From contig NZ_QPKJ02000004.1 in the NCBI RefSeq assembly GCF_003344625.1, positions 842,025-906,024 of the forward strand: a DNA stretch of 64,000 nucleotides. Reading direction: 5' to 3'. The notes under the pieces were generated by a model, which worked only from the letters and a program-made list of their open reading frames with translations, did not search any database and had not been told where the DNA came from. The position numbers were made by a program, and so were the translations under genes. Shown one piece after another: positions 1-64,000 of the stretch; position 1 is the stretch's first letter; each line of letters starts with the position of its first letter. The DNA is from Solirubrobacter deserti. GTDB lineage: Bacteria > Actinomycetota > Thermoleophilia > Solirubrobacterales > Solirubrobacteraceae.

Positions 1-1
1 C

Positions 2-103
2 AGCGTCGTCGCCGGCCTCCACGCGAAGGTGCAGGCCGACTCTGAATCGGTCCCCGCGCCGGTCGCCCCGAAGGTCCACTACTCCGGCCCGCGGCCCGCG
101 TAG
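2..103 (+). CDS. C-terminal fragment of an unidentified protein (partial at window edge)
   Basis: An open frame runs in from the left edge and stops at TAG 101-103, giving 33 residues that end in HYSGPRPA. Codon third positions are GC-rich as in the real genes nearby, and the next gene starts 9 nt downstream, so this is probably the end of an upstream operon partner. It is too short to assign a family. Confidence 0.45.
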   Translation, partial: SVVAGLHAKVQADSESVPAPVAPKVHYSGPRPA

Positions 104-112
104 CCGACGACG

Positions 113-718
113 TTGCCCCGGTTGCCCAAAGCGCTCCCCCTTCACCACCCGACCGCCGACGAGCTGCATCACGCGCACGGGGTCTACACGGAGAAGGAGC
201 CGACCGAGTACGCGCACCGGCTGACCCGCGAACTGCTGGCGGGCGACACGTTCACAGCCGGCGAAGCGATCCACGCCCTGCTGCGCATCTGGTCGCCGAA
301 GGGCCCGAAGACCACGCCGACGGACATCATGTGCGTCCTCGAAGACACCGCCGCCGCGCGCACGGGGTTCACCAACCGGCACATCGCGACACTGGCAGAC
401 GACGAGCACGACACGGTCAAGGAGATTTACGCGGCGTTCAAGGCGGTCGTCGGGCAGGTCGGCGCCGCCAAGGCGCTGTCCGTGCTGCATCCGCGGTTCT
501 TCCCGATGTGGGACCGCAGAATCGCAATCGCGTACATCGGGTGGAAGTGGCGCGACGACGGGGCGCCGCCGGAGTACTACCTGCTCTTCATGCAGTACGC
601 GATCGAGCAGTGCACGACGTCGGTCCACGAGGACACCTTCGGGCACACGCTCCTGAAGGTCCTCGACGAGTGGAACTACTCGATCTGGACCAAGCACTGG
701 CTGACCCCTCCGGACTAG
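113..718 (+). CDS. Conserved hypothetical protein, 201 aa
   Basis: The frame starts with TTG 9 nt after the preceding stop, so it is probably co-transcribed. The protein is soluble and mixed alpha, with no signal peptide or membrane segment. A central stretch (about residues 118-140) reads KALSVLHPRFFPMWDRRI; a lysine-helix-H-P-F-P-x-W-D signature of this kind occurs in uncharacterised proteins of accessory regions, but I cannot name the family. The C-terminus is rich in Trp/Tyr. It lies in the accessory block that ends at the tRNA-Thr. Function unknown. Confidence 0.6.
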   Translation: MPRLPKALPLHHPTADELHHAHGVYTEKEPTEYAHRLTRELLAGDTFTAGEAIHALLRIWSPKGPKTTPTDIMCVLEDTAAARTGFTNRHIATLADDEHDTVKEIYAAFKAVVGQVGAAKALSVLHPRFFPMWDRRIAIAYIGWKWRDDGAPPEYYLLFMQYAIEQCTTSVHEDTFGHTLLKVLDEWNYSIWTKHWLTPPD

Positions 719-890
719 GCGGGCAGCCCGTCACGCCTGATCGCCTGGGGACGCACGGGGCGACGCGCGATGCCGCGGTGTACCGCTATTCGGGCGAACG
801 CGCTAAGGCGCCACCGCGCCGACCGGACCGCGGCCTACCCTTGGGACATGCCGTCGTCGGCCGCTACACCCACCGCGTCGCTCTTCCAAT

Positions 891-910
891 CCGGGGTTCG
901 AGTCCGGGGC
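891..910 (+). other. tRNA T-arm-like sequence upstream of the 929 gene
   Basis: The sequence CCGGGGTTCGAGTCCGGGGC contains a perfect T-loop heptamer (TTCGAGT), but the flanking arms are direct (CCGGGG...CCGGGG) rather than a proper 5-bp stem and no other tRNA part precedes it. It may be a decayed tRNA 3' end or attachment-site remnant, or chance. Confidence 0.2.
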
Positions 911-928
911 GCGGGCTTGCCGGCGAAG

Positions 929-2038
929 ATGTCGGATTACGCCCGCCTGGACCGTCGGCCGGAGCCGTGGGTGGTGCCCGTCCGGGCACTGATGGATCGG
1001 TGGTTCGACGGGCTGCACGCCGACGCTCAGAAGTCGATCCGGCCACGCTTCACGAGCGAGCGGTGCGACGACCACCTCGGCGCCTTCCACGAGCTCTACC
1101 AGCACGAGCTGGCGCTCCGCGGCGGCTATGACGAGGTCGACTGCGACATCGGCCGCGAGGACCCAGGCCACATGCGGCCCGATCTTCTCCTGCGACGCGC
1201 CGACGCCCGCTGCTTCGTGGAGGTCACCGTCGCGCTCGGCGACGACGTGGTGGACCCGACCGCTCGACCACGGCTCCAACAGCTCTACGACGCGATCGAG
1301 CGCATCACCGTGCGCGACTTCCTCCTCCACGTCAACGTGCGCGCCGTCGGACCTGACACGCCCGGGAAGCGGCTGATCCGCCGGATCGACGGGTGGCTGC
1401 GGACCATGGACCCAGATGAGGAGATCGCGCGTGTCGCGGCAGACGGGGAGGCGGCCGCCCGTCGCATCGAGGTCGATGGCTGGACGGTCGACCTCGTCGC
1501 CACCGGATGGCAGCCTGATCTTCGCGGACGCCCCGACCTCGGTGTGATCGGGTCCATTGTCGAAGGGCCCGACAACTACCGCCACGTGATCGAAGGCGAG
1601 CGTCGCATCGAGTTCGACGGCCCGCGGACGCTCAACGACGATGTCCTCCTCGCCGCCGCGCTGCACCGCAAGCTCAAGCACCGCTACGAGCTCGACGACC
1701 TGCCGTACGTCATCGCCGTCCTCTGCGCGGGAGACTTCGTCACCGACACCGACATCATGGACGCGCTTGTGGGGCCGGGAGGCGTGTGGGGACACGGCGC
1801 CCCTGACCGGTCCCGCCGCCTGTCGGGGATCATCACGGCGACGAACCTGAGCCCGACTGCCGTCGCGGACGTCGAGCCGACGCTGTGGACGAACCCGAAC
1901 GCGGATCACCCGGTTCCCGAGGACTTCTTCCCGTGGCGCCGCATCTCGGTGTCGGCTGACGGCGACCAGACCGAGCAGTCGGCCACGCGCGCAGTCGCGG
2001 ACGTGCTCGGGGTCAGCGCCCGCTTCCCGGCCGAGTAG
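929..2038 (+). CDS. Hypothetical protein with PD-(D/E)XK-like motif, 369 aa
   Basis: The frame is open back to 770, but I prefer ATG 929 because the upstream part has poor coding character and contains a tRNA T-arm-like sequence (891-910). About residues 45-90 hold a pattern resembling a PD-(D/E)XK nuclease core: HLGAFHELY, then RPDLLLRR (candidate Asp), then CFVEVTVA (candidate Glu in E-x-T). The catalytic Lys is not obvious, so an inactive or variant fold is possible. The C-terminal half (VIAVLCAGDFV; NPNADHPVPEDFFPW) is typical of uncharacterised actinobacterial proteins that pair such a domain with a long C-terminal region. No signal peptide. Role inferred only; restriction or defence is one possibility in this island-like context. 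Confidence 0.6.
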   Translation: MSDYARLDRRPEPWVVPVRALMDRWFDGLHADAQKSIRPRFTSERCDDHLGAFHELYQHELALRGGYDEVDCDIGREDPGHMRPDLLLRRADARCFVEVTVALGDDVVDPTARPRLQQLYDAIERITVRDFLLHVNVRAVGPDTPGKRLIRRIDGWLRTMDPDEEIARVAADGEAAARRIEVDGWTVDLVATGWQPDLRGRPDLGVIGSIVEGPDNYRHVIEGERRIEFDGPRTLNDDVLLAAALHRKLKHRYELDDLPYVIAVLCAGDFVTDTDIMDALVGPGGVWGHGAPDRSRRLSGIITATNLSPTAVADVEPTLWTNPNADHPVPEDFFPWRRISVSADGDQTEQSATRAVADVLGVSARFPAE

Positions 2039-2269
2039 GTGCTCGCGTGTCCGTCCCGCCGCCCGCACCGGACCAGGCGACGCTCTGGAGGATCTGCGAG
2101 ATGAGCCCGACGAGGAGTGATGCTCGCGACCGGTCCGACGGCCCAGGCACGGTTCGGTCGAGGCAGGAACGGCAGCGCCCGCCCCGACGTCGGTCGCGGC
2201 GCGACCGCCGGCCGGCGCGCGCGATAACAGCAGATTCCGGCAACCCCGCCGGCGGCTCGCCGGCGGGCG

Positions 2270-2851
2270 TCACGGGATCGCGGCATTCACGTAGGCCGAG
2301 AGCATCCGGAGCCACTGCGCCAGCTCATCGAAGCTGAGTCGGTGATCCCCGATCTGCATGCCGTCCGGGTCGGGGCGGAGCGTGGCGACCACGCCGGCCT
2401 TGCCGTCGGCGATGTCTTCGTCGCCATGCGCGATCCGGTTTCGTACCTGGCGAACGGTCGCCGCTGCCTCGGCTGATGGCAGCGGGAGATCGGCGATTGC
2501 CGCAAGCTCCGGGGACGCGCGCAGACCGCGGAGGATGCGAAGGATTCTGTCGAGCGCGGCCACGAGGTCTTCGCAGTGTCCGATGGCCTGGAACAGGGGC
2601 ACCGTGATGCCGCGGTTGCGCGGGCGGATGGCGGGCCCGACCCCGTCCCACATCGCGTCGTGCTGGTCGAAGGACGTGCGCGCCCACTCGTAGTCGCGGA
2701 CGGCCTTGTCGAGCTGTCGCGCCACGGTGACGAGCTGCAGGTTCGTTGGGTCGGCGTACCGATCGGCCTCCCACTTCTGCGCCAAGGCCAAGGCCATGAG
2801 GTTGGTCTGCGGAAGATCCGATAGATCGGGCAGGCGGTGGGGCGTTTGCAC
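2270..2851 (-). CDS. Hypothetical helical protein with HEPN-like RNxxAH motif, 193 aa
   Basis: This is an all-helical soluble protein on the minus strand. Around residues 138-150 it carries VRNRIAHGDEDI, which matches the R-x(4-6)-H signature (here RNRIAH) of HEPN-type RNases and helical-bundle proteins of toxin-antitoxin and abortive-infection systems. The family as a whole is not recognised. No obvious partner antitoxin adjoins; the 231-nt gap on its 3' side (2039-2269) shows nothing convincing. The position within a tRNA-flanked accessory block fits a defence or maintenance role, but that is inference from motif and context. Confidence 0.55.
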   Translation of the reverse strand: MQTPHRLPDLSDLPQTNLMALALAQKWEADRYADPTNLQLVTVARQLDKAVRDYEWARTSFDQHDAMWDGVGPAIRPRNRGITVPLFQAIGHCEDLVAALDRILRILRGLRASPELAAIADLPLPSAEAAATVRQVRNRIAHGDEDIADGKAGVVATLRPDPDGMQIGDHRLSFDELAQWLRMLSAYVNAAIP

Positions 2852-3006
2852 GGCATGAGCCTAGGGCCCGACTCGCCCCGTGTGGTCGGCAGCTCACCTG
2901 TGGTCCATTGGGCAGCCGCGAGCGGCGGGCTCGCTGGGCTGCCTCAGGGCTCCGCCGGCCGCTGCGCGCACGTCAGGCCCCGTTGGTGGGCACAACGGAG
3001 AGGGGG

Positions 3007-3849
3007 TCAGACGATCATCTGTGCGAGCAGTTTGTGCGCGGCGGGGGTGCCATCGCCGAGGATTACCAGCTTCTCCCCCGCCACACCGTTGGCGTGCCGG
3101 TAGCGCAACGCTGACCACAGCCCGGCGTAGGCGTCGAGGATGTCGTCGCGTCCGACGACCGTTCCGGTCCATGGTGCGGCGTCGGCCTGGGTGAGGGCGT
3201 CGTCGAACACGGCGGCGATGAGCTCGCGCCGCAGTGCCCGGCCTGCGCTGCGCTTCTTGCGCGGCAGACCGCTGGTTGCGCTCGGGTGACCGAGTTCGAG
3301 CGCCAGCGCTCGAAACGACAGCTCCGGATGGACTTCGACAAGCCAGCGCTGTCGGTCCGGCGCCGCGGTCAGCAGCGCGTCGGCCTCGGCGATCTTGGGC
3401 GCGATCGCCATCGCCTGACGGGTCATGATCGGATGCGCGCCGGCGGTTGGCTCCGCGGCACGCCGAGCGGTCACCACGTCGCGGGCCTGCTCGAAGCTGA
3501 GGCCGAGCAGCTCACGGTCGGGCGCGGGGAACACGCACGGCCAGCGCTGCCCGAGGGTCGCGCGCGCCGCGTGATCGCAGGTTCGTAACCCCGCTCGTCG
3601 TGGGAGACCCATGGGCACATCGACCGCCAGGATCACCGGCGCGGCCTTCGGGGTGCCGGCACCCGCGCCGGCGGCTTCGCATTCTTCGACGAGATGCCGA
3701 AGCCCGCCCTCGGCGTTCGTGTACAGGCGGAGTTCGGTGCGGGCGACGGGGGCGGACGGCGCCGGGTCGTGGCCGTCGGTGTAGGCGATGGCGGCGACCC
3801 AGCCGGCGCGGCAGCCGTCCACGCCGATCGCGGCCGCGCGTTCGCTCAT
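3007..3849 (-). CDS. DUF429 family protein (predicted RNase H-like fold), 280 aa
   Basis: The N-terminus GVDGCRAGWVAA (about residues 9-20) is the hallmark of DUF429 proteins, predicted RNase H-fold nucleases: an Asp after the first strand plus the CRxGW signature. A second conserved block, EVHPELSFRAL, lies near residue 172, and VDVPMGLP near residue 75 supplies another acidic strand end. Length is typical. The start codon overlaps the stop of the upstream minus-strand gene by 4 bp (ATGA, 3846-3849), so the two are translationally coupled. Substrate unknown; the family is patchily distributed. Confidence 0.8.
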   Translation of the reverse strand: MSERAAAIGVDGCRAGWVAAIAYTDGHDPAPSAPVARTELRLYTNAEGGLRHLVEECEAAGAGAGTPKAAPVILAVDVPMGLPRRAGLRTCDHAARATLGQRWPCVFPAPDRELLGLSFEQARDVVTARRAAEPTAGAHPIMTRQAMAIAPKIAEADALLTAAPDRQRWLVEVHPELSFRALALELGHPSATSGLPRKKRSAGRALRRELIAAVFDDALTQADAAPWTGTVVGRDDILDAYAGLWSALRYRHANGVAGEKLVILGDGTPAAHKLLAQMIV

Positions 3850-5075
3850 GCCTGCGGGCGGGGAGTGACGGTGTGGATCTCCCCCGATAGTGCCCAGTGG
3901 TCGCCGAGCGATGGCGCCGGCCGCACGTCGGCGACGACGAGTTCATGGTCGGCCGGTAGCCACCTGACGCCTCGCGGACCGTGCAGGCAGAGCAGTCGGT
4001 CGACGGCGCCGATGACGGCATGCTCGTCGTCGAGCAGCGCGGTCGTGATGGCGTCGACGCCGACCTGCAGGTCAGCGTTGATCCTCCGGGCGTATTGCGC
4101 CACCGTGGTGCGGTCGCGCTGGGCTTGGAAGCCACAGACGATTCCGTCGAGGACGCTCTTCACGCGGTTGGCGACCCATCGCCCGCCGTGGTGTGTGGGC
4201 GGGTGGATCCGAGCGATGACTGCGTAGGTCTCTCCCTTTGTGCGCGGGCTTCCGATCTGTATGAGGCGGGCCTGGCGCCGCAGCGCCCACCACACCTGGA
4301 CCAGGCGCTTCTCGCCCGCGAACGCACCGAGGCTGACCGGTTCCCAGCCGGCGAGTTCGCGCACGGGCGTCCAGTAGGTCCAGGGCTCGGTGGCGGGGGC
4401 GAGCCGGTAGCGCAGCGCGATCGGGTAGCGGTGTCCGGAGGGCGTCGGCGGTGGAGGGGCGGGATCGTGCTCGATACGCAGTCCGTGCGCGGTGGCGTTG
4501 TCGAAGCTGCGGGCGGCGAAGTTGTAGAGCAAAAGGTTCTCGACGTCGGCGTCGCTGACGCGTCGGCCGGGCTGGATCGGCTTCGCGCCGGCGAAGGTCG
4601 CGTGCAGGACCTCGCCGTCGGCCGCGGCCAGACCGGGCAGCGCTCGATCCACCGCGGCGCGGACTCGCCGGGCAGTGGGCGTCCTCGGCGACAGCGGTAC
4701 ATGCTCAGCGGTCCACGCCGTCATCTGACGGTCGCGGATGACGAACTCGCAGTGCTCGTCCTCGCCTGTCGCGTCCGCGATCGTCTCGGGGCCAGGGGTC
4801 GCCGTGGCGCTGGGTGGCGTCGTCGGCGTCACGAGCGTTGACGCCGCAGACGTTCCGCGCGGAAGGCACGCGGGGCAGGGCCGCGCGCCGCGGGCGGCGG
4901 TGAACGCGGGTGCCTCGGCGGTGTCGAGGTAGTACTTCGTGGTCCCCAGGCTCATGCCGCGCACCCACTCGCAGGTGATGGCGTGCAGCTTCTTGCCGTC
5001 GGCGTTGTAGATCAGCCCTTCGCCAGCAGCAATCAACGCCGTGAGCTCGGCCTGCGAGGCGACCTTGCGGGGCAT
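3846..5075 (-). CDS. Hypothetical protein with N-terminal CxxC element, 409 aa
   Basis: The frame is open to 5213, but ATG at 5075 is chosen because an AGGAGC ribosome-binding site sits about 8 nt upstream. Residues 1-80 contain H-x3-C and CPAC around KLHAITCEWV and RPCPACLP, giving His/Cys ligands suggestive of a small zinc site. A low-complexity Thr/Pro linker follows, then a mixed domain of about 300 residues with no motif I recognise (YPIALRYRL; EPVSLGAFAGEKR; HPPTHHGGRW). It is coupled by ATGA to the DUF429 gene, so the two probably act together. No membrane segments. Function unknown. Confidence 0.6.
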   Translation of the reverse strand: MPRKVASQAELTALIAAGEGLIYNADGKKLHAITCEWVRGMSLGTTKYYLDTAEAPAFTAARGARPCPACLPRGTSAASTLVTPTTPPSATATPGPETIADATGEDEHCEFVIRDRQMTAWTAEHVPLSPRTPTARRVRAAVDRALPGLAAADGEVLHATFAGAKPIQPGRRVSDADVENLLLYNFAARSFDNATAHGLRIEHDPAPPPPTPSGHRYPIALRYRLAPATEPWTYWTPVRELAGWEPVSLGAFAGEKRLVQVWWALRRQARLIQIGSPRTKGETYAVIARIHPPTHHGGRWVANRVKSVLDGIVCGFQAQRDRTTVAQYARRINADLQVGVDAITTALLDDEHAVIGAVDRLLCLHGPRGVRWLPADHELVVADVRPAPSLGDHWALSGEIHTVTPRPQA

Positions 5076-5243
5076 CGTCGGGCTGCTCCTACTCGCCGAC
5101 GTCGCTGGCGGTTCTGGCCGCGCACCGGCGCTGTGACAAGTTCCTGGCCAGATCGCGCCGATTGCCCTGCGCACGCCAATGCCACGGTCGGCGGACCGCG
5201 ACGCGCGGCGCACGGGAGGCTGCAGAGGCTGCCCGGTCGTGGA

Positions 5244-5684
5244 TCATGGAAGCTGATCGAGCCACGCCTTGACCGCGTCCACGCTCCGACCAGACGCCGC
5301 TTGCCAAAGACCTTCCCGACGCACGACGGTGTCGAAATCGCCGAAGTCGCTCACGGTGATCTCGTCGGCGAACTGGTCCGCGAACCACACGCTTCCGACT
5401 GCCAGATCGAGCGCGTGGACGATCGCGGCGCCGTGAAAGTACCAACTGCAGGTTCTACGCGTCCCTACGAGGGTGGCCAGGCGCTCTTCGTCGTCACTTG
5501 CCAAGCCATGCAGCTCCACCGCCGTCGTCAGCGGCAGAAACAGCGGGACCCCGTCGATGTCGGGATACGACGAGCGGTAGCTGTCGGGGTTGTCGAACAC
5601 CTCGAAGGCATGGTCGACCTGTTCGAGCCGTACCTGACTGCTCGAGTCGAGTGGGAACGCCGCCGAGAACGCGATCGTGCGCAC
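5244..5684 (-). CDS. Hypothetical protein, 146 aa
   Basis: This is a small acidic soluble protein with a good coding profile (SSYPDIDGVPLFLPLTTAVELHGL; TVSDFGDFDTVVRREGLW). No signal peptide, metal motif or known family is recognised. Size and composition recall contact-toxin immunity proteins or small accessory proteins, but there is no adjacent toxin to support this. It is the last gene before the tRNA-Thr that appears to bound the accessory region. Start ATG at 5684; no strong ribosome-binding site seen. Confidence 0.5.
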   Translation of the reverse strand: MRTIAFSAAFPLDSSSQVRLEQVDHAFEVFDNPDSYRSSYPDIDGVPLFLPLTTAVELHGLASDDEERLATLVGTRRTCSWYFHGAAIVHALDLAVGSVWFADQFADEITVSDFGDFDTVVRREGLWQAASGRSVDAVKAWLDQLP

Positions 5685-5725
5685 GTTCGAGTCGCAGTGG
5701 CACCGGGCCCCATTTCCCGGGCCGT

Positions 5726-5745
5726 ATTGTCACCCAATTGTCACC
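5726..5745. repeat. Tandem direct repeat ATTGTCACC-ca-ATTGTCACC
   Basis: Two identical 9-bp copies start 11 bp apart, one helical turn, between the last accessory gene and the tRNA-Thr. The spacing suits two adjacent protein-binding sites, for example recombinase or regulator arms at an island end. Confidence 0.35.
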
Positions 5746-5829
5746 AAGAGCCGATTTACCCCTGCTCGCCGTCCAGGGAACTGGATACGGAAGGCGCTAC
5801 ATTCGAGCTACAGAGCCAAATCTGCAAAA

Positions 5830-5902
5830 GCCGGAGACGGGATTCGAACCCGTGACCTACCGCTTACAAGGCGGTTGCTCTGGCCAGCTGAGCTACTCCG
5901 GC
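5830..5902 (-). tRNA. tRNA-Thr(TGT)
   Basis: The minus strand folds into a full cloverleaf of 73 nt. Acceptor GCCGGAG pairs with CTCCGGC. The D arm is GCTC...GAGC. The anticodon stem is ACCGC/GCGGT with loop CTTGTAA (anticodon TGT, reading ACA). The T arm is ACGGG-TTCGAAT-CCCGT. CCA is not encoded. It separates the accessory block on its left from conserved genes on its right, and tRNA 3' ends are common integration sites. Confidence 0.97.
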
Positions 5903-5965
5903 GGGGGACAGCAGTGTAGGGCCGTCAAGGCGGACCCGGATCCGGCCGATTAACGGTTCGTGACC

Positions 5966-8230
5966 ATGCCCGCCGCCCTCGAGACCGAACGTGGAGCAGC
6001 GCTCGAGGCGCTGGTCGACGCGGCCTCCGGCATCCTGGCGGCGGATTCGCTGGACGGGACGCTGGGGCGGATCGCGCACCATCTGCAGGCGCTGCTGCGC
6101 TACGACGACCTGACGGTCTACGAGGTCGACGAGGCGCTCGGCGTGCTGCGGCCGGTGTTCGCGGTCGGCAACTGGGTCGACGAGGCGCTCGCGGACCCGA
6201 TCCCGCTCGGGACCGGGGTGACCGGCTGGGTGGTGGAGCACCGGCGCACGCGCAACGTGCCGAACTCCGGGCACGAGCCACTGTGCAGCGTGGTAGGCGG
6301 CACGGACGACGAGCCGGAGGCATTCGTCTGCGTGCCGCTGCTCGCGCGCGAGCGCGTGGTCGGGGCGCTGAACGTCTACCGCGCCTTGGGCAGCGGCTCC
6401 TTCAGCGCGGCCGAGGTCGAGCTGGTCGAGCGCTTCGCGACGATGGCCGCGCTCGCCTACGACTCGGCGCGCCAGCGCGAGACGCTGCGCGACCAGGTGC
6501 AGCGGGACGGGCTGACCGGGCTGCTCAACCACCGGGCCTGCCATGAGCGCCTGAAGGCGGCGCTGAACTTCGGCGACCCCGTGGCGGTCGTCCTGCTCGA
6601 TCTCGACCACTTCAAGGTCATCAACGACACGCTCGGGCACGCGGAGGGCGACCGGGTGCTCAAGGCCTGCGCCGAGCGGCTGCGGTCGGTCGTGCGCACC
6701 GACGACGTCGTCGGACGGATGGGTGGCGAGGAGTTCGCGCTGATCCTGCCGGGCGCCGACGTCGAGGCCGCCGAGGACTGCGCCGAGCGCGCGCGGGCGG
6801 CGCTCGCCGAGCTGACCGTGCGTGGCCGGCCGGTGGCGGCGTCCGCGGGTGTGGCCGCCGCTCCCGCCGACGGGGCCGAGGCCCCCGTGCTGCTGGAGAA
6901 CGCGGACGCGGCGCTGTACTGGGCGAAGCGGTCGGGGCGCGGGAAGACCGTCCGCTACAAGCGCGGCGCGATCCGGCCCGAGGCCGAGCAGCGCAACGAG
7001 ATCGCGGAGCTGCTCGAGCGGGGCGTCGAGGCGATCGAGATCGTGGTCCAGCCGGTGGTCGAGCTCGCGACGGGCCGCGCCGGCGGCTACGAGGCGCTCA
7101 CGCGGATCAACGTCGAGCCGCGCCGCGGCCCGGACGAGTGGTTCGCGCAGGCCCACCGCGTCGGCCTCGGGGACGAGCTCGAGGCGCTGGCCATGCGCGC
7201 CGCGCTCGCGCTCCCGGACCGCCCCGACGGCGCGTTCCTGGCGCTCAACGTGTCACCGCGCGCGCTGCTCTCCGCGCCGGTCCAGGACATCCTGCCGGCC
7301 ACCCTCACGGGCATCGTGGTGGAGCTGACCGAACACGAGGTGTTCGGGGCCGCGGGGGAGTTGGACGCGGCGCTGGCCGACCTGCGCGCCCGCGGCGCCC
7401 GGATCGCGCTCGACGACGCCGGTGCGGGCTACGCGGGCCTGCAGCAGATGATCCGGATCGCGCCCGAGATCCTCAAGCTCGACCGCACCCTGGTGCACGG
7501 CGCGCACGCCGACGGCTCGCGTCAGGCGCTGCTGGAGGCGCTGATCGGGTTCGCGTCCTCCACGGGCGCGGCGATCTGCGCCGAGGGCGTCGAGGACCTC
7601 GACGACCTGCGCGCGCTGGTCGCGCTGGACGTCACCTACGCGCAGGGCTACGGCCTGTGCCGCCCCGCGCCGGCGTGGCCGCAGCCCGACGCGGCGGCGA
7701 CGGCGGCGGCCGAGTCCGAGATCCGCAGCGGGCTGCGGATCTCCGGGAACCCACGCGGCGCCGGCGCCTTCACCCGCGGCCTCGCGGAGCTGTCGGACGA
7801 GCTCTCGGCGGCCGAGACCGTCCACGACCTCGGCGAGGCCAATGTGCGCGCCGCGGCGCTGCTCGGCGCGGACGAGCTCGCGCTGCTGCTCGTCGAGGGT
7901 GACGAGATCGAGCTGGTGTCCAAGAACCGCGTCGAGGTCGGCGAGCGCTGGTCGCTCGACGACTTCCCCTCGACCCGCTACGTGCTCGAGCACCGGATCC
8001 CCGGCCAGGTGGTCGTCGGCGACGAGGCGGGCGACCCGGCCGAGCTGGCCGAGCTGGCCGAGCTGGGCCTGGGCACGGTCCTGCTCGTCCCCGTCATCTG
8101 CAGCGACCAGCCGGTCGGGCTGCTGGAGATCTACCGCGTGCGCCGGCAGGCGTTCACGGCCCGCGAGGTCGACCGCGCCCGCGTCCTCGCCCAGCAGTTC
8201 GGGGCGGCACTGGACCGCCTGCCCTCCTAG
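5966..8230 (+). CDS. GAF-GGDEF-EAL-GAF cyclic-di-GMP turnover protein, 754 aa
   Basis: Predicted cytoplasmic sensor enzyme that makes and/or degrades c-di-GMP. Order: GAF (about 1-170), GGDEF (about 175-335), EAL (about 350-585), second GAF (about 600-754). The cyclase site is GGEEF (about 253-257), preceded by an RTDD product-inhibition site five residues earlier. EAL elements are EAL (about 376), LNVSP, ELTE, DDAGAG, LKLD, EGVE and QGY, so the phosphodiesterase looks largely intact although loop 6 is DDAGAG instead of DDFGTG. No membrane segment, so the signal is probably internal or small and diffusible. GTG 5960 is an alternative start. Its stop overlaps the convergent gene in CTAG (8227-8230). 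Confidence 0.93.
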   Translation: MPAALETERGAALEALVDAASGILAADSLDGTLGRIAHHLQALLRYDDLTVYEVDEALGVLRPVFAVGNWVDEALADPIPLGTGVTGWVVEHRRTRNVPNSGHEPLCSVVGGTDDEPEAFVCVPLLARERVVGALNVYRALGSGSFSAAEVELVERFATMAALAYDSARQRETLRDQVQRDGLTGLLNHRACHERLKAALNFGDPVAVVLLDLDHFKVINDTLGHAEGDRVLKACAERLRSVVRTDDVVGRMGGEEFALILPGADVEAAEDCAERARAALAELTVRGRPVAASAGVAAAPADGAEAPVLLENADAALYWAKRSGRGKTVRYKRGAIRPEAEQRNEIAELLERGVEAIEIVVQPVVELATGRAGGYEALTRINVEPRRGPDEWFAQAHRVGLGDELEALAMRAALALPDRPDGAFLALNVSPRALLSAPVQDILPATLTGIVVELTEHEVFGAAGELDAALADLRARGARIALDDAGAGYAGLQQMIRIAPEILKLDRTLVHGAHADGSRQALLEALIGFASSTGAAICAEGVEDLDDLRALVALDVTYAQGYGLCRPAPAWPQPDAAATAAAESEIRSGLRISGNPRGAGAFTRGLAELSDELSAAETVHDLGEANVRAAALLGADELALLLVEGDEIELVSKNRVEVGERWSLDDFPSTRYVLEHRIPGQVVVGDEAGDPAELAELAELGLGTVLLVPVICSDQPVGLLEIYRVRRQAFTAREVDRARVLAQQFGAALDRLPS

Positions 8231-9120
8231 GCCCGGAACGACGCGAGCGTGTCGCGCAGGGTCTGCTCGAGCGGGATCTCGGGCGCCCAGCCGGTGGCGG
8301 CGCGCAGGCGCTCGTGGGAGCCGCGGATCTCCATCACCTCGTGCGCGCGCAGCTTCGCCGGGTCGACCTCGGGCGCGACCGGCACGCCGGCGATCTCGCT
8401 CAGCGCCGCGATCAGCTCGCGTGCGCTCCGGCTGACGCCCGAGCAGACGTTGAACACGCCCGGCTCACCGCGCTCGGCCAGCAACCGGTAGGCGCGGACG
8501 ATGTCGCGTACGTCGGTGTAGTCCCGGCGGGTGTCCAGGTTGCCGGTGCCGACCGTGATCGACGGCTCGCCCGCATCCAGGCCCTTCGCGATCTGCATGG
8601 CGAAGTTCGCGATCGCGTAGAGCGTCTTCTGGCCGGGGCCGGAGTGGTTGAAGGCGCGCGCGTGGATCACGCGCAGGCCGTGCGCGTCGGCGTAGAAGCG
8701 CGCGACCAGGCCGGAGCTCGCCTTGGAGACGGCGTAGGGGTTCTGGGGCCGTAGCGGCGCGTCCTCGGTGGTCGGCACGGTCTCGGGCGGCCCGTACTCC
8801 TCGCCCGACCCCACCGAGACCACGACCGCTTCGGGCGCCTCGTGCCGGACGGCTTCCATCAGGTTGGCGGTGATCGCGACGTTGTCGGCCAGCGTGCCGA
8901 GCGGGTCCGCCCACGACTCGCCCACGTGGGCGCGGGCGGCGAGGTGGTAGACGACGTCGGGCCGCGCCTCGGCGACCAGCCGCCGCGCGACCGCCGGGTC
9001 GGCGAGGTTCGCCTGCGCGGAGCGCGGGGCGGGGAGGACCGTGTCGCCGGCGGCCTCGCACGCGGCGACGAGGTACGCGCCGGCGAACCCGGACGCGCCC
9101 GTGATGAACACGCGGCTCAC
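8227..9120 (-). CDS. NAD(P)-dependent nucleotide-sugar epimerase/reductase (GDP-6-deoxymannose reductase-like), 297 aa
   Basis: Extended short-chain dehydrogenase. The Rossmann motif TGASGFAG is at about residues 7-14, the catalytic Ser lies in SVGSGEEYG near 103-107, and YAVSK near 129 provides Tyr/Lys. The segment RAFNHSGPGQ and the RRDYTDVRDI motif are typical of GDP-4-keto-6-deoxy-D-mannose reductases and relatives, which make GDP-rhamnose for surface glycans; the exact substrate is not proven. Length fits. No sugar-pathway partner adjoins. Confidence 0.85.
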   Translation of the reverse strand: MSRVFITGASGFAGAYLVAACEAAGDTVLPAPRSAQANLADPAVARRLVAEARPDVVYHLAARAHVGESWADPLGTLADNVAITANLMEAVRHEAPEAVVVSVGSGEEYGPPETVPTTEDAPLRPQNPYAVSKASSGLVARFYADAHGLRVIHARAFNHSGPGQKTLYAIANFAMQIAKGLDAGEPSITVGTGNLDTRRDYTDVRDIVRAYRLLAERGEPGVFNVCSGVSRSARELIAALSEIAGVPVAPEVDPAKLRAHEVMEIRGSHERLRAATGWAPEIPLEQTLRDTLASFRA

Positions 9121-9180
9121 GCGGTCCCGCCGAGGGTCAAGACGCGATCGGGGTGCGGCGGAAGGGCTGCTCGCCTTGCA

Positions 9181-9711
9181 CTAGTTGAGCGAGACGACGT
9201 ACTCGGCCGAGCCGTGGCCGTTGGACGCCGCGGCGGCCGGGTCGATCGGCTGCGGCTCGCCCTCGGGCGGGTTCAGGCGCCGCTCGAGCTCGCCCAGCAC
9301 GGCGCCGAACAGCAGGTGCCGCCACGTGGCCTGGGCGAAGGCGCGGCCGGAGCCCCACAGCTGCGGGAACTCCTCGCCGGCCGGGTGCACGCGGTTCAGC
9401 GCGGCCGTGCCCGGCCAGGTCGCCAGGTGCTCGGCCAGGCCCGCCAGCGGCCCACGGAGCGGCCCGGGCACCGGCAGCCCGCGCGCCGCGTTCGCGTAGG
9501 CGGCGCCGAACAGCGCGCCGTTGGCGAGGTGCATCGCGAGCCCGATCGGGTACGCCGCGCGGCCGCTGGTGACGAAGCGCCCGAGCAGCTCGACGTCGTC
9601 GTACTTGCAGTCGAACACGCGCTGGTCGAGCGGCTGCTGGGCGGCCCAGACGGCCGCGGCGGCGGCGCCGGCGAGAGCGCCTCGGAGAGTGCGGGTGCGG
9701 TCGACGGCCAT
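9181..9711 (-). CDS. Hypothetical small membrane-associated protein, 176 aa
   Basis: ATG 9711 (MAVDRTRT) is preferred over the longer frame to 9786, which would run over the ribosome-binding site and start of the divergent gene. The N-terminal helix LRGALAGAAAAAVWAA (about residues 9-24) and a second Gly/Ala-rich helix near residues 58-75 (IGLAMHLANGALFGAAYANA) suggest a membrane association like small YagU-type proteins. A cytosolic Trp-rich part follows and the C-terminus is polar. Family not recognised. Divergent from the PlsC-GpsA fusion, so a lipid-related role is possible but unsupported. Confidence 0.6.
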   Translation of the reverse strand: MAVDRTRTLRGALAGAAAAAVWAAQQPLDQRVFDCKYDDVELLGRFVTSGRAAYPIGLAMHLANGALFGAAYANAARGLPVPGPLRGPLAGLAEHLATWPGTAALNRVHPAGEEFPQLWGSGRAFAQATWRHLLFGAVLGELERRLNPPEGEPQPIDPAAAASNGHGSAEYVVSLN

Positions 9712-9778
9712 GGCTCCGACTGTAACGCGCGCGGGCCACGCGGTGTACGAAAGCGGCGAGGAGGTCGGCAACCAACCC

Positions 9779-11443
9779 ATGGCCACGGATCACACACGCT
9801 TGCACGCCCGCGCCCGCACCAAGGGCGTCAACCCCATCGTCTACTGGCTGATGCGCGCCTGGCTGCAGCCGTTCGCGCACATCTACTGGCGGTTGAGCCG
9901 GATCGGGCGCGAGCACATCCCGGCCGAGGGCCCGGTGATCTTCGTCTCCAACCACCGCTCGTTCATCGACCCGTTCATCGTCGGCCTGTGCAGCCGCCGC
10001 CCCGTCTACTACGTGGCCAAGCAGGAGCTGTTCACCAACAAGGCGCTCGGCTGGTTTCTGTCCAGCCTCGGTGCGTTCCCCGTCAAGCGCGGTGAAGCCG
10101 ACGCCGACATGATCGAGACCGCCAAGGCGATCCTGCGCCGCGGCGACCCGGTGCTGATCTTCCCCGAGGGCACGCGCATCCGCCCCGGCGCGCTGGGCAA
10201 GCCCAAGCGCGGCGTCGGCCGGCTCGCGCTGGAGACCGGCGCGACCGTCGTCCCCGTCGCGATCAAGGGCACCGAGGCGATCCGCAAGGGCTTCCGCGTA
10301 CGCCCGCACAAGGTCCGGGTGCGGATCGGCGCACCGCTGAACTTCCCACAGGTCGAGGTTGCCACCGGTCCGCTCGCGGCGGCCGTCACCGACCGCATCT
10401 GGCCCAACGTGATGCTGCAGTGGGAGTGGCTCGGCGGGCTGCCGCCGCTGCGGCGCGCCGCGGTCATCGGCGGCGGCGCCTGGGGCACCGCGATGGCGGT
10501 CATGCTCGCCCGCGCGGGCATCGACGTCGACCTCGGCTGCCGCACGCAGGCCCAGGCCGACCTCATCAACGCCACGCGCGAGAACCCCAACTACCTCCCG
10601 GGCGTCGAGCTCGCCGCGCGCATCACCGCCACGCGCGCCGCCGACCTCGAGCTGGGGCGCCATGACCTCGTCGCGTTCGCCGTCCCCGCCGCCGAGCTGC
10701 CGCAGGCGGTCGCCGCGCACGCGCCCAAGCTCGCGCCGCGCGCGGGCGTGCTGGTCCTGAGCAAGGGCCTGGTCCCGCCGCTCGGCACGCTGCCCTCCAG
10801 CTACGTCGCCGAGCGCACGCCTTCGTGGGCGGTCGGCGTCCTCGGCGGCCCGGGCCACGCGGCCGACGCGCTGGCCGGCGGCGCCAGCCTCGTGCTCGCC
10901 GCGCACGACGCGAGCTTCAGCCGCCAGGTCTCGGACGCGCTGTTCGCGGCCGGCCTGCAGGTCACGCAGACCACGGACGTGATCGGCGTCGAGCTCGCGG
11001 GCTGCGCGAAGAACGCCGCCGCGCTGGCCGCGGCCGCGGCGCCGACGCCGAACGCCGCCGGCTCCGCCGCGGGCAAGGTGTTCGCCGAGATCGACGCGTT
11101 CGCGCGCGCGTCCGGCGCGCACCCGAGCACGTTCGCCGGGCTCGCCGGCACGGGCGACCTGGTCGCCACCGTGCTCGCCGAGGGCTCCCGCAACCGCCGC
11201 GCCGGCGAGCTGCTCGCCCAGGGCGTCCCGGCGGCCGAGATCGACGCGACGCTCGGGCAGACCGCCGAGGCCGTGAACACGGTGCCGCTGCTCGCCGCCC
11301 GGCTCAAGGAGGCGGGCGTCGACGCGCCCGCGCTGCGCTCGCTCGCGGGCATGATCGAGGGCAACGTGGAGCCCGACCGCTGGCAGGCCTCGCTGACCGC
11401 TCCCAAGAAGGCGAAGAAGGCGCAGAGCGCGAAGGCGGCGTAG
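9779..11443 (+). CDS. gpsA: Fused 1-acylglycerol-3-phosphate acyltransferase / glycerol-3-phosphate dehydrogenase, 554 aa
   Basis: Two complete enzymes of phospholipid synthesis lie in one frame. Residues about 25-215 are a PlsC-type acyltransferase with NHRSFIDP (about 58-65, the HX4D catalytic motif) and FPEGTR (about 128-133). Residues about 226-545 are NAD(P)H-dependent glycerol-3-phosphate dehydrogenase with GGGAWGTA (about 231-238), ENPNYLPG, an AGCAKN catalytic-Lys block and the GLAGTGDL/SRNRRAGE substrate motifs. The C-terminus is a Lys/Ala tail. ATG 9779 follows GAGGAGG at 9758-9764. GpsA makes glycerol 3-phosphate and PlsC uses its acylated product, so the fusion joins two non-consecutive steps of phosphatidate formation. 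Separate genes are the norm. Confidence 0.93.
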   Translation: MATDHTRLHARARTKGVNPIVYWLMRAWLQPFAHIYWRLSRIGREHIPAEGPVIFVSNHRSFIDPFIVGLCSRRPVYYVAKQELFTNKALGWFLSSLGAFPVKRGEADADMIETAKAILRRGDPVLIFPEGTRIRPGALGKPKRGVGRLALETGATVVPVAIKGTEAIRKGFRVRPHKVRVRIGAPLNFPQVEVATGPLAAAVTDRIWPNVMLQWEWLGGLPPLRRAAVIGGGAWGTAMAVMLARAGIDVDLGCRTQAQADLINATRENPNYLPGVELAARITATRAADLELGRHDLVAFAVPAAELPQAVAAHAPKLAPRAGVLVLSKGLVPPLGTLPSSYVAERTPSWAVGVLGGPGHAADALAGGASLVLAAHDASFSRQVSDALFAAGLQVTQTTDVIGVELAGCAKNAAALAAAAAPTPNAAGSAAGKVFAEIDAFARASGAHPSTFAGLAGTGDLVATVLAEGSRNRRAGELLAQGVPAAEIDATLGQTAEAVNTVPLLAARLKEAGVDAPALRSLAGMIEGNVEPDRWQASLTAPKKAKKAQSAKAA

Positions 11444-11446
11444 TGT
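11441..11446 (+). promoter_or_regulatory. -10-like TAGTGT for the 11456 sigma gene
   Basis: TAGTGT overlaps the upstream stop codon and ends 9 nt before ATG 11456, the arrangement expected for a leaderless or near-leaderless transcript. Confidence 0.45.
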
Positions 11447-11455
11447 CCAAGCCGG

Positions 11456-12004
11456 ATGGCCACAGCACCGGACAAGGCCAAGCTCGACGCCGACTTCAGC
11501 GAGCTCTACAAAGCGCACCTGAAAGACGTGTACTCGTACGCGTACTACCGCGTGGGCAATCACCACGACGCGGAGGACCTGACCGAGCAGACGTTCCTGC
11601 AGGCCTACCGGCACTTCGCGCGCGCCCAGCAGGAGTCCAAGGGCCGGCCGCTGCGGCCGTGGCTGATCCGCATCGCCCACAACCTGGCGGCCAACTACTA
11701 CCGGGACCGCTCCCGGCGGCCCCAGACCAACATCGACGACGCGGGCGCGATCAGCACCCCGCACACGACCGAGGGCCTGGTGCAGGACCGCGACGACCTG
11801 GCGCGCATCCTGCGCGGCGTCCAGCAGCTGCCGGACGACCGGCGCGAGGCGCTGATCATGCGCTTCGCGCTCGGGATGGACAACCGCGAGATCGCGCGGG
11901 CGCTCGACCGCACCGACGGCGCGACCAAGGTGTTGATCCATCGTGCCATCCGGCAGCTCGAGGACATCGTCCAGGCCGACGCCAACGGCGACACTCCGAA
12001 TTGA
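11456..12004 (+). CDS. ECF-family RNA polymerase sigma factor, 182 aa
   Basis: Compact two-domain sigma factor. Region 2 (about residues 18-95) contains DVYSYAYYRVGNHHDAEDLTEQTF and RPWLIRIAHNLAANYYRDRSR, matching the -10 recognition helices. Region 4 (about 115-172) contains LPDDRREALIMRFALGMDNREIARAL followed by the recognition helix GATKVLIHRAIRQLE. It directs transcription of a small stress regulon, target unknown. The next gene, a single-pass membrane protein, starts 1 nt after its stop, so that protein is the likely cognate regulator although it lacks the usual zinc anti-sigma motif. Confidence 0.92.
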   Translation: MATAPDKAKLDADFSELYKAHLKDVYSYAYYRVGNHHDAEDLTEQTFLQAYRHFARAQQESKGRPLRPWLIRIAHNLAANYYRDRSRRPQTNIDDAGAISTPHTTEGLVQDRDDLARILRGVQQLPDDRREALIMRFALGMDNREIARALDRTDGATKVLIHRAIRQLEDIVQADANGDTPN

Positions 12005-12005
12005 C

Positions 12006-12383
12006 GTGAGCACCCCCTTCCCCGACATCGAAGCCCGCCTGCGCGACGCGCTCGCGCCCGTCGACCCGCCGATCCATCTGCAGGCGCGCCTGGAGACGAC
12101 GCTCGACTCGATCGTCGAGCTCGCCGCCGACGAGCTGGACGCGTGGGAGCTGGAGGCGATCAAGGACCCGCGCAACTGGCCGCGCGCGGCGGTCGGGCCG
12201 GCGGCCGCGGTCGTGGTCGGTGGTGGTGCGGCGGTCGGGCTCGTCCTGCTGCGCACCCAGCGCAAGCGCCACAAGCGCCGGGCCGCCGCGCGCGGCGCGC
12301 GCGACCTCGTGGCGCGTACGCTCCGCGACGCGGGTCGCGAGGCGCTGAAGGTCTTCGACGAGCTCACGCCCGACCGACGCTGA
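12006..12383 (+). CDS. Single-pass membrane protein, possible regulator of the upstream ECF sigma factor, 125 aa
   Basis: GTG 12006 begins 1 nt after the sigma-factor stop, implying coupling. Residues 1-55 are an acidic cytoplasmic helical region (DIEARLRDALAPVDPP; LETTLDSIVELAADELDAWELEAI). Then follow one Ala/Gly/Val membrane segment (about 63-83), a strongly basic RKRHKRR patch and a C-terminal helix. The layout resembles anti-sigma factors with an N-terminal sigma-binding domain, but the HxxxCxxC zinc motif is absent, so the assignment is by position only. Confidence 0.6.
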   Translation: MSTPFPDIEARLRDALAPVDPPIHLQARLETTLDSIVELAADELDAWELEAIKDPRNWPRAAVGPAAAVVVGGGAAVGLVLLRTQRKRHKRRAAARGARDLVARTLRDAGREALKVFDELTPDRR

Positions 12384-12407
12384 TCCGAAACGGCGGCTCG
12401 CGCGCAG

Positions 12408-12986
12408 ATGGTGGTGATGGACGTTCGCGCGCTCGCCGACGAAGACCTCATCCCGCTGATGGCGCGGGGTGACGCGCGGGCGTTCGAAGCCCTCTATGAA
12501 CGCCACTCCGGAGCCGCCTACTCACTCGCCTACCGGATGGTCGGCGCGCGGGCGGTGGCCGAGGACGTCACGCAGGAGGCGTTCCTGAACCTGTGGCGCT
12601 CGGGCGCGCATTACGACCGCGTGCGGGGCTCGGTGCGCTCGTGGATCCTCGGGATCGTCCATCACCGCGCGATCGACGCGCTGCGCCGCAACGCCGTGCA
12701 CGCCAAGCGGCGCTCGGACGACGAGACGGCGGCGGAGCGGCTGGAGGCCCCGGACAAGGTCGAGGACGACGTGGCGCGCCGGGACGAGGCGGCGATCGTC
12801 CGCAACGCGATGGACGTCCTGCCGTCCGACCAGCTCAAGGTCATCGAGCTGGCGTACTTCGGCGGCTACACGCACGTCGAGATCTCCGAGCTGCTGGACT
12901 CGCCGGTCGGCACGGTCAAGGGCCGGATGCGGCTCGGTCTGAAGAAGATGCGCGAGGCACTCTCGCACGGGGCGGTGGAGACATGA
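12408..12986 (+). CDS. ECF sigma factor (SigK/RskA-type system), 192 aa
   Basis: Region 2 has AFEALYERHSGAAYSLAYRMVG and the EDVTQEAFLNLWR helix (about residues 26-66), then RSWILGIVHHRAIDALRR. Region 4 has LPSDQLKVIELAYFGGYTHVEISELLDSPVGTVKGRMRLGLKKMR (about 133-178), the sequence style of sigma factors controlled by RskA-type anti-sigma factors. ATG 12417 is an alternative start. Its stop overlaps the next start as ATGA, so sigma and anti-sigma are made together. It is the second ECF module within 1 kb; the two are not close duplicates. Confidence 0.92.
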   Translation: MVVMDVRALADEDLIPLMARGDARAFEALYERHSGAAYSLAYRMVGARAVAEDVTQEAFLNLWRSGAHYDRVRGSVRSWILGIVHHRAIDALRRNAVHAKRRSDDETAAERLEAPDKVEDDVARRDEAAIVRNAMDVLPSDQLKVIELAYFGGYTHVEISELLDSPVGTVKGRMRLGLKKMREALSHGAVET

Positions 12987-13690
12987 ACGGCGATCACGAG
13001 CGCTGGGAGGACGCCACGGGCGCGTACGTGCTCGGCGCGTTGCCGGACGACGAGCGCGCGGCCTTCGAGGAGCACCTGGCCACGTGCGCGGCCTGTCGCG
13101 CCGAGGCCGAGGAGCTGCGCGTGGCGGCGCAGGCGCTGCCGCTGTCGGGGCCACCGGTGCTGCCGCCGCCCGCGCTGAAGGCGCGGATCATGGCCGAGGT
13201 CGAGCGCGAGGCGGAGCTGCTGGCGGGGGCCCGCGACACGCCCGGCCCCGAGCGGGAGCGCCCGCGCCGGCGCTGGAGCTGGCGGGTGCCGATGCCGGCC
13301 GTCGCGCTCGCGTGCGCGGCCCTGTTGGCCGGCGTGGTGGCGGGCGGAGTCCTGTTCGGCGGCGGCTCGGACGGCCGCCGCTACGACATGGACTCGACGC
13401 TCCCGCAGGCGTCCGCCGAGCTCGACGTCACCGAGGACGGCGCGATCATCGTCGCCAACAAGCTGCCGATGCCCGAGGCGGGCAAGGTCTACATGGTCTG
13501 GATCCAGCGTCCGGGCCGGGCCCCGGAGCCGACGTCGGCGCTGTTCACGCCGCGCCGCGACGGCTCGGCGACGGCGTCGGTGACCGGCGACATGGAGGGC
13601 GTCGCGACGGTGCTCGTCAATCAGGAGCCGCTGGGCGGCTCGACGACGCCGACCTCACAGCCCGTGCTCGTCGCCAGCCTCGCGTCGTAG
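12983..13690 (+). CDS. Membrane anti-sigma factor with zinc-binding N-terminus and RskA domain, 235 aa
   Basis: Residues about 1-50 form a zinc anti-sigma domain with H-x3-C-x2-C (HLATCAAC). One transmembrane segment follows at about 102-122 (VALACAALLAGVVAGGVLFGG), and the extracytoplasmic part (about 125-235) matches the anti-sigma-K RskA sensor domain (MPEAGKVYMVWIQRPG; LGGSTTPTSQPVL). It should hold the upstream sigma factor at the membrane and release it after regulated proteolysis. Coupled by ATGA to the sigma gene. Its last 36 bp overlap the convergent tetR-type gene. Confidence 0.92.
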   Translation: MNGDHERWEDATGAYVLGALPDDERAAFEEHLATCAACRAEAEELRVAAQALPLSGPPVLPPPALKARIMAEVEREAELLAGARDTPGPERERPRRRWSWRVPMPAVALACAALLAGVVAGGVLFGGGSDGRRYDMDSTLPQASAELDVTEDGAIIVANKLPMPEAGKVYMVWIQRPGRAPEPTSALFTPRRDGSATASVTGDMEGVATVLVNQEPLGGSTTPTSQPVLVASLAS

Positions 13691-14293
13691 CGACTCCAGC
13701 CCGCGCACGAGCAGCTCGAGCGCCCACTCGAAGCGCTCGTCGGCGTCCCCGGCCACGAGCTCGGCGGCGAGGCTGGTCGTGATCGGGAACTCGTCGGGCG
13801 GCAACGAGCTGAAGTACGCGCCCAGCTGCTCGCTGTCGACGGGCTGCTCCAGCGACTCCTCGTAGGCGAACGCGCCCACGTAGAGGCTGAACATGTCCGC
13901 CGCGTAGGCGATCACCTGCGCCGGCAGCGCGGCGGCGTGGAGCACGGCCAGGTAGCGCTCCAGGACCGGCATCGAGTTCGGGCCGGTCGGAATGCGGCCC
14001 ATCGAGAGCTGCGCGGCGCCGCGGCGGCTCTTTAGCAGCTCGCGGGCGTTGCGGCCGAGCTGCTTGACCTGCTCCTGCCAGTTCTCGGGATCGGGGTCGA
14101 CGACCTTGGACTCGCCGACGATCCGGTCGAGCATGAGGCCGAGCAGCCGCTCCTTGTCGCCGACGTGCCAGTAGAGCGTCGCCGCGCCGGCGTCGAGCTC
14201 CTGGGCGAGCTTGCGCATGGAGATCCCCTGCAGTCCTTCGCGTTCGAGCAGGACCAGCGCGGCGTCGACGATCTTCTCCCGGGTCAGGGCCAT
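13655..14293 (-). CDS. TetR-family repressor of the adjacent ABC exporter, 212 aa
   Basis: The N-terminal DNA-binding domain begins MALTREKIVDAALVLLERE and contains the helix-turn-helix ISMRKLAQELDAGAATLYWHV (about residues 24-46). The C-terminal helical ligand domain resembles the tetracycline-repressor type. ATG 14293 is used because the homologous N-terminus begins there; the longer frame to 14605 is antisense to the ABC gene. It is divergent from the drrA/drrB-type transporter and the intergenic space carries a near-perfect 14-bp-arm inverted repeat (14319-14350), so it very likely represses the transporter and possibly itself. Confidence 0.9.
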   Translation of the reverse strand: MALTREKIVDAALVLLEREGLQGISMRKLAQELDAGAATLYWHVGDKERLLGLMLDRIVGESKVVDPDPENWQEQVKQLGRNARELLKSRRGAAQLSMGRIPTGPNSMPVLERYLAVLHAAALPAQVIAYAADMFSLYVGAFAYEESLEQPVDSEQLGAYFSSLPPDEFPITTSLAAELVAGDADERFEWALELLVRGLESLRREAGDEHGL

Positions 14294-14332
14294 TTGACGT
14301 AGCCAGCGTACTCGGCTAGAACACTGTTCGAG

Positions 14333-15096
<764 letters not shown>

Positions 15097-15100
<4 letters not shown>

Positions 15101-15834
15101 CGGAGATCCGGCAGAGCTGGCAGGTCTCGCTGCGCTACTTCCGCGTCCTCGCCCGGCAGCCCGCGTTCCTGCTGATCACGATCGTCCAGCCGCTGATCTG
15201 GCTGCTGCTGTTCGGCGCGCTGTTCAAGGCCGTCACGCAGATCCCGGGCTTCGGCGGCAGCGGCGACTACCTCGACTACCTGACGCCCGGGATCGTGGTC
15301 ATGCTCGCGGTCTCCAGCGCCGGCTGGACCGGCATGGGCTTCATCGAGGACATCAACAGCGGCGTGATGGACCGGATGCTCGTCACCCCCGCCTGGCGCG
15401 GCGCGTTCAACGTCGGCAGCGTCGCGCAGTGCGTGGTGTCCGTGCTGCTGCAGACGCTGCTGATCATCGGCCTGGCGCTGCTGATGGGCGCCGAGGTCGC
15501 GCACGCCGGCGCGCTGCTGCTGGTGGCCGCGCTGCTGGCGGCGAGCTTCGCCTCGCTCTCCAACGGGCTGGGCGTGCTCACGCGCCAGCGGGAGTCGCTG
15601 ATCGGCGCGGTGTCGCTGCTGCTGCTCCCGCTGACGTTTCTCTCGAGCGCGCTGATGCAGCTCAGCCTCGCGCCGGGCTGGATCGAGACCGTCGCCAGGT
15701 TCAACCCGGTCGACTGGGCTGCGGTCGCCGCACGCGACCCGGAACCGCTCAGGATCGGCCTGCTGGCGGCACTCACCGTCCTCTCCGCCTGGTTCGCGAC
15801 GCGCGCGTTCGCGGTCTACCAGCGGTCGCTATGA
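15097..15834 (+). CDS. ABC-2 type permease (DrrB type), 245 aa
   Basis: Integral membrane partner of the ATPase. Six hydrophobic segments are visible, beginning PAFLLITIVQPLIWLLLFGALF (about residues 22-43) and ending with LLAALTVLSAWFATRAFAVY (about 222-241). The conserved INSGVMDRMLVTP motif (about 85-98) and PLTFLSSALMQL segment are characteristic of ABC-2 drug exporters. The start ATG overlaps the ATPase stop (ATGA 15097-15100), so the subunits are translated together. Confidence 0.92.
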
Positions 15835-15854
15835 AAATCTAAAGAAAGCGGTGC

Positions 15855-15860
15855 TAGCTT
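15855..15860 (+). promoter_or_regulatory. -10-like TAGCTT for the rhomboid gene
   Basis: TAGCTT ends 11 nt before ATG 15872, with TGAAAA about 17 nt further upstream as a weak -35. Near-leaderless arrangement. Confidence 0.4.
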
Positions 15861-15871
15861 CGCCGTCAACG

Positions 15872-16663
15872 ATGGCCACCTGTTACCGCCACCCTGACCG
15901 TGAGACGGGCGTCTCGTGCTCGAACTGCGGGCGCCCGATCTGCCCCGACTGCATGACCCCGACCCCGGTCGGCATGCGCTGCCCCGAGTGCTCGCAGCAG
16001 AAGACGCAGGTGCGCAACCTGCGCTCGATGGCGGTCGATCCGATCGCCACCTACATCCTGCTCGGCATCAACGTCGCCATCTTCCTCGGCGCGTCCAGCA
16101 GCCAGAACGCCGTCAACGAGATGGTGCTGTGGGGGCCGGGCGTGGCCGACGGCGACTACTGGCGGCTGCTCACGTCGGGCTTCTTGCACACGAGCATCTT
16201 CCACCTGTTGATGAACGGGCTGGCGTTGTTCTGGCTCGGCCGGATGATCGAGCCGGCGCTCGGGCACGCGCGCTTCGTCGCGATCTACCTCGTGTCCCTG
16301 CTGGCCGGGTCGGTGGGCGTGATGCTGCTGTCCTGGGATGCCTCGACGCTCGGCGCGTCCGGCGCCGTCTACGGCCTGCTCGGCGCGGCGATCGTGATGG
16401 CCCGCAACCGCAACATCCCGCTGATGGACTCCGGCCTGCTGCCGATCCTCGCGCTCAACCTCGGCATCACGTTCCTGATTCCGAACATCTCGATCGGCGG
16501 CCACCTCGGCGGGCTCGTGGGCGGCCTGCTCACCACGTTCGTGATCGAGGAGCTGTCGCGGCGGCGGCGCAACTCGCTGCCGCTCGCCGTCGGGTTCAGC
16601 GTCGCGGCCGGCGCGGTGGCGATCGCGGCCTCGGTGGCGCTCGCGTCTAATCCAGTGCTCTGA
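15872..16663 (+). CDS. Rhomboid family intramembrane serine protease with N-terminal zinc finger, 263 aa
   Basis: Residues about 3-40 form a B-box-like zinc site (CYRHPDRE...CSNCGRPICPDC...CPEC). A six-segment rhomboid core follows, with HTSIFHLLMNGLALFWLG, the nucleophile motif GASGAVYG (catalytic Ser, about residue 167) and the partner His in GGHLGGLVGG (about 211). It cleaves membrane proteins within the bilayer; substrate unknown. ATG 15872 is chosen over GTG 15851 because the zinc-finger start fits the family. Its 3' end overlaps the convergent corrinoid-binding gene by 17 bp. Confidence 0.9.
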   Translation: MATCYRHPDRETGVSCSNCGRPICPDCMTPTPVGMRCPECSQQKTQVRNLRSMAVDPIATYILLGINVAIFLGASSSQNAVNEMVLWGPGVADGDYWRLLTSGFLHTSIFHLLMNGLALFWLGRMIEPALGHARFVAIYLVSLLAGSVGVMLLSWDASTLGASGAVYGLLGAAIVMARNRNIPLMDSGLLPILALNLGITFLIPNISIGGHLGGLVGGLLTTFVIEELSRRRRNSLPLAVGFSVAAGAVAIAASVALASNPVL

Positions 16664-17534
16664 CGCCGCCCAGGGGCGGCGGGACCCGGTCCGGGTGCAG
16701 CGCGTGGCCGAGCCACTCCAGGCCGTCCACGAGCCGCGGGCCGGGGCGTGAGAACCAGGCGGAGGCGTCGGCGACCACGATCCGGTCGGCGCCGAGCGCG
16801 TCGAGCTGGGCGCGGTACTGCCGCGCCTCCTGCACGCCGCGCTCGACGTCGTAGCCGCACGGGGCCACCACCACGACCTGCGGCGCCGCCGCGGCGACCT
16901 CCTCCCACGTGCGCTGCTCGGACGGCTCGCCCGGGAGGCCGAGCAGGTCGACACCGCCCGCGTACTCGATCAGCTGCGGGACCCAGTGGCCGCCCACAAA
17001 GACAGGATCGAGCCACTCGAGCATCGCGACCCGGATCGGCTCGGCACCGCGCACCGCCAGCTTGACGCGGTCGATGCGGGCCGCGGCGTCGTTGACGAGG
17101 TCCACGCCCGCGTCCTTGCGGTCGGTGGCCTGGGCGAGCGTGCGGACGTCGCCGAGCACCTCGCCGAGCGTGTGCGGGTCCAGGCTGACGATCTCCGGCA
17201 CCGGGTCCATCCGGGCGGCGATCGCGCGCACGTCGTCCACGGACACGGCGCAGACGCTGCACAGGGCCTGCGTGACGATCAGGTCCGGCTTCAGGCGCGT
17301 GAGCGTCGGCTCGTCGAGCTCGTAGATCGAGCGGCCCTGCTCGGTGAGCTCGCGGACGGCACGGTCGATCTCGGCGGGCGAGAGGCCCTGACCGATTACG
17401 TCCCGCGTGACCTTGGGTAGATTCAGCGCGTCCGCCGGATGGTCGCATTCGTGCGTCACGGCGGTGACCTCCTCCCCGAGTCCCAGGGCGAAGAGCGTCT
17501 CGGTGGCCGAGGGGACGAGGGAGACGATGCGCAT
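16647..17534 (-). CDS. Cobalamin-binding protein of the BtuF/periplasmic-binding fold, no signal peptide, 295 aa
   Basis: The N-terminus RIVSLVPSATETLFALGLG and the motif VTHECDHP (about residues 26-33) are typical of the BtuF/FhuD-type cobalamin-binding group found in many actinobacteria. Later blocks VTQALCSVCAV (about 88-98) and PCGYDVERGVQEA support it. No signal peptide or lipobox is present and no permease or ATPase adjoins, so it may act in the cytoplasm as a corrinoid carrier rather than in uptake. Its ATG shares the tetranucleotide CATG (17532-17535) with the divergent pterin dehydratase start. Confidence 0.8.
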   Translation of the reverse strand: MRIVSLVPSATETLFALGLGEEVTAVTHECDHPADALNLPKVTRDVIGQGLSPAEIDRAVRELTEQGRSIYELDEPTLTRLKPDLIVTQALCSVCAVSVDDVRAIAARMDPVPEIVSLDPHTLGEVLGDVRTLAQATDRKDAGVDLVNDAAARIDRVKLAVRGAEPIRVAMLEWLDPVFVGGHWVPQLIEYAGGVDLLGLPGEPSEQRTWEEVAAAAPQVVVVAPCGYDVERGVQEARQYRAQLDALGADRIVVADASAWFSRPGPRLVDGLEWLGHALHPDRVPPPLGGVRALD

Positions 17535-17778
17535 GGCCTCAGACGCAGTATGGCGCCAGGACGGCGAGTCGCTCGTCCGCGACTATGCGTTCGAGGACTT
17601 CAAGGCCGCGATGGCGTTCGTCAACCGGGTCGCCGACGCCGCCGAGGAGGCCAACCACCATCCCGACATCCTCGTCCACGAATGGAACAAGGTGCGCCTG
17701 ACGCTCACCACCCACTCCGAAGGCGCGCTGACCGACAACGATCACGCGATGGCGAAGCGGATCGACGCGCTCGGGTAG
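17533..17778 (+). CDS. Short 4a-hydroxytetrahydrobiopterin dehydratase (PCD/DCoH family), 81 aa
   Basis: Dehydrates 4a-hydroxytetrahydropterin to recycle the cofactor of aromatic hydroxylases, or acts in a related pterin role. The family signature EEANHHPDI (about residues 38-46) with the paired histidines is intact, followed by WNKVRLTLTTHSEGALTDND. It lacks about 15-20 N-terminal residues (first helix) compared with the usual 95-105 aa. ATG 17533 has GAGGGAG about 9 nt upstream. No phenylalanine hydroxylase is nearby. Confidence 0.85.
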   Translation: MASDAVWRQDGESLVRDYAFEDFKAAMAFVNRVADAAEEANHHPDILVHEWNKVRLTLTTHSEGALTDNDHAMAKRIDALG

Positions 17779-17837
17779 CATTCGCCCCGTCGCCCCTTGA
17801 TGCCTGACGACGAGACCCCTCGAAGTCGGAGGGACGC

Positions 17838-19160
17838 ATGATCGCCCTGCTGCTGCTGGCGGTCTTCGTCCTCATCCTGCTGAACGCGTTCTTCGTGGCC
17901 GCCGAGTTCGCCTTGGTGCGCTCGCGCAAGGCCCACCTGCAGACCGACGCGGACGAGGGCAAGCGCGGTGCCGCGACCGCGGTGAACATGATGGACGACC
18001 TCTCGCGCTACCTCAGCGCGGCGCAGGTCGGCATCACGCTGACGTCGCTCGGGCTCGGCTTCCTGGGCGAGCCGGCGATCGGCCAGCTGATCGAGGACAT
18101 CGTGGGCGAGGAGGTCCCACACTGGCTCTCGACGGTGATCTCGGTCGGGCTCGCGTACCTGATCACGACCTCGTTCCACATCACGCTCGGCGAGCAGGTC
18201 CCGAAGATCTACGCGATCCAGAAGGCCGAGGTCGTCGCCCGCTGGTGCGCGCGGCCGCTGCTGATCTTCACCCGGGTCTTCTCGCCCTTCATCAGCGCGC
18301 TGAACGCGACCTCCAACGGCATCCTGCGCCTCGTCGGCGTCAAGACGGCGGGACAGCTGGACGAGGGCGAGTCGCCGGAGGAGCTGCGGGTGCTGATCCA
18401 GGAGTCCGTGACGGGCGGCAAGCTCGATCCCGGCGAGGCGGGGATGCTCACGGGCGTCTTCCACCTGCACGAGCAGCAGGCGCGCCAGGTGATGACGCCG
18501 GCGCCGGCCGTGATCACGGTGGACACGTCCGAGGACGTCGAGACCGCGCTGCGGCGGTGCGTGTCGAGCGGGCACACGCGGCTGGTCGTGACCGAGGACG
18601 AGAACCGCGACCGCGTCAAGGGCATCGTGCACTCCAACCAGCTCGCGCAGCTGCTGCTCACCGAGGGCCCGGAGGCGAAGGTCGAGGGACTCGTGCGCGA
18701 GATCCCGATCGTCCCGGAGACCAAGCCGCTCGACGACCTGCTGGCCGACCTGCAACGCGCGCGGTCCTCGTTGGCCGTCGTGATCGACGAGTACGGACGG
18801 ACCGCGGGGATCGTCACGGTCGAGGACATCATCGAGGAGGTCGTCGGCGAGATCGACGACGAAACCGACCCTCAGGGCGGCGAAGTTCGCAGGCTCGCGA
18901 ACGGCGACTGGTTCGTGCGCGGCCACGTCGCCATCACCGACCTGATCGACTACGGCCTCGAGCTGCCGGTGGACTCCGACGCCTACAACAGCGTCGGCGG
19001 CTTCGTCTTCGGCGAGCTGGGGCGGCTTCCCAAGCGGGGCGACACGGTCGTGCACAACGGCTATTCCATCCGCGTGGAGAGCGTCCGCGAGAACCGGATC
19101 GAGGCCGTTCGCATCCGCAATCGGTCCGTTCCGAAGGCCGAGCCGAACGTCCAGTCCTGA
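17838..19160 (+). CDS. CNNM/CBS-domain (CorC/HlyC) divalent-cation transport or tolerance protein, 440 aa
   Basis: Membrane protein of the hemolysin-C/CorC family linked to magnesium or cobalt efflux. Residues about 1-195 are a DUF21/CNNM transmembrane domain with ALVRSRKAHL and SAAQVGITLTSLGLGFLGEP. About 210-335 are a CBS pair (VMTPAPAVITV; VIDEYGRTAGIVTVEDIIEEVVGEI). About 350-430 are the CorC_HlyC C-terminal domain (ELPVDSDAYNSVGGFVFGELGRLPKRGD). GGAGGG sits about 5 nt before ATG 17838. The long structured intergenic region follows directly downstream. Confidence 0.92.
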   Translation: MIALLLLAVFVLILLNAFFVAAEFALVRSRKAHLQTDADEGKRGAATAVNMMDDLSRYLSAAQVGITLTSLGLGFLGEPAIGQLIEDIVGEEVPHWLSTVISVGLAYLITTSFHITLGEQVPKIYAIQKAEVVARWCARPLLIFTRVFSPFISALNATSNGILRLVGVKTAGQLDEGESPEELRVLIQESVTGGKLDPGEAGMLTGVFHLHEQQARQVMTPAPAVITVDTSEDVETALRRCVSSGHTRLVVTEDENRDRVKGIVHSNQLAQLLLTEGPEAKVEGLVREIPIVPETKPLDDLLADLQRARSSLAVVIDEYGRTAGIVTVEDIIEEVVGEIDDETDPQGGEVRRLANGDWFVRGHVAITDLIDYGLELPVDSDAYNSVGGFVFGELGRLPKRGDTVVHNGYSIRVESVRENRIEAVRIRNRSVPKAEPNVQS

Positions 19161-19179
19161 AATGAAACTGCGTGACGAA

Positions 19180-19208
19180 TTGCACTTTCGCGCTTAACGC
19201 GCTACCTT
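19180..19208 (+). promoter_or_regulatory. Consensus-like sigma70-type promoter of the candidate RNA
   Basis: -35 TTGCAC (19180-19185), a 17-nt spacer, then -10 TACCTT (19203-19208), predicting transcription start near 19215. No credible protein-coding gene follows on the plus strand. Confidence 0.7.
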
Positions 19209-19213
19209 GCCGC

Positions 19214-19480
19214 CAGCCAACTTGCCGCTCCGGCGGTTGAGGAGGAGAGAGAGGGAGATCCTGGGGAGGATCGACCGAGTAAGCACGCAGCGCCCGGGCT
19301 CAGGGGAGCGAGACCCGGGCGCGACGTGTTTAAGGGCCCTGCACCTCTTGGAGGGTCGGATGATCGGGGTGGGGCGGAGGGATGTCCCGACTTCGAACTC
19401 ACCCCTTAAACACCTCCGGCCGCCTCAGGGGAGCGAGGCGGCCGGGAAGTGGTTCTGGAGGAGGGGTGCGATGAGAAGAT
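19214..19480 (+). ncRNA. Candidate structured non-coding RNA with twin AGGGGAGC loops
   Basis: The 382-nt gene-free interval 19161-19542 has a consensus promoter and dense perfect pairing. Hairpin A is GATCCT/AGGATC with a GGGG loop (19257-19272). Hairpin B has a 9-bp stem GCGCCCGGG/CCCGGGCGC (19290-19298 with 19314-19322), then CTC/GAG closing loop AGGGGAGC. An 11-bp helix GTGTTTAAGGG/CCCTTAAACAC joins 19326-19336 to 19403-19413 around a 66-nt inner region. Hairpin D has an 11-bp stem (19416-19426 with 19435-19445) closing the same AGGGGAGC loop. The 14-mer CTCAGGGGAGCGAG thus occurs twice, each time as CTC-loop-GAG. About a dozen GGA triplets occur, several in loops. No RNase P, tmRNA, SRP or 6S signature was recognised. 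The 3' end is a guess. Confidence 0.65.
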
Positions 19481-19542
19481 CGTCGCGAAGCTGATGCTCC
19501 CAACGCGATCTCAATCCTAGCTAAACATTCCCCCGATGTAAA

Positions 19543-20334
19543 TCAATACGTGTGGAATCCGTGACCCGCTTTGCGTCCGAGCCGACCCTCGGCGATCAGG
19601 CGGTCCACGGTGGCGGGGATCTCGACGTCGATGGTGCGGCCGATCGCGGCGCTGACGTCGAGGCCGACGAGGTCCAGCAGGGCGAGCGGGCCCATCGGGT
19701 GGCCGGCGCCGAGCCGCATGCAGGTGTCGATCGCCTCCGCTTGCAGGCCGGTGCGCTCCATCAGGCGGACGGCCTCGAACAGCAGTGGGAACAGCAGGCG
19801 GTTGACCACGAAGCCGGGCGTGTCCGGAACCTCGACCGCCGTCTTGCCCAACGCCTCGCACAGCGCGCGGGCGCGCCGGCGGGTGGCGTCGCTCGCCTCC
19901 TCGGGGAACGCGAGCTCGACCAGGTCCATCCTGGGCACGGGATTGAACACGTGCAGGCCGACGAAGCGCTCCGGGTGCCCGCTTGCGCGCGCGAGGTCGC
20001 TCACGGGGAGGCTCGAGGTCGTGGTGGCCAGGACCGCTTCGGCCGGCACGTGGCCGTTGAGGTCCCGCCAGAACGCGGCCTTGGTCTCGGGGTCCTCGAC
20101 GATCGCCTCCACGACGAACGTCGCGTCGCGCAGGACGTCCGGGTCGCGGCTCACGCGCACGTTGCCGTTCACGCTCAAGCCGAGCTTGTCGCACAGCGCT
20201 CCGACCTTGGCGCTCGCCTCGTCGCAGGACGCCTCGGAGCGCGCGAGCACGGTTACCTCGCCCCGCGTGGCGGCGACGGCCGCCAGGCCGCATGCGATGG
20301 CTCCGGTTCCCGCGATGGCCAGGCGCTCCGACAT
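19543..20334 (-). CDS. 3-hydroxyacyl-CoA (3-hydroxybutyryl-CoA) dehydrogenase, 263 aa
   Basis: NAD-dependent oxidation of 3-hydroxyacyl-CoA in fatty-acid or butyrate metabolism. The nucleotide fold is IAGTGAIACGLAAVAA (about residues 6-21), a slight variant of GxGxMGxGIA. Active-site blocks are SSLPVSDLA and FVGLHVFNPVPRMDLVEL (about 118-135, catalytic His before FNP), then DTPGFVVNRLL. The C-terminal domain contains RLGAGHPMGPLALLDLVGLD. ATG 20334 has AAGGGAG just upstream; the longer frame is discarded. It is about 60 aa shorter than some family members but has both domains. Confidence 0.9.
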   Translation of the reverse strand: MSERLAIAGTGAIACGLAAVAATRGEVTVLARSEASCDEASAKVGALCDKLGLSVNGNVRVSRDPDVLRDATFVVEAIVEDPETKAAFWRDLNGHVPAEAVLATTTSSLPVSDLARASGHPERFVGLHVFNPVPRMDLVELAFPEEASDATRRRARALCEALGKTAVEVPDTPGFVVNRLLFPLLFEAVRLMERTGLQAEAIDTCMRLGAGHPMGPLALLDLVGLDVSAAIGRTIDVEIPATVDRLIAEGRLGRKAGHGFHTY

Positions 20335-20418
20335 GGCACTCCCTTGGAAGGTCGCTCCGCCAGTAAGTGCGAAACGTAACTTCCGTCTCGGTCCCGTCGT
20401 GTGACAGACCGCACGCAC

Positions 20419-20447
20419 TTGCCGGACGGGGCGGTACGGCGTAGGGT
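20419..20447 (+). promoter_or_regulatory. Promoter of the FHA gene
   Basis: TTGCCG (20419-20424), 17-nt spacer, TAGGGT (20442-20447); the start ATG at 20459 follows 11 nt later, predicting a 5' leader of only a few nucleotides. Confidence 0.6.
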
Positions 20448-20458
20448 CAGGCGCACAG

Positions 20459-21151
20459 ATGGAGCCCTTGACGCTCGGAAGCAAGACACCTGAAGAGCGA
20501 GAGCAGCGTCAGGCTGCGGTGGAACGCGGGGTGCCGTTCCTGGTCTTCCGCGATGGTGACGGCCGGCAGCGGATCTTCAACCTTGAGGCCTCCTCGGACT
20601 CGATCACGGTCGGGCGCCGCTACGAGGCCGACATCTCGCTGCCGTGGGACCCGGAGGCGTCGCGTCTGCACGCCGAGCTCGCGTATCGCGCGGGCGAGTG
20701 GACGATCGTCGACGACGGCTGGTCCCAGAACGGCACGTGGGTCAACGGCCTGCGGCTCGCGGGCCGGCGCCGGCTCGCCGACGGCGACCTGGTGAAGATC
20801 GGGCGCACGATCATGGGCTTCCACCAGCCCGGCATCGGCGGCCCCGGTCCGACGATGGTCGAGGCCGAGCTGTCCTCCACGCCGCGCTTCTCCGAGCAGC
20901 AGCAGCGCATCCTGCGCGCGCTCTGCCGGCCGCTGTTCGCCGACGGCGACGGCTTCAACCCCAACTCGGACCTCGAAGTGGCCGAGCAGACCGGGATCGA
21001 GGTCGAGGTCGTCACCCAGGAGCTCGACCTGCTGGCGCGCCTGTTCGGGCTCGAGGACATGCCCCGCCTGGAGCGCCGGGCCGAGGTCGCGCTGCTGGCC
21101 GTCCGCTCCGGCCTGGTGGGCGCTGACGAGGGCGGCGGCACACAGGCGTAA
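20459..21151 (+). CDS. FHA-domain protein, 230 aa
   Basis: Residues about 28-125 are a forkhead-associated phosphothreonine-binding domain with the expected anchors: SITVGRRYEADISL, SRLHAELAYRAGEWTIVDDGWSQNGTWVNG. The remaining C-terminal 100 residues are helical (FSEQQQRILRALCRPLF; EVAEQTGIEVEVVTQELDLLARLFGL) and resemble a winged-helix-like extension often found after such FHA domains in actinobacteria. It presumably reads Ser/Thr kinase signalling; no kinase is in the window. Cytoplasmic. Confidence 0.88.
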   Translation: MEPLTLGSKTPEEREQRQAAVERGVPFLVFRDGDGRQRIFNLEASSDSITVGRRYEADISLPWDPEASRLHAELAYRAGEWTIVDDGWSQNGTWVNGLRLAGRRRLADGDLVKIGRTIMGFHQPGIGGPGPTMVEAELSSTPRFSEQQQRILRALCRPLFADGDGFNPNSDLEVAEQTGIEVEVVTQELDLLARLFGLEDMPRLERRAEVALLAVRSGLVGADEGGGTQA

Positions 21152-21154
21152 CCT
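21149..21154 (+). promoter_or_regulatory. -10-like TAACCT for the AcuI-type gene
   Basis: TAACCT spans the upstream stop codon and ends 9 nt before ATG 21164 (6 nt before GTG 21161). Confidence 0.45.
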
Positions 21155-21163
21155 GCTCGCGTG

Positions 21164-22114
21164 ATGCGGGCATTCGTTGCGGAGAAGACGGAAGACGGAG
21201 TCACGCGCGGCCTGCGCGAGGACTTCGAGCTCGACGGCGAAGGCGACGTGGTCGTCGACGTCGAGTACTCGAGCGTGAACTACAAGGACGGGCTGGCGAC
21301 GATCGCCAAGGGCCAGGTGGCGCGCATCTCGCCGCTGGTGCCGGGGATCGATCTCGCGGGCGTGACCGCGGACGGCCGGGCGGTGCTCGCGCACGGCTAC
21401 GACCTCGGCGTCTCCCACCACGGCGGGTACGCCGAGCAGGCGCGGGTGCCGTCGCAGTGGCTCGTGCCGCTGCCAGAAGGTCTGAGCGCGCGCCAGGCGA
21501 TGGCGCTGGGCACGGCCGGCTACACCGCCGCACGCTGCGTGATCGCGCTCGAGGCTGCGGGCCTGAAGCCGGGGGACGGCCCCGTGCTCGTGACGGGTGC
21601 GAGCGGCGGCGTCGGCTCCACGGCGGTCGACATCCTCGCCGCGCGCGGCTACGAGGTCGTGGCGTCCTCGGGCAAGGACCCGGACTGGCTGCGGTCCCTG
21701 GGCGCCGCGGAGGTGATCTCGCGCGAGGAGGCCGCCGGCGACGCGTCACGGCCGATGGAGAAGTCGCGCTGGGCGGGCGCGGTGGACTGCGTCGGGGGCG
21801 CGACCCTGGCGGGCGTCGTGCGCTCGCTCCAGTACGGCGCGGCCGTGACCGCGTGCGGCAACACGGGCGGCATCAAGCTTGACACGACCGTGCTGCCGTT
21901 CATCCTGCGCGGCGTCTCGCTGCTCGGCGTCGACTCCGTGCAGACCCCGATCGAGGCGCGCCGGGAGACGTGGGCGCGGCTGGCCACGGACCTGCGCCCG
22001 CCGCACCTGGACGACACGATCACCCGCGAGATCGCCTTGGACGAGCTCGAGACGGCCCTCGACGCCGTCCTGAAGGGCGAGCTCCAGGGCCGGACGATCG
22101 TGAAGGTCGGCTAG
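21164..22114 (+). CDS. YhdH/AcuI-family zinc-free NADPH oxidoreductase (acryloyl-CoA reductase-like), 316 aa
   Basis: Medium-chain dehydrogenase of the AcuI/YhdH branch. Conserved features are YSSVNYKDGLA (about residues 35-45), PGIDLAG, GTAGYTAA (about 121-128), the cofactor motif VTGASGGVGSTAV (about 145-157) and CGNTGG/LPFILRGVSLLGVDS near the C-terminus. Members reduce acryloyl-CoA or related enoyl-CoA with NADPH. GTG 21161 is an alternative start. Its stop overlaps convergent xseB in CTAG (22111-22114). Confidence 0.88.
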   Translation: MRAFVAEKTEDGVTRGLREDFELDGEGDVVVDVEYSSVNYKDGLATIAKGQVARISPLVPGIDLAGVTADGRAVLAHGYDLGVSHHGGYAEQARVPSQWLVPLPEGLSARQAMALGTAGYTAARCVIALEAAGLKPGDGPVLVTGASGGVGSTAVDILAARGYEVVASSGKDPDWLRSLGAAEVISREEAAGDASRPMEKSRWAGAVDCVGGATLAGVVRSLQYGAAVTACGNTGGIKLDTTVLPFILRGVSLLGVDSVQTPIEARRETWARLATDLRPPHLDDTITREIALDELETALDAVLKGELQGRTIVKVG

Positions 22115-22332
22115 GCGGCTTCCAGGCGGGCGACGAGCTCGTCGAGGCGCAGCTCCTCGAGGCCCTGGCCTACGGCGTCGAGCTCGGCGGCGCAGAACTC
22201 GACGAGCCCGCGCCCTTCGCGGCACAGATCCAGCGTCTCGCGCAGCCCCGCCTCGCCCGAGTCCAAGCGGGCGATGATCGCCTCCAGGCGGGTGCTCGCG
22301 GTCTCGTAGGTCAGCGTGTCCTCGGCGGCCAT
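22111..22332 (-). CDS. xseB: Exodeoxyribonuclease VII small subunit
   Basis: 73 residues in the usual range for XseB, with the characteristic two-helix pattern: LTYETASTRLEAIIARLDSGEAGLRETLDLCREGRGLVEFC (about residues 7-47). It combines in several copies with XseA to degrade single-stranded DNA. The large-subunit gene lies about 1.2 kb upstream on the same strand, but an HD-GYP gene on the opposite strand lies between, so the usual xseA-xseB operon is broken. Confidence 0.92.
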   Translation of the reverse strand: MAAEDTLTYETASTRLEAIIARLDSGEAGLRETLDLCREGRGLVEFCAAELDAVGQGLEELRLDELVARLEAA

Positions 22333-22417
22333 GACCAGCCAGGCTACCGGCGCGACCGGCGGGCGTTGTCGACCGTGCTCGCTGTTCGTGGGAGGAGTTG
22401 TGCGATCAAGACCGGAC

Positions 22418-22433
22418 TTGATCGGTCGATCAA
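22418..22433. promoter_or_regulatory. Palindrome TTGATCG-gt-CGATCAA upstream of the HD-GYP gene
   Basis: A perfect 7-bp-arm inverted repeat ends 7 nt before GTG 22441. Possible operator for the HD-GYP gene. Confidence 0.4.
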
Positions 22434-22440
22434 CCGGGTC

Positions 22441-23541
22441 GTGCGGTTGATCCCCTCACGCAAGATCCGCGACGGTGTCGAGCTCGCCCGCGACGTCATC
22501 GCCGGGCCGCCCGGCACCGCGCCCCTGCTGCGGGCGGGGGTGACGCTGTCCTCGCGCTACGCCGACCTGCTGCCCAAGGCCGGCGTCGGGAGCGTGTGGA
22601 TCGAGGACGAGCTGGGCGCCGACATCGACATCGCCGAGCCGCTGACGCCCGAGACGCGCGCGAAGGTCCACAAGGCCACCGCGGGTGCGTTGAGCGCCGC
22701 CAACACGGCCTTGCGGTCCGGCTCGGGGATGCCGCGAGAGGTCGTCGAGTCGCTCGGCGAGGTCGCCGACTCGATGGTCAACGACCTGCTGGACTGCCCC
22801 GAGGCCGCGCTCGCGCTGGACGACCTGAACGCCTTCGACGACTACACGCACAAGCACAGCGTCCAGGTCACGCTGCTCGGGCTGCTGATCGCGCGCCGCG
22901 CGTGGCAGACCGACGGCTGGACCGACTTCCGCGGCCGCCGCCGCTACGACCGGCTCGAGGAACGCCTGCGCAAGCTGGGCGTCGGCCTGCTGGTGCACGA
23001 CGTCGGCAAGCTCGCCGTCCCGCCCGAGATCCTCAACAAGCCCGGCCGGTTGACCGACGCCGAGATGGACATCATGAGGACGCACACGGCGACCGGCGTC
23101 GAGCTGCTGCGCCCGGCCGACCTGTCGCCGCTGTCGTTGAGCGTCGTCCGCGACCACCACGAGCGCATCGACGGCTCCGGCTACCCGGACGGCATCTTCG
23201 GCGCGCAGGTCCAGGAGTTCCCGCGCATCGCGGCCATCGCCGACGTCTACGACGCCGTCACCAGCGAGCGCGTCTACAAGCCCGCCGCGCCCCCGCACGT
23301 CGGCGTGCGGGTGATCCGCGAGGGTTCGGGGACGCAGTTCTGCCCGAGCGTCGTCGCCCACTTCCGCGCCGTCGTCATGCCGTACCCGGTCGGTCACGAG
23401 ATCGTCCTGCCCGACGGCCGCGCCGGTGTCGTCTCCCACGTCTCCCTCGAGGACCCGGACTCCCCGACGGTCCGCGTCGTCGGCTCGACCGGCGTCGAAG
23501 AGCTCGTCGTCGACATGACGGCCGAGCCGGCCGCCGCCTAG
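22441..23541 (+). CDS. HD-GYP domain phosphodiesterase, 366 aa
   Basis: Predicted c-di-GMP (or related cyclic dinucleotide) hydrolase. The N-terminal 110 residues match the DUF3391-like region that often precedes HD-GYP. The catalytic domain shows HKHSVQVTLLGLLIARR (about 137-153), GVGLLVHDVGKLAVPPEILNKPGRLT (HD dyad about 186-187) and HHERIDGSGYPDG (GYP about 243). The C-terminal strand-rich part (GHEIVLPDGRAGVVSHVSLEDPDSP) is a small beta domain. GTG 22441 is the most plausible start; the frame is open further upstream without a good ribosome site. It converges with xseA in CTAG (23538-23541). Confidence 0.9.
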   Translation: MRLIPSRKIRDGVELARDVIAGPPGTAPLLRAGVTLSSRYADLLPKAGVGSVWIEDELGADIDIAEPLTPETRAKVHKATAGALSAANTALRSGSGMPREVVESLGEVADSMVNDLLDCPEAALALDDLNAFDDYTHKHSVQVTLLGLLIARRAWQTDGWTDFRGRRRYDRLEERLRKLGVGLLVHDVGKLAVPPEILNKPGRLTDAEMDIMRTHTATGVELLRPADLSPLSLSVVRDHHERIDGSGYPDGIFGAQVQEFPRIAAIADVYDAVTSERVYKPAAPPHVGVRVIREGSGTQFCPSVVAHFRAVVMPYPVGHEIVLPDGRAGVVSHVSLEDPDSPTVRVVGSTGVEELVVDMTAEPAAA

Positions 23542-25136
23542 AACAACCGCGCCTCGTCCTGTGCGGCGCGTCCAGCCGCGGTGGCGGGCCCGGTCCCGCG
23601 CCGCGCCGTGACCGCGCGGGGCGGCGCGTCGGCGCCGGCCGCCGGGCGGTTGCTGCCGGCTGCCGTGCCGTCGTCGCTTGCCGGCTCGTCCCGGGCCCAC
23701 GCCGCGCCTTCGCCGCCCGCTTGCGCGAGTTCGCCGGTCCTTGCCGCGCCGTCGCCGGCCGGCGCCGCCGGCTCGTCACCCGCCGGCGCGTCGCTCTCCG
23801 GGCGGGCCTGGACGCGGCCGTCGTGGAGGCGGATCGTCAGCGCGGCCTGCTCGCGGGCGGCGGCGGCGCTGGTGATCGGCTCTCCGGACTCGTCCTCGAG
23901 CAGGGCGTAGCCGCGTTCGAGCGTGCGCTGCGGGTCGTGGGCGGCGAGCGTCGCGAGGATGCGGTCCAGGTCGCGGCGGCGGCGTTCGAGCGCGGCGGCC
24001 GAGGTGCGGTCGAGCGTCGCGGCGTCCGCGCGGGCGCGGCGGCCGGCGCGCTCGACGCCGAACGCAGCCGCGGAGGCCTTGCGCGACAGAGCGGCGCCGC
24101 GGGCCGCGTTGGTGCGCTCGCCGGTCGCGATCGCGCGGCGGGTCGCGGCCCGCAGCTCGCGCAGCTGCTGATGCAGGCGGGTGCGGTGGCGCGCGACGTG
24201 GTGGCCCGGTGCGCGCGAGAGGCGCGACAGCGCGCGGGCGCGCTCGATCACCGCGCGGCGGCCCTGGCGGTGCAGGCGCGCGGCGGTCTGGCCGAGCGCG
24301 GCGCGGGCGGCGGTGCAGTCGATCGGCACGGCGGTCTCGGCGGCGTGCGTCGGCGTCGAGCAGGCGACCGCCGCGACGTCGTCGAGCAGCGTCCGGTCCG
24401 TGTGGTGGCCGACGCTCGAGATCACCGGCACGCGCAGCAGCGCGACCGTCCGGCACAGGGTCTCGTCGCAGAACGCGAACAGATCCGCGAGCGACCCGCC
24501 GCCGCGCGCGACGACGATCACCTCGACCTCCTCGCACGCCGCCAGGTCCTGCAGCTTGCGCGTGATCGCGGGCGCGGCGTGCCGGTCCTGCACGGGGGCG
24601 AACCCCCACACGACCCGGCCCGCCCAGCCGCGGCGGCGCAGCCCGGCGAGCACGTCGTCGCGCGCCTTGCCGGACTCGCCCGTCACGACCCCGATGCACT
24701 TCGGCAGGCGCGGGCGCGCAAGGTCCTTCTGCGGCGCGAACAGCCCTTCGGCGTGCAGCCGCTTGCGCAGCTGGTCGAGCTGCGCGAGCAGGTCCCCCTC
24801 GCCCGCGACGCGCAACCGGGTCACCTGGAACGAGAACTGCGGCGAAGCGGTCCGCGAGCCCGGGTAGTAGTCGCACCCGCCCGCCACCACGACCTGCGCC
24901 CCGTCCGTCAGCGGCCCGACCTTGAGCTGGTCGAAGTCCTCGCGCCACATCGAGCACGGCAGCGCGCCGCTCGCGTCCCGCAGCTCGAACCACACCTTGG
25001 CCCGGCCCGCCTTGAACCCGAACACCTCACCGAACACCTGCACGCGCGTGAAGCCGCGCAGACGGTCCTTGAGCGCCGCGGCGTACTGGCCGACGGGGAA
25101 CGGGCCGGTGAGGGTCGAGCCGGGGATGCCGTCCAT
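23538..25136 (-). CDS. xseA: Exodeoxyribonuclease VII large subunit with Ala/Pro/Asp-rich C-terminal tail
   Basis: The N-terminal OB-fold (about residues 10-105, FTRVQVFGEVFGFKAGRAKVWFELRD) and the catalytic region with GVVTGESGKARDDVLAGLRRRGWAG, VIVVARGGGSLADLFAFCDETL and PVISSVGHHTDRTLLDDVA (about 130-300) are canonical. A long Arg/Ala coiled region follows. The protein ends in about 90 residues of low complexity (PAGDEPAAPAGDGAAR...), an unusual tail. ATG 25136 is preferred over the long frame to 25466 because TAGCGT lies 10 nt upstream. It degrades ssDNA with XseB. Confidence 0.92.
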   Translation of the reverse strand: MDGIPGSTLTGPFPVGQYAAALKDRLRGFTRVQVFGEVFGFKAGRAKVWFELRDASGALPCSMWREDFDQLKVGPLTDGAQVVVAGGCDYYPGSRTASPQFSFQVTRLRVAGEGDLLAQLDQLRKRLHAEGLFAPQKDLARPRLPKCIGVVTGESGKARDDVLAGLRRRGWAGRVVWGFAPVQDRHAAPAITRKLQDLAACEEVEVIVVARGGGSLADLFAFCDETLCRTVALLRVPVISSVGHHTDRTLLDDVAAVACSTPTHAAETAVPIDCTAARAALGQTAARLHRQGRRAVIERARALSRLSRAPGHHVARHRTRLHQQLRELRAATRRAIATGERTNAARGAALSRKASAAAFGVERAGRRARADAATLDRTSAAALERRRRDLDRILATLAAHDPQRTLERGYALLEDESGEPITSAAAAREQAALTIRLHDGRVQARPESDAPAGDEPAAPAGDGAARTGELAQAGGEGAAWARDEPASDDGTAAGSNRPAAGADAPPRAVTARRGTGPATAAGRAAQDEARLF

Positions 25137-25146
25137 CTGAGGCTTG

Positions 25147-25152
25147 ACGCTA
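25147..25152 (-). promoter_or_regulatory. -10-like TAGCGT for xseA
   Basis: On the minus strand TAGCGT ends 10 nt before ATG 25136. Confidence 0.4.
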
Positions 25153-25171
25153 GACGCAGTGGTGGACGGGT

Positions 25172-25390
25172 TCAGCCGCGCGGGCGGCGGCCCGTCAGCG
25201 ACGACCGCGCCGACATCCGCGGCCGGGGCGCGAACATCCGCCGCGGCGCGCGCGACGAGACGTGCGGCGGCCCGGCATGGTCCGAGGCCGCCAGCACCTG
25301 CAGGAAGATCACGGTGAGCAGCACGTCCCGAGCGGCTTCCGCGTGGCGACCGGAGGTCGCGCGGAGCGCCAGGACGAGCAGCTCGGTCAA
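25172..25390 (-). CDS. Small hypothetical protein, 72 aa, possibly coupled to the gene before it
   Basis: A TTG start overlaps the stop of the upstream minus-strand gene by 4 bp (TTGA 25387-25390). The first 40 residues are coding-like with a hydrophobic stretch DVLLTVIFLQVLAAS; the rest is Arg/Pro-rich and may not be real. It fills most of the gap before xseA. Reality uncertain. Confidence 0.3.
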   Translation of the reverse strand: MTELLVLALRATSGRHAEAARDVLLTVIFLQVLAASDHAGPPHVSSRAPRRMFAPRPRMSARSSLTGRRPRG

Positions 25391-25698
25391 CCCTTCGTCG
25401 CTCCGGGCAGGTAGCGAGGCTGCTCGTGGTCGCTGACCGAGGCCAGCGGGCCGATGCCGTCCTCATTGGGCGTGCCGCGGACCTCGCCCGTGAAGCCGAG
25501 GCGCTCGAGCTTGCCGATCTCGGCCTCGGCGTACACGCGGACCGGGTGGTCGGTCGGCAGACCCGCGACGAGCTTGCGGATGCGGTTGCGGATCTGGTAC
25601 GAGAAGTGCGGCGTGGCGGACGCGACGAGCTGACGGATGTCGTCGACGGTGACCTCGCGGTCGCGCCGGAGGCGTTCGGGCTGCTCGGCTTCGGCCAT
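25387..25698 (-). CDS. Conserved hypothetical protein, 103 aa
   Basis: Small soluble protein with a clear coding profile: VTVDDIRQLVASATPHFSYQIRNRIRKLVAGLPTDHPVRVYAEAEIGKLERL. The helical N-terminal two thirds precede a disordered C-terminal tail (HEQPRYLPGATKG). No known motif. It starts 8 nt after the stop of the cell-wall-binding lipoprotein gene, so it is probably the second gene of that transcript. Confidence 0.65.
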   Translation of the reverse strand: MAEAEQPERLRRDREVTVDDIRQLVASATPHFSYQIRNRIRKLVAGLPTDHPVRVYAEAEIGKLERLGFTGEVRGTPNEDGIGPLASVSDHEQPRYLPGATKG

Positions 25699-25706
25699 GG
25701 TGCTGT

Positions 25707-26909
25707 CTACTCGGCTCCGGATTCGACGGGCTGGATCTCAAGCAGGGTATCTATGCGAGCCTGGACGGCCGCCGCCAGCGCGCTCTCGTCACCGATGATC
25801 CAGCCGTGGTTGTAGACGCCGCGCACGGCGGGGGTCGCCTCGTCGTAGCCGGGCTGGATGTCGAGCAGGTAGTCCTGCAGCGCCGGAGGAAGCGTGCCCG
25901 CGTCCTCGCCGAGCAACAGCAGCGGCCCGTACTTGCCGTGCGCGCTCAGCGGCGCGGCCGCGGCCGCGTCCTGAGGCCGGCGCGCGTTCGCGACCACGAT
26001 CCCGTGCCCGGGGTCGACGACCGCCCAGCCGAACGCCCCGTCCTGGTAGCGGGCGAACGTGATGGCCGTGCTGACCGGGTCGGTCCCCGTCACCCGCTTG
26101 ACGGTCCCGAGCTTGGCGAGCGCGTCGAACACCGGCTCGGGCACCGCGGCCTCGGGGCCGACGACGTAGATGGCGGCGCCGCGGTGCGTCTTGATCGCCG
26201 CCTCGGTCTCCGGCGGGACGCCCTGCGGCGTCACCCACAGCACCGGCGTCCCCGAGTTGGCGGCCCAGCCCGCGACCGGCATCGCGTACTGCGGATGCTC
26301 GGAGGAGACGACCACGACCGCGTTCGACGCCGAACCCACGGCTGAGGTCTGGAGCCGGTCCACGGCCGCGGCCAGCGCGGCGGGCGAGGCGGCCGCCGGG
26401 ATGTCCGTGGTCTTGTAGCCCTCGACGGGTGCCTTGGTCCCGACGCGGATGACCTGCGCGCCGCCCGCCTCCTTGGATCCCGTCGGCTGCAGAGCGTCGA
26501 GGGCGGCCTTCGTCGCGTCCGGGATCGTGTCGCCGTCGGCGAACAGGATCGGCGCGCGGATCGGCTTGGCGGCCAGCACGGACGCGGCGATCCCGGTCTG
26601 CCACGCGCGCACCTCGGCGAGCACGACTGCGGTGGGCCGCGACTCGGGCGTCCGCGCGGGATACGTCGCCAGGGCGACGCCCGCCGCGTCGGCGACCGCG
26701 TCCCCGCCGGCGACGCGCGTCGTGTTCTTGGTCGCGAACACCGGGAAGCCGAGCGGCGGCCCCGTCGCGGGCACCTCGCCACCGGACTGGCCCGTGACGG
26801 GCGGGGTGGACGGCGGCGTGCCCTGTGCGGGCGGGTCGTCGTTGCCGGACCCACCGCAGCCGACGGCGACGACGAGCAGCGTCAGAAGCGCGGCGAAGGC
26901 AAGGCGCAC
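25707..26909 (-). CDS. Lipoprotein with cell-wall-binding repeat 2 domains, 400 aa
   Basis: GTG 26909 gives a lipoprotein signal ending in VVAVGC (Cys about residue 18), so the protein is anchored outside the membrane; the longer frame is discarded. A Pro/Thr/Gly linker precedes three cell-wall-binding-2-like repeats: ADGDTIPDATKAALDAL, then VIRVGTKAPVEGY, and YVVGPEAAVPEPVFDALAKLGTVKRVTGTDPVSTAITFARY (about residues 243-283), the last matching the family's G-x-D-R-Y-x-T-A consensus closely. TACCAT (26918-26923) 8 nt upstream supports the start. Likely role: surface attachment or envelope maintenance. Confidence 0.85.
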   Translation of the reverse strand: MRLAFAALLTLLVVAVGCGGSGNDDPPAQGTPPSTPPVTGQSGGEVPATGPPLGFPVFATKNTTRVAGGDAVADAAGVALATYPARTPESRPTAVVLAEVRAWQTGIAASVLAAKPIRAPILFADGDTIPDATKAALDALQPTGSKEAGGAQVIRVGTKAPVEGYKTTDIPAAASPAALAAAVDRLQTSAVGSASNAVVVVSSEHPQYAMPVAGWAANSGTPVLWVTPQGVPPETEAAIKTHRGAAIYVVGPEAAVPEPVFDALAKLGTVKRVTGTDPVSTAITFARYQDGAFGWAVVDPGHGIVVANARRPQDAAAAAPLSAHGKYGPLLLLGEDAGTLPPALQDYLLDIQPGYDEATPAVRGVYNHGWIIGDESALAAAVQARIDTLLEIQPVESGAE

Positions 26910-26917
26910 GTTGATCG

Positions 26918-26923
26918 ATGGTA
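26918..26923 (-). promoter_or_regulatory. -10-like TACCAT for the lipoprotein gene
   Basis: Minus-strand TACCAT ends 8 nt before GTG 26909. Confidence 0.4.
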
Positions 26924-27054
26924 ACCGTGTCGAACGCGACCCGCGCCCAGCGCCCGCGCGCCAACTGCTCAAGAACCGGGCCCGGCCGGCCGATCTAGGA
27001 TCCAAGACGCCCCCCAGATGGGGCATTTGTAACTGGACAGTGACCGCGGCTTTG

Positions 27055-27060
27055 TATAAC
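27055..27060 (+). promoter_or_regulatory. -10 TATAAC preceding the riboswitch
   Basis: TATAAC (27055-27060) with TGGACA at 27034-27039 as a -35-like element at a short 15-nt spacing; transcription would start just before the riboswitch. Confidence 0.45.
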
Positions 27061-27063
27061 TTG

Positions 27064-27200
27064 CCGCGCTAAGCCGAACCTCCGGTTGGTCGCCGGAGGA
27101 CGGGGGACCCACTTGCAGTTGGGGCGAGTCGCGTGCAAACGCGAGACGCAGGCTCTTTCAGCGTCAGCCCGTCAGCTAACCCCGTAGGCCGACGAAAGAG
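27064..27200 (+). promoter_or_regulatory. Cyclic-di-AMP riboswitch (ydaO-yuaA class)
   Basis: The leader has the order of conserved blocks known for this class: GCTAAGCCGAACCTCCGG with pairing CCGGAGG, then ACGGGGGACCCA, TTGGGGCGAGTC, a variable hairpin (GCGTGCAAACGC), then GTCAGCCCGTCAGCTAACCCCGTAGGC close to the ribosome-binding site. The downstream gene is an NlpC/P60 peptidoglycan hydrolase, a standard target of this riboswitch in actinobacteria, where c-di-AMP normally turns expression off. Boundaries approximate. Confidence 0.88.
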
Positions 27201-27206
27201 GAACAT

Positions 27207-27845
27207 TTGTTTGCCCTGCGGGCGATCGCGGCTGCGATCTCGACATTGCTATTGCTGGTGCTTCCCGTCGCTGCCGCGGCGCAGGCGCCGGCCCCCGACA
27301 AATCGGGCGGCGCCGTCTACCAGGCGCCCACCCCGGTCCCGACCCCGCCGCCCGCCCCCGCGGACATGGTCGTCCCGGGCGCCGTCGCGCAGCTGCTGCC
27401 GGACGGCAGCGCCGCCGCTCCGGCCGACGCGCCGCCGCAGGTCCAGCAGGCGATCTTCGCCGCCAACCGGATCCAGAACAAGCCGTACATCTACGGCGGC
27501 GGCCACGCCAAGGTCGAGGACAAGGGCTACGACTGCTCGGGCACCGTCTCGTACGCGCTGCTCGCCCACGCCGACCTCGGCCTCGAGGCTCCGCTGCCCT
27601 CCGGCAACTTCATGAGCTGGGGCGAGCCGGGCGAGGGTCAGTGGATCACCGTCTACGCCAACCCGGGCCACGCCTACGCCGTCATCGCGGGCCTGCGCCT
27701 GGATACGAGCATCGGCTCCTCACCGCGCGGCGCCGACCGCAAACTCGCCGCCCAGCACAAGAAAGCGATGGAGAAGGGCCCGCGCTGGCGGCCCTGGAAG
27801 CGCCCCTCCCGCGGGTACACGAAGCGCCATCCTGTCGGCTTCTAG
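27207..27845 (+). CDS. Secreted NlpC/P60-family peptidoglycan hydrolase, 212 aa
   Basis: A TTG start follows AGAGGA by a few nt. Residues 1-26 form a signal peptide (ISTLLLLVLPVAAAAQA) and a Pro-rich linker follows. The catalytic domain spans about 80-190 with YDCSGTVSYAL (nucleophile Cys about 110) and GHAYAVIAGL (His about 155). It cleaves stem peptides of the cell wall. Expression is under the c-di-AMP riboswitch immediately upstream, tying wall hydrolysis to osmotic/turgor signalling. The C-terminal tail is basic. Shorter than Rpf or RipA proteins because it lacks other wall-binding domains. Confidence 0.9.
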   Translation: MFALRAIAAAISTLLLLVLPVAAAAQAPAPDKSGGAVYQAPTPVPTPPPAPADMVVPGAVAQLLPDGSAAAPADAPPQVQQAIFAANRIQNKPYIYGGGHAKVEDKGYDCSGTVSYALLAHADLGLEAPLPSGNFMSWGEPGEGQWITVYANPGHAYAVIAGLRLDTSIGSSPRGADRKLAAQHKKAMEKGPRWRPWKRPSRGYTKRHPVGF

Positions 27846-27861
27846 CCGCGACGGGTACGCT

Positions 27862-27886
27862 TGGTCGGACTTACCAAGTCCGACCA
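27862..27886 (+). terminator. Perfect 11-bp hairpin between nlpC/P60 and pspA
   Basis: TGGTCGGACTT (27862-27872), loop ACC, AAGTCCGACCA (27876-27886). No U-run follows, so it may be a terminator of the hydrolase transcript, a pspA leader hairpin or a repressor site; TACGCT at 27856-27861 could be a pspA -10. Confidence 0.5.
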
Positions 27887-27905
27887 CACAGGGAAGGGAG
27901 GTGCC

Positions 27906-28685
27906 GTGGCCGGCATGTCCGGGCGGTTCTCCACGGTAATCAAGTCCAAGATCAACCGGATGCTCGACAAAGCCGAGGATCCGGGCGAGACGCTCGAATA
28001 CAGCTACCAGAAGCAGATGGAGCTGTTGCAGAACGTCAAAAAGGGCATTGCCGACGTCGTCACCTCCAAGAAGCGCCTGCAGCTCCAGCAGCAGAAGCTC
28101 GAGCAGCAGGTCGTGAAGCTGGACACGCAGGCGCGCCAGGCGCTTGCCCAGAACCGGGAAGACCTCGCGCGCGTCGCGCTCGAGCGCAAGCAGTTCGCCC
28201 AGGGTGAGCTGCAGGGCCTGGACACGCAGGTCCAGGAGCTCGAGAACCAGCAGCAGCAGCTGGTCGACAAGGAGCAGAAGCTCCGCGCGAAGATCGACCA
28301 GTTCCGCACCAAGAAGGAGGTCATCAAGGCGCAGTACTCCGCCGCCGAGGCCTCCGTGAAGATCTCCGAGGCCGCGTCCGGCGTGGGCGAGGAGATGGCC
28401 GACGTCGGCATGGCGATGCAGCGTGCCGTCGACAAGACCGAGAACATGCGCGCTCGGGCGAACGCGATGGACGAGCTCGAGGCCGCCGGCGCGTTCGACG
28501 ACCAGCTGAGCCTCACGGCCGGCCAGGACGACCTCGACCGCCAGCTGCACGAGCTCAGCTCGCAGTCCGCGGTCGACGACGACCTCGCCCGCCTGCGCGC
28601 GGAGCTCGGGCAGGGCAGCACCCCCCAGCAGGCGCTCGGCGCCGGCGAAGAGGCTCCGGCCAAGTCCGAGGAGAAGCCCGCGTGA
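27906..28685 (+). CDS. pspA: PspA/IM30-family membrane-stress protein
   Basis: Long coiled-coil protein of the ESCRT-III-related PspA/Vipp1 family that binds and protects the inner membrane. The N-terminal signature SKINRMLDKAEDPGETLEYSYQKQMELLQNVKKGIADV is clear, followed by Gln/Glu/Lys-rich coiled coil (about residues 60-190). GTG 27906 has GGGAGG 4-5 nt upstream; ATG 27915 is an equally plausible start by homology. It overlaps pspAA as GTGA. Together with PspAA here and PspAB/HtpX about 8 kb away it forms the actinobacterial-archaeal type Psp system. Confidence 0.93.
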   Translation: MAGMSGRFSTVIKSKINRMLDKAEDPGETLEYSYQKQMELLQNVKKGIADVVTSKKRLQLQQQKLEQQVVKLDTQARQALAQNREDLARVALERKQFAQGELQGLDTQVQELENQQQQLVDKEQKLRAKIDQFRTKKEVIKAQYSAAEASVKISEAASGVGEEMADVGMAMQRAVDKTENMRARANAMDELEAAGAFDDQLSLTAGQDDLDRQLHELSSQSAVDDDLARLRAELGQGSTPQQALGAGEEAPAKSEEKPA

Positions 28686-28960
28686 TCGTCCGTATCGCGA
28701 CGGAGGGGCAGTACGAGCTGCCCGACGAGGACGTCGACCGCCTCAACGAGCTCGACAACGAGCTCGTCTCGATCGTCGAGGCCGGCGACGAGGAGCGCTT
28801 CCAGGAAGTGTTCCAGTCGCTGATCGAGCTCATCCGCTCCGACGGCAAGCCCGTCGCCGACGACGTGCTCGAGGAGTCGGACATCATCCTCCCGCCGCCG
28901 GACCTGACGTTCGCCGAGGCCGGCGAGCAGTTCAGCGGCGAGGGCCTGATCCCGGACTAG
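28682..28960 (+). CDS. pspAA: PspA-associated protein PspAA
   Basis: 92 residues matching the PspAA family: MIVRIATEGQYELPDEDVDRLNELDNELVSIVEAGDEERFQEVFQSLIELIR, then a short acidic tail. A GTG start overlaps the pspA stop by 4 bp, so the two are coupled. PspAA is the standard small partner of PspA in actinobacteria and archaea, thought to modulate PspA assembly. Two tandem hairpins follow, marking the end of the pspA-pspAA unit. Confidence 0.9.
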   Translation: MIVRIATEGQYELPDEDVDRLNELDNELVSIVEAGDEERFQEVFQSLIELIRSDGKPVADDVLEESDIILPPPDLTFAEAGEQFSGEGLIPD

Positions 28961-28968
28961 GGAGGCCA

Positions 28969-29024
28969 CCTCCGGCTAACCGGAGGCGAAAGAAGCGGGG
29001 TGGCCGGTCTGGAAGCCACCCCGC
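28969..29024 (+). terminator. Tandem hairpins ending the pspA-pspAA transcript
   Basis: First hairpin: CCTCCGG/CCGGAGG with loop CTAA (28969-28986). Second: GCGGGGTGGC/GCCACCCCGC, 10 bp perfect (28995-29004 with 29015-29024). No U-tract, as is common at high GC. Confidence 0.7.
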
Positions 29025-29046
29025 TCGGCGCATACGGTTCACCACG

Positions 29047-30258
29047 ATGAACGTGCGCCGCATGATCGAGACGAGCACCTACGTCGCCCTGAGCGCGGCG
29101 ATCGGGTTCATCTCGTTCCTGATCCTCGTGCCGACCCTCGCGGCCGGCGTCCCCCTTCTGCTGCTGGCCCTGGCCGGCGCGCCGCTGATCGCGGGCGCGT
29201 TCGCCTACGCCCACCTGCTCGCGCGCCTGGAGCGGCGCCGCGCGGCCGCCCTGCTCGGCGTCGAGTTCCCCACCCGTGCGTTCCCCCGCGAAGGGTCGGT
29301 GCCGGTCAGGGCGGTCTCCTGGATGAGCTCTCGCGGCTCCTGGCTGGAGATGGTGTACGCGCTGATCGCGCTGCCGTTCGTCGGCTGGCTCGGCGGCACG
29401 CTCGTGTTCGGCGCCTGGGGCGCCGCGATCGGCCTGCTCAGCTACCCGCTGTGGGGCTGGGCGACGCCGGGCGACGACATCTTCGGCTTCAGCTACATCC
29501 CGGCGCTCTTCCTGCACGTGCTGCTCGGCATCGCCGCGCTGGGCGCCGCGCCGTGGCTCTCACGCGGGGTCGCGGCCGTACAGCTCGCGATGGCCCGGCT
29601 GCTGCTGGAGCCGGGCGAGCGCGAGCGTCTGTCGGCCCGCGTGGACACGCTGGAGGAGACCCGCGCCGGCATGGTCGCCGCCGCCGACGCCGAGCGGCGC
29701 CGGATCGAGCGTGACCTGCACGACGGCGCGCAGCAGCGGCTCGTCGCGCTCGCGATGACGCTCGGCCGGGCCCGTGCGACGGACGACCCCGTGCACACGC
29801 AGCGGCTCGTGGCCGAGGCGCACGGCGAGGCCAAGGAGGCACTGGTGGAGCTGCGCAACCTCGCGCGCGGCATCCATCCCGCCGTGCTGACCGACCGCGG
29901 ACTGGACGCGGCCGTCTCCGCCCTCGCGGCCCGCTGCCCGGTGCCGGTCGCGGTCGACGTCGACCTGCCGCGCCGCTGCTCGCCCGGCACGGAGGCGATC
30001 GCGTACTTCTTCGTCGCCGAGGCCCTGACCAACGTCGCCAAGCACGCCGAGGCGTCCCGCGCGTGGCTCACCGCCGAGCTGCAGGGCGACCGGCTCGTGG
30101 TCGAGGTGCTCGACAACGGGATCGGCGGCGCCGAGCTCAACGGCAACGGCCTCGTGGGGCTGCGCGACCGCGTGCGGGCCGTGGATGGTGAGATGCACGT
30201 CGTGAGCCCACTTGGACACGGAACCAACCTGCGCGTGGAGTTGCCATGCGAGCGGTGA
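29047..30258 (+). CDS. NarL-type sensor histidine kinase with membrane sensor domain, 403 aa
   Basis: The N-terminal half has four to five membrane segments (about residues 12-55 and 95-165) of the putative-sensor type common in actinobacteria. The dimerisation/phosphoacceptor helix is ERRRIERDLHDGAQQRLVALAM (about 215-236, His in DLHDG), followed by LRNLARGIHPAVL. The ATPase has VAEALTNVAKHAEA (N box, about 321-334) and DNGIGGA (about 358-364). It probably senses envelope state, given its position just after pspA-pspAA. Its 3' end overlaps the response-regulator gene by 13 bp. Confidence 0.93.
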   Translation: MNVRRMIETSTYVALSAAIGFISFLILVPTLAAGVPLLLLALAGAPLIAGAFAYAHLLARLERRRAAALLGVEFPTRAFPREGSVPVRAVSWMSSRGSWLEMVYALIALPFVGWLGGTLVFGAWGAAIGLLSYPLWGWATPGDDIFGFSYIPALFLHVLLGIAALGAAPWLSRGVAAVQLAMARLLLEPGERERLSARVDTLEETRAGMVAAADAERRRIERDLHDGAQQRLVALAMTLGRARATDDPVHTQRLVAEAHGEAKEALVELRNLARGIHPAVLTDRGLDAAVSALAARCPVPVAVDVDLPRRCSPGTEAIAYFFVAEALTNVAKHAEASRAWLTAELQGDRLVVEVLDNGIGGAELNGNGLVGLRDRVRAVDGEMHVVSPLGHGTNLRVELPCER

Positions 30259-30902
30259 TCGCCGAGGACGCGGTGCTGCTGCGCGAGGGCCTCGTGCGCC
30301 TGCTCGAGGAAGGCGGCTTCGAGGTCGTCGACTGCGTCGACAACGGCGAGTCGCTGCTGCGCACCGTCGAGCGCCACCAGCCGGACGTGTGCGTCGTCGA
30401 CGTACGCATGCCTCCGACCTTCAGCGACGAGGGCGTCAAGGCCGCGCTCGTCATCCGCCAGCAGTGGCCGGACGTCGCGATCCTGATGCTCTCCCAGTAC
30501 GTGGAGGAGCGCTACGCCGTCGATCTGATCGCCGGCGACTCGCGCGGGATCGGCTACCTGCTCAAGGACCGCGTCGCCGACGTGCGCGAGTTCCTGGAGG
30601 CGCTGCGCCGCGTCGCGATGGGCGGCGCCGCGCTGGACCCCGAGGTCGTCACCCAGCTGCTCGTGCGCTCGGGCAAGCAGGACCCGCTCGAGCAGCTCTC
30701 CCCGCGGGAGCGCGAGGTGCTGGGCCTGATGGCCGAGGGCCGCACGAACGGCCTGATCGCCGAGGCGCTCGTCGTCACCGAGGGCGCCGTCGAGAAGCAC
30801 GTCACGAACATCTTCAACAAGCTCGGCCTGCCGCCGGCCGACCAGGCGCACCGCCGCGTCCTGGCGGTGCTGCGCTACCTCGAGCACGGGACGGACCACT
30901 AA
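30246..30902 (+). CDS. NarL/LuxR-family response regulator, 218 aa
   Basis: The receiver domain (about residues 1-120) has the acidic pocket EDAVLL, phospho-acceptor Asp in CVVDVRMPP (about residue 52) and Lys in GYLLKDRV (about 105). The C-terminal LuxR helix-turn-helix (about 145-208) is LSPREREVLGLMAEGRTNGLIAEALVVTEGAVEKHVTNIFNKLGLP. It pairs with the overlapping kinase gene. Likely targets are local (psp genes or the downstream DUF4097 gene), by inference. Confidence 0.94.
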   Translation: MRAVIAEDAVLLREGLVRLLEEGGFEVVDCVDNGESLLRTVERHQPDVCVVDVRMPPTFSDEGVKAALVIRQQWPDVAILMLSQYVEERYAVDLIAGDSRGIGYLLKDRVADVREFLEALRRVAMGGAALDPEVVTQLLVRSGKQDPLEQLSPREREVLGLMAEGRTNGLIAEALVVTEGAVEKHVTNIFNKLGLPPADQAHRRVLAVLRYLEHGTDH

Positions 30903-30908
30903 AACGCC

Positions 30909-31685
30909 ATGACCCGCCGCAACGATCGCCGCCTCGCCCTGCTCGTCGGAGGCGGGCTCGCCTTCCTGTTCACGATCATCTCCGCCGTGCAGGTCGCGGC
31001 CTGGAGCGTCGGTGAGACCGAGAGCAGCACGCAGCGCGTCCTCTCCGGGCGCTTCGAGGAGCTGCTCGTGGAGAGCCCGACTGGCGACGTGACGGTCCTG
31101 CGGTCAGTGGACGAGCGGGTGCGCATCGACGCGCGCGCCGAGGGCACCCTGCACACGCCCGCGCCGTCGATCGAGATCGACGGCGGCCGCGTGCTGGTCG
31201 CGGCCAACTGCCCGGTCTGGGGCTTCGGCGAGTGCAGCTCGGACGTCGTCGTCCACGTGCCCGCGTCCACCGACGTCCGGGTCGACTCCGGCTCGGGCGA
31301 CATCGTCGTGCGCGACCTCCCGGGCGGCGGCGATTTCAAGACCGGCTCGGGCGACGTCGTCGTCGACGGGGCGGCCGGCGACATCGCGCTCGAGAGCGGC
31401 TCGGGAGACACGATCGCGCGCGGGCTGCGCTCGCGGATGGCGAAGGCCGAGACCGGGTCCGGCGACGTGGACCTGCGCTTCGCGGTCGCGCCCCAGGCGG
31501 CCGAGGCGCTGACCGGGTCCGGCGACGTTCGCATCCTCGTCCCGCCCGGCCGCGAGGGCTACAACGTGGGCGTCGAGTCCGGCAGCGGCGGGACCGACGT
31601 CGGCGTCCTCCAGGACGACCGCTCCACCCGCTTCCTGCGCGCGGAGACGAACTCCGGCGACGCAGTCGTGGACTACGGCGGTTAG
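30909..31685 (+). CDS. DUF4097-type protein with repeated SGSGD turns, 258 aa
   Basis: One N-terminal membrane anchor (about residues 8-32, LALLVGGGLAFLFTIISAVQVAAW) precedes a beta-rich domain of the DUF4097 adhesin-like type. The domain is built of short strands punctuated by a repeated turn: SGSGDIVV, TGSGDVVV, SGSGDTIA, TGSGDVDL, TGSGDVRI, SGSGGTDV, NSGDAVV, at roughly 16-22-residue intervals, as in right-handed beta-helix or filamin-like stacks. It starts 6 nt after the response regulator and is probably co-expressed. Such proteins often accompany membrane-stress regulators; molecular role unknown. Confidence 0.85.
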   Translation: MTRRNDRRLALLVGGGLAFLFTIISAVQVAAWSVGETESSTQRVLSGRFEELLVESPTGDVTVLRSVDERVRIDARAEGTLHTPAPSIEIDGGRVLVAANCPVWGFGECSSDVVVHVPASTDVRVDSGSGDIVVRDLPGGGDFKTGSGDVVVDGAAGDIALESGSGDTIARGLRSRMAKAETGSGDVDLRFAVAPQAAEALTGSGDVRILVPPGREGYNVGVESGSGGTDVGVLQDDRSTRFLRAETNSGDAVVDYGG

Positions 31686-31688
31686 CCT
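31683..31688 (+). promoter_or_regulatory. -10-like TAGCCT for the methyltransferase gene
   Basis: TAGCCT overlaps the upstream stop codon and ends 9 nt before GTG 31698. Confidence 0.4.
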
Positions 31689-31697
31689 GCTGCGGCA

Positions 31698-32453
31698 GTG
31701 AGCCGCGGGACGAGCACCACCGACGTCTGGGACGCGTTCTTCAGCGACTTCTACCTGCGGGCCTACGCGAGCGAGGAGCGCGACGCCGCGGCCGAGGCGC
31801 AGGCACTCGCGGCGGCGCGCCTGAGCGGCTGCCCCGAAGGCGGTGAGCTGCTCGACGTGCCGTGCGGGTTCGGCCGCCACTGCGTCCCGCTCGCCCGCGC
31901 GGGCTACCGCGTGACCGGCGTGGACCGCTCGGGCGCGCTGCTGGACGAGGCGCGCCGGCGCGCGGCCGGTGAGCGCTGGCCGAAGTTCTCCCAGGCCGAC
32001 TACCGCGAGCTGCCGTTCGGCGACGCGAGCTTCGACGCCGCGTTGAACTTGTTCACCTCGCTCGGCTACCTGGGCGACGAGGAGGACGCGAAGGTGCTGG
32101 CGGAGATCCGGCGCGTGCTGCGGCCCGGCGGCAAGCTCGTGCTGGAGACGATGCACCGCGACCACATGGTCCGCACGTGGAGCGACAACGGCTGGCGGCT
32201 GATGGGCGAGGGCCGCGTGCTGCTCGAGCAGCGCACGTTCGATCCAGCCGAGGGTGTGGCGCAGACCACGCAGACGCTCGTCGAGCCGGACGGCACGCGC
32301 GAATCCCGCACCTGGTCAGCGCGCGTGTACGCCGCGACCGAACTCGTCGCGCTCGCCAGAGCCGCGGGCTTCGCCGAGGTGAAGTGCTGGGGCGGCTTCG
32401 AGTACGAGCCGCTGTCCGTGGGCACCCGGCTCATGCTCGTTGCGCGAAGCTGA
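31698..32453 (+). CDS. Class I SAM-dependent methyltransferase, 251 aa
   Basis: Rossmann methyltransferase with motif I LLDVPCGFGRHCVPLARAGYRVTGVDRS (about residues 50-77), post-motif acidic strand end, motif II ELPFGDASFDAALNLFTSLGYL (about 105-126) and motif III VLRPGGKLVLET (about 144-155). The DVPCGFGRH variant and the FTSLGYL segment are typical of the UbiE-like Methyltransf_25 group of unknown substrate. A GTG start with a -10-like box just upstream. No cofactor-pathway neighbours indicate a substrate. Confidence 0.85.
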   Translation: MSRGTSTTDVWDAFFSDFYLRAYASEERDAAAEAQALAAARLSGCPEGGELLDVPCGFGRHCVPLARAGYRVTGVDRSGALLDEARRRAAGERWPKFSQADYRELPFGDASFDAALNLFTSLGYLGDEEDAKVLAEIRRVLRPGGKLVLETMHRDHMVRTWSDNGWRLMGEGRVLLEQRTFDPAEGVAQTTQTLVEPDGTRESRTWSARVYAATELVALARAAGFAEVKCWGGFEYEPLSVGTRLMLVARS

Positions 32454-32467
32454 GGATCGGTTAGCCT
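32440..32467 (+). promoter_or_regulatory. Promoter of the KGGTGRT-TPR cassette
   Basis: TTGCGC (32440-32445), 16-nt spacer, TAGCCT (32462-32467); ATG 32476 follows 8 nt later, giving an almost leaderless transcript. It lies over the end of the methyltransferase gene. Confidence 0.55.
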
Positions 32468-32475
32468 TCGCGCGT

Positions 32476-33300
32476 ATGCCGAAAAGTCTCTTGAGTGCTG
32501 CGAAAAGGAATTGCGCACGGCTCTCGCGAAGCGCGGCCGGCGCGGTTCGCCATGATCGCAGTGGAACGCTCGCCAGCTTTCGGCAGTTCGTGGACAGCGC
32601 GGTGTTGTCGACGAACATCAGCGCCTACAAGGTCGCGGTCTTCGACGAGTATCAACGCGTGATCGACGCGCGCTCGCTCGCGACGCACAAGGCCGGCGGG
32701 GACCGAGCCGCGGGACTGCGCGCCTTCCGCGCATCGCAGGCGGAGTGGTTCACCAGGCGCGTTCGATTCGAGGCGCTGTGGGTGGACGGGCGCAAGCTGA
32801 TCTACGGCGCGATGAACTGCGGCGGCCTGGGGCCGGACGAGAAGTACGGGCCGTTCTGCCTGACCGTCGCGGATCCGATGCGCTGCAACCCCACCGCGAT
32901 CGGCGTCTTCCCGGGAAACACCGCTGAACGGTACGTGTCGCTCGCCGGCGTGGTCGACCGCGATCGGATCGACCGGGAGATCGGGCCGTGGGAGCAGCGC
33001 GCCGCCGTCGCGATCCTCGAACTTGCACCCGGAGTACTTGGAGCGCACCGGCACCGCTGGAGCGAGATCGTGTGCTCGAAGGATCGCTTCATCGAAGTGG
33101 TCATCGCGCCAGGGCCGGAGCTCGGCCAACTCACCGCCACCCGCTGCCGGGGGACGTATCTCGAGCGTCTTGAGGCGCTCGAGTTCCGGAAGCTGGCGGG
33201 TGAGGCCCTGACGGAGACGGAGACCTGGGAGCTGTCGGCGTTCCACGCGCTGCAGCGGTGGCGGCGGCTGCACGGTGTGCCGGTGGAGGCGGTGGCGTGA
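32476..33300 (+). CDS. Cassette gene 1: unrecognised protein, 274 aa
   Basis: ATG 32476 (MPKSLLSAAKRN) is used; the ORF is open to 32440 in the preceding gene. A basic N-terminus (about 30 residues) precedes a mixed domain with FRQFVDSAVLSTNISAYKVAVFDEYQ, KLIYGAMNCGGLGPDEKYGPFCLTVADP (about residues 112-140) and PGNTAERYVSLAG. The C-terminal helical part has LEALEFRKLAGEALTETETWELSAFHALQRWRRL. No known domain recognised, no membrane segment. Overlaps gene 2 by GTGA, so it is part of the same transcript and probably the same system as the ATPase-TPR protein. Confidence 0.65.
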   Translation: MPKSLLSAAKRNCARLSRSAAGAVRHDRSGTLASFRQFVDSAVLSTNISAYKVAVFDEYQRVIDARSLATHKAGGDRAAGLRAFRASQAEWFTRRVRFEALWVDGRKLIYGAMNCGGLGPDEKYGPFCLTVADPMRCNPTAIGVFPGNTAERYVSLAGVVDRDRIDREIGPWEQRAAVAILELAPGVLGAHRHRWSEIVCSKDRFIEVVIAPGPELGQLTATRCRGTYLERLEALEFRKLAGEALTETETWELSAFHALQRWRRLHGVPVEAVA

Positions 33301-33836
33301 GTTCGGTCGCCGAGCCCGTTGGAGAGGGCTTCACGTTGGTGGCGATGCCCCCTTCGGGGGAGACCTACATCGCGCGCGACGACCACGGAGTGCTGTGGCT
33401 CATCACCCCGCCAGGTGTTCCTGGACCGGAGCGAATCGACACGGTCGTGCTCCGGCGCGCGGTTGCGGAGCACGGGTTCGAGCGGATCGACCGCGTGTGC
33501 GACAGCTGGGCGGACGTGGATCGGGCCCGCCAGGAGCTGGCGACCACACTGGAGTTGCCGCAGCGCGACGAGCTCGAGGAGTTCGACGCGGAAGACCTGC
33601 GCCGGGTCCTGCGTCACGCGGCCCGGATGCACGTCCAAGGCGATGTGTTGCGTCCTCGGCGCGTCGCCCATAGCCTGCTACGAGCCCCGGCGGCGAAGGC
33701 GGACGACGAGGTCTACACCGCGATCCTCGATTTTCTCGAACAGCTCGACAACGCGCCGTTGCTGACGCCTGCCGTCGCGCCTCCGGCCGACGCGCAGAAA
33801 GCTGAGGCCCGGCAGCGCATGCTGCTCGTCTCCTGA
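33297..33836 (+). CDS. Cassette gene 2: unrecognised acidic protein, 179 aa
   Basis: GTG 33297 overlaps the stop of gene 1 (GTGA). The N-terminal part is beta-like (GFTLVAMPPSGETYIARDDHGVLWLITPPG), followed by helices (DTVVLRRAVAEHGFERIDRVCDSWADVDRARQELA; LEEFDAEDLRRVLRHAARMH). The next gene begins 5 nt after its stop. The size and acidic helical nature suggest an adaptor between genes 1 and 3, but this is inference. No family recognised. Confidence 0.65.
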   Translation: MSSVAEPVGEGFTLVAMPPSGETYIARDDHGVLWLITPPGVPGPERIDTVVLRRAVAEHGFERIDRVCDSWADVDRARQELATTLELPQRDELEEFDAEDLRRVLRHAARMHVQGDVLRPRRVAHSLLRAPAAKADDEVYTAILDFLEQLDNAPLLTPAVAPPADAQKAEARQRMLLVS

Positions 33837-33841
33837 CCGTC

Positions 33842-36703
33842 ATGGAGACGATTACGTTCTACTCGTACAAGGGAGGAACGGGCCGCACGCTGCTGCTGGC
33901 CAACATCGCCTCGCTCGCGGCACGGATGGGTCGGCGGGTGGTGGTAGTCGATGCGGACCTTGAAGCGCCAGGACTCGGATACAAGCTGTTTGAGAGACCG
34001 CCGACGCACTCGGACGGCCTGGTCGGATGGCTGCGCGACTACTTCGCGACCGGGGAGCCGCCGGCGACGCTCAGCGACTTCCTGATCGATGTGCCCGTGA
34101 CCGACCCGTTCGTGCACGGGGGGTGGATCCGGCTGATCACGGCCGGCCGCGCGCCGTCGGTGAATTACTTTCAGCAGCTCGCCTATCTGAAGTTGGACGA
34201 ACGCATCGCCACCGGAGTCGGTGTGGACGCCTTCGTCGAGCTCAAGCGCCAGATCACTGAGGACATCGAGCCCGACCTCCTGCTAATCGATGCGCGCACC
34301 GGTATCAGCAGTACGAACCGCGTCTCGACGCGAGTACTCGCGGACCATGTGGTCGCACTGTCGCTGGACACGCCTGAGCAACTGGAGGGAACACGCTCCG
34401 TCATGCGGTCGCTGACGCCGCTGACGTCGATGAGCGGTGGCGACTCGCTCGGTCTGCACGTCGTGCTGAGCCGTGTGGCGGCACGGACCCCCGACGTCAG
34501 CGCGTACGAGATGACGGACACGGAGAGGGCGCAGGTGGCGCGCGTTCGCGAGTTCCTCTGCGAGCCGGCCGAACCTCTGCGGATGACGCTGACGGTCGAC
34601 CGGGTGCACCTGCTGCACAGCGAGCCGCGGCTCGTGGCCGGGGACGTCTTGCTTCTCGCACGCTCGAAGGTCCTGGACATGACGGCCCTGCACGTCGACT
34701 ACCTGCGGCTTGCAGAGGTCCTGCTCGGGGGCGTCGTGCAAGAGGTTGCGTCCAGCGCACTCGGCAGTTCGTCGGATCCGGAGGAGTATGAGCACGTGGC
34801 GCGCTTCTTCGCGCGCCAGGCCGAGGTCTCCGTGGGGCGTGGCGATCGGCTCACCCGGGAGCCGGAAGCGGAGGATCGCCGGGACAGCGATCTCGCCCGC
34901 AGGGTGGAACGGCTCCGGGCCATGGCGCGACAGGACCCGACCCTCCGCGGCGATCTGGCCGTGGCGCTCATGAATCTCGGCAGAGGGTTCAGCGACGTCG
35001 GCGAACACGAGCGTGCGCACGAAGTAACCGAGGAGGCCGTCCAGATCTGGCGGGATCTGCCGACTGACGAAGGTCCGAACCTACCGCTCGGGTCGGCGCT
35101 CAATAGCCTCGCTATCGTGCGCCAGGCGCTCGGCCGGCACCGAGCCGCTGTCGAAGCGGCCGAAGAAGCCGTGAGCCTGTGGCGCGGAGCCGCGGAGCGA
35201 GATCCAGCGCGTGGGCGGCGCGAGCTCGCGATCTCCCTCGGCAATCTCGCCGTCGTCTACAACGCGCTCGGGCGCCGTGAGGACTCGATTGCAGTCAGCC
35301 GCGAAAGCCTCACGCTATGGCGCGCCTTGGCGGAGGAGGACGATGGCGACGCCCCGGCGCTCGCCGATGCGCTGCTTCGGCTCGCTGCCCATCTGCACGT
35401 CGAGCGAGAACCCGCGAGGGTCGTCGAAGCGCTCAGCGAGGCCGTGGCGCTCTATCGGTCACAGCGCGCAGCTAATCCTGCCGCTGAGCCGGTCGGCCTC
35501 GCGACCGCGATGGACGCAATCGCCGTCGCCCACGCTGCCATGGGGCACATGGAGGCGGCCGCTGAAGCGGCGGAAGAAGCCAATCATCTGTGGCGAGACA
35601 TGGTCGCCGCGAACCCCGGCTCTCATCTGACCGAGCTCGCGATCTCTTTGACCAGCCTGTCGGAGCACTGGCAACACACACGAGGCCCGGCCGTGGCCGT
35701 GGAGGCTGCACGCGAATCCGTTGCTCTGCTCCGGGAGGCGGCGCTGGCCGACCCCGAGGCAGCGTCGCGACTGCTGCCGGTCGCGTTGAACACCCTCGGC
35801 TACCACCTGACCGCGATGGGCGATCACGCCGCGGCGCGAGCGGCCAGCCTCGAGGCCGTGGCGTTGCTGCGCACGCTCGCGGAGACGGATCCGGGCGAAC
35901 GAGCCGAGCTCGCGCGCGCACTGCACAACCTGGCCGTTGACGAGTCAAACTCCGGGGACGTTCGAGCGGCGGCCCAGACGCAGCGCGAAGCCGTCGAAGT
36001 CCTGCGAGCCCTGAACGAGGACGACTCGTTCGAGGCGACGATGGAGCTGGCCACCGGGCTCATGCAGCTGACCGGCTTCTTCTCCGAGGCCGACGATGCG
36101 GATGCCGCGGTGATCGCGGCCAGCGAGGCAGTGGCGATTTGGCGGAGGCTCGCGGAGCAGGATCGCGCACGCGCCCTCACAGGGCTCGCGCTTTCACTGC
36201 GCGCACGGGCGACGGCACTGGGTGGCTCTGACCCCCAGGCCGCAGTGCGCGACGCACAAGAATCAGTTCAGCTGCTGCGGGAGGCGACGCGCGATGGCGA
36301 CTCACTTGCTGAACTGGCGATGGCTACCAACAATCTCGCGGTCGACCTCTGGCGACTTGGAGATGAGACTGGCGGACTTGCCGCCAACGCTGAAGCTGTG
36401 GCATTGTGGCGGCGTGTCGCCGAACAAGGCCACGAGGACGCGGTCCTAAACCTGCCCAGCGCGCTCCGTAACCTGGCGGCGGGATACGCGCGCGTAGGGG
36501 ACGACAGTCGGGCGCTAGAAGTCGGCGCCCAGGCAGTGGACCTGCTGCGCGAGGAAGCCGCTGTCCGGCCGCTGGTGGGCGGGCCGGCGCTGGTCGGGCT
36601 CCTTCGCTTCATGTCGGCGCTGGCACAACGCAACGGCGACCTCGATCAGGCCAGGAATCTGCGCGACGAGAGCGAACGCGTGACGAAGTTACTGCTGGCT
36701 TAG
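33842..36703 (+). CDS. Cassette gene 3: ParA/MinD-like ATPase (KGGTGRT) fused to TPR array, 953 aa
   Basis: Residues about 1-290 are a SIMIBI/MinD-type P-loop domain. The deviant Walker A is FYSYKGGTGRT (K10 retained as signature Lys, but the canonical P-loop Lys is replaced by Arg15), followed by VVVVDADLEAPG (about 36-47) and LLLIDARTGIS (about 142-152). Residues about 350-950 form about ten tetratricopeptide-like repeats with the recurring pattern AxEAVxLWRxLAxxDP...ELAxSLxNLAxxxxxxG. No separate effector domain is visible. Related KGGxGR ATPase-TPR fusions occur in actinobacterial signalling or conflict loci; function here unproven. It ends against convergent pspAB (4-bp TTAG overlap). 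Confidence 0.85.
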   Translation: METITFYSYKGGTGRTLLLANIASLAARMGRRVVVVDADLEAPGLGYKLFERPPTHSDGLVGWLRDYFATGEPPATLSDFLIDVPVTDPFVHGGWIRLITAGRAPSVNYFQQLAYLKLDERIATGVGVDAFVELKRQITEDIEPDLLLIDARTGISSTNRVSTRVLADHVVALSLDTPEQLEGTRSVMRSLTPLTSMSGGDSLGLHVVLSRVAARTPDVSAYEMTDTERAQVARVREFLCEPAEPLRMTLTVDRVHLLHSEPRLVAGDVLLLARSKVLDMTALHVDYLRLAEVLLGGVVQEVASSALGSSSDPEEYEHVARFFARQAEVSVGRGDRLTREPEAEDRRDSDLARRVERLRAMARQDPTLRGDLAVALMNLGRGFSDVGEHERAHEVTEEAVQIWRDLPTDEGPNLPLGSALNSLAIVRQALGRHRAAVEAAEEAVSLWRGAAERDPARGRRELAISLGNLAVVYNALGRREDSIAVSRESLTLWRALAEEDDGDAPALADALLRLAAHLHVEREPARVVEALSEAVALYRSQRAANPAAEPVGLATAMDAIAVAHAAMGHMEAAAEAAEEANHLWRDMVAANPGSHLTELAISLTSLSEHWQHTRGPAVAVEAARESVALLREAALADPEAASRLLPVALNTLGYHLTAMGDHAAARAASLEAVALLRTLAETDPGERAELARALHNLAVDESNSGDVRAAAQTQREAVEVLRALNEDDSFEATMELATGLMQLTGFFSEADDADAAVIAASEAVAIWRRLAEQDRARALTGLALSLRARATALGGSDPQAAVRDAQESVQLLREATRDGDSLAELAMATNNLAVDLWRLGDETGGLAANAEAVALWRRVAEQGHEDAVLNLPSALRNLAAGYARVGDDSRALEVGAQAVDLLREEAAVRPLVGGPALVGLLRFMSALAQRNGDLDQARNLRDESERVTKLLLA

Positions 36704-37272
36704 ATCGGGATGCCCCAGAGGGGGAACCAGCGCTCGAGCTCGGCCTCGATCGGCAGGTCAGCGCCGATCTGGGCCTTCAGGCGCAGCTCGCGCTCGTTGT
36801 CGCGCTGCTGGGCGCCACCGGACGGCACGAACGGGTAGAAGGCGCCGCGCTTGTAGTTGTAGATCCAGTACACGGGCCGGTCGCGCGTGTCCTTGAGCGC
36901 GAACACCGCGCACAGCACACGGTCGCCGTAGCCGCCGCCCTGGATCGCCGTCGAGACGGCGTTGATCCCGACGACGAGGTCCTCCATGTCGGGATCGTTG
37001 AGGATCATCCAGCGGTAGCCGAACTCGTCGTCGTCGGAGGAGACGGTGGTGCCCGTCTCCTCGCCGGTCGCGTTCACGACCTCCTCCATGTCCTTCACGA
37101 TGCCTTCGAAGTCGGCGGTCGCGAGCGGCTGGAAGACGATGGCGGCCTTGCCGGTGGTCGTCAGCTCGAGCTCCATCTCGAGCTTGATGTACGCCGTGGA
37201 CATGGCGAACAGACGATCCGCCGCGGGTTGCTTGAGTTCCCGCTTCCCGCGGAGGATGTCGAAGAAGCCCAT
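36700..37272 (-). CDS. pspAB: PspA-associated protein PspAB
   Basis: 190 residues matching PspAB throughout: the N-terminus MGFFDILRGKRE, ADRLFAMSTAYIKLEMELELTTTGKAAIVFQP, then EFGYRWMILNDPDMEDLVVGINAVS, and the very conserved VYWIYNYKRGAFYPFVPSGG (about 134-153) with RDNERELRLKAQI. It lies 10 nt downstream of htpX on the same strand, the usual htpX-pspAB pairing of actinobacteria and archaea. It is thought to assist membrane-stress handling with PspA and HtpX. Confidence 0.92.
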   Translation of the reverse strand: MGFFDILRGKRELKQPAADRLFAMSTAYIKLEMELELTTTGKAAIVFQPLATADFEGIVKDMEEVVNATGEETGTTVSSDDDEFGYRWMILNDPDMEDLVVGINAVSTAIQGGGYGDRVLCAVFALKDTRDRPVYWIYNYKRGAFYPFVPSGGAQQRDNERELRLKAQIGADLPIEAELERWFPLWGIPI

Positions 37273-37282
37273 GCGGTGAAGC

Positions 37283-38170
37283 TTACGCGCGGGTGCCCTG
37301 CAGCTGCGCCTCGAGCCGGGACAGCGCCTCGATGCGCTTCTCCATCGGCGGGTGCGTGGCGAACAGGCCGCCGATGCTCGTCGGGAAGATGAAGAACGCG
37401 TTCATCTCGCTTGTCGAGCGCAGGTCCTGCTTGGGGATCTGGGCCATGCCGCTGGAGATCTTGTACAGGGCGCTCGAGAGCGCGCTTGGCCGGCCCGTGA
37501 TCAGCGCCGCGCCGCGGTCGGCCGCGAACTCGCGGTACCGGGACAGTGCCTGGATGAGCAGGAACGAGATGAAGTACACGACCAGCGAGGCCAGGAACAG
37601 CACCAGGAAGCTGGGGCTGTCGTCGTCGTCGCTGGAGCCGCCGCCGAAGAAGAAGCCGAACTGGACGATGTAGGCCGCGATCGTCGCGAAGAACGAGGCG
37701 ACGGTCATGATCATCACGTCGCGGTTGGCGATGTGCGAGAGCTCGTGCGCCATGACGCCCTCGAGCTCGGCCGGCGTCAGCAGCTCCATGATGCCCGTGG
37801 TGGCGCACACGGTCGCGTTCTTGGGCGAGCGGCCGAGCGCGAACGCGTTCGGCATCGCCATGTTGGCCACGGCCACCTTCGGCTTGGGTAGGTCGGCCTG
37901 CACGCACAGGCGCTCGATCATCGCGTGCAGCTGCGGCGCCTCCTGCGGAGACACGACGCGGGCGCCCATGGCGGCCAGCGCGAGCTTGTCGGAGGTGAAG
38001 AACTGCAGCGCCGCCAGGCCGCCCAGGATCACGATCATCAAGATCGCGCTCTCGAGGAACAGGAACAGCACCGCGCCCAGCGCGACATACACGGCGCCGA
38101 GCAGGAGCATCGTGGTGGCCATCCGGATCTGGAGGCCAGTGTCCTTGCCGAATGATGTGGGTCTGGGCAT
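37283..38170 (-). CDS. htpX: HtpX-type membrane zinc metalloprotease (M48)
   Basis: Two N-terminal membrane segments (about residues 20-60, LLLGAVYVALGAVLFLFLESAILMIVILGGLAALQFF), then the protease domain with the zinc motif AHELSHIANRD (HELSH, about 146-150), two further hydrophobic helices (about 160-220) and the third ligand Glu region SRYREFAADRGAA (about 225). The start at 38170 (MPRPTSFGKDTGLQIRM) fits the family; ATG 38182 is also in frame. It degrades misfolded membrane proteins. Operon with pspAB; divergent from lgt. Confidence 0.93.
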   Translation of the reverse strand: MPRPTSFGKDTGLQIRMATTMLLLGAVYVALGAVLFLFLESAILMIVILGGLAALQFFTSDKLALAAMGARVVSPQEAPQLHAMIERLCVQADLPKPKVAVANMAMPNAFALGRSPKNATVCATTGIMELLTPAELEGVMAHELSHIANRDVMIMTVASFFATIAAYIVQFGFFFGGGSSDDDDSPSFLVLFLASLVVYFISFLLIQALSRYREFAADRGAALITGRPSALSSALYKISSGMAQIPKQDLRSTSEMNAFFIFPTSIGGLFATHPPMEKRIEALSRLEAQLQGTRA

Positions 38171-38249
38171 CTGGCCTCTCATTTTCGCAGGATGAGACCT
38201 GGGCTTATCAAGATTTAGCCCGGTCACACGCGGTTTCCGGGCGATCGGC

Positions 38250-38255
38250 TACGTT
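38250..38255 (+). promoter_or_regulatory. -10-like TACGTT for lgt
   Basis: TACGTT ends 9 nt before GTG 38265. Confidence 0.45.
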
Positions 38256-38264
38256 GGTGCGCGC

Positions 38265-39005
38265 GTGTACCCGACCCTCGATCTCTTCGGCCTGGACATC
38301 CAGCTGTTCGGGCTCTTCCTCGGCATCGCCTTCCTGGTCGCGGGCTGGATGGTCGCGCGCCGGCTGCAGGAGCTCGGGCGGCCCGCCGATCTCGCGTACG
38401 AGATGGTGTTCGCCGCGCTCGTCGGCGGGATCGTCGGCGCGAAGCTCTGGTACCTGGCCGAGAACGGCGGCCCGCTGTTCAGCGGCACCGGCCTCACCTT
38501 CTACGGCGGCCTGATCGGCGGCGCGCTCGCGGTGATCGCGTGGACGAGCTACCGCGGCGCGCTGGATCTCAAGCTCGCCGACGCCGTCGTCCCGTCGCTG
38601 GCCGCGGCGTACGCGATCGGGCGGATCGGCTGCCAGTTCGCCGGCGACGGCGACTACGGCAAGGACTGGGACGGCCCGTGGGCGATGTCCTATCCCGACG
38701 GCACGGTGCCGATCGACACGCCCGTGCACCCGACGCCGATCTACGAGACGCTGGCCATGGGCGCGTTCGCGATCGTGCTGTGGCGCCTGCGCGACCGCTT
38801 CCGCCCGGGCGTGCTGAGCGGCATCTACCTGGTCGGCGTGGGCGTCGAGCGCTTCCTGGTCGAGTTCCTGCGCCGCAACGAGCCGATCGCGCTCGGACTG
38901 ACCCAGGCGCAGTGGGTCTCGGTCGGGTTCATGATCGCCGGCGCGCTGCTGCTCGTGTGGCTCCGGCGTGACCGCGTGAGCGCACCCGCAACGCGCACTG
39001 CCTAG
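38265..39005 (+). CDS. lgt: Prolipoprotein diacylglyceryl transferase-like protein, atypical active-site motif
   Basis: Seven-segment membrane enzyme that transfers diacylglycerol to lipobox cysteines. The family landmarks are present in order: YGGLIGGALAV (about residues 77-87), the Lgt signature region AIGRIGCQFAGDGDYG (about 121-136), HPTPIYE (about 157-163) and VGVERFLVEFLRRNE (about 197-211). The signature differs from the usual GRxGNFxNxE by Cys at the Asn position and Asp/Gly later. 246 aa, slightly short. Several lipoproteins in this window would be clients. Could be a divergent Lgt paralogue rather than the main enzyme. Confidence 0.85.
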   Translation: MYPTLDLFGLDIQLFGLFLGIAFLVAGWMVARRLQELGRPADLAYEMVFAALVGGIVGAKLWYLAENGGPLFSGTGLTFYGGLIGGALAVIAWTSYRGALDLKLADAVVPSLAAAYAIGRIGCQFAGDGDYGKDWDGPWAMSYPDGTVPIDTPVHPTPIYETLAMGAFAIVLWRLRDRFRPGVLSGIYLVGVGVERFLVEFLRRNEPIALGLTQAQWVSVGFMIAGALLLVWLRRDRVSAPATRTA

Positions 39006-39008
39006 CAT
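39003..39008 (+). promoter_or_regulatory. -10-like TAGCAT for the lysA-hom-thrC-thrB operon
   Basis: TAGCAT overlaps the lgt stop region and ends 8 nt before GTG 39017. Confidence 0.4.
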
Positions 39009-39016
39009 GGTCCGCC

Positions 39017-40261
39017 GTGCCAACCACGGCCAGCCACCTGTACCCGCAAGCCTCCGCCGTCGATGACGGCCGATTGACCATCGGCGGCTGCGACGCCGCC
39101 GAGCTCGCGCGCGAGTTCGGCACCCCGCTGTACGCGATCGCCGAGGACGACCTGCGCGGCCGTGCCCGCGAGTTCCGCGCGGCCATGGGCGACGGCGAGG
39201 TGATCTTCGCCTCCAAGGCCTTTCCGTGCACCGCCGTGCTGCGGGTCTTCGAGGAGGAGGGCCTGAGCGTCGACGTCGCGTCCGGGGGAGAGTTGGCGCT
39301 CGCGCGCAAGGCCGGCTTCCAGGGCGACCGCATCCTGCTGCACGGCAACGCGAAGTCCGCGCGCGAGCTGGAGGCCGCGGCCGACGTCGGCGCGCGCATC
39401 GTGGTCGACAACTTCGACGACATCGACAAGCTGGACGCGCTCGGCAAGCCCGCCGGCGTGCTCATCCGCGTCACGCCCGGCGTCGTCGCCGACACCCACG
39501 CCGCGATCCTCACGGGCCACGCGGGCTCGAAGTTCGGCTTCTCCCTCGCGCAGGCGCCGCGCGCCATCGAGCGGCTGCAGAACGCCGCCTGGGCCGACCT
39601 GCACGGCCTGCACATGCACATCGGCTCCCAGCTGTTCGACCTCGAGCCGTGGCGCCTGGCCGTGGAGGCGATCGCCACCCTCGGCGACTTCCCCGCGTAC
39701 GACCTCGGCGGCGGCCTCGCCGTGGCCTACACGCCCGACCGCCGCCCGCCTTCGGTCGCCGAGTACGTCTCGGCCATGATCGCGTCCGCCACCGAGCTGC
39801 TGGGCGAGGGCAAGCGGCTGTCGATCGAGCCCGGACGCTCGCTGACCGCGAGCTCGGGCGTGACGCTGTACACGGTCGAGTCGGTCAAGGACGTGGACCT
39901 GCCGGACGGCAACGTGCGCTTCGTCGGCGTCGACGGCGGCATGAGCGACAACCTGCGCCCGATGCTCTACGACGCGCCCTACCAGGCGGATCTGGTGGAC
40001 CGCGTCGGCGCCACCGGCACGCCGTGCACCGTCGTCGGCAAGCACTGCGAGTCCGGCGACGTGCTGATCCGCGAGATCGCGCTGCACGAGCCCAAGCCCG
40101 GCGACGTGCTCGTCACGCCCGTCACCGGCGCCTACGTGTACGCGATGGCCAACAACTACAACGGCGTCCCGCGGCCGCCGGTCGTGTTCTGCAAAGACGG
40201 CGACGCCCGCCTGGTCGTGCGCCGCGAGACCTTCGAGGACCTGCATGGCCGAGACGTATAG
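39017..40261 (+). CDS. lysA: Diaminopimelate decarboxylase
   Basis: PLP-dependent decarboxylation of meso-DAP to lysine. PLP-barrel landmarks: FASKAFP (Schiff-base Lys, about residue 64), SVDVASGGEL, HMHIGSQ (about 198-204), DLGGGLAVAY (glycine loop), EPGRS (about 274-278), GKHCESGD (Cys, about 341-348) and GAYVYAMANNYNG (about 373-385). Full length. First gene of an aspartate-family operon; the downstream hom start overlaps by 17 bp. GTG start with a -10-like box 8 nt upstream. Confidence 0.95.
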   Translation: MPTTASHLYPQASAVDDGRLTIGGCDAAELAREFGTPLYAIAEDDLRGRAREFRAAMGDGEVIFASKAFPCTAVLRVFEEEGLSVDVASGGELALARKAGFQGDRILLHGNAKSARELEAAADVGARIVVDNFDDIDKLDALGKPAGVLIRVTPGVVADTHAAILTGHAGSKFGFSLAQAPRAIERLQNAAWADLHGLHMHIGSQLFDLEPWRLAVEAIATLGDFPAYDLGGGLAVAYTPDRRPPSVAEYVSAMIASATELLGEGKRLSIEPGRSLTASSGVTLYTVESVKDVDLPDGNVRFVGVDGGMSDNLRPMLYDAPYQADLVDRVGATGTPCTVVGKHCESGDVLIREIALHEPKPGDVLVTPVTGAYVYAMANNYNGVPRPPVVFCKDGDARLVVRRETFEDLHGRDV

Positions 40262-41474
40262 GGTCGGGCTGCTGGGGCACGGCACGGTCGGTGCCGCGTT
40301 CGAGCAGCTGCTGTCCGAGCGCGCGGAGCAGATCGCGCACGTGACGGGGGTGCGCCCGGAGGTGTCGGGCGTCCTCACGCGTTCGCGCGGTGACTTCGAC
40401 GCGATCCTGGCCGACTCGGACCTGATCGTGGAGCTGATCGGCGGGATCGAGCCCGCGCGAGACTACGTACTGCGCGCGATGCGCGCCGGCAAGCACGTCG
40501 TCTCCGCCAATAAGCTGCTGCTGGCCAGCCACGGCGAGGAGCTGTGGAGCACGGCCCGCGAGCACAACGTGCAGCTGCGCTTCGAGGGCGCCGTGGCCGG
40601 CGTGGTGCCGGTCATCCGCGTGCTGCAGGAGTCGCTCGCGGCCGCGCACGTGGACCGCATCCACGGCATCGTCAACGGCACCACGAACTTCATCCTCACC
40701 GAGATGGCCCGTGGCGGGACGTCCTACGAGGCCGCGCTGGCCCGTGCGCAGGAGCTCGGGTACGCCGAGGCCGACCCGGCCGGCGACGTCAGCGGGGAGG
40801 ACGCCGCGGCCAAGATGGCGATCCTCGCCCGGCTCGCGTTCAGCACCCCGGTCACGCTCGACCAAGTCATCTACGAGGGCATCGAGCACATCACGGGCGA
40901 GGACATGGCCTACGCGCGCGACTTCGGGCTCGCGCTGAAGCTGATCGGCACGGCCGAGCGCGTGAACGGCGGCATCAGCGTCCGCGTCCATCCCGCGTTC
41001 CTGTACCCGGGGCACCCGCTCGCGTCCGTGAACGGGTCGTTCAACGCCGTCACGGTCGAGTCGGACGCGATCACCGAGATCACGCTGTCCGGGCCGGGCG
41101 CCGGCGGCCCGCAGACCGCGAGCGCCGTCCTGGGCGACGTGATCAGCGCGATGATCCCGCCCGCCTCCACGCCGGAGACCACGCAGTCGCTGCCGGTCGT
41201 GGCCGACGTCAAGTCCGCCTTCTACCTCGCGATGGAGGTCGACGACGAGCCCGGCGTGCTCGCCCAGGTGGCCGAGATCCTCGGCATGCAGGGCGCGTCG
41301 ATCAAGTCCGTCGTCCAGCGCGGCATCCCGGCCGGGCGCGCGCGGCTGGTCATGGTCATCCACCCGCTGCTCGAGTCGCGCTTCTACGGCGCCGTCCAGC
41401 TGCTCGCGCGGATGCCGTTCGTCCATGCGGAGCCGCGCGCGATCCGCGTCCTCGACGAGGAGTTCACCGACTGA
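40245..41474 (+). CDS. hom: Homoserine dehydrogenase with C-terminal ACT domain
   Basis: Reduces aspartate semialdehyde to homoserine. The nucleotide fold is VGLLGHGTVG (about residues 7-16). Catalytic-region motifs are ANKLLLA (about 87-93), GIVNGTTNFIL (about 143-153) and DVSGEDAAAKMAILARLAF (about 182-200). An ACT domain at about 325-400 (LAMEVDDEPGVLAQVAEILGMQGASIKSV) would bind threonine for feedback inhibition. Overlaps lysA by 17 bp and thrC by 1 nt (TGATG), so tightly coupled. Confidence 0.95.
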   Translation: MAETYRVGLLGHGTVGAAFEQLLSERAEQIAHVTGVRPEVSGVLTRSRGDFDAILADSDLIVELIGGIEPARDYVLRAMRAGKHVVSANKLLLASHGEELWSTAREHNVQLRFEGAVAGVVPVIRVLQESLAAAHVDRIHGIVNGTTNFILTEMARGGTSYEAALARAQELGYAEADPAGDVSGEDAAAKMAILARLAFSTPVTLDQVIYEGIEHITGEDMAYARDFGLALKLIGTAERVNGGISVRVHPAFLYPGHPLASVNGSFNAVTVESDAITEITLSGPGAGGPQTASAVLGDVISAMIPPASTPETTQSLPVVADVKSAFYLAMEVDDEPGVLAQVAEILGMQGASIKSVVQRGIPAGRARLVMVIHPLLESRFYGAVQLLARMPFVHAEPRAIRVLDEEFTD

Positions 41475-42487
41475 TGGGCCTGATGACGCGATACGCCGAC
41501 CGGCTCCCGTTCGCCCCGGGCGACCCGGTCATCTCGCTCGAGGAGGGCTCGACGCCGCTGGTGCTCGCCGAGCGCCTGTCCGAGCGCGTCGGCGCCGAGG
41601 TGTGGCTGAAGATCGAGGGCGCGAACCCGACCGGCTCGTTCAAGGACCGCGGGATGACGTGCGCGGTGAGCGACGCCGTCCGCAACGGCGCCGAGGCGGT
41701 CATCTGCGCCTCCACCGGCAACACCGCGGCGTCGCTGGCCGCCTACGCCGCCCGCGCGCAGATCAAGGGCGCCGTGATCGTCCCCGACGGCAAGATCGCC
41801 ACGGGCAAGCTCGCCCAGGCGCTCATGCACGGCGCGCGCGTGGTCGCGCTGCGCGGGAACTTCGACGAGGCGCTCAAGCTCGTGCGCGAGCTCTGCCAGC
41901 GCCACCCGATCGGGCTCGTGAACTCGGTCAACCCGTTCCGGCTGGAAGGCCAGAAGACCGCGGCCTTCGAGCTGCTGGATTCGCTCGGCGAGCTCGACGC
42001 GCTCTGCATCCCGGTCGGCAACGCGGGTAACGTCACCGCCTACTGGAAGGGCTTCAAGGAGATGGGCGCCGCGCCGCGCATGTTCGGCTTCCAGGCCGAG
42101 GGCGCCGCGCCGCTCGTGCACGGCGCGCCGGTCGAGAACCCGGAGACCGTCGCGAGCGCGATCCGGATCGGCAACCCGGCCCGCTGGGAGGAGGCGATGG
42201 ACGCGTTCACCACCTCGCACGGCCGCGTCGCCGCGGTCAGCGACGAGCAGATCCTCGACGCCTACCGCTTCCTGGCCGCCCACGAGGGCGTGTTCTGCGA
42301 GCCCGCCTCGGCCGCTTCGGTCGCGGGCCTGCTCAACCACGGCGTCGAAGGCGCCGAGCGCGTCGTCTGCGTGCTCACCGGCAACGGCCTCAAGGACCCG
42401 CAGACCGCGCTGTCGCAGGCGGGCGCCGTCGTCCCGTGCGAGCCGGAGATGGCGGCGGTCGAGAAGGCCGTCCTGGGGGTTCGTTGA
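41474..42487 (+). CDS. thrC: Threonine synthase
   Basis: PLP enzyme converting phosphohomoserine to threonine. Landmarks: EGSTPLVLAERL, WLKIEGANPTGSFKDRGMTCAV (PLP Lys in SFKDRG, about residue 56), ICASTGNTAASLAAYAARA, PVGNAGNVTAYWKGF (phosphate-binding loop) and VLTGNGLKDPQ. 337 aa, the short class without N-terminal extension. The stop codon lies inside the 5' arm of an 11-bp inverted repeat that brackets the thrC-thrB spacer. ATG 41483 is an alternative start. Confidence 0.95.
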   Translation: MGLMTRYADRLPFAPGDPVISLEEGSTPLVLAERLSERVGAEVWLKIEGANPTGSFKDRGMTCAVSDAVRNGAEAVICASTGNTAASLAAYAARAQIKGAVIVPDGKIATGKLAQALMHGARVVALRGNFDEALKLVRELCQRHPIGLVNSVNPFRLEGQKTAAFELLDSLGELDALCIPVGNAGNVTAYWKGFKEMGAAPRMFGFQAEGAAPLVHGAPVENPETVASAIRIGNPARWEEAMDAFTTSHGRVAAVSDEQILDAYRFLAAHEGVFCEPASAASVAGLLNHGVEGAERVVCVLTGNGLKDPQTALSQAGAVVPCEPEMAAVEKAVLGVR

Positions 42488-42632
42488 GGAATGGGCGGTG
42501 CACCTCACGTGGTGCAGCCGTGGATGCCTCGGGCCGCACGCGAGAGCGATGCGTGGCTCTGCCACGTGAGCCGAGTGGGTGGCGCGAGGCGCCGCGGATG
42601 TGCCGCGGGCGGTGTGCCGGTATTCCTCAACG
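42482..42632 (+). other. Structured spacer between thrC and thrB (nested perfect inverted repeats)
   Basis: Outer arms CGTTGAGGAAT (42482-42492, containing the thrC stop TGA) and ATTCCTCAACG (42622-42632) are perfect 11-bp complements. Inside, CTCACGTGG (42504-42512) pairs perfectly with CCACGTGAG (42562-42570), with TGCACC/GGTGCA as an alternative local hairpin and CCGCGG repeats near the 3' side. thrB starts 9 nt after the outer helix. It may be an RNA control element or a MITE-like insertion with terminal inverted repeats. Confidence 0.5.
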
Positions 42633-42641
42633 GGACCCTCG

Positions 42642-43490
42642 GTGAATAGACGCAGGACCGTCCGCGTTCCCGCGTCCTCGGCCAACCTCGGGCCGGGGTT
42701 CGACGTGATGGGCGCCGCGCTCGACCTGCACCTCGAGGTCGACGTGGTGGAGACGGGGCGCTTCGCGGTCCACACCGACCTGCGGATCGCGCGCGACAAG
42801 CGCAACCTGATCGTGCGCGGGTTCGCCGCGCTCGCGCCGCCGGACGACTTCGAGTTCACGATCCGGTCCGACATCCCGCTCTCGGGCGGCCTGGGCACCA
42901 GCGCGGCGGCGATCGTGGCCGGGCTGGTGGCCGCGGACTCGATCTTCGAGCTCGGCGCCGACGTGCTCGCGCAGGCGACCGAGATCGAGGGGCACCCGGA
43001 CAACGTCGCGGCCGCGCTGCTGGGCGGGTTCGTGCTGTGCGTGGACGGGCACGCCGAGCGCTTCGAGCCGCCGTCCGGCCTCGAGTGCCTGCTCGTCGTC
43101 CCCAGTCAGGCCGTGCGCACCTCCAAGGCCCGCGAGGCGCTCCCGTCGCGGATTCCCATGAGCGACGCGGTGTTCAACGTCGCGCACGCGTCCCTGCTCG
43201 TGCTCGGGCTCGCCCGCGGCGACCTGGCGCTCGTCAGCCGCGGGCTCGGCGACCGGCTCCACCAGCCGCGGCGCGCGCACCTGTACCCGCGCTCGTGGGA
43301 GCTCGTCCAGCAGGCGCGCGACCTGGGTGCCCTCGGCGCGACGATCTCCGGCGCCGGCCCGACCGTGCTCGTGTGGTGCGACATGGAGAGCTCGGGCGCG
43401 GTCGCGCAGCGCCTGCACGAGCACGCCGACGGCTGGGCTCAAGTGCTGCGCGTACCCTTTACCGGGCAGGGAGCAGAGGCCCGCTTCTAA
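42642..43490 (+). CDS. thrB: Homoserine kinase
   Basis: GHMP kinase phosphorylating homoserine. The N-terminus VRVPASSANLGPGFDVMGAALDL (motif 1, about residues 7-29), SGGLGTSAAAIVAG (ATP loop, about 83-96), EGHPDNVAAALLGGFVLC, and ISGAGPTVLVW (motif 3, about 240-250) are intact. GTG 42642 is used; the longer frame to 42579 lies in the structured spacer. No Shine-Dalgarno sequence is evident before GTG. The 3' end overlaps the convergent MEDS/HATPase gene by 32 bp. Confidence 0.95.
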   Translation: MNRRRTVRVPASSANLGPGFDVMGAALDLHLEVDVVETGRFAVHTDLRIARDKRNLIVRGFAALAPPDDFEFTIRSDIPLSGGLGTSAAAIVAGLVAADSIFELGADVLAQATEIEGHPDNVAAALLGGFVLCVDGHAERFEPPSGLECLLVVPSQAVRTSKAREALPSRIPMSDAVFNVAHASLLVLGLARGDLALVSRGLGDRLHQPRRAHLYPRSWELVQQARDLGALGATISGAGPTVLVWCDMESSGAVAQRLHEHADGWAQVLRVPFTGQGAEARF

Positions 43491-44304
43491 CCCTGACGAG
43501 CCCCGGCCTGATCTGCACGAGCTTGCAGACCGCGTTGGCGATCCACAGGCCGCGGCCGCCGAACGCGTCGACCTCGGGCCGCAGCCGGCCGGCGAGCGGG
43601 TCGCGGATGATGCCCTGGTCGCGGACGTCGCACACGAGCGCGTCGTCCTCCTTCCACAGCCGCACGATCCCGCGGCCGCCGCCGTGCTGGACGCTGTTGA
43701 TCGCGAGTTCGTCGACGGCGAGCACAAAGTCGGGGTCACCGCCCGCGTCGCGCACGAGCTGGCGCACCTCCGACAGGGTCTCGATCTCGAACCCGAGCAC
43801 GCGCGCGCCCGACGGCGGGGGCGGCAGCGGCGCGAGCGGCAGCGGCTCGGCCCGGTAGTGCGGGCTCGGCGCGCCGTCGACGATCGGGTGGCTGCAGCAC
43901 GCCTCGTGCAGGACCCCCTCGTCCAGCGCCTCGGCGTCGTACGGGCACAGGAGGTTGAAGTCCTCCTCGAAGGCGAGGTTGAGCAGCGACTCGTGCAGCT
44001 GGCACTCGACCAGCTCGGCGGCGTTCCGGCCGGGCCAGATCGGCTCGCCGACGCCGCGCACCGGCCCACGGTGGGACTCCACGAACTCGCGCCAGAACGG
44101 GATGATGCGCGCCGGGTTGTGGTCGACCTCGACGAGCTCGACCGGCGTGTCGCCGAGCGCCTCGCGCAGCGGCGCCAGCGTCTGCTCGCGCGCGGCCACG
44201 CGCACCGGCTCACCCCGTTGCACACCCTCACGGATGTGCGGGAGGACGCCGTCGAGCAGCCCGCCCGTGCCGGCGTACCGCACCGCTTGGTGGATGAACG
44301 GCAC
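43459..44304 (-). CDS. MEDS-domain / HATPase anti-sigma-type regulatory protein, 281 aa
   Basis: Residues about 1-160 resemble the MEDS (methanogen/methylotroph DcmR) sensory domain: FIHQAVRYAGTGGLLDGVLPHIREGVQRGEPVRVA, later HESLLNLAFEEDFNLLCPYD. Residues about 175-275 are an RsbW-like HATPase with AVDELAINSVQHGGG (N box) and GGRGLWIANAVCKLVQI (G2). No dimerisation His domain is present, so it is more likely an anti-sigma kinase or partner-switch regulator than a classical histidine kinase. Probably co-transcribed with the receiver gene 7 nt upstream on the same strand. Confidence 0.85.
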   Translation of the reverse strand: MPFIHQAVRYAGTGGLLDGVLPHIREGVQRGEPVRVAAREQTLAPLREALGDTPVELVEVDHNPARIIPFWREFVESHRGPVRGVGEPIWPGRNAAELVECQLHESLLNLAFEEDFNLLCPYDAEALDEGVLHEACCSHPIVDGAPSPHYRAEPLPLAPLPPPPSGARVLGFEIETLSEVRQLVRDAGGDPDFVLAVDELAINSVQHGGGRGIVRLWKEDDALVCDVRDQGIIRDPLAGRLRPEVDAFGGRGLWIANAVCKLVQIRPGLVRVRSGPLLPAR

Positions 44305-44311
44305 GGCGGCG

Positions 44312-44671
44312 CTAGGCCACGACGGCGCGGATCGCCGCGATCAGCGGCCCATCGTCGTCGCTCTTCTCGAGGTAGGCGTCGGCGCCGTCGCCGAGCGCGC
44401 CCTCCTGCATCAACCGGACATAGCCCGAGTACACGATCACCTTCGCCGTGGGCGCCACGGCGCGCACGTCGTTGAGCAGGGCGTCGTCACCCGGCTTGCC
44501 GAGCGTGTCCAGCAGCACCACGTCGGCGCGCGCCTCGGGCAGCGCCTTCAAAGCGCCCTCGCCGGTGTGGGCCTGGCCGGCGTGCTCGATGTCCTCGTAA
44601 TCGGAGAGCCAGAACGCCACGAGGCGGGTGAACGCCTCGGAGTCATCGCAGTGGAACACTCGGATCCCCAT
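44312..44671 (-). CDS. Single-domain response regulator, 119 aa
   Basis: Stand-alone CheY-like receiver. Acidic pair in FHCDDSEAF (about residues 6-14), phospho-acceptor Asp in DVVLLDTLGKPG (about 55), Ser/Thr in IVYSGYVRL (about 81) and Lys in AYLEKSDDDG (about 103). There is no output domain, so it must act by protein interaction, most simply with the adjacent MEDS/HATPase protein. AGTCTA on the plus strand (TAGACT on the minus) 11 nt before the ATG is a good -10. Confidence 0.9.
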   Translation of the reverse strand: MGIRVFHCDDSEAFTRLVAFWLSDYEDIEHAGQAHTGEGALKALPEARADVVLLDTLGKPGDDALLNDVRAVAPTAKVIVYSGYVRLMQEGALGDGADAYLEKSDDDGPLIAAIRAVVA

Positions 44672-44682
44672 GCCGACGCGTC

Positions 44683-44688
44683 AGTCTA
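44683..44688 (-). promoter_or_regulatory. -10-like TAGACT for the receiver gene
   Basis: Minus-strand TAGACT ends 11 nt before ATG 44671. Confidence 0.45.
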
Positions 44689-44692
44689 GGGC

Positions 44693-45442
44693 TTAACCGC
44701 GCCCGATACGAGACAGAACCTCGTCGGCGAGCCGGACATAGTCGTCGCCGAGGTCCGGTCGGTAGTCGAGGATGGAAAGCGCTTTCTCCGCGGATTCGGC
44801 GTACGCGATCGACGGCCGGATGACGGTCTGGAACACCTTCTCGCCGAACACCTCCTGCAGCTGCGTGTACGCGTCGCGCGAGTGCGTGGTGCGCATGTCC
44901 GCGATGTTGAGCAGCACGCCCAGTAGCTCGAGCTCGTCGTTGTAGTACTCCCGCACCTGCTCGATCAGCTCCATCGCTCCGTTCACGCCTTGCAGCGCGA
45001 AGTACTGCGCCTCGGAGGAGATCAGCGCGTGATCGGCGGCGACGAGCCCGTTGATGGTCAGCAGGCCGAGCGCCGGCGGGCAGTCGACGAGGATCACGTC
45101 GTAACCCTTGCGCGCGTCCTTGAGCGCCTTCTTGAGCACGACCTCGCGACCCATCTTCCCGCTCAGCGCCCGCTCGACCTCGGCGAGGTGGAGCGAGGAG
45201 GGGATGATGCCCGGCTCGTGGACCGCCTCCTTGGCCTTCGCGTCGCCCGCGAGAACCTCCGCGACGGTCGGCGTGGCTTCGCGGGGGACGTCGAAGTAGT
45301 CCGAGAGGTTGCCCTGCGGGTCCAGGTCGACGGTCAGCACGCTCAGGCCGGCGCGTCCGAACGCGTCGGCGAGGGTGCGGACCGTCGTCGTCTTGCCCGT
45401 GCCGCCCTTCAGCGAGAGGACAGCGATGGTGTCGGCGGCCAC
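44693..45442 (-). CDS. ParA/Soj-family ATPase (orphan), 249 aa
   Basis: MinD/ParA ATPase with deviant Walker A LSLKGGTGKTTTVRTLADAF (about residues 8-27), LTVDLDPQGNLSDYF (Walker A', about 35-50) and VILVDCPPALGLL (Walker B, about 114-126). No parB or parS-like gene adjoins. The GTG start lies directly after the stop of the FHA gene, so FHA protein and ATPase are co-translated. It probably positions a cargo or signalling complex rather than segregating a replicon, but plasmid-type partition cannot be excluded from sequence. Confidence 0.9.
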   Translation of the reverse strand: MAADTIAVLSLKGGTGKTTTVRTLADAFGRAGLSVLTVDLDPQGNLSDYFDVPREATPTVAEVLAGDAKAKEAVHEPGIIPSSLHLAEVERALSGKMGREVVLKKALKDARKGYDVILVDCPPALGLLTINGLVAADHALISSEAQYFALQGVNGAMELIEQVREYYNDELELLGVLLNIADMRTTHSRDAYTQLQEVFGEKVFQTVIRPSIAYAESAEKALSILDYRPDLGDDYVRLADEVLSRIGRG

Positions 45443-45904
45443 CTATTCGTGGACGGCGGCCGGTTCGGCGGGGCTCGTGACCTTCGTCGTGTCCATGAAA
45501 TAGACCGTGTGGCGGCCGATCAGGATCTCGTCGCCGTCAGCCAGCGGACTCCACTCCACCCGCCGGCCGTTGACCTGGATGCCGTTCAGCGAGCGGTCGT
45601 CGAGCACGCGGACGCCGTGCTCCTCGACGGCGATCAGGGCGTGGCGGCGCGAGACGGTCGCGTCGTCGAAGCGGATGTCCGCGGCCAGCGAGCGGCCGAT
45701 CCGCGTCCACTCGCGGCTGACCGGGACGACCTTCACCTCGCCGTCCTGCTCGTAGGCGACGTAGCGCCCGGGCCCGGACAGGCCGGAACGCGCCTCCTGG
45801 AGCCATGTGGGCGGCTCGCGGCGTGACGTCTCGAAGCGTTCCGTCGGAGGACCGAACCCCGCAAGGGTGCCGGTGCTCGTGGTGTCGTCGAATCTTGGGT
45901 CCAT
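45443..45904 (-). CDS. FHA-domain protein encoded with ParA, 153 aa
   Basis: ATG 45904 has GGAGG 8 nt upstream; the very long frame to 47278 is antisense. After about 60 variable residues (a possible phosphorylation segment, DDTTSTGTLAGFGPP), an FHA domain spans about 60-140: VPVSREWTRIGRSLAADIRFDDATVSRRHALIAVEEHGVRVLDDRSLNGIQVNGRRV. It resembles GarA/FhaA-type adaptors in which an N-terminal Thr is phosphorylated and then bound by the FHA fold. Co-translated with the orphan ParA. Confidence 0.9.
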   Translation of the reverse strand: MDPRFDDTTSTGTLAGFGPPTERFETSRREPPTWLQEARSGLSGPGRYVAYEQDGEVKVVPVSREWTRIGRSLAADIRFDDATVSRRHALIAVEEHGVRVLDDRSLNGIQVNGRRVEWSPLADGDEILIGRHTVYFMDTTKVTSPAEPAAVHE

Positions 45905-46000
45905 CAACATTTCCTCCCTGGGTCCGACCGACCCCTCCGGTCGGAAGCATAACCCCTTGCAGCAAGCAGGTCCCGAGGCGGGCCCAGCGAAAGCCGCGGC

Positions 46001-46264
46001 ATGTCCCGTCTGACGGCCCTCAAGCCCTTCGGTCCCCCCGAGCTGTCCTTCGTGCGCGCGTCGATGCGGGCGCTCGCGACGGGCCGCCGCGGGTGCGAGC
46101 ACTGCCACCGCACCCCGCTGCTGGGCGAGACCGTCTACATGTACGGCGAGCGCATGGTGTGCGAGCTCTGCCGGCCGCTGCGCCGCGGCGAGGCGCCCGG
46201 CCGCGAGGAGATCGTGCATTCGATCGAGCGCGACCACACCGTGAGGCGCCGTTTCGCTGCGTAA
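46001..46264 (+). CDS. Small two-CxxC zinc-binding protein, 87 aa
   Basis: Four cysteines in CEHCHRTPLLGETVYMYGERMVCELC (about residues 32-57) form a treble-clef-like zinc site; flanks are basic. This pattern is seen in small actinobacterial proteins of unknown function. TAAACT near its stop serves the next gene. Divergent from the FHA-ParA operon. Confidence 0.75.
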   Translation: MSRLTALKPFGPPELSFVRASMRALATGRRGCEHCHRTPLLGETVYMYGERMVCELCRPLRRGEAPGREEIVHSIERDHTVRRRFAA

Positions 46265-46267
46265 ACT
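46262..46267 (+). promoter_or_regulatory. -10-like TAAACT for the SRPBCC gene
   Basis: TAAACT spans the preceding stop codon and ends 9 nt before ATG 46277. Confidence 0.45.
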
Positions 46268-46276
46268 GGGCGGGCG

Positions 46277-46771
46277 ATGGACCCCATCACCGCCCACGTC
46301 GTCATCGACCGCCCCCGCGAAGAGGTCTTCGAGTACCTCGCGGACATCGCCAACCACCCCGAGTTCACCGACCACTTCATGAAGCAGTGGCGGCTGACGC
46401 GGGTCGAGTCCTACGGCCGTGGCGCCGGGGCCCGCTTCAAGCTCGATGCGCCGCTGGACCGCTTCTCCTGGGGCGACATGACGTTCATCGAGGTCCAGCC
46501 GCCCTACCGGATCGTGGCCGCCGGACGCGGTGGGAAGTTCAACCGCAACGAGACGTGGACCACATGGACGCTCGCCCCGTCGGGTAGCTCCACGCGCGTG
46601 GAAGTCACCACGGAGTCCAAGTCCGCGCTGCCGACGGACAAGTTCATCGAGGCCGTCACCGGCCGCCGCGGCTGGTACAAGCGCCAGCTGCGCAAGGCGC
46701 TGAGCCGCATGCAGTCCATCCTCGAGGAGGACATGGACCGCGGAGCACGCGTGACGGTCGGCGGGTTGTAA
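46277..46771 (+). CDS. SRPBCC (START-like) family protein, 164 aa
   Basis: The N-terminus AHVVIDRPREEVFEYLADIANHPEFTDHF is the classic polyketide-cyclase/dehydrase or lipid-binding START-like opening, followed by alternating strands (FSWGDMTFIEVQPPYRIVAAGRGGKFNRNETWTTWTLAPS) and the long C-terminal helix (RRGWYKRQLRKALSRMQSILEED). The fold binds hydrophobic ligands; ligand unknown. Leaderless-type promoter. Confidence 0.85.
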   Translation: MDPITAHVVIDRPREEVFEYLADIANHPEFTDHFMKQWRLTRVESYGRGAGARFKLDAPLDRFSWGDMTFIEVQPPYRIVAAGRGGKFNRNETWTTWTLAPSGSSTRVEVTTESKSALPTDKFIEAVTGRRGWYKRQLRKALSRMQSILEEDMDRGARVTVGGL

Positions 46772-46774
46772 GGT
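46769..46774 (+). promoter_or_regulatory. -10-like TAAGGT for the lipoprotein gene
   Basis: TAAGGT overlaps the preceding stop codon and ends 12 nt before ATG 46787. Confidence 0.4.
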
Positions 46775-46786
46775 CCACCGCTCGCC

Positions 46787-47326
46787 ATGCGCCGTCTTCT
46801 GATCATCTTCGCCTTCGCCGCCCTGGCGCTCTCCGGGTGCGGTGCGCACGCGTACAACCACGAGGCCGAGACCGAGGGTGAGTACGTGGACGTGGGCAAC
46901 CTCGTCTACCAGGTCCAGATGTCCCGCTTCCTGAACCCGTCGGATCGCGAGGACCGCGAGTACCTGGCCGGGCTGCCGTCCGGGACGCCGCCGCTCACGT
47001 CCGACGAGACCTGGTTCGGCGTCTGGATGCGCGTCAAGAACTACACCAACGAGACGCTGCAGCCGGCCGAGGACATCTTCATCCTGGACACCGATGAGGA
47101 CCGCTTCGAGCCCGTGGAGCTCCCGGACAGCGCGTTCGCGTACAACCCCGGCCCGCTCGGCGCCGACCAGGTGTACCCGCTGCCGGACACCGCCGCATCG
47201 TCCGGCCCGATCCAGGGCTCGCTGATCCTGTTCCGGCTCTCGAACGACTCGCTCCAGAACCGGCCGCTCGTGCTGCACATCGAGCAGCCCGGCTCCGAGC
47301 CGTCCGAGATCAGCCTCGATCTCTAG
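46787..47326 (+). CDS. Lipoprotein of unknown function, 179 aa
   Basis: The signal MRRLLIIFAFAALALSGC ends in a lipobox LSGC (Cys about 18). The mature part is beta-rich, with YVDVGNLVYQVQMSRFLNPSDREDREYLAG and TWFGVWMRVKNYTNETLQPAEDIFILDT (about residues 80-108), the layout of DUF4352/TelA-like secreted immunoglobulin-type domains. No enzymatic motif. Its stop overlaps the convergent PBP gene in CTAG (47323-47326). Confidence 0.8.
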   Translation: MRRLLIIFAFAALALSGCGAHAYNHEAETEGEYVDVGNLVYQVQMSRFLNPSDREDREYLAGLPSGTPPLTSDETWFGVWMRVKNYTNETLQPAEDIFILDTDEDRFEPVELPDSAFAYNPGPLGADQVYPLPDTAASSGPIQGSLILFRLSNDSLQNRPLVLHIEQPGSEPSEISLDL

Positions 47327-49011
47327 AACGCCGCGTCGAGCACGACGCGCGCGGCGGGGGCGGCGGTGTCGCCCCCGGTGCCCTGTGCCACGAACAGCAC
47401 CGCCAGCGCGATCTCCGGGTCGCTGTAGGGCGCGAAGGCCACGAACCAGGCGTTGGTGTCGGTCGTGTCGTCCTCGACCGGCGGCGCGTTCGGGTCCACG
47501 TCCTCGGGCGGCGGCTCCTCCTTGACGGTCGTGCGCAGCTCCGCCGTGCCCGTCTTGCCCGAGACCTTCACGCCGTCGAGCCCGGCCGCGGTGCCGGTGC
47601 CGTCGGTGACGACGCTGCGCATGTAGCTCTTGACCGTGCTGGCGACGCCCTTGGGCAGCACGCGCGTGCCCTGCGCGTCGTCGCCGCGCAGCAGGGTCGG
47701 CTTGGGCTTGACGCCGCCGGCCGCGATCGTCGCGCCCACCAGCGCCATCTGCAGCGGCGTCGCGAGCACCTTGCCCTGGCCGATCGCGGATGAGCCGATC
47801 GCGAGGTCGTCGCCGATCTCGTCCGGCAGCGGGATCGTCGAGCGCGCCGCGCCGGCGAGCCCGGGCGGCTGGTTGAAACCGAAGGCCTCGGCCGTCTCGA
47901 CGAGCTTCTGCGCGCCCAGCTTCGCCCCCATTGGCGCGAAGACGCTGTTGCAGGAGTGCGCGAAGGAGTTGCGCAGCGTGCCGCCGCAGAACTCGCCGTT
48001 GGCGTTCTGGATGTCGACGCCCTCGATCGTCGCGCGGTCGGTGACCTCGAACGTGTCCGAGCGCTTGACGGCCTTGTGCTGGAGCGCGCCGGCGAGCGTG
48101 ATGATCTTGAACACGCTGCCGGGCGGCTGCGGCGTGGACTGCGCGATGCCGGCCAGTGCCAGCACCTCGCCCGTCTTGGGCGCGACGGCGGCGATCCCGC
48201 CCAGCCGGCCCGCGAGCGCTTCGATCGCGGCGCGCTGGAGCTCCGGGTCGATCGAGGACCGCACGTCGGCGCCGCGGATCGCGGCCTTGCGGGCGAGCAC
48301 GCGGCCGCCCGCGTAGAGCACGCCGCCGGGCGTGCCGGCCAGGCGCTCGTCGAACTCGCGCTCGAGCCCGGTCAGGCCGACCTGCGCGTCCTTCGGCAGG
48401 CCGCGCGCGGCCAGCTCCCGCTTGCGTTCCTCCGGCGCGGGGCCGACGCGACCGGCGATCTCGGAGGCGAGCGGGCCGAGCTCCGACAGACGGTCCGGGC
48501 CCTCGGCGAGCGGCTTGCCGTCGCGGGCGAGGATCGACGCGCGCTCGGGCAGCGAGGTCTCGCGCTTGAGCGTCTCGCCCGCGTGCAGGCCGGGGTAGAC
48601 GAGCTCCGCGCGCCAGTCGACGCCCGGGTCCTGGCCCTCACGCTCGCCGATGGGGACCACGAGGACGCCCCGCAGCGCACCGAAGACCTTCGTGTCCAGC
48701 GTGATCGCGACGCGGTTGGTCTGCTCGACCGCGCCGGCGCGGACGCGGGTGAGCGTCAGCGTGTCGGCTGCCCGGCGGTAGGTGCGCTGGAGCCGCTCGT
48801 AGGTGGTGCGCTTGCGGGCGTCGTCGGAGAGCAGCGCGTACATGGCGCGGTGGTCGCCGCGCTCCCACGCCTGCGTGAAGGCCGTGACGGTCCGCTTCTC
48901 GGGCGGCTCGTAGCTCGCGCCGACGGCGACGCCGCCGACGAGCGCGATCACAGCCGCGGCGGCGAGCGGAGCAAAGCGCTTCGGGCTGGCGATCACGTGC
49001 CTACGGGCCAT
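47323..49011 (-). CDS. Penicillin-binding transpeptidase with NTF2-like N-terminal domain, 562 aa
   Basis: One N-terminal membrane anchor (about residues 14-32), an NTF2/MecA-N-like domain (about 38-145, AFTQAWERGDHRAMYALLSDDARKRTTYERL), a PBP dimerisation region, and a transpeptidase domain. Active-site motifs: SVFK (Ser about 299), SCN in FAHSCNSVFAP (about 352) and SGKTGTAEL (Lys about 486). A class B PBP making cross-links in peptidoglycan; the NTF2-like part makes it MecA/PbpA-like. TACAGT 8 nt before the ATG supports start 49011 over the much longer frame. Divergent from marP. Confidence 0.92.
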   Translation of the reverse strand: MARRHVIASPKRFAPLAAAAVIALVGGVAVGASYEPPEKRTVTAFTQAWERGDHRAMYALLSDDARKRTTYERLQRTYRRAADTLTLTRVRAGAVEQTNRVAITLDTKVFGALRGVLVVPIGEREGQDPGVDWRAELVYPGLHAGETLKRETSLPERASILARDGKPLAEGPDRLSELGPLASEIAGRVGPAPEERKRELAARGLPKDAQVGLTGLEREFDERLAGTPGGVLYAGGRVLARKAAIRGADVRSSIDPELQRAAIEALAGRLGGIAAVAPKTGEVLALAGIAQSTPQPPGSVFKIITLAGALQHKAVKRSDTFEVTDRATIEGVDIQNANGEFCGGTLRNSFAHSCNSVFAPMGAKLGAQKLVETAEAFGFNQPPGLAGAARSTIPLPDEIGDDLAIGSSAIGQGKVLATPLQMALVGATIAAGGVKPKPTLLRGDDAQGTRVLPKGVASTVKSYMRSVVTDGTGTAAGLDGVKVSGKTGTAELRTTVKEEPPPEDVDPNAPPVEDDTTDTNAWFVAFAPYSDPEIALAVLFVAQGTGGDTAAPAARVVLDAAF

Positions 49012-49019
49012 CCAAGTGG

Positions 49020-49025
49020 ACTGTA
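49020..49025 (-). promoter_or_regulatory. -10-like TACAGT for the PBP gene
   Basis: Minus-strand TACAGT ends 8 nt before ATG 49011, within the 40-bp divergent interval shared with marP. Confidence 0.45.
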
Positions 49026-49051
49026 GGTGTTCGTCAGTACGCTCGGAGGGA

Positions 49052-50197
49052 GTGACCGGCATCGACTGGCTGATCGTGGGCGTCATCGTGCTGCTGGGCC
49101 TCTTCGGCTGGGCGCAGGGATTCGTCGCCGGGGCGCTCGCCCTGCTCGGGTTCGCGGTCGGCGCCTGGCTCGGAACCCGGATCGGGCCGCTCGTGCTCGA
49201 AGAGGGTCGGCGCTCGCCGTGGTCGCCCGCGTTCGCCCTGGTGGGCGCGTTGATCGCGGGCATGGTGTTCGCGATCGGCTTCGAGGGCTTGGGGGCGCGA
49301 TTGCGCGGGCGGGTGCGATCGCCCGCCGCCACCGCCCTCGACGGCTTCCTGGGCTCGGTCCTGACCGCGTGCGTCGGGATCGGGATCGTCTGGGTTCTCG
49401 GCGCGCTCGCGCTCGCCAACGGCGGCGACGCCCGGCGCGAGGTCCAGCGCTCCACGATCCTGCAGGCCATCAACACCGTGATGCCGCCGTCCTCGGGGCT
49501 GCTGGACACGCTCGCGCGGCTGGATCCGTTCCCGCGCATCGACGGCCCGGAGGCGCGCGTGCCGGCGCCCACGGCGGGGATCGCGCGCGCTGAGGGCGTC
49601 CGTGCGGCCGCCGCGTCGGTGGTGAAGATCCTCGGCAACGCGTGCGGGCTGGGGGTCGAGGGCTCGGGCTGGGTCGCGGGCGACGGGCTGGTCGTGACCA
49701 ACGCGCACGTGATCGCGGGCCAGGAGGACACGCGCGTGTTCGTGCGGGGCCGCGAGCCCGGGCTGGACGCGGTCGCGGTCTCGTTCGATCCCAGGAACGA
49801 CCTCGCGATCCTGCGCGTGAACGGGCTCGACGCGCCGGCGCTCACCCTGGCCTCGAATCCGCGCTCGGGCACGTCCGCCGCGATCCTCGGCTTCCCCGGC
49901 AACGGCCCGTACGACGTGCGCGCGGGGCGCGTGGGGCAGACGCGCGAGGTGATCACCCAGGACGCCTACGGGCAGGGTCCGGTGCGACGCTCGATCACGT
50001 CGCTGCGCGGCGCGGTGCGGTCCGGCAACTCGGGTGGCCCGATGGTCGACAAGGACGGCCAGGTGGTCACGACGGTCTTCGCGGCGACAACTTCCGGGCC
50101 GCGCGGCGGGTTCGGTGTTCCCAACGCAATCGCGCGTGCCGCCTTGGAACGCGCGCGGGTGTCGAACGGGGTGTCCACGGGTCCGTGCACCGGGTAG
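49052..50197 (+). CDS. marP: MarP-type membrane serine protease (CvpA + trypsin-like)
   Basis: Four N-terminal membrane segments of the CvpA type (about residues 3-125, WLIVGVIVLLGLFGWAQGFVAGALALLGFAVGAWLG) are fused to an extracytoplasmic trypsin-like protease. Catalytic triad: His219 (TNAHVI), Asp250 (NDLAIL), Ser327 (GNSGGPM). Two cysteines (NACGLG and the C-terminal GPCTG) could form the regulatory disulfide known for MarP. It protects against acid and oxidative stress by processing envelope proteins. GTG 49052 has GGAGGG upstream. The divergent PBP gene fits an envelope role. Confidence 0.92.
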   Translation: MTGIDWLIVGVIVLLGLFGWAQGFVAGALALLGFAVGAWLGTRIGPLVLEEGRRSPWSPAFALVGALIAGMVFAIGFEGLGARLRGRVRSPAATALDGFLGSVLTACVGIGIVWVLGALALANGGDARREVQRSTILQAINTVMPPSSGLLDTLARLDPFPRIDGPEARVPAPTAGIARAEGVRAAAASVVKILGNACGLGVEGSGWVAGDGLVVTNAHVIAGQEDTRVFVRGREPGLDAVAVSFDPRNDLAILRVNGLDAPALTLASNPRSGTSAAILGFPGNGPYDVRAGRVGQTREVITQDAYGQGPVRRSITSLRGAVRSGNSGGPMVDKDGQVVTTVFAATTSGPRGGFGVPNAIARAALERARVSNGVSTGPCTG

Positions 50198-50200
50198 CGC

Positions 50201-50206
50201 TAGTCT
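50201..50206 (+). promoter_or_regulatory. -10-like TAGTCT for topB
   Basis: TAGTCT ends 10 nt before GTG 50217. Confidence 0.4.
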
Positions 50207-50216
50207 CACCCGCCCA

Positions 50217-52445
<2,229 letters not shown>

Positions 52446-52460
52446 TCCCCTGCGCGAGTG

Positions 52461-52493
52461 CTCGATCGGTCAACCGTGGGTTGACCAATCGAG
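52461..52493. terminator. Bidirectional terminator hairpin between topB and the convergent gene
   Basis: CTCGATCGGTCAACC (52461-52475), loop GTG, GGTTGACCAATCGAG (52479-52493); 14 of 15 positions pair. It sits in the 67-bp gap between convergent genes. No U-run. Confidence 0.7.
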
Positions 52494-52512
52494 CGTTCGC
52501 GGAGCCCTCCCT

Positions 52513-52851
52513 CTAGGCGTACGGCTCTTCGGGCGCCGGTCGCTGCGGCGCGCGGCGGCGCTCCTCGCGCGGCGCCTCGAGCTCCGCGCGTGCGGCGGTC
52601 GGGTGCACGAACGCGTTCCACAGCGCGGAGATCCCCTGCGCCATCGCGACGAGCAGCTCGCCGAACGGGGTGATCGCGCCGTGGCGCGGTTCCTCCTGCG
52701 CCGTGAAGGTCTCGACCTCCGGCGGAAGCCCTGGCCCCTCGCCGTGGGTCCACGCCACGTAGAGCTCGTGGCTGCCGACCACGTGCGCCACCTCGGTGGC
52801 GAGGGCGACATCCGTGTCAGTGTGAGCGGCGGGGAGGTGCAGGGTCGGCAT
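52513..52851 (-). CDS. Hypothetical protein, 112 aa
   Basis: ATG 52851 has GGAGG 5 nt upstream on the minus strand. Small soluble protein: DTDVALATEVAHVVGSHELYVAWTHGEGPGLPPEVETF, then GELLVAMAQGISALWNAFVHP and an Arg/Pro/Glu tail. No known domain. It converges with topB across a strong hairpin. The 175-nt gap to the next gene (52852-53026) shows only a weak CCAGGG/CCCTGG hairpin (52893-52920). Confidence 0.6.
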   Translation of the reverse strand: MPTLHLPAAHTDTDVALATEVAHVVGSHELYVAWTHGEGPGLPPEVETFTAQEEPRHGAITPFGELLVAMAQGISALWNAFVHPTAARAELEAPREERRRAPQRPAPEEPYA

Positions 52852-53026
52852 CACTGCCTCCGGAACAGGGGGTTGAAGCGGACTGCGGAGTGCCAGGGTC
52901 GCAACTCTTAACGTCCCTGGCTGTCGTACATCCGTCCAGAGTCAGTTTGATGGCGCATTCAGCGGGGCATGCGGCGCGCCGGCCGTCGGATCGTCCGGTC
53001 CACGCGCGACCCTATGGGGCCGAATC

Positions 53027-56000
53027 GTGCCTCTCACGCTGATCACCGGCCCGGCCAACGCCGCCAAGGCGGGCGCCGTCCTCGAGCGCCTGCGCGCGGC
53101 GCTCCCGCACGACCCCGTGCTGGTGGTGCCGACGTCCGCCGACTCGGTGCACTACGCCCGCGAGCTCGCCGGCGCCGGGTTGGTCTTCGGGGCCGAGGTC
53201 ACGACGTTCCCGTACCTGCTGCGCGACCTCGCGCGCGCCGCGGGGATTCGAACCCGCCCGCTGGGTCGGCTGGCGCGCGCGCAGGTCGTCCGGGCCGCGG
53301 TGGCGGACGTCGAGCTGCGCGCGTTGAGCGCCTCCTCGCGCGGGCCGGGCTTCGCCGAGGCGCTCGGGGACCTGTTCGCGGAGCTGCAGCGCTCGCTGGC
53401 GACGCCGGCGCGGTTCGGCGCCGCTGTGCGCGCGTGGCGGGACGCGGGCGGGGCGCCGGCCCACGCGGGCGAGCTGGCCGCGCTGTACTCGGCTTACCAC
53501 GCGCGGCTCGAGGCGTTGGAGACCGTCGACGTCGACGGGCTCAACCACCTCGCGCTCAACAGCGCCCGCGAGGCCTGGGACGGCCGGCCGCTGTTCCTGT
53601 ACGGCTTCGACGAGCTGCTCCCGACCCAGCTCGACTTCGTCGAGACGCTCGTCCGCCACACCGACACCGAGCTGACCATCGCGGTGACCTACGAGCCCGG
53701 CCGCGCGGCGCTGGCCGGCAGCGCGACGACCGTCGAGCTGCTCAAGCCGTTCGCCCGCGAGGTGATCGCGCTGCAGCCCCGCTCCGAGCACTACGCCCAG
53801 AGCGCCCGCGCGGCCCTGCACCACCTCGAGCGCGGCCTCTTCGAGCCGAGCCCGCGGCGCGTCGCGCCCAACGGCGCCGTTCGCTTGCTGGAGGCGGGCG
53901 GCGAACGCGCCGAAGCCGAGCTCGTCGGCGCCTCCGTGCTCGAGCTGCTGCGCGACGGCATGGCCCCCGAGGACATCGCGGTCCTCGTCCGTGGCCGCCC
54001 GGCGAGCGAGCTCTTCGCCCAGGTGTTCGACACCTACGGCATCCCGATCGCCCACGAACGCCGTGTCCCGTTCGCCGAGACCCGCCTCGGCGCGGGCGTC
54101 CTCGCCTTCGCCCGCGCCTCCCGTCCGGGCGGGACCGCCCAGGACGTCGTGACCTGGCTGCGCACGCCGGGCAAGCTCGCCCCGGCTGGAACGAGCGCGC
54201 CGTGGCCGCACCCGGAGTTCGCGACGCCGCGTCGCGAGGCCGCGCCGCACGCGCCCGGCGACGCCGCCCCGACGCGCACGCCCGGCGGTCTCGCCGCCGC
54301 GTCGCCGCTCGCGTCCGACGAGTTCGCCCCCGCGCCGCCGCGCGCGTCCGACGAGTTCGCCGCCGCCCCGCACGGGCCCGGCGATGCCGCCGCGCCCGAC
54401 GAGTTCGCCGCGCCGCCCCATTCCGACGAGTTCGCCGTGCCGGCGTCGGCCGACGCGGACCCGTACGACGACTTCGAGCGCCCGCCGCTCGAGCTCTTCG
54501 AGCCGCCGCCGGGCGGCGACGAGCCGCCGCCGCCCGAAGAGTACGACGAAGCGCCGCCGCGCGAGGCGGTCGCGCCCGAGCCGGACGAGGTCGCGCCGCA
54601 GCCGGCCGGCTCGGGGCCTGAGGACGTCGCGCCTCCGCTCGACCTGTTCTGGGCGCTGCCCGGCGATCCCGCGCCGCCCGCCCCCGAGGCCGCGCCGCTC
54701 TCGCCGGCCGCCCCCGAGCCGAAGCCGCCCACGGTCGCCCTCGCGATCTCGGCGCCCGAGGCAGCCGTCGAGCCGCCGAGCGCGGGCGCCACCGCGGACC
54801 TTGCCGACCGGCTCGAGGTCGCCGTGCGGCGGGCCGAGGCGCGCAGCGCGAACGAGGCGCGGCGGTTGTGGGCGCGGCTCGGTGGGCCGGATCTCGAGGA
54901 GCTCGACGCGCTCGCTTCGGCTGAGTCGGTCGAGGCGACGTTGCAGCTGCTCGTGGACGAGGCCGAGGCGATCTGGACGGCGCCGCACACGCGGCGCGCG
55001 GACGTGCTCGAGCCGGAGGCGGAGGCGGACGCCCGGGCCGCGCGGGCGCTGAAGTCCGCCGCGCGCGAGCTGACGAAGCTCGCGGCGATCGATCCGGCGC
55101 TGGTCGAGGACGTCGTGGGGGCGCTCACCGCGATCGAGGTGCGCGACAGCGAGGCGGCCGAGGGCGCGCCGGGCGTGCTGCTCGCGGACCCGCTGAACAT
55201 CCGCGCGCGGCGGTTCCGGGCGGTGTTCGTGTGCGGGCTCCAGGAGGGCGAGCTGCCGCAGCGGCCGCAGCCCGAGCCGTTCCTGGACGACTCCGACCGG
55301 GCGCAGCTCGCGATGGCCTCGGGGCTCGTGCTGCCGCGCCACGAGGACACGCTGTCTCGCGAGCGGTCCTTGTTCTACGCGTGCGTGTCCCGCCCGGAGG
55401 AGGCGCTGTTCCTGTCGTTCCGGACCTCCGACGAGGAGGGCGGGCCGCAGCAGCCGTCGCCGTTCATCGACGACGTCCGCGCGCTCTTCACCGACGAGCT
55501 GTGGGAAGGCCGGGGCCGGCGGCTGCTGGCCGAGGTCACGTGGCCGCCCGGGGAGGCGCCGACGCCGCACGAGCTGCGCCGCGCCCAGGCCGCGCGCACG
55601 CCCGGCGAGGCGCCGCCGCCGCTCCAGGCGCCCACGTCCGAGCCCGTCCGGCAACTGCTCGCGAGCCGCGATCGCGAGTCCGCGCGCGGGCTGGAGACGT
55701 TCGCGGGCTGCCCGGTGAAGTGGCTCGTCGAGCACGTCCTCAAGCCCGCGCCCGTGGATCCGGACCCGGAGGCGATGCGCCGTGGCTCGCTCGGCCACGC
55801 GGTGCTGGAGCGCACGCTGCGCGGCCTGCTCACGCGCACCGGCTCCGCCCGCCTCACGCCCGACACCGAGGAGGAAGCCCTCACCGAGCTGCACACCGCG
55901 ATCACCGAGCTGATCGCCGCCGCCCGCACGCTGCCGGCCCGCGCCGCCGCGCGCGCGCTCCAAGTGGACCTCGAGCGCTACATCCGGCACGAGTGCGCGA

Positions 56001-56482
56001 CCGGCGCCGGCTACGAGCCCGTCCAGCTCGAGTGGAGCTTCGACGCCTACATGCTCGACGGCGTCGCCGTGTCCGGCCGCGTGGACCGCGTCGACACGAG
56101 CGGCAGCAAGGCGATCATCCGCGACTACAAGGGCAAGACCGTGCACCCCGGCGCCAAGTGGGCCGAGGACGGCAAGATCCAGGCCGCGCTGTACGCGCTC
56201 GCCGTGCGCGAGCAGCTCAACGTCAAGGTCGTCGGCGCGCTCTACCAGCCGATCGGCACCGCGGACCAGCGCCCGCGCGGGATCGTCCGCGACGACGTCC
56301 CCGGCCGCTACGTCAACGGCGACGTGAGCGACCAGCAGACGCTGGAGGAGCGCCTGGAGGAGTCGCGCGCGATCGCCGCCCAGGCCGCCGCCGATCTGCG
56401 CGCCGCCCGCATCAAGCCCTGCCCCGACCGCTGCGGGTACCAGGGCGGCTGCGCCCACCCCGGAATCTGCCGAGCGCTATGA
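53027..56482 (+). CDS. addB: AddB-like nuclease subunit of a helicase-nuclease, with a long SDEFA-repeat insertion, 1151 aa
   Basis: The non-processive subunit of an AddAB-type double-strand-break resection complex. The N-terminal helicase-like domain has a degenerate nucleotide loop (LITGPANAAKAG), and blocks FPYLLRDLAR, LYGFDELLPTQLDFVE and VFVCGLQEGELPQ are AddB-like. The C-terminal nuclease is SGRVDRVD...AIIRDYKGK (PD-(D/E)XK, about residues 1018-1038). Cysteines in FAGCPVKW and CPDRCGYQGGCAHPGIC fit an iron-sulfur staple. About residues 390-590 are Ala/Pro/Glu-rich low complexity with repeated (A/S)DEFA, not expected in AddB. ATGA overlap with the next gene. Confidence 0.88.
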   Translation: MPLTLITGPANAAKAGAVLERLRAALPHDPVLVVPTSADSVHYARELAGAGLVFGAEVTTFPYLLRDLARAAGIRTRPLGRLARAQVVRAAVADVELRALSASSRGPGFAEALGDLFAELQRSLATPARFGAAVRAWRDAGGAPAHAGELAALYSAYHARLEALETVDVDGLNHLALNSAREAWDGRPLFLYGFDELLPTQLDFVETLVRHTDTELTIAVTYEPGRAALAGSATTVELLKPFAREVIALQPRSEHYAQSARAALHHLERGLFEPSPRRVAPNGAVRLLEAGGERAEAELVGASVLELLRDGMAPEDIAVLVRGRPASELFAQVFDTYGIPIAHERRVPFAETRLGAGVLAFARASRPGGTAQDVVTWLRTPGKLAPAGTSAPWPHPEFATPRREAAPHAPGDAAPTRTPGGLAAASPLASDEFAPAPPRASDEFAAAPHGPGDAAAPDEFAAPPHSDEFAVPASADADPYDDFERPPLELFEPPPGGDEPPPPEEYDEAPPREAVAPEPDEVAPQPAGSGPEDVAPPLDLFWALPGDPAPPAPEAAPLSPAAPEPKPPTVALAISAPEAAVEPPSAGATADLADRLEVAVRRAEARSANEARRLWARLGGPDLEELDALASAESVEATLQLLVDEAEAIWTAPHTRRADVLEPEAEADARAARALKSAARELTKLAAIDPALVEDVVGALTAIEVRDSEAAEGAPGVLLADPLNIRARRFRAVFVCGLQEGELPQRPQPEPFLDDSDRAQLAMASGLVLPRHEDTLSRERSLFYACVSRPEEALFLSFRTSDEEGGPQQPSPFIDDVRALFTDELWEGRGRRLLAEVTWPPGEAPTPHELRRAQAARTPGEAPPPLQAPTSEPVRQLLASRDRESARGLETFAGCPVKWLVEHVLKPAPVDPDPEAMRRGSLGHAVLERTLRGLLTRTGSARLTPDTEEEALTELHTAITELIAAARTLPARAAARALQVDLERYIRHECATGAGYEPVQLEWSFDAYMLDGVAVSGRVDRVDTSGSKAIIRDYKGKTVHPGAKWAEDGKIQAALYALAVREQLNVKVVGALYQPIGTADQRPRGIVRDDVPGRYVNGDVSDQQTLEERLEESRAIAAQAAADLRAARIKPCPDRCGYQGGCAHPGICRAL

Positions 56483-59400
56483 GCCCGCGCCCGAACTTCA
56501 CCCACGAGCAGCTCGCGGCGATCGAGGCCCGCACGGGCTCGTCCCTGCTCGCCGCCAACGCGGGCTCGGGCAAGACCGCCGTGATGGTCGAGCGGATCGC
56601 CGCCGCGATCCAGGTCGACGGCGTCCCCGTCAACGCGATCCTCGCGCTCACCTTCACCGAGAAGGCCGCGGGCGAGCTCGCCGAGCGCCTGCGCCGCCGC
56701 CTCACCGAGCTCGGCGAAGCCGACAGCGCCCGCGCCGTCGACGGCGCCTGGATCGGCACCATCCACGGCTTCTGCGCGCGTCTGCTGCGCTCCCAACCGC
56801 TCGCGGCCGGCTTGGACCCGCGCTTCGAAGTGATGGAGGAGACCGCCGCCGAGCGCCTCGCGAACGCCGCCTACGACGACGCCCTCGAAGTCTGGGGCCG
56901 CATCCACGGCGCCGCCGCCATCGACCTCGCCGCCTCCTACGGCCCCAACCTGCGCGACCTCATCCGGGGCACCTACTCGACCCTGCGCGCCCGCGGCCAC
57001 GCCCGTCCGCGCGTGCAGATCCCGCCCCGCACCACGGCGCCGGACGCGTCCGCGCTGGCCGCGGCGGGGGAAGTGGCGCTGCGCGAGCTCGCCCGCGCCG
57101 GCGACGGCGTGCGCGTCGCGGCCGGGAGAACCGCGCTGGCGGAGTGCGCGCGCCTCGCCCGGCTCGAGGACGTGCCGTGGCCGGGCGAGCTCAACGTGGC
57201 CGAGCTCAAGGGCGGCGCCCGCGCCCTCCAGTCGGACGCCTGCGAGGCCTATCGGGAGGTCTGGGCCGAGTACCGCGGCGCCTGCGCCGAGTACCACGCG
57301 CACACCGCGCTCACGCTGATCGACAGCCTGCTCGACCGCTACGGCCGCACGTTCGAGCAGGCCAAGCTCGAACGCGCCGCGGTCGACTTCGAGGACCTCG
57401 AGCTGCGCGCCCGCGACCTGCTCGAGGACGCGCCGACGCGGGAGCGCTGGGCGGAGCGCTTCCGGCTGATCATGATCGACGAGTTCCAGGACACGAACGC
57501 GGTCCAGCTCGAGATCCTCGAGCACCTCGAGCGCGACAACCTGTTCGCGGTCGGGGACGAGTTCCAGTCGATCTACCGCTTCCGACACGCGGACGTCGGC
57601 ATCTTCCGCCGCCGCGCCCAGGGCGTCGTGCGGCGCCTGAACGTGAACTTCCGCTCCAAGGAGGAGCTGCTGGACGTGCTGAACACGGCGTTCGCGCCCG
57701 AGTTCGGCGAGCGCTTCGCGCCGCTGCGGGCCGGTCGCAAGGAGCCGGCGCCGATGGACGACGACGGCGCCCTGCGCCTGTTCAGCCTGGATCCGCCGAC
57801 GGACCCGCCCGTCGAGCTGCTGATCACGGACACGAACGGCTGGGACGAGCTGGAACCGCGCCTCGGCCTCGCGGGCGGCGGCGACCAGCCGTGGCGCCGC
57901 GCCGAGGCCCGCGCGATCGCGCACCGTCTGCGCACCGAGGTCGAGGGCGGCCGCCGCGCCGGCGACATCGTCGTCCTCGTCCGCGCGACTTCGTCGCTCA
58001 GACTGCTCGAGGAGGCGTTGGAGGAACAGGGCCTGCCGACCTACGTCGTCGGCGGCCGCGGCTACTGGTCCCAGGAGCAGGTCCGCGACGGCCTCGCCTG
58101 GCTGCGCGTGCTCGCGAACCCGCACGACGAAGAAGCGCTGCTCACGGTGCTCAGCTCGCCGTTCTGCGACGCCGACTCGGACGCGCTGGTGCTGCTGGCC
58201 GAGGACGGCCGCGCCCGCGGCTCGATGTGGGCCGCGCTCCAGCGTGGAGAAGGAGCGTGGGCGGCCGTGCCGGGCGGGGCGCGGCTCGCAGAGCTCGCGC
58301 GGCTGATCGCGTCCGAGCGCGAGCACGCCGAGCGCGCGCCGCTCGAGGTCCTGCTCGAGCGGGCGATCGTCGCGACCGGCTACGACCTCGCCACGCTCGC
58401 CCGCCCCGGCGGGGACCGCCGGCTCGCGAACCTGCGCAAGCTCATGCGGCTCGCGGGCGAGTACGAGCGCGCGGAGGGCCGCGACCTGCGCGGCTTCCTC
58501 GCCGACGCCCAGCAGCGCGACCTCGCCGAGGCGCGCGAGGGCGAGGCGGCGCTCGAGTCCGAGGGCCTGGACGCCATCCGCCTGATGACGATCCACCGCG
58601 CGAAGGGCCTCGAGTTCCCCGTCGTGGCGGTGGTCGACCTCGGCCGCCAGTCCGGTGGGCGCCGCCCCCAGCTGCTCGTCGGCGCCGATCACACCGCCGG
58701 CCTGCGGCTCGCGCCGCTCGGGGGCGGCGACACGATTCCGACCCAGGCCTGGGAGCAGCTCGCCGCCCAGGACGCCGAAGCCGATGCCGAGGAGGAGCGC
58801 CGGCTCTTCTACGTCGCGATGACCCGCGCCCGCGAGCTGCTCATCCTGAGCGGCGGCACCGACACCGCGAAGTGGCCCGCGCCGCGCAACGGCGGCCCGC
58901 CGATCGACTGGATCGTCCGCGCGCTCACGCCGACCCTCCAGCTCCCGGACATCCTCGAACGCACCTGGGAAGGCCGCCCCGCCCGCCTCAAGACGCGCAC
59001 GATCACGCCCGAGACGCTCCCGCCGGAAGCGCTCGAGTCACGCCCCCGCACCCAGCAGCACGCCCAGCCGACCGCGCTGCCGAGCGTCCCCGCGAAGGTC
59101 ACGCCCACCTTCCAGCGCGGCCGCCCCGCGCCGCAGCGCCTCTCCTACAGCCAGCTCAGCGACTACGCGAAGTGCGGGTACCGCTTCTACCTCAAGCGCG
59201 TCCTGAACCTCCCCAGCGTCGAGCCGCCCCCGCCGCTCGACCAGCCCCACGAGGAGCTGCCCGCCGGCATCGACCCGCTCACCCGCGGCAGCCTCGTGCA
59301 CGCCGCGCTCGAGGATCTCGACTTCGACGACCCCAAGGCGCCTTCGGAGGAAGCGGTCCGCGCGCTCGCGAGGGACATCGAGCTCAGCGACGAGGAAGTG

Positions 59401-60009
59401 GGCGAAATCCAGGACTTCGTGCACGCCTTCGCCCGCTCGCCGCTCTGCCAGCGCCTCACGAACGCGACCCGCGTCACGCGCGAGGCGGGTTTCCACTTCG
59501 CCATGGACCCCGACGGCTCGGGCCCGCTCGTGCGCGGCTTCGTCGACGTGCTGGCGATCGAGCCCGATGGCACGCACCTGGTCGTCGACTACAAAACCGA
59601 CCACGTCCCCGAAGAGGACACACCGCAGGACTACATCGCCCGCAACTACGAGACCCAGCGCCTCGTGTACGCGCTCGCCGCGCTGAGGGCGGGGGCCCAG
59701 CGCGTCGAGGTCGCGTACTGCCTGCTTGAGCGCCCGGACGAGCCGCTCACGACGACGTTCACCGCCCAGGACGCGCCGGACGTCGTCGCGCGCATCAACG
59801 AGCTCGCGCGTGGCATCCTCACGCACGAGTATCCGGTCACGCCGTTCCCACACCGCGAGCTGTGCGGCACCTGCCCGGGCCGCACCAAGCTGTGCAGCTA
59901 CACCCCGGACCTCACGCTCAGGCCTCCGCCGGCTCCTTGGCCGGGAGCACCGGTCCGTCGTACGCCTCCGGCAGGTACTTCGCCCGTCGCAGCCCCACAA
60001 CCGCGTTGA
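56479..60009 (+). CDS. addA: AddA/UvrD-type ATP-dependent helicase-nuclease, 1176 aa
   Basis: SF1A helicase with C-terminal nuclease. Motif I LLAANAGSGKTAVMV (about residues 24-38), Ia LTFTEKAAGEL, II MIDEFQDTNAVQ (about 333-344), III VGDEFQSIYRFRHAD (about 356-370), V MTIHRAKGLEFPVVAVVDLG (about 703-722) and VI EERRLFYVAMTRARELLILSGG (about 772-793) are all present. The C-terminal PD-(D/E)XK nuclease has RGSLVHAALE, RGFVDVLAIEPDGTHLVVDYKTD (about 1018-1040) and Cys in ELCGTCPGRTKLC. It forms a complex with the AddB-like protein. Its last 92 bp overlap the convergent yihY gene. Confidence 0.93.
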   Translation: MSPRPNFTHEQLAAIEARTGSSLLAANAGSGKTAVMVERIAAAIQVDGVPVNAILALTFTEKAAGELAERLRRRLTELGEADSARAVDGAWIGTIHGFCARLLRSQPLAAGLDPRFEVMEETAAERLANAAYDDALEVWGRIHGAAAIDLAASYGPNLRDLIRGTYSTLRARGHARPRVQIPPRTTAPDASALAAAGEVALRELARAGDGVRVAAGRTALAECARLARLEDVPWPGELNVAELKGGARALQSDACEAYREVWAEYRGACAEYHAHTALTLIDSLLDRYGRTFEQAKLERAAVDFEDLELRARDLLEDAPTRERWAERFRLIMIDEFQDTNAVQLEILEHLERDNLFAVGDEFQSIYRFRHADVGIFRRRAQGVVRRLNVNFRSKEELLDVLNTAFAPEFGERFAPLRAGRKEPAPMDDDGALRLFSLDPPTDPPVELLITDTNGWDELEPRLGLAGGGDQPWRRAEARAIAHRLRTEVEGGRRAGDIVVLVRATSSLRLLEEALEEQGLPTYVVGGRGYWSQEQVRDGLAWLRVLANPHDEEALLTVLSSPFCDADSDALVLLAEDGRARGSMWAALQRGEGAWAAVPGGARLAELARLIASEREHAERAPLEVLLERAIVATGYDLATLARPGGDRRLANLRKLMRLAGEYERAEGRDLRGFLADAQQRDLAEAREGEAALESEGLDAIRLMTIHRAKGLEFPVVAVVDLGRQSGGRRPQLLVGADHTAGLRLAPLGGGDTIPTQAWEQLAAQDAEADAEEERRLFYVAMTRARELLILSGGTDTAKWPAPRNGGPPIDWIVRALTPTLQLPDILERTWEGRPARLKTRTITPETLPPEALESRPRTQQHAQPTALPSVPAKVTPTFQRGRPAPQRLSYSQLSDYAKCGYRFYLKRVLNLPSVEPPPPLDQPHEELPAGIDPLTRGSLVHAALEDLDFDDPKAPSEEAVRALARDIELSDEEVGEIQDFVHAFARSPLCQRLTNATRVTREAGFHFAMDPDGSGPLVRGFVDVLAIEPDGTHLVVDYKTDHVPEEDTPQDYIARNYETQRLVYALAALRAGAQRVEVAYCLLERPDEPLTTTFTAQDAPDVVARINELARGILTHEYPVTPFPHRELCGTCPGRTKLCSYTPDLTLRPPPAPWPGAPVRRTPPAGTSPVAAPQPR

Positions 60010-60898
60010 GCTCGGCGCCGAACAGCAGCGCGATGTTCGTGACCCACAGCCACACGAGCAGGATCACCGCACCGGCGAAGGCGCCGTAGGTGGCGCTGTA
60101 GGAGGAGAAGTTCGAGACGTAGAGGAAGAACAGCCCGGACGCGAGGATCCACAGGGTGACGCCGGTGACCGCGCCGGGCGTGATCCACTTGAACTGGCGC
60201 ACCTCGACGTTGGGCGCCGCGTAGTAGACGACCGCGTACACGAGCATCGCCACCGCCAGGGCCGCGGGCCAGCGCGCGATCCGCCACACCATCGCCGCGC
60301 TCTCGCCGAGCCCGATCGTGTCGAACACGTCGGTGGCGACCCCGCCGCCGAGGAAGATCAGCACGAACGTGACGAGCACCAGCGCCATCACGACGAGCGT
60401 CCACATCAGGTCCAGCGCCTTGTGCTTGACGAAGCCGCGCCCCTCTTGGACGCGGAAGATCTTGTTCAGCGCGCGTCCCGCGGCGCCGAACGCGCCGGAC
60501 GCGCCGTTGAGCGCGGTGGCGAGGCCGATGATCAGGGCCACGATCGCGGTACCGCGCTGCTCCTGGGCGGCTTCGAGCGCGCCCGTGACCGCGTCGACGG
60601 TGTTCGCGGGTGCGCCCGCCTCCTGGAGATAGTCGGCGGCGTCGGTGATCAGGCCCTGCTGGCCGAAGACGCCGAGCAGCGCGGCGCAGAACAACAGCGC
60701 GGGAAACAGCGACAGCAGCGAGTAGTACGTCAGCGCCGCCGCGTTGTCGGTGATCTCGTCCTTGCGGAAGCGCGCGAAGGCGCGCTTGAAGTCACCGCCC
60801 TCGAGCGGAGGACCGGCGGAGCGGCCGTCGGTGACGGCCGCTGAAGAGCGGGGGGTCCGGGGGGCGGCAGCCCCCCGGTCGTTGTCCGATGGGCTCAG
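59918..60898 (-). CDS. YihY/BrkB-family membrane protein, probable CTG start, 326 aa
   Basis: Six membrane segments of the YihY/UPF0761 family, starting with the conserved FRKDEITDNAAALTYYSLLSLFPALLFCAALLG (about residues 41-73), then AIVALIIGLATALNGASGAFGAAGRALNKIF, and ending ILLVWLWVTNIALLFGAELNAVV. No ATG, GTG or TTG exists between the family N-terminus and the upstream stop of the 57-aa gene, so CTG 60898, overlapping that stop as CTGA, is the most reasonable start. The first 40 residues span a 9-bp hairpin. Function of the family uncertain (envelope transporter-like). Confidence 0.82.
   Translation of the reverse strand: MSPSDNDRGAAAPRTPRSSAAVTDGRSAGPPLEGGDFKRAFARFRKDEITDNAAALTYYSLLSLFPALLFCAALLGVFGQQGLITDAADYLQEAGAPANTVDAVTGALEAAQEQRGTAIVALIIGLATALNGASGAFGAAGRALNKIFRVQEGRGFVKHKALDLMWTLVVMALVLVTFVLIFLGGGVATDVFDTIGLGESAAMVWRIARWPAALAVAMLVYAVVYYAAPNVEVRQFKWITPGAVTGVTLWILASGLFFLYVSNFSSYSATYGAFAGAVILLVWLWVTNIALLFGAELNAVVGLRRAKYLPEAYDGPVLPAKEPAEA
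60857..60878. repeat. GC-rich perfect hairpin inside the yihY 5' region
   Basis: CCGGGGGGC (60857-60865), loop GGCA, GCCCCCCGG (60870-60878). It lies between the small membrane gene and the conserved part of yihY and could attenuate transcription or translation. Confidence 0.5.
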
Positions 60899-61068
60899 AC
60901 GCCCCGCCTTCCTCCGAAGCGGCTGCCGAGGCCGTAACCGCCGGACGGGATGCCCGCGAGCAGGACCAGGATCGCGGCGACGATGGCCACGATGGACGGC
61001 AAGCCCAGAGCCACGCACAGCGCGTAGACAAGAGCGGCCAGCAGGACAGCGATCAGAATGCCAATCAC
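60895..61068 (-). CDS. Small two-helix membrane protein, 57 aa
   Basis: A short frame with GTG start at 61068 preceded by AAGGGGAA. It encodes MIGILIAVLLAALVYALCVA, then LGLPSIVAIVAAILVLLAGI, then a Gly/Arg tail (PSGGYGLGSRFGGRRGV): two hydrophobic helices and a basic end. It is probably co-transcribed with yihY, whose likely CTG start overlaps its stop. Possibly a holin-like or small regulatory membrane protein; function unknown. Confidence 0.65.
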   Translation of the reverse strand: MIGILIAVLLAALVYALCVALGLPSIVAIVAAILVLLAGIPSGGYGLGSRFGGRRGV

Positions 61069-61157
61069 GTCGTTCCCCTTCCCAACGAATTGAACGTAGC
61101 CCTCCTATTCCCGCGCAACCGACACACCAATCCGACCTGTCAGTAGCGGTTGCCGCC

Positions 61158-61877
61158 GTGCAGGCGGCGACCCACGCGGCCGAGGCCGCTCGCGGCGCGC
61201 CCCTGCGGGCGCGGGCGAAGAGCGTCGCCGCCGACCTGGTCACCGACGCCGACGCCCAGGCCGAGCACGCCGCCGCGACGGTCATCCGCACAGCCCGCCC
61301 CGACGACGCGATCGTCGGGGAGGAGGGCACCAGCGACGACGGCAGCACCAGCCGGCGCTGGTACATCGACGGCATCGACGGCACCGTCGCGTTCGCCAAC
61401 CGCCTCCCGGGCGGCTGGTGCAGCGCGGTCGCGCTCGCCGACGAGCACGGCCCGCTCGCGGCCGCCGTGCACGACCCGCTGGGCGAGCTCTACGCCGCCG
61501 CTCGCGGGGAGGGAGCCACGTGCAACGGCCAGCCGCTCCAGGTCCGCACCGGCCGCGCGCTCGACGAGGCCCACGTCGCGCTGTTCCTGCGCCAGGACCG
61601 CCTCGTGCTGCCCGGCGTGCGCGCCAACGGCCACGCGATCCTCGACCGCACCGGCCTGCTCCGCCACGCCGGCCCGGGCTCGCTCGAGCTGGCCTGGGTC
61701 GCGGCCGGGCGGCTCGACGCCTGGGTCCAGCCGGAGACCGACCCGTGGGACTGGCTGCCGGGCGAGCTGCTGGTCACCGAAGCGGGCGGGAAGACGCTCG
61801 TCACCCAGCGGGACGCCCGCTGGCACATCGCCGGCGCGTCATCGCTGGTTGACGCGCTGTCGCAAATGCTCAGTTAG
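61158..61877 (+). CDS. Inositol monophosphatase-family phosphatase, 239 aa
   Basis: Lithium-sensitive phosphatase fold. Metal ligands: VGEEGTSD (Glu, about residue 54), YIDGIDGTVAFANRLPGG (D-x-I-D-G-T motif, about 72-89) and WDWLPGELLVTEAGG (about 197-211). Substrates of the family include inositol phosphate, histidinol phosphate, FBP and PAP; which applies here is not evident. GTG 61158 is used; CTG 61137 would add seven residues that fit the family N-terminus (SVAVAAV). Convergent overlap of 8 bp with the ANTAR gene. Confidence 0.88.
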   Translation: MQAATHAAEAARGAPLRARAKSVAADLVTDADAQAEHAAATVIRTARPDDAIVGEEGTSDDGSTSRRWYIDGIDGTVAFANRLPGGWCSAVALADEHGPLAAAVHDPLGELYAAARGEGATCNGQPLQVRTGRALDEAHVALFLRQDRLVLPGVRANGHAILDRTGLLRHAGPGSLELAWVAAGRLDAWVQPETDPWDWLPGELLVTEAGGKTLVTQRDARWHIAGASSLVDALSQMLS

Positions 61878-62472
61878 GCGGAAGCAGCGCGTGCCCGTCC
61901 AACACGGTCTGGGCGACGTCGAAGACGCGTCGCCCGCTCGACCGCGCGTGGTCGCGCAGCAGCTCGAAGGCGGCGCGCTCGCCGACCCGGTGGCGCTCCA
62001 TCAGGATCCCTTTGGCCCGCTCGATGATCACGCGGCGGTCCAGCGCCGACTCCAACTGCGCCACCTTCTCGCTGAGGCGCTGCTCCTCGCGATGGCGCCG
62101 CACCGCTACGTCGATCGCGCCCTGGAGGTCGTCCGGCGCCCACGAGTCGACGTACCCCATGATGCCCATGTCGGCCGCGCGGGCGATCGTCTCGGGCGAC
62201 TCAGCCTTGCGCACGCTCACCAGCACGGGCCCCGACGCATACGACACGGTCTCCGCGATCAGCGCCAGCCCGTGCTCGTCGTCGCCGTCGAGCACCACGA
62301 ACGCCAAGTCGGGATCCTCGCGCGCGATCAGCTCGGTGGCCTCGGCGACGGAGACGGCGAACGGCGTCACCTCGTGCCCGAGATGGTCGAGGACGTCGCC
62401 GAGCGCGCGCAGATCCTCCTTGCGTTCGTTCGCGAGAAGGATCCGGAGGTTGCGTTCGCTCGTAGTGGTCAT
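61870..62472 (-). CDS. Response-regulator-like protein with ANTAR RNA-binding domain, 200 aa
   Basis: N-terminal receiver-like domain (about residues 8-125: ILLANERKEDLRALGDVL; FVVLDGDDEHGLAL) in which the typical acidic pocket is altered (ANER instead of a D/E pair), while a candidate phospho-acceptor Asp remains. The C-terminal ANTAR helices are KVAQLESALDRRVIIERAKGILMERHRVGERAAFELLRDHARSSGRRVFDVAQTVL (about 138-192). ANTAR proteins bind twin-hairpin antiterminator RNAs. Divergent from the sigma-factor gene. Confidence 0.9.
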   Translation of the reverse strand: MTTTSERNLRILLANERKEDLRALGDVLDHLGHEVTPFAVSVAEATELIAREDPDLAFVVLDGDDEHGLALIAETVSYASGPVLVSVRKAESPETIARAADMGIMGYVDSWAPDDLQGAIDVAVRRHREEQRLSEKVAQLESALDRRVIIERAKGILMERHRVGERAAFELLRDHARSSGRRVFDVAQTVLDGHALLPPN

Positions 62473-62573
62473 GTTGCTAACGGTCTTCTACACTTTTCCG
62501 CCCGGCCGTGACCCCCGCCGGATGGACTCTCGTGCCCCAGCACCCCGGCGCGAACCTCCGCTACTGAACGGCT

Positions 62574-63383
62574 TTGGGACAACTCGACGACGCAGTCTCC
62601 GCGGGCGCGAACGCACCGCGAGCATACTCAGCCGATGGCGAAACTCGCGCGGCGCGAACGCGTGCCGACCGCGCGCTGCTCGAGCGCGCGCACAACGGCG
62701 ACCAGCAGGCGCGCGCGCAGCTCGTGGACCGCTTCCTGCCGCTCGCCCGTCAGCTGGCACGCCGCTATCAGCGCGGCGGTGAGCCGCTCGACGACCTGAT
62801 CCAGGTCGCCAGCCTGGGCCTGTTGAAGGCGATCGACCGCTTCGACCCGTCCCGCGAGACGGCGTTCTCCAGCTTCGCCGTCCCGACCATCCTCGGCGAG
62901 CTCAAGCGCCACTTCCGCGACAAGGGCTGGTCGGTCCGCGTCCCGCGCGACCTGCAGGAGCTCGCGGTCAAGCTCGAGCCGGTGGGGGAGGAGCTCGCGC
63001 GCGAGCTGGGCCGCGCCGCGACGCCCGCCGAGATCGCCCAGCGCACGGGCAGCACGGTCGAGCAGGTGCTCGAAGCGCGCGAGGCCGCCGCGGCCTACCG
63101 CGCGGTGAGCCTGGACCGCCCGCGCGAGGACGACGAGGAGGGCGACGGCCTGGGCGTCTCGTTCGGCATCGAGGATCAGGGCTTCAGCCTCGCCGAGGAC
63201 TCGGCCACGATCGAGCGCCTGATGCGCGTGCTCAACGATCGCGAGCGCGAGATCCTGCGCCTGCGCTTCGCCGAGGATCTCACGCAGGCCGAGATCGGCG
63301 CGCGCGTCGGCGTGTCCCAGATGCATGTCAGCCGCATCATCCGCCAGGCGATCAACCGCCTGCGCGACGCTGCTGAAGCCTGA
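62574..63383 (+). CDS. Alternative sigma factor of the SigB/SigF/SigG type, 269 aa
   Basis: Sigma-70 family with regions 2, 3 and 4 but no region 1.1. Region 2 (about residues 55-125) has LDDLIQVASLGLLKAIDRFDPSRETAFSSFAVPTILGELKRHFRDKGWSVRVPRDLQE, the signature of the general-stress/sporulation subgroup. Region 3 has ATPAEIAQRTGSTVEQVLEA, and region 4 LNDREREILRLRFAEDLTQAEIGARVGVSQMHVSRI (about 223-258). An in-frame TGA lies just upstream of TTG 62574, so TTG is the only normal start in front of region 2. The anti-sigma is not adjacent. Confidence 0.93.
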   Translation: MGQLDDAVSAGANAPRAYSADGETRAARTRADRALLERAHNGDQQARAQLVDRFLPLARQLARRYQRGGEPLDDLIQVASLGLLKAIDRFDPSRETAFSSFAVPTILGELKRHFRDKGWSVRVPRDLQELAVKLEPVGEELARELGRAATPAEIAQRTGSTVEQVLEAREAAAAYRAVSLDRPREDDEEGDGLGVSFGIEDQGFSLAEDSATIERLMRVLNDREREILRLRFAEDLTQAEIGARVGVSQMHVSRIIRQAINRLRDAAEA

Positions 63384-63392
63384 GCATCGGGG

Positions 63393-63398
63393 TAGGCT
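63393..63398 (+). promoter_or_regulatory. -10-like TAGGCT for the cupin gene
   Basis: TAGGCT ends 7 nt before ATG 63406, ideal leaderless spacing. Confidence 0.45.
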
Positions 63399-63405
63399 CC
63401 GCCGC

Positions 63406-63723
63406 ATGGAGCACTGGGACCTGAAGACGCTCGAAGTTCAGCCGCATCAGCCGAAGATCCTGCACTCGGCGCGAGGCGAGGCGCGGTCGATCCTGATCAA
63501 CCTGCCTGCAGGCGAAGAGCTCCAGGAGCACGAGGTCCACGAGCGCGCGTATGTGGTCGTCATCGACGGCGAGGTGGACCTGGCCGGCGAGACGGGCGGT
63601 CCCGGGCTCGCGGCGGTGTTCGACCCGCACGAGCGGCACGCCGTCAAGGCCAACACGGACGCGCGCTTGCTGCTCGTGCTCGCACCTTGGCCCGGCGACG
63701 GGCACCCCGGCGCACGCGACTAG
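63406..63723 (+). CDS. Small cupin-domain protein, 105 aa
   Basis: Single cupin barrel: [37 protein letters not shown] (motif 1 with HEVHE and a later Glu/Gly), then [24 protein letters not shown] (motif 2 His). Metal ligands His/His/His look present, so binding of a metal and small ligand is plausible. Enzyme or sensor role unknown. It lies 2 nt before the sugar-ABC ATPase gene and may be co-transcribed. Confidence 0.85.
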
Positions 63724-63725
63724 TC

Positions 63726-64000
63726 ATGGCCGAGATCCGCTTCGAGAACGTCTGGAAGCGCTACCCCGACGGCTTCGAGGCCGTCAAGGACATGAACCTC
63801 GAGATCGGCGACGGGGAGTTCATGATCCTCGTCGGCCCGTCCGGGTGCGGGAAGTCGACCGCGTTGCGTATGGTCGCCGGCCTGGAGGAGATCACGGACG
63901 GCGACCTGATCATCGGCGGCACGCGCGTGAACGAGTTGGCGCCGCGGGATCGCGACATCGCGATGGTCTTTCAGAACTACGCGCTGTATCCGCACATGAC
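63726..64000 (+). CDS. Sugar-type ABC transporter ATP-binding protein (UgpC/MsmK-like), partial at window end
   Basis: The first 91 residues are visible. [27 protein letters not shown], Walker [27 protein letters not shown] (about residues 37-62), and Q-loop region [18 protein letters not shown] (about 74-91) are diagnostic of the MalK/UgpC/MsmK group that energises sugar or glycerol-phosphate importers. The signature motif, Walker B and regulatory domain lie beyond the window. ATG 63726 follows the cupin stop directly. Confidence 0.92.

Follow-up and report, generated by a model that had tools for sequence, protein, structure and literature searches.

The interval at positions 19180-19480 of the window, which is the 64,000-nt stretch of DNA analysed in this work from the 7.55-Mb genome of Solirubrobacter deserti, is flanked by a gene for a CNNM/CBS/CorC_HlyC protein on the plus strand and by a 3-hydroxyacyl-CoA dehydrogenase gene on the minus strand. 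The first-pass annotation, made from the sequence alone, proposed that this interval encodes a single plus-strand structured RNA with two capped hairpins. The question raised by this locus is whether it encodes one RNA or two genes, on which strand, and with what action. The predicted plus-strand RNA is referred to as M5 and the predicted minus-strand RNA as M3. The coordinates of their features are shown in Table 1. Two other RNA features were identified elsewhere in the window, which are a c-di-AMP riboswitch (RF00379, 70.8 bits) at 27062-27205 (+) and a tRNA at 5829-5902 (-).

Table 1. Features of the interval in the window (invariant sites refer to the alignment of five Solirubrobacter genomes).
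Feature	Position	Strand	Basis
M5 promoter	19180..19208	+	-35 TTGCAC 19180-19185, 17-bp spacer, -10 TACCTT 19203-19208; boxes invariant
Predicted M5 RNA, ~120 nt	19215..19334	+	start inferred from -10 box, end from hp1 tail; folds, conservation, relatives
M5 P1 hairpin, CAAC...GTTG	19218..19239	+	CAAC/GTTG recurs in relatives, inner part varies (by eye)
M5 purine-rich linker AGGAGGAGAGAGAGGGA	19240..19256	+	within block of 56/58 invariant sites
M5 P2 hairpin, GATCCT-GGGG-AGGATC	19257..19272	+	fold
hp1 hairpin, loop AGGGGAGC, tail GTGTTTAA, putative M5 terminator	19290..19334 (hairpin 19290-19322)	+	repeat search, fold
Hypervariable spacer between the two terminators	19337..19402		1/66 sites invariant; holds dispersed repeat of the genus
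Predicted M3 RNA, ~83 nt	19404..19486	-	start and end inferred; model R2 match 19406-19528, 92 bits (this locus is among the 24 copies from which R2 was built); fold
hp2 hairpin with tail GTGTTTAAGGGG, putative M3 terminator	19404..19445 (hairpin 19416-19445)	-	loop GCUCCCCU on minus; TTT-run and pair counts
M3 seed CCCCUCCUCC, anti-Shine-Dalgarno type	19457..19466	-	19456-19466 invariant
M3 5' hairpin (P6)	19468..19486	-	fold; G-U tests
Putative M3 promoter	19491..19525	-	TTTAG from 19525 and TTGAG from 19514, 11 bp apart; -10-like CATCAG 19496-19491

Conservation of the interval and the predicted plus-strand RNA

The promoter, the helices, and the duplicated loop cap that the first-pass annotation had described were all found where it had placed them. 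The 17-bp spacing of the promoter boxes is exactly as claimed. The identical CTC-AGGGGAGC-GAG cap closes two hairpins, hp1 and hp2, and both hairpins are present in all six Solirubrobacter genomes that were read (the window and L030-L034). The 14-nt string CTCAGGGGAGCGAG that includes this cap is found at two places only, 19299-19312 and 19424-19437, on stems that differ. The 11-bp inverted repeat (19326-19336/19403-19413) is also exact and is part of a 19-nt pair at 84%. The locus gave no match at gathering scores in Rfam 15, which leaves it without an Rfam class. Only eight Rfam 15 matches were found at the locus up to an E-value of 10, all far under the gathering scores (the best being mir-885, E 0.31), and the search of 14 relatives at E<=1 gave no match.

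The interval is present with conserved blocks in five further Solirubrobacter genomes. Site conservation was calculated from the alignment of the window with four of these genomes, where G001 was excluded because of its insert. The -35 and -10 boxes are invariant at 6/6 sites each compared to 9/17 sites of the spacer between them, which supports a conserved promoter on the plus strand. The core at 19220-19277 is invariant at 56/58 sites and the stretch at 19456-19466 at 11/11 sites, while hp1 and hp2 are invariant at 28/33 and 24/30 sites. The ends of the neighbouring coding regions are invariant at only 56/91 and 36/58 sites. These findings are consistent with the proposal of an undescribed conserved feature whose hairpin loops are under selection. 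A 20-base pattern of the core matched 14 stretches in the genome collection, where seven are in unrelated groups and may be chance. The matches include Solirubrobacter soli, S. deserti, S. phytolaccae, S. taibaiensis, Candidatus S. pratensis, and an uncultured Solirubrobacter.

The spacer between hp1 and hp2 contains a dispersed repeat of about 45 nt around AGGTCGGATGATCGGGGTGGGGCGG (approximately 19354-19401), which has at least 29 further matches in the same genome (40 of 78 candidates scored) and is matched in all five other Solirubrobacter genomes. Complementary ends are common in this repeat, and four G tracts lie in its middle. In G001, the spacer between the two terminators is occupied by an insert (about 1.1 kb) that contains a 374-aa ORF (L032 1615-2739). 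This ORF has a CxxxCxxC motif and may encode a radical SAM protein. In L090 (around 3330-3440), the spacer is flanked by a long inverted repeat (TTAGAACCTGTTTCAG / CTGAAACAGGTTCTTAA).

Promoter-like boxes of M5 were also identified by eye in the relatives G014 and G020. The M5 core outside Solirubrobacter exhibits, by eye, the CAAC...GTTG hairpin, a linker that reads GAGGAGGAGAG or GAGAGGAGAG, often a hairpin with a GGGG loop (P2 is of the GTGGATC-GGGGTG-GGTCCAC type in other genera), and then a GC hairpin. Of the equivalents of hp1 in 22 g25 loci, eight are followed by a TTT run on the plus strand and none on the minus strand (within 12 nt), and six G-U pairs stand against one A-C pair. Model R1 of the 5' module matched 9/146 family genomes and is too narrow for the M5 of other genera; M5 was not recognised by the motif search in most g13 and g14 loci. 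The loci used for pairing the M5 hairpins were chosen for a visible M5 and therefore give no family-wide frequency of M5. M5 is probably a ~120-nt sRNA that has G-rich loops, Shine-Dalgarno-like linkers, and a promoter of the housekeeping type.

The predicted minus-strand RNA and the strand of hp2

A match for the CNNM protein was found in 138/146 family genomes. The DNA downstream of this gene was collected from 109 of these 138 genomes (the window, L030-L034, L086-L108, and L141-L220), a set without the genera g6, g19, and g21, whose best CNNM matches are weak. Model R2, which represents the 3' module (M3), was built from 24 copies and searched within the class. In 93/109 loci, M3 (R2, E<=1e-7) is located downstream of the CNNM gene, at no more than about 1.6 kb from it. 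The 16 loci without an R2 match are L086, L087, L088, L095, L097, L141, L144, L150, L161, L162, L213-L217, and L219, where L162 is a stub of 461 bases and L095, L144, and L161 have weak matches of 20 to 28 bits. At least 81 of the 399 genomes of the class have a match when at most eight candidates per genome are scored, and at least four of these 81 (G001, G116, G127, and G139) have a second one. Outside the family, two genomes among the candidates scored have partial weak matches (34 and 28 bits). The pattern GTGGRYCGGGGTGGGTCCRC with three mismatches scored the same as its reversed control and was excluded from counting. In G020, about 2.2 kb lie between the CNNM gene and the downstream element (L036 1504-1700); by eye, the M3-like RNA of this element on the minus strand would carry a UUCCCC-type loop on each of two hairpins, which is closer to the layout of 6C.

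Read on the minus strand, M3 consists of a direct repeat, a -10-like box, a 5' hairpin, CCUCCUCCC, and a GC hairpin followed by U. The seed is CCCCUCCUCC in the window, while the family has the exact CCUCCUCCC in 85/98 copies and CCUCCUCC, a stretch complementary to Shine-Dalgarno sequences, in 92/98. Each M3 has one seed motif, which is located in a linker or, in g14, in a 4-bp hairpin. The mean unpaired probability of the seed is 0.78 over the 98 copies, and CCCC follows the seed in 54/98. The TTTAG/TTSAG repeat has the 11-bp spacing in 92/94 copies (four of the 98 copies, which lack TTTA, were dropped from the promoter counts). In 72/94 copies, an ATACT-like box lies 15-16 bp past the point where the second repeat begins. 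ATACT is complete in 33/94 copies and retains four of five letters in 30/94. The -10 of M3 in Solirubrobacter is weak, diverged, and about 3 bp further away. We take the layout of an 11-bp repeat upstream of the -10 to resemble that of PhoB-type promoters. The exact repeat-plus-box pattern was found in 10/146 family genomes, with none for the reversed control. A wider regulon under this repeat was rejected, as nine of the ten sites are M3 itself and the tenth is in G121. M3 is probably a minus-strand sRNA of about 85 nt in which an exposed stretch of the CCUCCUCCC type lies between the 5' hairpin and a terminator hairpin.

Read on the plus strand, the same region consists of a hairpin, GGGAGGAGG, a hairpin, AGTAT, CTSAA, and CTAAA. 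It could then be a leader with a Shine-Dalgarno sequence and a start codon for a tiny protein, given that ATG, GTG, or TTG comes after AGGAGGTG in many copies and that an (L)(N/K)xx-stop ending is common in the TAA frame. However, the distance from the Shine-Dalgarno-like string to TAA is not in frame (remainders of 0, 1, and 2 in 8, 7, and 9 of 24 copies), the start codon also shifts in some copies, and L001, L032, and L096 have a stop inside the TAA frame. The small ORF was rejected because its frame is not kept, and we regard such a leader as very improbable.

The strand could not be chosen from folding alone, since both strands of the interval fold better than all of their 200 dinucleotide shuffles. 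The plus strand folds somewhat better (z of -4.28 against -3.26) and the inverted repeat around the variable arm is mostly retained in the genus, both of which favour one long plus-strand RNA with two capped hairpins in which the 11-bp helix closes a variable arm. The tests on hp2 favour the minus strand instead. A TTT run is present within 10 nt after hp2 on the minus strand in 54/98 copies and on the plus strand in 1/98, while 44/98 copies have no such run on the minus strand. The contrast in T counts depends on the threshold, where at least five T in 10 nt gave 21 minus against 1 plus and at least four in 8 nt gave 51 minus against 23 plus, the plus tail being the conserved GTGCTTCT. The non-Watson-Crick pairs of hp2 comprise 70 A-C pairs on the plus strand (G-U on the minus strand), 11 G-U pairs on the plus strand, and 19 others. 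The folding index (alignment energy over mean single energy) is 0.40 for minus and 0.07 for plus in one alignment of the 98 copies, and 0.47 and 0.22 in the 54 copies outside g14 and g25. Within g14 and g25, it exhibits no strand difference (minus 0.74 and 0.78, plus 0.76 and 0.77). The G-U tests on P6 are neutral when strict (19 G-U against 17 A-C in 45 stems) and lean to plus when loose (56 against 24).

The second capped hairpin thus behaves as the terminator of a minus-strand RNA. If so, the 11-bp helix that was thought to enclose a G-rich inner region is reread as the tails of two terminators, and the G-rich region as the hypervariable spacer between them.

The arrangement of the two modules also differs among loci. 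L098, L101, and L103 carry M3 inverted with respect to M5, while L094 (2812-3111) and L106 (1200-1456) carry two tandem copies of M3 with different 3' parts. Four g24 loci have M5 with no match for M3, and M3 is present with no recognised M5 in g13 and g14. In L092, L145, L146, L148, and L218, one hairpin doubles as hp1 and hp2 and would be a shared terminator. The shared terminator, the inverted M3, and the M5 of g24 make two genes likelier than one. The insert in G001 also separates the two halves. One plus-strand RNA with a closing helix was set aside on the strand tests and is considered unlikely. Of the original reading, the undescribed and conserved nature of the feature, the selection on its loops, and the plus-strand promoter stand, while the single plus-strand RNA does not.

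Alternatively, the interval might contain no functional RNA but only what is left of promoters together with terminators that act in both directions where convergent genes end, which would fit the shared hairpin in those five loci and the location of M3 downstream of gene ends. We consider this equally unlikely, since the M3 seed and the M5 core are more invariant than the adjoining coding ends and the element of G020 is distant from the CNNM gene. The reading that we prefer, with a probability of about 0.6 from sequence comparison, is that the interval contains two convergent sRNA genes with facing terminators, where M3 would be an anti-Shine-Dalgarno sRNA and M5 a plus-strand sRNA that might mimic Shine-Dalgarno sites.

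Proposed action of the two RNAs

No Hfq was found in the search of the S. deserti genome. Given the anti-Shine-Dalgarno type of the seed and that neither Hfq nor 6C was found in this genome, M3 is most likely an Hfq-free anti-Shine-Dalgarno sRNA. It would most likely pair with the Shine-Dalgarno sequences of mRNAs and block their translation without Hfq. Its transcription would probably start at the promoter with the 11-bp direct repeat upstream of the -10, a layout that suggests dependence on an activator. For M5, the likeliest role, which we propose only tentatively, would be mimicry of Shine-Dalgarno sites by which M3 or some other C-rich partner is held. The first-pass annotation had offered such mimicry as an alternative guess, and it is possible.

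The hp1 loop of the plus-strand RNA (AGGGGAGC) and the hp2 loop of the minus-strand RNA (GCUCCCCU) are exact complements in Solirubrobacter. Selection on the duplicated loop may therefore reflect contact between M5 and M3. Alternatively, the duplication could have arisen from copying between neighbouring terminators. Among 56 sequences that were searched, those of Solirubrobacter have the AGGGGAGC cap in two copies each, G020 has a single copy, and the others have none. In L153, L158, and other g25 loci, the stems of hp1 and hp2 are nearly identical (GAAGCCGGCCC), so their arms could swap or could have been copied.

The energy of the duplex between M5 and the M3 seed was compared to dinucleotide-shuffled M5 in 36 pairs, where 11 loci with badly placed M5 hairpins had been excluded beforehand and loci without an M3 match dropped out. 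No excess was found in these pairs (mean z of -0.12). The z values are above 0 in 22/36 pairs and below -1 in 6/36, and those of the six Solirubrobacter pairs range from 0.04 to -1.52. L146 had appeared as a strong duplex (z of -5.28) and was rejected as an artefact because M5 and M3 share one hairpin there; the mean z without it is +0.02. A convergent pair of sRNA and anti-sRNA, in which M3 is an Hfq-free anti-Shine-Dalgarno sRNA, M5 a dedicated mimic, and the terminator loops AGGGGAGC and GCUCCCCU kiss in Solirubrobacter, is put forward only tentatively. If this were true, one locus would encode a brake on translation together with the release of that brake.

The first-pass annotation had also suggested protein titration of the CsrB type, in which a GGA-rich plus-strand RNA would titrate CsrA. 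The interval does have many GGA triplets, and csrA is present in two copies in the S. deserti genome (G000:C390:394984 and G000:C200:282001) and in one or more copies in 131/146 family genomes. As csrA is near universal, its correlation with M5 has little power. However, all four g24 genomes lack csrA and yet M5 is visible in them by eye, so M5 probably does not depend on CsrA. G014 likewise exhibits M5 without csrA, but its genome is only 78% complete. The P2 loop of other genera is GGGGUG, which has no GGA. The presence of csrA was thus borne out but titration itself was weakened, and we regard it as improbable.

No paper on the small RNAs of Solirubrobacter, Solirubrobacterales, or Thermoleophilia was found by title in the open-licence literature. 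The locus is common to many members of a little-studied family of soil bacteria, and M3 would carry a conserved C-rich tag that could block the translation of other messages. An M3 that is anchored by synteny and shares an alphaproteobacterial motif, in a genome where the search gave no Hfq, would suggest that anti-Shine-Dalgarno control evolved convergently. The compact locus is also suited to asking how targets are selected by so unspecific a seed and whether M3 is under the control of the G-rich RNA that faces it.

Comparison with known RNA systems

The 6C RNA of Actinobacteria (RF01066) has C-rich unpaired parts as M3 does. In Mycobacterium tuberculosis, 6C is described as pairing through C-rich loops without a chaperone, according to a review (PMC7308464). 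The search for RF01066 gave no match at the locus, in 14 relatives, or in the S. deserti genome, where the control for this search matched in only 1/14 genomes and below the cut-off, so that the negative in this genome is a weak one. M3 also differs from 6C in its C-rich part, where CCCC follows the seed in 54/98 copies.

RNAs of the CsrB/RsmZ type are GGA-rich, as is the interval, and the S. deserti genome has csrA. They differ from M5 in that M5 is present in the four g24 genomes without csrA and that its P2 loop in other genera has no GGA.

Sponge RNAs hold an sRNA. The complementary loops of hp1 in M5 and hp2 in M3 in Solirubrobacter are similar to such a system, whereas, over the family, M5 and the M3 seed do not pair better than shuffled sequences.

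CcsR RNAs use Hfq. The CcsR and 'cuckoo' RNAs of Alphaproteobacteria (SmelA075, SmelA099, and CcsR1-4) belong to another phylum than M3, whose genome gave no Hfq in our search. Both they and M3 are small RNAs with the CCUCCUCCC motif in common, which is described as an anti-Shine-Dalgarno loop motif of rhizobial sRNAs (PMC3927594). The motif is located there in the loops of several hairpins (PMC3927594), three or four in number, whereas M3 has it once per RNA in a linker or a short hairpin. The tandem M3 copies of L094 and L106 are similar to CcsR1-4, which are several copies in a row (PMC10253847). The CcsR RNAs adjoin a DUF1127 gene in Rhodobacter and are often linked to DUF1127 (PMC10253847), whereas the two proteins that flank the interval in the window, the only ones scanned, are CNNM and 3HCDH with no DUF1127. 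By analogy, M3 may work like the CcsR and 'cuckoo' RNAs without being one of them, as its structure and its neighbours differ.
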